This document shows positions 1 through 14,476 of a stretch of DNA of 14,476 nucleotides, piece after piece. Made by a program: the position numbers and the translations under genes. This stretch comes from Rhodospirillaceae bacterium. GTDB lineage: Bacteria > Pseudomonadota > Alphaproteobacteria > UBA9219. The stretch lies in the NCBI GenBank assembly GCA_003486725.1, contig DNGD01000142.1:1-14476 (forward strand), given 5' to 3'. How positions within the stretch are numbered: the first letter of the stretch is position 1; each line of letters begins with the position of its first letter. The notes below the pieces were generated by a model. The model had not been told where the DNA came from. It did no database searches and saw only the letters and a list, made by a program, of their open reading frames with translations.

Positions 1-84
1 GCGACATGATGAACATCTTATTAGAAGCCATAACGACCTACCAGCTCTTCAAAAAAAATAAACTGGCTTTTACCTATATCCCAG

Positions 85-124
85 CACCGCCGCAGCGTTG
101 ACCTCCCTGCGGCGGTGTTTTTTT
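85..124 (+). terminator. Rho-independent terminator of an unseen upstream gene
   Basis: A perfect 10-bp GC-rich stem (85-94 pairing with 108-117) encloses a 13-nt loop and is followed by seven consecutive T (118-124). The T-tract is on the plus strand, so it ends a plus-strand transcript entering from the left. The upstream gene cannot be identified. Frame 2 is open from the window edge to a TAA at 59-61, which could be its last 19 codons, but the peptide is not recognisable. The terminator also rules out a ruvC start at 115, which would lie inside the hairpin. Confidence 0.88.
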
Positions 125-177
125 GTCCTCTATGTTCTTCTTTTGCCCCCATCGGCGAAAGAGCCTATCCTCCCCCC

Positions 178-684
178 ATGAAAGTGATTCGTTGCATCGT
201 GGGGATAGACCCCGGCCTGCGCCACACCGGCTGGGGCGTCATCCGGCAGCAGGATAACCGTCTGTCCTTTATCGCGGCGGGGCGGATCAATCCCGATCCC
301 GATCTACCGATGGCCGAGCGGCTCAAGATGTTGGCGGCAGAGCTGGGCGCGATCATCGCTGCCCACACCCCCGACGAAGCCGCGATTGAGGAAACCTTTG
401 TGAACAAAAACGCGGCCTCCGCCCTGAAACTCGGACAGGCGCGCGGCGCGGCGATGCTGACCGCCGCTCAGGCGGGGCTGGCCGTGGCGGAATATTCGGC
501 CAACAAGATCAAGCAGACGGTCACAGGCTTTGGCCACGCCGACAAAAACCAGATTCAGGCGATGATTAACATCCTTTTGCCCGGCTCGGGGAAACTCGCC
601 CCCGATGCCGCCGATGCTCTTGCCATCGCCATCTGCCACGCGCATCATGGGAATTGTTATTCCGATTGCCAAAGGAAAGGATAG
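178..684 (+). CDS. ruvC: Crossover junction endodeoxyribonuclease RuvC
   Basis: RuvC is the Holliday-junction resolvase that cuts four-way junctions presented by RuvAB, in the cytoplasm, during recombinational repair. The 168-residue product has the RNase H-like fold signatures in order: VGIDPGLRHTGWG (Asp11), AIEETFVNKN (Glu71), a central LGQARGA segment, and PDAADALAIAICHAH near the end (Asp143 and Asp146). These match the four catalytic acidic residues known in E. coli RuvC. The ATG at 178 puts the catalytic Asp at the usual distance from the N-terminus; an upstream in-frame start at 115 overlaps the terminator. The ribosome-binding site is weak. It heads the run leading to ruvA and ruvB. 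Confidence 0.96.
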   Translation: MKVIRCIVGIDPGLRHTGWGVIRQQDNRLSFIAAGRINPDPDLPMAERLKMLAAELGAIIAAHTPDEAAIEETFVNKNAASALKLGQARGAAMLTAAQAGLAVAEYSANKIKQTVTGFGHADKNQIQAMINILLPGSGKLAPDAADALAIAICHAHHGNCYSDCQRKG

Positions 685-687
685 AAA

Positions 688-897
688 ATGGGAAAATTTG
701 CAGACTGGCTTCTAAATCACGTTGGTTTTTCTCTTGCTCTGGGAACAGCCAAAGATCGTGAGAAACACATTCTCGCTGAGTTTCAAAATGCTGGCGGTGT
801 TTCAACCGTTGGGAATCACGGCAAGCTTTCCGTACCGGATTTAGAAAAAATAAAGAAGCTTATTAAAAAGCACAGCAACACCCCCGCCCCCCAATAA
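688..897 (+). CDS. Small hypothetical protein between ruvC and ruvA
   Basis: This 69-residue ORF starts 3 nt after the ruvC stop and ends 26 nt before ruvA. A good purine-rich site (AAAGGAAAGGA) precedes its ATG, so it is probably translated. I do not recognise the family. The N-terminus has a short amphipathic segment (FADWLLNHVGFSLALG), the middle is Gly/Asn-rich, and the C-terminal third is lysine-rich and likely helical (DLEKIKKLIKKH), ending in a Pro-rich tail. A hand count gives about 47% G+C at 721-780, below neighbouring genes. It interrupts the usual direct ruvC-ruvA junction and may be a late insertion. No function is assigned. Confidence 0.6.
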   Translation: MGKFADWLLNHVGFSLALGTAKDREKHILAEFQNAGGVSTVGNHGKLSVPDLEKIKKLIKKHSNTPAPQ

Positions 898-923
898 TCA
901 AACTTTCCCTTAAAGGCTCCTTA

Positions 924-1550
924 ATGATCGGTAAACTGACAGGACGGATTGATAGCGTCGCGGGATCGCAGATGATCCTTGATGTGCAGGGGGTTGGCTA
1001 TCTCGTCTCCTGCTCGGCGCACACGCTGCGCTTGGCGGGCGAGGTCGGCGACACCGCCGCGCTGTGGATCGAGACGCAAGTGCGCGAAGATGCCATCAAC
1101 CTGTTCGGCTTTGCGGATCAGAATGAGCAAGGCTGGTTTCGCCTGCTGACCTCCGTTCAAGGTGTGGGCGCGAAATCCGCGCTGTCCATCCTTGGCATCC
1201 TGTCGCCCGAACGGCTGGCGGGCGCGATTGCATCCGGCGACAAGGCCGCGCTCACCGCCGCCGATGGCGTGGGGCCCAAGCTCGGCCTGCGCATCGTCAC
1301 GGAACTGAAAGACAAGGTTGCGCATCTGATGATGCCCGCTTCGCTCAGCGGGATTAAGGCTGCCGCCGCGCTGCCCCATAGCGGCGTGAGCGATGATGCG
1401 CTTTCCGCCCTTCTCAATTTGGGCTATCGCCGGATGGAGGCCTTCGCCGCCGTGTCAGCCGCCTATGAAAAACTGGGCGCTGACGCAAAACTCGACGCCC
1501 TGATCCGCACTGCTTTGGCGGAACTTTCCTCCCATCAGGGTGCTGCATGA
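924..1550 (+). CDS. ruvA: Holliday junction branch migration protein RuvA
   Basis: RuvA tetramers bind the four-way junction and load the RuvB motors. The 208-residue protein starts with the classic MIGKLTGRI and has the expected three parts: an OB-fold domain (about 1-63, including a GVGYLVSC strand), two helix-hairpin-helix motifs ([14 protein letters not shown] near 77-90 and [19 protein letters not shown] near 113-131), and a C-terminal RuvB-binding domain (about 155-203). The second HhH reads GVGPKLGLR, where E. coli has GIGKKTAER. The ATG at 924 is 26 nt after the small ORF. The 3' end overlaps ruvB by 4 nt (ATGA), which implies translational coupling. Confidence 0.97.
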
Positions 1551-2614
1551 CCGCCTCCCCCACACCCGACCGCTTGATCACACCCACGGCAACGCCGCAT
1601 GAGGGCACCGCGCCCGACGTGGCGCTGCGCCCCGAAAAGCTGGCCGATTTTGTGGGACAAGAAACCCTGCGCGATAATCTGCGCGTGTTTATCGAAGCCG
1701 CCAAAGGCCGCAGCCAAGCGTTGGATCACGTGTTGTTTTTCGGGCCGCCGGGTCTTGGCAAAACCACGCTCGCGCAGATCGTAGCACATGAACTCGGCGT
1801 CGGGTTTCGCGGCACCTCTGGCCCCGTGATAGCCCGCGCGGGCGATCTGGCCGCGCTACTCACCAACCTTCAGCCACATGATGTGCTGTTTATCGACGAG
1901 ATTCACCGCCTGTCACCCGCCGTCGAGGAAATCCTCTATCCGGCGATGGAAGATTTCCAGCTTGATCTGGTGATCGGCGAAGGCCCCGCCGCACGTTCGG
2001 TCAAAATCGATCTGCCGCCCTTTACCCTGATCGGCGCAACAACGCGTAGCGGTTTGATTACCCGCCCCCTTCGCGAGCGTTTTGGCATTCCACTGCGCTT
2101 GCAGTTTTATACAACCGATGAGCTGACCGCCATCATCACCCGCGCCGCGAAAAAGATGAGCCTGTCCATCACCACCGATGGCGCGAACGAGATTGCACGG
2201 CGCTCGCGCGGCACGCCGCGTGTGGCGGGAAGACTTCTTCGCCGCGTGCGCGATTTTGCCACTGTTGCCAAAGCCGCCGCCATTGACGCCACGATTGCCG
2301 ATAAGGCGCTGATGCGCCTTGAGGTTGATCGCCTTGGTTTCGATGCCATGGATCGCCGTTATCTGGCGATGATCGCCGAGCATTATGCGGGTGGCCCCGT
2401 CGGCGTCGAAACGCTCGCCGCCGCTTTGTCCGAACAGCGCGACGTGCTGGAAGAAGTGATCGAGCCTTATTTGATCCAACAAGGGCTTTTGCAGCGCACG
2501 CCGCGTGGTCGCATGCTGACCGAAACGGGCTATAAGCATCTGGGGCTGACAGCGCCCAAGACCATACAGACGGATTTGTTGACCCTAGATGACGAGAATG
2601 AGCGTGACCTCTAA
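1547..2614 (+). CDS. ruvB: Holliday junction DNA helicase RuvB
   Basis: RuvB is the hexameric AAA+ motor that drives branch migration together with RuvA. The 355-residue protein shows Walker A GPPGLGKT (66-73), Walker B FIDEIH (115-120), the sensor-1 segment ATTRSG (164-169), and the arginine-finger segment RPLRERFG (173-180). It ends in a winged-helix domain with the conserved [38 protein letters not shown] signature in its last quarter, only part of which is diagnostic on its own. Length is normal. It overlaps ruvA by 4 nt at its start and ybgC at its end. Confidence 0.98.
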
Positions 2615-3029
2615 TCCAACCCCTTCCCCCCACACCCTTCCCGTTCGCGTTTATTACGAAGACACCGATGCCGGCGGGGTGGTTTACTATGCCCGCTATC
2701 TGGCCTTTGCCGAACGCGCCCGCACCGAATTTTTGCGTCAACTGACGGGGCGGCAGGACGCCATGTGGACGGACAGCGACCCGTTGTTCGTCGTGAGGCA
2801 TCTTGAGGCGGACTACAAAACCTCTGGCAGGCTCGATGATTTGCTTACCGTAACAACAACGCTCGTTAAAATTGGCGGCGCGAGCCTCGATATGCTTCAG
2901 CTCATCACCCGTGGCGAAGAAACACTGGTTGCCATAAAACTGACACTAGTCACTGTTACGCATGATGGAAAGGTCTTGCGCCTGCCGCCCGAATGGCGTC
3001 AAAAGCTGGAGACCTGCGCGAATACATGA
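2589..3029 (+). CDS. ybgC: YbgC-family acyl-CoA thioesterase of the tol-pal cluster
   Basis: This is a hotdog-fold acyl-CoA thioesterase of the YbgC/4-hydroxybenzoyl-CoA type, usually the first gene of tol-pal operons. The diagnostic stretch [19 protein letters not shown] near residues 20-38 carries the catalytic-type Asp, followed by ERARTEFLR. The 146-residue length fits the family. Two starts are possible: ATG 2589 and ATG 2598 (three residues shorter). Both lie inside the ruvB 3' end and neither has a strong Shine-Dalgarno, so expression is probably coupled to ruvB. A 93-nt gap separates it from tolQ. Confidence 0.93.
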
Positions 3030-3122
3030 ATCGTTTTTTCGTCCTCCTTCGAAAAGGGGGAAAGGAAATAATTGATCTCATTTTCTTGCTAAATGCCCAA
3101 TGCACTAAGGAGTTTAAACCCT

Positions 3123-3851
3123 ATGGAACCGCAACCAGTTGTTGATGCCGTTAATTTGGCCGGATCAGTTGCCCCTCTCGATATGTCGCTTTTGGGGCTT
3201 TTTGGCCACTCGGATCTTGTTGGCAAGGCCGTCATTCTCGGCCTTCTTTTTATCTCCATTTTCACATGGGCTTTGATCTTCGACAAAATCTCGAAAATCT
3301 CGCGGCTTAAAAATCGCGCCGAGTTCTTCGAGGAACGCTTCTGGTCAGCCGGTTCGCTCGACATGCTTTATGAAAAGATCAAGCGCCCCGCCGATCCCAT
3401 GCAGGCCGTTTTCGTCGCCGGCATGAAGGAATGGCGCAACGCGAATGACAAGGGCCTTTTGGCCACGCCGCAGGGCCGCACCAGCATTCAAAACCGCATC
3501 GACCGCGTGCTGCAAGTCACCATTGGCCGCGAGATGGCGCTGATCGAAACATGGATGACCTTTTTGGCATCGGTTAGTTCGGTCGCGCCGTTTATCGGTC
3601 TGTTCGGCACCGTTTGGGGCATCATGCGCAGCTTCATCGGCATCGCGCAGGCGCAAAACACGTCGCTCTCCGTCGTTGCCCCCGGTATTGCCGAGGCGCT
3701 TTTGGCCACGGCCATCGGCCTTGTCGCCGCCATCCCCGCCACGGCTGCGTACAACAAGTTTTCGACGGAAATTGGCCGCTATGGCGCACGCCTTGAAAAC
3801 TTTTCGAACGACTTTATGGCGACCCTGTCACGCAACATGGAAGAACACTAA
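3123..3851 (+). CDS. tolQ: Tol-Pal system proton channel subunit TolQ
   Basis: TolQ is an inner-membrane MotA/ExbB/TolQ-family protein. With TolR it forms the proton-driven motor that powers Tol-Pal envelope constriction at division. The 242-residue product has three predicted membrane segments (about 33-55, 143-166 and 183-206). It also has the family signature PFIGLFGTVWGIM (156-168) and PGIAEALLATAIGLVAAIPA in the third segment. ATG 3123 is preferred over ATG 3093 because AAGGAG lies 10 nt upstream and the resulting length fits TolQ. It shares one base with tolR (TAATG). Confidence 0.95.
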   Translation: MEPQPVVDAVNLAGSVAPLDMSLLGLFGHSDLVGKAVILGLLFISIFTWALIFDKISKISRLKNRAEFFEERFWSAGSLDMLYEKIKRPADPMQAVFVAGMKEWRNANDKGLLATPQGRTSIQNRIDRVLQVTIGREMALIETWMTFLASVSSVAPFIGLFGTVWGIMRSFIGIAQAQNTSLSVVAPGIAEALLATAIGLVAAIPATAAYNKFSTEIGRYGARLENFSNDFMATLSRNMEEH

Positions 3852-4318
3852 TGGCTGGCGGAACAATGCAATCCGGTGGCGGAGCGCGGCGCGGTCGGCG
3901 CGGCGGCTATCGCCCCATGGCAGACATCAACGTCACGCCGCTTGTCGACGTGATGCTCGTTCTGCTCATCGTCTTTATGGTGACGGCACCGCTGCTGACG
4001 GTGGCCGTTCCCGTTGACCTTCCCAAGGCGCAAGCGCAATCGATCCGTCAGGATAAGGAGCCTTTGGTGATCTCCGTCGACTCGCGCGGCGGCGTTTTCC
4101 TTCAGGAATCGAAATCCGAACTGCCCGATCTGGTCGCCAAATTGAAAGCCATCACAGGTACGAACCCCGATGCCCGCATCTTTGTGCGCGGCGACAAGGG
4201 CGTTCCCTATGGCCGCATCATGGAAGTGATGGGCACCATCAACGCCGCGGGTTACACCAAGGTCGCTTTGGTCGCCGAATTGCCAACGCCGGAGCCCACG
4301 AGAGGGAAGAAGAAATGA
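3851..4318 (+). CDS. tolR: Tol-Pal system protein TolR
   Basis: TolR is an ExbD/TolR-family inner-membrane protein that plugs the TolQ channel and couples proton flow to TolA. The 155-residue protein has a short Arg/Gly-rich cytoplasmic N-terminus and one membrane segment (about 31-51) starting with NVTPLVDVMLVLLIVFMV; Asp33 matches the conserved protonatable Asp. A periplasmic domain includes ISVDSRGGVFLQ and ARIFVRGDKGVPYGRIMEVM. The TGA stop is 5 nt before a heptamer repeat array. tolA, tolB and pal, which normally follow, are absent from the window. Confidence 0.95.
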   Translation: MAGGTMQSGGGARRGRRGGYRPMADINVTPLVDVMLVLLIVFMVTAPLLTVAVPVDLPKAQAQSIRQDKEPLVISVDSRGGVFLQESKSELPDLVAKLKAITGTNPDARIFVRGDKGVPYGRIMEVMGTINAAGYTKVALVAELPTPEPTRGKKK

Positions 4319-4323
4319 AGTAC

Positions 4324-4353
4324 GGGACTCGGGACTTGGGACTCGGGACTCGG
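4324..4353 (+). repeat. Left GGGACTN heptamer array (inverted end of S23/IVS cassette)
   Basis: Four tandem GGGACTN units (seventh base C, T, C, C) plus a trailing GG start 5 nt after the tolR stop codon. The array matches the reverse complement of 4741-4770 at 28 of 30 positions, so the two form a long inverted repeat around the four-helix gene. The four GGG tracts separated by 4-nt loops fit the canonical intramolecular G-quadruplex pattern on the plus strand, which is the tolR sense strand. Confidence 0.92.
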
Positions 4354-4370
4354 AAAAAAGAGGGGTGATA

Positions 4371-4745
4371 ATGGAAATAGAAAGTCATAAGAACCTCGAT
4401 GTGTGGAAAAAAGCAATCCAATTGGTAACACTTGTTTATTCCGTAACAAAGAAGTTGCCGAAAGAAGAAATGTACGGTTTGACAAGTCAGATGCGAAGAG
4501 CAGCCGTTTCAATACCCTCCAATATCGCTGAAGGAAGGTCAAAGAGAACTACGAAAGAATACATAAGATATGCCAACATTGCTTATGGCTCCGCATCAGA
4601 ACTGGAAACACAGCTAATCATTGCAGGCAATCTTGGTTATCTGGAAGAAGGTGATGTTGCTCGTGCGTTAGCAGAACTCACAGATGTTGCCAAAATGCTT
4701 TATAGGTTGGTTTGTGGCTTAGAAAAGAAGCTAGCAACCCCCTAG
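4371..4745 (+). CDS. Four-helix bundle protein, 23S rRNA IVS (S23) family
   Basis: The 124-residue protein has the family hallmarks: an N-terminal LDVWKKAIQLV helix, GLTSQMRRAAVSIPSNIAEG (residues 36-55), a basic stretch SKRTTKEYIRYA, and GSASELETQL (73-82). This is the family annotated as four helix bundle protein/23S rRNA-intervening sequence protein, related to Avd of diversity-generating retroelements; its biochemical role is not established. ATG 4371 is chosen over GTG 4365 because AGAGGGG lies just upstream. The TAG stop (4743-4745) lies in the right heptamer array. No rRNA, reverse transcriptase or variable repeat is nearby. Lower GC than its neighbours suggests transfer. Confidence 0.9.
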   Translation: MEIESHKNLDVWKKAIQLVTLVYSVTKKLPKEEMYGLTSQMRRAAVSIPSNIAEGRSKRTTKEYIRYANIAYGSASELETQLIIAGNLGYLEEGDVARALAELTDVAKMLYRLVCGLEKKLATP

Positions 4746-4770
4746 TCCCGAGTCCCTAGTCCCGAGTCCC
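4741..4770 (-). repeat. Right heptamer array (inverted copy), adjacent to dapA stop
   Basis: Four NAGTCCC units read on the plus strand (first base T, G, T, G). On the minus strand this is four GGGACTN units, preceded by only 4 nt after the dapA TAA. It pairs with 4324-4353 at 28 of 30 positions. The first unit contains the stop codon of the four-helix gene. The minus strand has at least five GGG tracts with 4-nt spacers, again fitting a G-quadruplex pattern in the dapA sense direction. Confidence 0.92.
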
Positions 4771-4774
4771 TACC

Positions 4775-5686
4775 TTATGCTGCCTCAACCATATCGAGGA
4801 TGGAATTGACCATCGCATCTTTGATGAGCTTCTCGCTGGCCTTGGTGACGGGCACCATAGGCAGGCGCAGCTCGTTCTTGCCTTTGCCGATCAGCGAGGC
4901 GGCATATTTCACCGGCGACGGTGAGGTCTCGATAAACATCACCTCAATCAGCGGCATCAGCCGGTCGTTCATCTTCTGCGCGGTGGCGACATCGCCCGCC
5001 TTCCACGCCGCGTGCATCTTCGCGCACAAAGACGGCGCGATATTCGACACGACCGAGATGCAGCCATGCCCGCCCTGCGCCAGAAACGGCAGCGCGGTAT
5101 CATCATTGCCGGAGAGCTGGATAAACTCCGCGCCGCACAGCTGACGCGTTTTGAACGGACGTCCCAAATCGCCCGTCGCGTCCTTGACGCCGACGATGCG
5201 CGGCAGCGCGGCCAGACGCGCCATGGTGTCGGGGGTCATATTCACGATGCTGCGCCCCGGAATGTTATAGATGAAAATCGGCAGGCCGCTATTGTCGTGG
5301 ATCGCCTTAAAATGCTGGTACAGGCCCTCTTGCGAGGGCTTGTTGTAATAGGGCACGACCTGCAGCGCGCCATCCGCGCCCGCTTTTTCCGCCATTTGCG
5401 TGAGATGCACGGCATGCGCGGTGCTGTTCGATCCGCAACCCGCCATGACGGAAGCCTTGCCTTTCGCGGTTTCAACGCACGCGCGGATCAGCTTGTCCAT
5501 TTCAACTTCGGAAAGCGTCGGCGCCTCGCCCGTGGTGCCACAAGGGACAAACCCGTTGGTGCCCTCATTGATCTGCCACGCCACGAAATCTTGGTACGCC
5601 TTATAATCGACCTCGCCGTTTTTAAACGGTGTGATGAGGGCCGTGAGTGAGCCCGTGAAATTCGGTTGTGTGGTCGATGTCGTCAT
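4775..5686 (-). CDS. dapA: 4-hydroxy-tetrahydrodipicolinate synthase DapA
   Basis: DapA condenses pyruvate with aspartate semialdehyde, the first committed step toward diaminopimelate and lysine, and so supplies peptidoglycan precursors. The 303-residue TIM-barrel protein carries GTTGE (50-54), PYYNKP with Tyr114, YNIPGR with Tyr140 and Arg145, and VGVKDATGD with Schiff-base Lys168, all matching known DapA active-site residues. ATG 5686 is chosen over an upstream start at 5707 because a strong AGGGAGGA lies 7 nt before it and the N-terminus then has normal length. It lies downstream of recF on the same strand, and its stop is 4 nt from the right heptamer array. Confidence 0.97.
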   Translation of the reverse strand: MTTSTTQPNFTGSLTALITPFKNGEVDYKAYQDFVAWQINEGTNGFVPCGTTGEAPTLSEVEMDKLIRACVETAKGKASVMAGCGSNSTAHAVHLTQMAEKAGADGALQVVPYYNKPSQEGLYQHFKAIHDNSGLPIFIYNIPGRSIVNMTPDTMARLAALPRIVGVKDATGDLGRPFKTRQLCGAEFIQLSGNDDTALPFLAQGGHGCISVVSNIAPSLCAKMHAAWKAGDVATAQKMNDRLMPLIEVMFIETSPSPVKYAASLIGKGKNELRLPMVPVTKASEKLIKDAMVNSILDMVEAA

Positions 5687-5708
5687 GAGGGCGTCCTCCC
5701 TGTTCAAT

Positions 5709-5727
5709 CCTCATCCCGTTGATGAGG
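5709..5727 (-). other. Short hairpin in the recF-dapA gap, upstream of the dapA RBS
   Basis: CCTCATC (5709-5715) and GATGAGG (5721-5727) form a perfect 7-bp stem with a 5-nt loop, about 10 nt 5' of the dapA Shine-Dalgarno. It has no T-tract in the dapA direction, so it is not a clear terminator of recF. On the plus strand it is followed by a short T run, but no plus-strand gene ends there. A role in processing or in dapA translation is possible but unproven. Confidence 0.3.
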
Positions 5728-5780
5728 CCTTTTTCAAGAGAGATAGAATGCCTTGCGCAGCCCTTTTTTTCAAGCCTGTT

Positions 5781-6962
5781 TCAACCCGAAACTTTGCCCT
5801 TTTCCACGACGTAGCTTTGCGCGTGGGGCAACAATGGTTTGAAGAACGAGGTATCGGTTCCCGTAAACCACGCCTGAACGCGCAAGGACAGGATTTCCTC
5901 AAACAGCGCGGCGCGGCGCAAACTGTCCAGATGCGCCGTGATATCATCCAACAAAAAGAGCGGCGGCATCCCGCGCGTCTGCGCCAAGGTGCGCACATAG
6001 GCGAGCATGATGGCGACAAGCAGCGCCTTTTGCTCGCCGGTCGAACAAAGTTCCGCCGGACAGTGATGCGTACGGTGAATAACGGCCAGATCGCTGCGAT
6101 GGACGCCAATCGCGCAGGTACCGCTTTGCGCATCGTCACCACGTGTGCGAGCCAGTGCCGCGCGCAACTTATCTTCCACCAGCAAGGCGGGTTGGGTGGA
6201 CAGTCCCTCCTCCGTGATGCCGGTGAGAGTCAAATCCGCCTGCGGAAACGCGCTTTGCGTGTCGGCAATGCCCGTTTGCAACTGGCGCAGCAAATGAAGG
6301 CGCGCGGCGGCAATCGCCACGCCCGTTTGCGCCATATCGTCTTCGAGCGCCGAAAGCCACGCCGCATCCGCGACGCCATCGCGCAATAACCGCAACCGCT
6401 CGCGGAGCGCTTTTTCATAACGATGCACGCGCCCTGCATGCGCGGGATCGAAACTATACGCCATGCGATCCAGTAGTTTACGCCGCGCCGAGGGGCCATC
6501 GGCCAGCACGCGATCCATATCCGGCGTGATCCACGCCATCGCGACATGCTCGGCCAAGGTCTGCTGGCTTTTGACGGCGCGACCATCAATATGCACAACG
6601 CGCCGCTCGCCATAGGGCATTTCGGGATCGCGCCCCGTGCCGATCTTGATATCGCCGCGCGGCGTATCAAGCGTCGCCGAAATCGCCCACGGCAGGCTTT
6701 GATGGTGATTTTGCCATTCGGTCGGTGCGGCGCGGCACATGCCGCGTCCGGGCACCAGCAACGAAACGGCCTCAAGGATATTCGTCTTGCCGCTGCCATT
6801 CATGCCCGTCAGCACGACAGGCTCCGGCGCCAACGCCAGCCACAAATCATCATAATTACGGAAATTGGCAAGCGACAGCGTGGTGATGGAGAACGTTGAT
6901 TCAGGTTTGGGGATCAGCGATTCAGAACGCGGGATTCTGGATTCAGAGAGCGCGTTTGTCAT
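5781..6962 (-). CDS. recF: DNA replication and repair protein RecF, repeat-extended N-terminus
   Basis: RecF is an SMC-like ATPase that, with RecO and RecR, helps load RecA at single-strand gaps. Walker A is GMNGSGKT (53-60). Near the C-terminus are the signature-type STGEQKALLVA and Walker B PLFLLDDITAHLD, followed by FTGTD. With ATG 6962, preceded by GGAGGG at 8 nt, the product is 393 residues. That start adds about 25 residues before the usual RecF beginning (here ITTLSLANFRNYDDL). The extension includes two heptapeptides, SESRIPR and SESLIPK, encoded by a 21-bp DNA repeat. No other in-frame ATG, GTG or TTG falls between it and the conserved domain. It follows dnaN, as in many genomes, but is followed by dapA, not gyrB. 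Confidence 0.94.
   Translation of the reverse strand: MTNALSESRIPRSESLIPKPESTFSITTLSLANFRNYDDLWLALAPEPVVLTGMNGSGKTNILEAVSLLVPGRGMCRAAPTEWQNHHQSLPWAISATLDTPRGDIKIGTGRDPEMPYGERRVVHIDGRAVKSQQTLAEHVAMAWITPDMDRVLADGPSARRKLLDRMAYSFDPAHAGRVHRYEKALRERLRLLRDGVADAAWLSALEDDMAQTGVAIAAARLHLLRQLQTGIADTQSAFPQADLTLTGITEEGLSTQPALLVEDKLRAALARTRGDDAQSGTCAIGVHRSDLAVIHRTHHCPAELCSTGEQKALLVAIMLAYVRTLAQTRGMPPLFLLDDITAHLDSLRRAALFEEILSLRVQAWFTGTDTSFFKPLLPHAQSYVVEKGKVSG
6898..6946 (+). repeat. 21-bp tandem repeat encoding the RecF N-terminal extension
   Basis: GATTCAG occurs at 6898, 6919 and 6940, exactly 21 nt apart, with partly conserved sequence between (ATCAG, GGGATTC, GGATTC). On the minus strand each 21-bp period encodes a heptapeptide of the form SES-R/L-IP-R/K in frame with recF. 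GGGATTC units here differ by one base from the GGGACTC units found elsewhere in the window, so the array may be a diverged relative of that family; the relationship is inferred. Confidence 0.7.
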
Positions 6963-6978
6963 GTTCCATTCCCTCCCT

Positions 6979-7140
6979 CGTCTTCCCGCACGAAGTGATG
7001 CGATAGCATCACGTAGATGCGGGATCCAGTTGAAATCTTTTTGTTCAGAAGAAATGTGCTTTGAGGACTTAAAAATAAGCAACTTTCAATCTGGATCCCG
7101 CATCTGCGAATCGCAACGCGATGCTCCGTGCGGGAAGACG
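6979..7140. repeat. REPIN-like inverted pair of hairpins between dnaN and recF
   Basis: Two imperfect palindromes, at 6979-7034 and 7084-7140, are inverted copies of each other around a ~50-nt AT-rich spacer. Each begins or ends with CGTCTTCCCGCACG and GATGCGGGATCCAG, and each folds alone with an outer CCCGCA/TGCGGG stem. The inner stems differ in sequence but both pair: GTGATGC/GCATCAC with a GATA loop in the left copy, ATCGC/GCGAT with an AAC loop in the right copy. This is the organisation of REP doublets (REPINs). No RAYT transposase gene is in the window. It sits in the leader of recF within a dnaN-recF transcript. Confidence 0.8.
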
Positions 7141-7170
7141 AAGTGGAGAGCATTGTACGACACGCCCTTC

Positions 7171-7201
7171 CCCTAGTCCCCAGTCCCAAGTCCCAAGTCC
7201 C
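7171..7201 (-). repeat. Third GGGACTN heptamer array, abutting the dnaN stop
   Basis: Read on the minus strand, four GGGACTN units (seventh base T, T, G, A) plus a final GGG begin 2 nt after the dnaN TAA. It differs from the right array of the S23/IVS cassette only at the variable seventh base, and both share the CCCCTAGTCCC edge on the plus strand. There is no four-helix gene beside this copy. The minus strand, which is the dnaN sense strand, fits the G3N4 quadruplex pattern with five GGG tracts. Confidence 0.88.
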
Positions 7202-7203
7202 TC

Positions 7204-8319
7204 TTACACACGCATCGGCATCAGGACGTAGAGCGCGCTGGCGTCTTCCACATCCTGCACCACGGCGGGGGCAGCGGTATCAGCCAGATGGAAACGCACG
7301 CCTTCGCCTTCTATTTGCATCAGAACATCCATCAGATAACGGGCGTTGAAGCCGATTTCCATCGGTGCGCCGTCATACGCGACTTCCAGCTCTTCGCTCG
7401 CGCTGCCCGCTTCCGGTGCGCTGGCGGAGACGATCATCTGCCCTTCGGAGAAAGAGAGTTTCACGCCGCGCGATTTTTCGGAAGAAATGGTTGCGACGCG
7501 ATCCACGGCGGCAGCGAACAAGGTGGCGTTCGCATCCAGAATCTTGTCGTTTCCGGTGGGGATGACGCGCTCGTAATCGGGGAACGTGCCGTCGATCAGC
7601 TTCGAGGTAATCACGATGTTGTCGAACATAAAGCGCACCTTGGAATCCGACAGCGCAATTTCAACCGCGCCGTTGGCTTCATCCAGGATCTTGCGTACTT
7701 CACCGACCGTCTTGCGCGGAATAATCACGCCCGCCACACCCTTGGCACCCTGCGGCGCGGCCATTTCAACGCGCGCGAGGCGATGGCCATCGGTGGCGAC
7801 AGCGCGTAGCACGTCAACCTTGTCGGCCTTGGTGGTGTGCAGATAAATGCCGTTGAGGTAATAGCGCGTTTCTTCGGTCGAAATCGCAAAGCGCGTGCGG
7901 TCGATCAGGCTGCGCAGATCATCAGCGGACAACGAGAACTTATGTTTGTGATCGCCTTCCGGCATCTTGGGAAAATCTTCAATCGGCAGGCAACCGAGTT
8001 TGAACTGCGAGCGTCCCGACGACAACACCAGTTGCCCCGCGGTGGCGGCATTAATCTCGACCTGCGCGCCTTCGGGCAGTTTGCGCACGATTTCATAAAG
8101 AGTATGCGCCGGCGCGGTGATCGCGCCCGCCTTGGACACCGTGGCGGCCATGGTTTCGTTGACTTCGATTTCCATATCCGTCGCAACGAAGGAAACTTCC
8201 TCGCCCGAAGCGCGGATCATAACATTCGCCAGAATTGGAATAGTGTTTTTGCGTTCCACAACACTCTGCACGTGGCTAAGGCTCTTCAGCAGGGCGGCGC
8301 GTTCAAGGGTGATTTTCAT
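7204..8319 (-). CDS. dnaN: DNA polymerase III subunit beta (sliding clamp) DnaN
   Basis: DnaN forms the dimeric ring clamp that tethers DNA polymerase III and repair polymerases to DNA. The 371-residue product matches the family from MKITLERAALLKSLSHVQSVVERKNTIPILANV at the N-terminus to the typical ALYVLMPMRV end. It contains TDMEIEV, the central AVATDGHRLARVE segment of domain 2 and the domain 3 GTFPDYERVIP segment. ATG 8319 is preferred because it gives the canonical N-terminus and puts AAAGAG 9 nt upstream; ATG 8325 is a weaker alternative. dnaA is not adjacent. Its promoter should lie in the gap shared with divergent murL. Confidence 0.98.
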   Translation of the reverse strand: MKITLERAALLKSLSHVQSVVERKNTIPILANVMIRASGEEVSFVATDMEIEVNETMAATVSKAGAITAPAHTLYEIVRKLPEGAQVEINAATAGQLVLSSGRSQFKLGCLPIEDFPKMPEGDHKHKFSLSADDLRSLIDRTRFAISTEETRYYLNGIYLHTTKADKVDVLRAVATDGHRLARVEMAAPQGAKGVAGVIIPRKTVGEVRKILDEANGAVEIALSDSKVRFMFDNIVITSKLIDGTFPDYERVIPTGNDKILDANATLFAAAVDRVATISSEKSRGVKLSFSEGQMIVSASAPEAGSASEELEVAYDGAPMEIGFNARYLMDVLMQIEGEGVRFHLADTAAPAVVQDVEDASALYVLMPMRV

Positions 8320-8355
8320 GGTCATGTGCTCTTTGTTAAAGGCAGCAGGGGTCAT

Positions 8356-8402
8356 CCCCGCGCGAGAATCTATGATCTCAAAGAGATAGCAGAGAATCGG
8401 GG
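8356..8402. promoter_or_regulatory. Dyad in the dnaN/murL divergent intergenic region
   Basis: The 224-nt gap between the dnaN and murL starts must hold both promoters, but I see no convincing -35/-10 pair for either. It does contain a nested dyad: CCCCG (8356-8360) with CGGGG (8398-8402), and inside it ATCTC (8375-8379) with GAGAT (8383-8387) around AAA, flanked by two AGAATC direct repeats. Further toward murL there is an AACGCT direct repeat around a TATAGTT. It could be an operator or a dnaN leader hairpin; the evidence is weak. Confidence 0.3.
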
Positions 8403-8543
8403 GCGTGGCTAGAGTGTGGATCGCCGAGAACGCTTATAGTTAACGCTAGAAAACACAGGGGATTTTACCACAAAGAACCCCCGCCTTGCCAGCCGTCATT
8501 GACTACCCTACGGTACGGGCAAACAAGGCTTAGGGCGCAGAAT

Positions 8544-9878
8544 ATGAATGTGGGTTCCTTTATTTTTGAGAGTTATGCATACGCCCCTGAAAAGGGGGTG
8601 CTGACGCTGGCCTACACCTATGAAAACGGCCTGTCGTTTGAGGAAAAGATCGCGTTCCCCCTTCCCGTCTTTCCCCCCGATGAGCAGACCAGCGCCGCGC
8701 TGGATACTTGTTTTCGCCTACTCTTCCTGCTCGCCGGTGTTAGTTACTACAAAGCCTATGCGCCGGAGAGGTTGATCTGTCGCGCCTTCCCTCTCGATCC
8801 CGTGACGGCGAGCTTTGTCGAGAAGGTTTACAGAAATGGCCTTGGCGAATTTGCCTATCGCAACAATCTGGATCTATCGGACCGCCTGAAATTTTCCGTC
8901 AACAATATTGCCCCGCCCGTGGCGCGGCCTGTGAAGCTTTCGCCGCGCCCGCTGGTCCCCGTCGGCGGCGGCAAGGATTCCATCGTGACGATCGAGGCGT
9001 TAAAGAAACAGGGGATGCAGCCGATCCTGTTCGCGCTGGGGCCCAAAGCGCCCCTGCCCGCGCCGATTGCGGGAACCATTGGCGTTTCAGGCCTTCCTTT
9101 TTTGAAGGTAGAGCGCACGCTCTCGCCCACTATTTTGGAGGCCAACAAAAGCGGCGCGCTGAACGGCCACGTCCCCATTACCGCGATTTTGTCGGTGATC
9201 GCGATAGCAACGGCGTTGCTGCACGGGATGGATTCCGTCGTCCTGTCGAACGAGCATTCCGCCAGCGCACCGAACCTTGTGAAGGATGGGCAAGAGATCA
9301 ATCATCAATACAGCAAATCTTTTGCGTTTGAAAAAGACCTCGCCGCCTATGTGCGCGGTCACATCACGCCGGACCTGCATTATTTTTCTTTGTTGCGCCC
9401 GCTGACCGAGGCCGCGATTGCCCAGCGTTTTGCGCAAGATGACGCCTATGACACCGTGTTCAGAAGTTGCAACACGGCCTTTCGCCAAGATGCCGCTACG
9501 CGCGGCGCGCACTGGTGCGGTGCGTGTCCCAAATGCCGCTTTATCTTCCTCGCGCTTGCCAACTTTATGGATAAAGAAAGGCTGCTGCGCATCTTTGGCG
9601 CAAACTTGCTGGACGATGCGGCGCAGACGGATGCCTTCGCCGCGCTGTGCGGGATTGATGCGCACAAGCCGTTCGAGTGCGTCGGCACGACGCAGGAAAG
9701 CACGCTGCTGATGGAGCATCTCACACATCTTGACGCGTGGAAAAACGATGCCGTGGTGCGCGAGCTTTCTTCGCGGTTTGTGGCCACGCCTGAGGATTTT
9801 AGTGCGGCCTATCAAGCGTTGTTCACCTTGCAAGATGAGCATTCAATTCCTCCGACCTATTTAGAGGCTCTTCTATGA
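8544..9878 (+). CDS. murL: UDP-MurNAc-L-Ala-L-Glu epimerase MurL
   Basis: MurL epimerises the terminal L-Glu of UDP-MurNAc-L-Ala-L-Glu to D-Glu in the alternative peptidoglycan route described in Xanthomonas oryzae. The 444-residue protein has the N-terminal FESYAYAPEKGVLTLAYTYENG segment and LLAGVSYYKAY. A PP-loop-like PVGGGKDS (139-146) follows, then SNEHSASAPN (235-244), NHQYSKSFAFE and a Cys cluster WCGACPKCRF (Cys325, 328, 331). ATG 8544 is chosen over TTG 8499 because the conserved part begins just after it; the RBS is weak. The stop overlaps the murD start by 4 nt. Identification rests on recalled family features. Confidence 0.87.
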   Translation: MNVGSFIFESYAYAPEKGVLTLAYTYENGLSFEEKIAFPLPVFPPDEQTSAALDTCFRLLFLLAGVSYYKAYAPERLICRAFPLDPVTASFVEKVYRNGLGEFAYRNNLDLSDRLKFSVNNIAPPVARPVKLSPRPLVPVGGGKDSIVTIEALKKQGMQPILFALGPKAPLPAPIAGTIGVSGLPFLKVERTLSPTILEANKSGALNGHVPITAILSVIAIATALLHGMDSVVLSNEHSASAPNLVKDGQEINHQYSKSFAFEKDLAAYVRGHITPDLHYFSLLRPLTEAAIAQRFAQDDAYDTVFRSCNTAFRQDAATRGAHWCGACPKCRFIFLALANFMDKERLLRIFGANLLDDAAQTDAFAALCGIDAHKPFECVGTTQESTLLMEHLTHLDAWKNDAVVRELSSRFVATPEDFSAAYQALFTLQDEHSIPPTYLEALL

Positions 9879-11164
9879 ACGCGCATGAGCTTAACGGAAA
9901 GCGCGTTGTCATCTGGGGCGCGGGAATGGAAGGCCAAGCGGCGGCCACGTTTATAATGGAAAACGCAAAGCCAGCCACCGTTGATTTTATTGACGACAAG
10001 AGCAGCCCCGAGGATGAGAAAAACGCGATCCTTGCGCGCGCAGACATCGTCATTAAATCGCCGGGCGTGAGTTTATACAAACCAGAAGTTCAGGCTCTGC
10101 TGGCACGGGGCGTCAGTGTCACGTCGCTTCTCAATCTGTGGCTGGCGCAGCCGCACACGGCGAAAATCATCGGCATCACCGGCAGCAAGGGGAAAAGCAC
10201 CACGTCGTCCCTTCTTTTGCATGTCCTGCACGCGGCGGGTTGCAAGGTCGCGCTGTGCGGCAATATCGGCACGCCCGTAACGGCGATCAATTTGCAAGAG
10301 ACAGAGATCGCGATTGTCGAAACCTCCAGCTATCAAGCCGCGACATTGTCGCAGCCTTGCGATATCGGACTGGTCACCGCGCTATACCCCGAGCATCTGG
10401 ATTGGCATGGCAGCGTGAAAACCTATTATGCCGACAAACTGAATTTGCTGACGCACAGCCACACTAAAATCGCCACACCGCAAGTCATCAGCGCCGCGAT
10501 GGAACACCACCTGACGCTGGCCCCCGATACGCTTTTTATGACCAAGCACGACTTTCATGCCGAAGGCACGACGTTATTTGAAAGCGGACAGGCGATAGGC
10601 TCTTTGGACAATCCCTATTTGCTGCGCGCGCATAACCTCGCCAACGTCTATGCCGTTTTGTCTATCGTGCGTGCGCTTGGCAAAGATGTGGGGGCTGCGC
10701 TCAGCGCGATGGCGGACTTCAAAGGCCTTCCCCACCGCCAGCAGGAACTGGGCGTTAAAGACGGGCTTTTGTATGTGAATGACAGCCTGTCCACCACGCC
10801 GCAATCGGCTATCGCCGCGATGGCGGCTTATGCGGGGCGGCCTCTTACGCTAATCGCGGGCGGCTTTGATCGCGGGATCGATTACGCGCCGCTGGTGATT
10901 TATCTGATCAACCGGCCCCATATTTTTGTGGTGTGCCTAGGGGAAAGCGGCGCGCGCATATTCGGCTCGCTGCGCTATCTGGGGATGACGGGGGTTGCTA
11001 TGGCCGCCACAATGGACGAGGCCGTTTTGATTGCTCGCCTGCACACGAGCACCTCCATTAACGGGGGCGGCGTGGTGCTGCTCTCCCCCGCCGCGCCCAG
11101 CTATGGCCTGTTCAAAGACTACGCCGAGCGCGGGGAGAGTTTTAAAAAGGCGAGCGGGGTTTAA
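9875..11164 (+). CDS. murD: UDP-MurNAc-L-alanine:glutamate ligase, MurD2-type
   Basis: This is a Mur ligase that adds glutamate to UDP-MurNAc-L-Ala with ATP. The 429-residue protein has an N-terminal Rossmann-like nucleotide-sugar domain ([14 protein letters not shown]), P-loop [10 protein letters not shown] (101-110), ETSSYQ, the [10 protein letters not shown] metal/ATP segment with His174, and YADKLNLL with the expected carbamylated Lys188. A C-terminal domain has [11 protein letters not shown] and [20 protein letters not shown]. Its ATGA overlap with murL suggests it is MurD2, which uses L-Glu and leaves inversion to MurL; substrate stereochemistry cannot be read directly. A canonical D-Glu MurD is the alternative. 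Confidence 0.9.
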
Positions 11165-11173
11165 GCCCCCCGC
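11154..11173. other. GC hairpin holding both stop codons of murD and alaC
   Basis: GCGGGG (11154-11159) pairs with CCCCGC (11168-11173). The 8-nt loop contains TTAA, in which murD stops on the plus strand (TAA 11162-11164) and alaC stops on the minus strand (TAA read from 11163-11161). Neither side has a T-tract, so it is not a classical terminator, but it is the only structure available to separate the convergent transcripts. Confidence 0.5.
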
Positions 11174-12390
11174 CCCTTCCTGAACATTTCCTTGATGCCG
11201 CGGATGGCCTGGCGGGAGCGTTCTTCGTTTTCGATCATGGCAAAGCGCACATGATCATCCCCGAACTCGCCAAAGCCAATGCCCGGTGCGACCGAGACTT
11301 TCGCTTCCGACAGCAACAATTTCGAAAACTCCAGCGAGCCCAAATGGGCGTAAGCGTCCGGTATTTTTGCCCAGATATACATGGCCGCCCGCGGCGTATC
11401 GACCATCCAGCCCGCGTCATGCAACCCCTTCACGAGCACATTGCGGCGCTTTTCATACGTCGCGCAAATGTCGCGCACGCAATCCTGCGGCCCCTCCAGC
11501 GCCGCGATGCACGCAACCTGAATAGGCGTAAAGGTGCCGTAATCATTATAGCCCTTGATACGCTCCAACGCGTTGACGAGAGTCTTGTTGCCGACCATAA
11601 AGCCCATGCGCCAACCGGCCATGTTATAGCTTTTGCTCATGGTGAAAAACTCGACGGCTACATCCTTCGCGCCCTTCACCTGCATGATGCTGGGGCACTT
11701 CCAGCCGTCAAAGCAAATATCGGCATACGCCAGATCATGCACGACATAGATGCCGTATTCCTTGGCCAGCGCCACGATGCGCTCAAAGAAATCCAGCTCC
11801 ACGCATTGCGCGGTCGGGTTTGCCGGAAAGTTGATGATGAGCATCTTGGGCTTGGGGATGCGCATGCGGATTGCTTTTTCGAGTTCTTCGAAAAAATCCA
11901 CACCCGGAATAAGTGGCACTTGCGTGATATCCGCGCCCGCAATGACGGGGCCATAGATATGGATGGGATAAGACGGGTTGGGCACCAGAACGCTATCGCC
12001 GCGATCGAGCGTCGCGAGCATCAGATGCGCGATGCCTTCCTTCGAGCCGATGGTCGCGATGGCTTCCGTCTCGGGATCCAAATCCACGTCATAGCGCGAT
12101 TTGTACCAGTTGCAGATGGCCTTGCGCAGGCGGGGAATGCCCTTCGACATCGAATAGCCGTGCGTGTCGCCGCGTTTGGCGGTTTCCACCAGCTTATCCA
12201 CAATATGCTGGGGCGTGGGGCCATCGGGGTTGCCCATGCCGAAATCGATAATATCCTCGCCGCGCCGCCGCGCCGCCATTTTCAGGCCGCCGGTGATGCT
12301 GAAGACATAAGGGGGAAGACGTTCGATGCGAGAGAATTCGGACGGCAGTTCTGCCGTGTTGCGTCCATGGGACGCTTTGACGTTTGTCAT
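11161..12390 (-). CDS. alaC: AlaC-type glutamate-pyruvate aminotransferase
   Basis: This class I/II PLP-dependent aminotransferase interconverts L-alanine + 2-oxoglutarate and pyruvate + L-glutamate. The 409-residue protein follows E. coli AlaC closely: [58 protein letters not shown] and [15 protein letters not shown] contacts are Asn191 in FPANPTAQ, Asp219 and Tyr222 in VVHDLAYAD, the Schiff-base Lys253 in [11 protein letters not shown], and Arg261. The start at 12390 has AAAGAG 7 nt upstream. DapL-type aminotransferases are related, but the AlaC signatures fit better. It converges on murD with overlapping stops. Confidence 0.93.
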
Positions 12391-12475
12391 AGCGATGCTC
12401 TTTCACGTTAGCGCCTGGATACGTCCAAGCGACGGTCCCGCAGGTGCGCCCGCGAGCCAGAGCAGAGTATCAGAA

Positions 12476-12823
12476 TTAAATGAGCGCGCAAGCGGGGTTT
12501 TGCTGTTCCTGCCACTTTTCTAGCAACTTATAGTTTTCTTTACGACCAGGGTTGAAGAGCGCGTTTTTCTTCTTCGGATGTTCGAACAAAGCGACTTTTG
12601 CATGTTCCACCTGATTGGCGAAATCGGCGATTGTCGTATTCTTAACAAAGATCCGCTTGTTAATGCCCTCTACGCGAACGAAAACACGTCCCTTTCTGTC
12701 GGTATAAGCGCGTTGAATATCTCTAAACGGCACGTTCTTCTTTCTCGTGACGCAAAAAGGCCCGATACACTGTACAACGGGGACGCGCAGATGATCCGGA
12801 AAAAACGTTATTGAGGCCGTCAC
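12476..12823 (-). CDS. Hypothetical 115-residue protein, possible PH-like domain
   Basis: The ORF starts with GTG (12821-12823) and has GGGAG 9 nt upstream. I do not recognise the family with confidence. The first 85 residues alternate short beta-like segments and end in a helix (VPFRDIQRAY, RVFVRVEGINKRIFVK, TIADFANQVEHAKVALF), which resembles a bacterial PH-like domain; this is an impression only. The C-terminal 30 residues are Lys/Asn/Gln-rich. There is no signal peptide or membrane segment. An overlapping plus-strand ORF (12578-12814) looks less protein-like. A terminator separates it from the upstream small genes, so it needs its own promoter. Confidence 0.6.
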   Translation of the reverse strand: MTASITFFPDHLRVPVVQCIGPFCVTRKKNVPFRDIQRAYTDRKGRVFVRVEGINKRIFVKNTTIADFANQVEHAKVALFEHPKKKNALFNPGRKENYKLLEKWQEQQNPACALI

Positions 12824-12856
12824 AACAAAAAACTCCCAAACCTGACTGAGGGTAAT

Positions 12857-12893
12857 TAAAAAACGAACGGGCTGCTTAACAAAAAGCAGCCCG
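12857..12893 (-). terminator. Rho-independent terminator after the small minus-strand genes
   Basis: A 9-bp stem (12868-12876 with 12885-12893, CGGGCTGCT/AGCAGCCCG) and an 8-nt loop are followed on the minus strand by a T-rich tract (TTCG then six T). It ends the transcript carrying the 92- and 51-residue genes, about 53 nt after the latter's stop. Confidence 0.85.
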
Positions 12894-12945
12894 CGCGCGC
12901 AAGATTAATCAATGCTGTGGTGCAGCAAAAGATTTCCACTTCCCC

Positions 12946-13101
12946 TTAACGGGGGCGGAAATGTTCAACCTGCTTTTTCGTGACACCGAAAATCGCTCTC
13001 TGCGCGACAGCATCAGGCGTTTTTACTGTAACAATGATCCACTGCTTTGTTTTCGGATCATACGCGTTTGCGCCACGCGTTGGCTTTTTATAATCGTCCA
13101 T
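12946..13101 (-). CDS. Hypothetical 51-residue protein
   Basis: The reading frame begins MDDYKKPTRGANAYD and ends KKQVEHFRPR, 51 residues. It has a strong AGGGAG Shine-Dalgarno 6 nt before the ATG, sits 29 nt downstream of the 92-residue gene on the same strand, and is followed by a good terminator, so it is very probably real. The basic protein contains a likely beta-strand pair around DPKTKQWIIVTVKTPDA and a short helix QRAIFGVTKKQVEHF. No signal peptide or membrane segment is seen. I do not recognise the family, and no function is assigned. Confidence 0.65.
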   Translation of the reverse strand: MDDYKKPTRGANAYDPKTKQWIIVTVKTPDAVAQRAIFGVTKKQVEHFRPR

Positions 13102-13130
13102 TACAGTCTCCCTGAATAAAATTTATCTGA

Positions 13131-13409
13131 TTAAACATGCAGGCCGGTGGAGCCGAAAACCATTTTACTTGTTTTCATGCCAGGGGTTCTTAACGCTGTG
13201 ACATGCACAAGCTTGTTTGTTTTGCTCACAAGATGCAAAGCAACGCCGCGTTCCGCTGCGGCATCTTGAATAGCCTGTAGCGTCACGTTCTTTAATTCAA
13301 GCACCGGTGCTTCGGGATCAAAAGTCTTGATGGTGACGATGCCATCTTTGCCCAACTGTGCGGTTTGGATGTTGTTAGCATCAATCGCGTGTTCGTGCTT
13401 CATTCCCAT
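13131..13409 (-). CDS. Hypothetical 92-residue protein
   Basis: This soluble-looking protein starts MGMKHEHAID, with GGAGA 7 nt before the first ATG. It contains beta-like segments (DGIVTIKTF, VLELKNVTL) and a helix QAIQDAAAERGVAL, then HLVSKTNKLVHVTAL and a Gly/Met/Lys-rich tail. There are no catalytic motifs, signal peptide or membrane helix. The family is unknown to me. It forms a two-gene unit with the downstream 51-residue gene, with a likely promoter upstream and a terminator after the pair. Confidence 0.65.
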   Translation of the reverse strand: MGMKHEHAIDANNIQTAQLGKDGIVTIKTFDPEAPVLELKNVTLQAIQDAAAERGVALHLVSKTNKLVHVTALRTPGMKTSKMVFGSTGLHV

Positions 13410-13426
13410 TCAGATTCTCCATAATA

Positions 13427-13455
13427 ATGGTACAACGATGGGTAAAGGCTAGCAA
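13427..13455 (-). promoter_or_regulatory. Candidate sigma70-type promoter for the two small genes
   Basis: On the minus strand a TTGCTA (13450-13455) and a TACCAT (13427-13432) are separated by exactly 17 nt, each matching four of six consensus positions. The transcript would begin close to the GGAGA ribosome-binding site of the 92-residue gene, giving a short leader. Confidence 0.35.
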
Positions 13456-13491
13456 AACAGCGCGGCAACAACAAGGTTAACGAAGGGGGGC

Positions 13492-13998
13492 CTATTTCCC
13501 AACCGCTTTGAGCTGCGCTTCGGTGAGCTGAAAGCCCGTCAGGACGCGAATGGTAGAGGCGTCCTCATCCACGGCAAGCGGGATAAAGATGCGCAATGGC
13601 TGGTTGTATTCGGCGACATTCTTGTCGCTGGAAAAGGTAAATTCAGCCGTCATCAGTTCCTTGGCCTTCACCTTGTCCGCCGCATCGACGATGGAGGCAA
13701 AGAACGGGAAGCTGGCGCGATCGCCACCGAGCCTCGGCCCTTTTTGCGCGAACATCTTCAGCGTGAAATCGACGGTGACGCCTTTGTCGCTATAGTCGCA
13801 GGTCCCTTCGACCTTTTGCATCACGGCAACGGAAACCAGATTGGCGGGGTCGGCAGCTTCCTGCCCAAAGTCCGCCGCTTTTTCCAGCGCGCGTACGATG
13901 GCGACTTGCGGGCAGATGCGCTTGGGTTTTTCGGCGCCGGTGGCGCAGGCTGTCAAGGCAAACGACGCCAACAACATTGTCCAAAACGCTCGCTTCAT
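13492..13998 (-). CDS. Putative lipoprotein of unknown function
   Basis: The 168-residue product has a clear lipoprotein signal: positively charged MKR, a hydrophobic core, and the lipobox LTAC (15-18), with Cys18 as the predicted lipidation site. The mature part contains VEGTCDYSDKGVTVDFTLKMFAQKGPR, a small beta-rich domain. The middle residues after ASFPFFASIVDA and a late LRIFIPLAVDEDA segment suggest a secreted beta-sandwich, but no family is recognised. The start has GGGAGAG 7 nt upstream. It lies 33 nt downstream of an ABC-2 permease gene on the same strand and may be co-transcribed with it. Confidence 0.82.
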   Translation of the reverse strand: MKRAFWTMLLASFALTACATGAEKPKRICPQVAIVRALEKAADFGQEAADPANLVSVAVMQKVEGTCDYSDKGVTVDFTLKMFAQKGPRLGGDRASFPFFASIVDAADKVKAKELMTAEFTFSSDKNVAEYNQPLRIFIPLAVDEDASTIRVLTGFQLTEAQLKAVGK

Positions 13999-14031
13999 GG
14001 CTTAACTCTCCCGTCAAAGAAACTTGCAGCA

Positions 14032-14476
14032 TTATGCCTTAAGTCTTGTGCCCTTGGCAAACAGCCAATAGGCGATTGTGAACAGCACCGCCGACACGAT
14101 GAACAGCATCCCCGCGCCCGCCACGGGCAGCGCGTCCGCCTGCCCCGTGAAGGCATAGCGGAATCCGTCGATCATATAGAAAAACGGATTGAGGAAACAG
14201 ATAAAGCGCCATTCTTCCGGCAATTGGGAAACCGAGAAAAAAGTGCCAGACAAAAACGTAGCCGGCATGATGATAAAGTTCTGCATCGCGCCCAGATGAT
14301 CGAACTTATCGCCCAGAATGCCGGTGATCAGCCCCAGCAGCGACAGCATCAGCGATCCCAAAACAGCGAACAGGATGGCGATGCCGATATGAGGCACCGT
14401 CAGACCGGCGACCAGCACCAACGCCTCGACCGACACGACGCCGACGATCAGACCGCGAATGACGCCGCTAACGGTG
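14032..14476 (-). CDS. ABC-2 type transporter permease, C-terminal part (cut by window edge)
   Basis: The frame is open from the right window edge, so the N-terminus lies outside; 147 residues are present. They match the second half of an ABC-2 permease of the YadH/NodJ type: SGVIRGLIVG, hydrophobic segments (HIGIAILFAVLGSLMLSLLGL and others), the FIIMPATFLSGTFFS stretch, LPEEW, NPFFYMIDGFRYAF and a final hydrophobic segment ending in KGTRLKA. An internal GTG at 14436 is unlikely to be the true start. The exported substrate cannot be inferred; the ATPase partner is presumably upstream, outside the window. Confidence 0.85.
   Translation of the reverse strand, partial: TVSGVIRGLIVGVVSVEALVLVAGLTVPHIGIAILFAVLGSLMLSLLGLITGILGDKFDHLGAMQNFIIMPATFLSGTFFSVSQLPEEWRFICFLNPFFYMIDGFRYAFTGQADALPVAGAGMLFIVSAVLFTIAYWLFAKGTRLKA

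Follow-up and report, generated by a model that had tools for sequence, protein, structure and literature searches.

An S23 gene enclosed by mirrored rows of heptamers was found between tolR and dapA in the window, by which we mean the whole 14,476-nucleotide stretch of Rhodospirillaceae DNA that was analysed. Judged from sequence comparison, such S23 genes and the scattered copies of their rows that hold no gene point to a class of bacterial repeat element that has received little recognition. We think it rather probable that they form a REPIN-like system built on an S23 protein of the Avd fold instead of a transposase, of which the window holds a gene-bearing copy, with the S23 protein acting in trans and the rRNA IVSs as a special case.

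The element between tolR and dapA

The left array of the element (4,324 to 4,353, + strand), found by repeat search and TRF, is composed of four GGGACTN units and a partial unit. The right array (4,741 to 4,770, - strand), found in the same way, is its inverted copy; the two 30-nt arms are complementary at 28 of 30 positions (93%) and TRF assigned period 7 to both, just as the original prediction had described them. It had also described a tight fit between two convergent stop codons, and indeed tolR (3,851 to 4,318, + strand) ends 5 nt before the left array while the last base of dapA (4,775 to 5,707, - strand), at 4,775, stands 4 nt after the right one, both genes being recognised by profiles. 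The S23/IVP gene itself (4,371 to 4,745, + strand) encodes a protein of 124 aa from ATG 4,371, is also open from GTG 4,365, and has its stop codon TAG (4,743 to 4,745) inside the right array. The GC content is 41% between the arrays and 56.5% in the whole window.

Allowing up to two mismatches, GGGACTNGGGACT has 11 matches in the window against 0.53 expected, a number reached by none of 200 shuffles. A lone GGGACTN array (7,171 to 7,201, - strand; pattern matches and TRF), placed between dnaN and a RecF-like gene, is a dispersed relative of the element ends. Close to the 5' end of the RecF-like gene (6,898 to 6,950) there are degenerate GGATTCN-like repeats that resemble the unit of the second S23 element of this genome, described below. 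Another inverted repeat of the interspersed kind (..CGGGATCCAG.. / ..TCTTCCCGCACGAAG..) was noticed by eye beside GGGACTN arrays, at 6,990 to 7,140 of the window and at 3,500 to 3,740 of locus L038.

No rRNA match was obtained in the window, so that the element, lying between tolR and dapA, is placed outside the rRNA genes in which IVSs are located. In none of the 29 other TolR loci was dapA found beside tolR; the convergent dapA would be a rearrangement at the element.

The S23 protein

The protein family and the fold of the window S23 are secure. The ORF matches PF05635 (E 2e-39, 134 bits against a cut-off of 33.8) and TIGR02436 (E 1e-36, 125.5 bits against a cut-off of 24), and the AlphaFold2 model consists of four helices with a pLDDT of 95.3, which agrees with the four-helix bundle that had been predicted. 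The best Foldseek matches of this model were 2gsc (XCC0516, TMq 0.89) and 2rld, followed by Avd 4dwl (TMq 0.76, E 5.7e-3). Avd, a DGR accessory protein, thus has the same fold (TMq 0.73-0.78 for the Avd structures, among which we take DGR RNP chains such as 8ub7_E to belong), but its identity to the window S23 is only 8-13% and the NCBIfam Avd profile gave E 8e-7, below its cut-off. The likeness of PF05635 to Avd is already in print in the text of PMC10053308, and XCC0516 is a homopentamer according to Lin 2006 as cited in the text of PMC4990558. PF05635 is very common, with at least 7,996 candidates scored, all of which matched.

Inverted ends at S23 loci across bacteria

Inverted arrays of period 7 or 8 enclosed 79 of 103 S23 loci and 3 of 581 random placements. 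This joint test asked for an arm score of at least 14 together with period 7 or 8, and the control had equal geometry placed at random within the same loci; by a cruder control, 23 of 243 other ORFs reached a score of 14. The 103 loci comprise a named set of 79 (79 of the best 80 among the matches listed in a scan of a genome collection ranked by XCC0516 similarity, L126 being dropped as a duplicate of L044), seven plasmid loci (from 7 of the 26 records with a match) and 17 loci of the order (17 of 18 matches, the two of this genome included and L056 dropped as a fragment at a contig end). The named set alone gave 58 of 79. Most homologues therefore have the arrays and the inverted symmetry that the original prediction had asked about, with a unit that is mostly of period 7 and mostly other than GGGACTN. 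Arm-bearing loci were found in Pseudomonadota, Bacteroidota, Bacillota, Planctomycetota, Acidobacteriota, Nitrospirota, Verrucomicrobiota, Cyanobacteriota and candidate phyla.

Among the 24 loci that failed, 18 did so by arm score. Of these 18, L093, L121, L133 and L164 are short of flank on one side (under 150 nt), and L127 reaches a score of 20 if another ORF end is taken. The other six have arms of irregular or other period (L104, with period 9, L113, L161, L045, L047 and L053).

The mean self-identity of the arms is 0.658 at lag 7 and 0.634 at lag 14, and 0.25-0.29 at other lags except 8 and 16 (0.32 at both); lag 8 was the best in 12 of 85 arms. The inward strand had more G than C in 82 of 86 cases. 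Eleven loci of the order entered these lag and strand figures unflipped, although they lie on the minus strand; the inward-strand test and the detection of inverted pairs are both symmetric. Of 48 matched arms, 43 were composed of 3-5 units, with a median of 4. These arms are collinear beyond the identity of their units (0.879 against 0.859 for shuffled units, p 7e-4; of the 48, 22 up, 7 down and the rest equal). Some arrays (L035, L036) have their start at the stop codon of the ORF that precedes them.

On a poorly resolved S23 tree period 8 was clustered (8 changes against a shuffled mean of 11.5, with 1 of 500 shuffles as low), and no clustering was found for period 7 or for 'none' (83 and 345 of 500 shuffles as low). 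Unit similarity rises weakly with S23 protein identity (Mantel r 0.19, p 0.001), a small effect in which base composition is uncorrected.

One of these elements, L049, lies inside a 23S rRNA gene (LSU match of 2211 bits) and has ends of the same kind. It was the only rRNA location among the 17 loci of the order that were scanned, and at the gathering score none of the 79 named-set loci had an rRNA match. The proposed kinship of the window ends with those of rRNA IVSs gained ground from L049 and from the frequency of array-flanked S23 loci.

Two other features of S23 loci can be recorded here. Direct repeats common to both flanks (direct score 27-85) were seen in L094, L107, L113, L119, L141, L145, L169 and others, the usual pattern being inverted. 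In Pseudanabaena galeata a plasmid S23 gene (L169:1504-1863) is annotated between cas6 and cas4.

Gene-less copies in the same genome

In the 1.65 Mb of this genome (G000) there are 48 exact, partly overlapping GGGACTNGGGACT matches and none of the reversed pattern, spread over eight contigs, the window's included. We counted array pairs in these eight contigs (one of them over 20 of its 22.8 kb, which hold all its matches) and in contig C235. Twenty arrays of at least two units gave 7 convergent pairs within 500 bp, again with the window's included, and no divergent and no same-strand pairs at that distance. The loops of the convergent pairs measure 21-393 nt, the longest being that of the window. 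Three of the array pairs of this genome, folded as single-stranded DNA, gave z values of -8.6, -5.7 and -4.4. The seven convergent pairs are inverted hairpin doublets, dispersed extragenically as REPINs are.

Seven loop interiors, two of them from looser pairs and with the 342-nt loop of L038 and the window's own loop left out, showed no kinship (best SW score 11 over 21 comparisons), and the idea of one MITE with a common interior was dropped since the loops compared are unrelated.

Only one other S23 gene was found in this genome, on C235. It is flanked by inverted arrays of GGATTCN, a heptamer other than the GGGACTN of the window, and its neighbours are a zinc-type ABC ATPase and a permease (best AztA/AztB, below cut-off). 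Neither Y1_Tnp nor RVT_1 had a match in this genome, which is 79% complete.

Recurrent sites in the order

We fetched 90 loci (299 kb) through TolR, CarB and TypA, proteins chosen since elements were known beside them, so that the sample is biased and tests the period. There were 26 period-7 arrays and none in shuffled sequence; nine inverted pairs had period 7, none had periods 4-6 or 8-12, and direct pairs were absent. The nine pairs correspond to six loci. Five of them were foreknown (L172, L173, two in L295 and, in L202, that of the S23 element); L174, the first pair of L202 and L321 added three new ones, and one joins two adjacent L202 elements. CarA, CarB, TypA and the LysE-type translocator at these sites were confirmed by profiles; TolA of G027 reached 53.1 of 59.45 bits, just below the cut-off, and the corresponding gene of G025 had no match.

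Before typA, a 120-bp GGGACTN pair stands at the end of the LysE-type gene in G000 and is absent in the close relatives G028 and G029. The aligner placed pieces of native sequence within its loop, but the similarity to the native sequence of G028 and G029 was at shuffle level (322 and 113 of 500 shuffles as high), and the idea of native sequence in the loop was rejected.

The tolR 3' end, a recurrent site in this genus that was compared by eye in 30 loci, carries gene-bearing elements in G000 (GGGACTN) and G028 (GAGTTCA) and gene-less pairs in G029 (GCATTTA), G031 (GGGGTCA type), G030 (decayed GCATTCN) and G005 (GACAGAC type). In G027, of the same genus, the junction is empty, as the original prediction had looked for in relatives; the element is thus not fixed at this locus. 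We also set aside a vertical phylogeny for the S23 genes at tolR, the S23 proteins of G000 and G028 being about 60% identical and their TolR proteins 92%, which leaves fast evolution or replacement. Other gene-less inverted heptamer pairs, with GGAGGCT, GTGTGGA and GACAGAC, were seen at the typA 5' and tolR 3' sites of other genera (L321, L316, L200).

Between carA and carB, in the 28 readable of 30 loci and again by eye, S23 elements are present in G029, G031, G020 and G014 and a remnant in G030, and in G028 and others the two genes are in direct contact. The impression of opposite S23 orientations at this site was wrong, since all four S23 genes point the same way as the operon once the loci are read in the direction of carB; the insertions at tolR and at carA-carB are co-oriented with their operons. 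No clean target-site duplication was seen at typA 5' or carA-carB, where the flanks are much diverged.

Inverted heptamer arrays are found even in frame within CarA, where a linker joins the CPSase and GATase domains, in G028, G029, G030 and G031. In this test 17 of the 30 CarB loci were entered, 14 with a readable linker; the inverted scores of these four were 23, 24, 16 and 15, and those of the other 10 linkers 6-10. The units differ by species, being GGGACTN, GCATTTA, mixed and GGGTTCA, respectively. The in-frame arrays, located at L202:377-469 (G029) and in L203, L204 and L205, recall Rickettsia palindromic elements.

Coupling of the unit with the genome and with the S23 type

In this genus the array unit follows the genome and not the site. 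Among 18 arms from six sites and five genomes, picked and typed by hand and some taken from the right side, the unit similarity (out of 7) was 4.73 for arms of one genome, 3.93 for arms of one site in different genomes and 4.07 for neither (genome excess p 0.0024 by permutation, site excess p 0.75). Since the unit follows the genome, this suggests turnover at fixed sites, by repeated hot-spot insertion or by rewriting.

S23 genes are patchy in the order (11 of 33 genomes). GGGACTNGGGACTNGGG was found in five of the 33, namely G000 and G005, which have a GGGACTN-flanked S23, and G028, G029 and G030, in which no such S23 was found despite their GGGACTN arrays (10, 8 and 8 matches); in G030, at 94% completeness, there was no S23 at all. 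The reversed GGGACTNGGGACTNGGG control had no match in G000 and 15 in seven other genomes of the order; some of the 15, at least, agree with the units of other arrays.

A second comparison used family f48, with 119 genomes, which we would take as Xanthomonadaceae-like from its XCC0516-like proteins. Here GGGAATC arrays are present in 25 of 31 genomes with a close XCC0516-like S23, in 6 of 23 with distant S23 only and in 8 of 65 without a detected S23 (close against none, p 7e-11; any S23 against none, 31/54 and 8/65, p 2e-7). 'Close' here means E up to 1.5e-32, a cut set after the list had been seen, and the genomes are not independent. The reversed pattern occurred in two of the 119 genomes, with one match each. 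Exceptions go both ways, with six close-S23 genomes lacking an exact GGGAATC array and the eight arrayed genomes in which no S23 was detected. As the S23 flanks of f48 often have GGGATTC or GTGATTC, a strict match between the dispersed unit and the S23-flank unit is only partly true.

By eye, several f48 S23 genes have flanking sequence in common, and because of this the S23 gene looks mostly resident, the arrays being what spreads. The original prediction of a mobile cassette by analogy with RAYT/REP thus finds partial support, in the dispersed gene-less convergent pairs and less so in the gene-bearing unit.

Comparison with known systems

The nearest descriptions in print, as far as the texts of the two papers go, are the Coxiella IVS paper (PMC4990558) and the Xanthomonas/Nostoc paper (PMC4692102). 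According to the former, the IVS of Coxiella 23S rRNA has a 28-bp terminal stem processed by RNase III and tandem GACAGAT heptamers upstream of S23p. It shares with the window element the protein family, complementary ends that form a stem of about 28-30 bp (28 of 30 bp paired here) and the size (428 nt against 447 nt). The window element differs in its place between protein genes, in its gene-less genomic copies and in having heptamer arrays at both ends.

REPIN/RAYT systems, as portrayed in PMC3116915, likewise comprise inverted doublets with variable spacers that are dispersed and extragenic, a partner gene beside its own repeat type, and repeat and partner types that co-vary. Their repeats, however, are palindromes with GTAG/CGTC tags (named in the title of PMC3733652), whereas ours are tandem heptamers, and the partner is a Y1 tyrosine transposase, whereas S23 is a four-helix bundle of the Avd fold. 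The anatomy thus matches that of REPIN/RAYT with parts exchanged, heptamers for palindromes and an Avd-fold protein for the transposase. The ORF between the arrays matches PF05635 and not the transposase gene of an IS or MITE, and the reverse transcriptase of a DGR is lacking among the profile matches of this incomplete genome. By the features tested the element is a member of neither REPIN/RAYT, IVS, IS/MITE nor DGR.

Heptamer repeats of other bacteria are also in print. The text of PMC4692102 presents the Xanthomonas GGGAATC and Nostoc GGGGA(C/T)T repeats as G-quadruplex-forming. The GGGAATC arrays are mostly of four units and near the 5' neighbour ORF, and their convergent pairs number 70 in one species and 75 in another, whereas inverted pairs are few in Nostoc; searched for such terms, the main text gave neither S23 nor four-helix. 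In Luteimonas and Dyella (L085, L086) the S23 gene is flanked by GGGAATN units like the Xanthomonas GGGAATC. In Beggiatoaceae, TAACTGA forms intergenic heptamer sets as direct repeats before start codons (PMC4679880, whose main text gave no S23 mention in a term search), and TCAGTTA, its reverse complement, occurs with TCAGTTG in the arms of the S23 locus L149. In no title or abstract start among the matches listed from the open-licence literature, outside which most subscription papers lie, were S23 and dispersed heptamer arrays joined.

Proposed mechanism and alternative explanations

The REPIN-like proposal is built on the inverted ends of period 7 or 8, the convergent gene-less copies, the presence and absence at one site and the unit that follows the genome, and more weakly on the unit that seems to follow the S23 type. 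From these we infer binding, action in trans, a copying step, movement, RNA processing and rewriting. The ends would be short tandem arrays, usually of 3-5 heptamers, with their G-rich strands facing inward. The S23 protein would be the trans-acting partner. It would recognise the unit of its own arrays, as a single strand or as a hairpin, with about one unit per subunit as a guess, and would promote the copying of array-loop-array hairpins to intergenic gaps, to the ends of genes and to linkers that tolerate an insert. As S23 has no known catalytic domain, the copying would probably be done by host replication or repair enzymes. Pairing of the arms may fold the insert out of transcripts, from which it is perhaps cut out as 23S rRNA IVSs are, and insertion into operons would therefore be tolerable.

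We are also tempted, although we hold it unlikely, to suggest that the arrays are written, that is, that an S23-dependent process repeatedly overwrites the arrays throughout the genome, at sites that are fixed, with whatever unit the genome's master element has at the time, in the way that telomere repeats copy the template of telomerase. Such rewriting would explain the presence of GGGACTN, GAGTTCA, GCATTTA and GGGGTCA-type units at corresponding sites of related species, namely the tolR 3' end and the CarA linker, while the sites stay put.

A different reading, to which we give only a small chance, takes the element as a parasite at the RNA level, an IVS living in mRNAs as well as in rRNA, with arms kept paired by RNase III excision and an S23 protein that serves only its own RNA as a chaperone or autoregulator; gene-less pairs would then be deletion derivatives of gene-bearing copies. 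The collinearity of the arms, the 23S rRNA location of L049, the insertions running with the operon at tolR and carA-carB, and the stem, RNase III processing and tandem GACAGAT of the Coxiella IVS in the text of PMC4990558 all argue for it. It leaves unexplained the ends made of period-7 arrays, the unrelated interiors of the seven gene-less loops compared and the unit that follows the genome. Still less probable, in our opinion, is a host regulator, in which a resident RNA-binding S23 would form a TRAP-like ring on arrays in mRNA leaders or ends, the arrays being regulatory sites born of slippage and then kept. The usual 3-5 units per arm, the arrays that start at the stop codon of an upstream ORF and the common flanks of several f48 S23 genes are consistent with this reading, but the inverted pairing of the arrays, the presence or absence of the typA unit (G000 against G028 and G029), the in-frame arrays of the CarA linker and the patchiness of S23 in the order are not.

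It is very improbable that the elements are moved by a known enzyme in trans, be it a Y1/RAYT transposase or a reverse transcriptase of the kind that Avd assists in DGRs, with S23 as its accessory. The Avd fold of S23 and the sub-threshold match to the Avd profile agree with it, and Y1_Tnp or RVT_1 was found in 7 of the 11 S23 genomes of the order against 9 of the 22 without S23 (p 0.28). Four of these 11 (G000, G005, G006 and G031), however, have S23 and neither domain; divergent enzymes could escape and three of the four MAGs are incomplete, but the fourth, G006, has three S23 genes and a listed completeness of 100%. A Y1 or RT enzyme in trans as a general requirement is thus unsupported. 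Finally, the arrays could be ordinary heptamer microsatellites, arising by slippage or G-quadruplex formation, that happen to flank S23, and heptamer repeats are indeed common in some genomes (texts of PMC4692102 and PMC4679880). This coincidence, already disfavoured for the S23 family, would be extremely improbable in view of the joint test (79 of 103 S23 loci, 3 of 581 random placements), of the two different units on the two S23 genes of G000 and of array pairs that are convergent in that genome.

Should the REPIN-like reading be true, it would give a role to PF05635, a very common family of which little is known in terms of function. The rRNA IVSs, the heptamer repeats and the REPIN-like hairpins would be one system, which in many phyla, candidate phyla included, would amount to an analogue of REPIN/RAYT that does without a transposase, and the old question of the function of the IVS protein would become directly testable.
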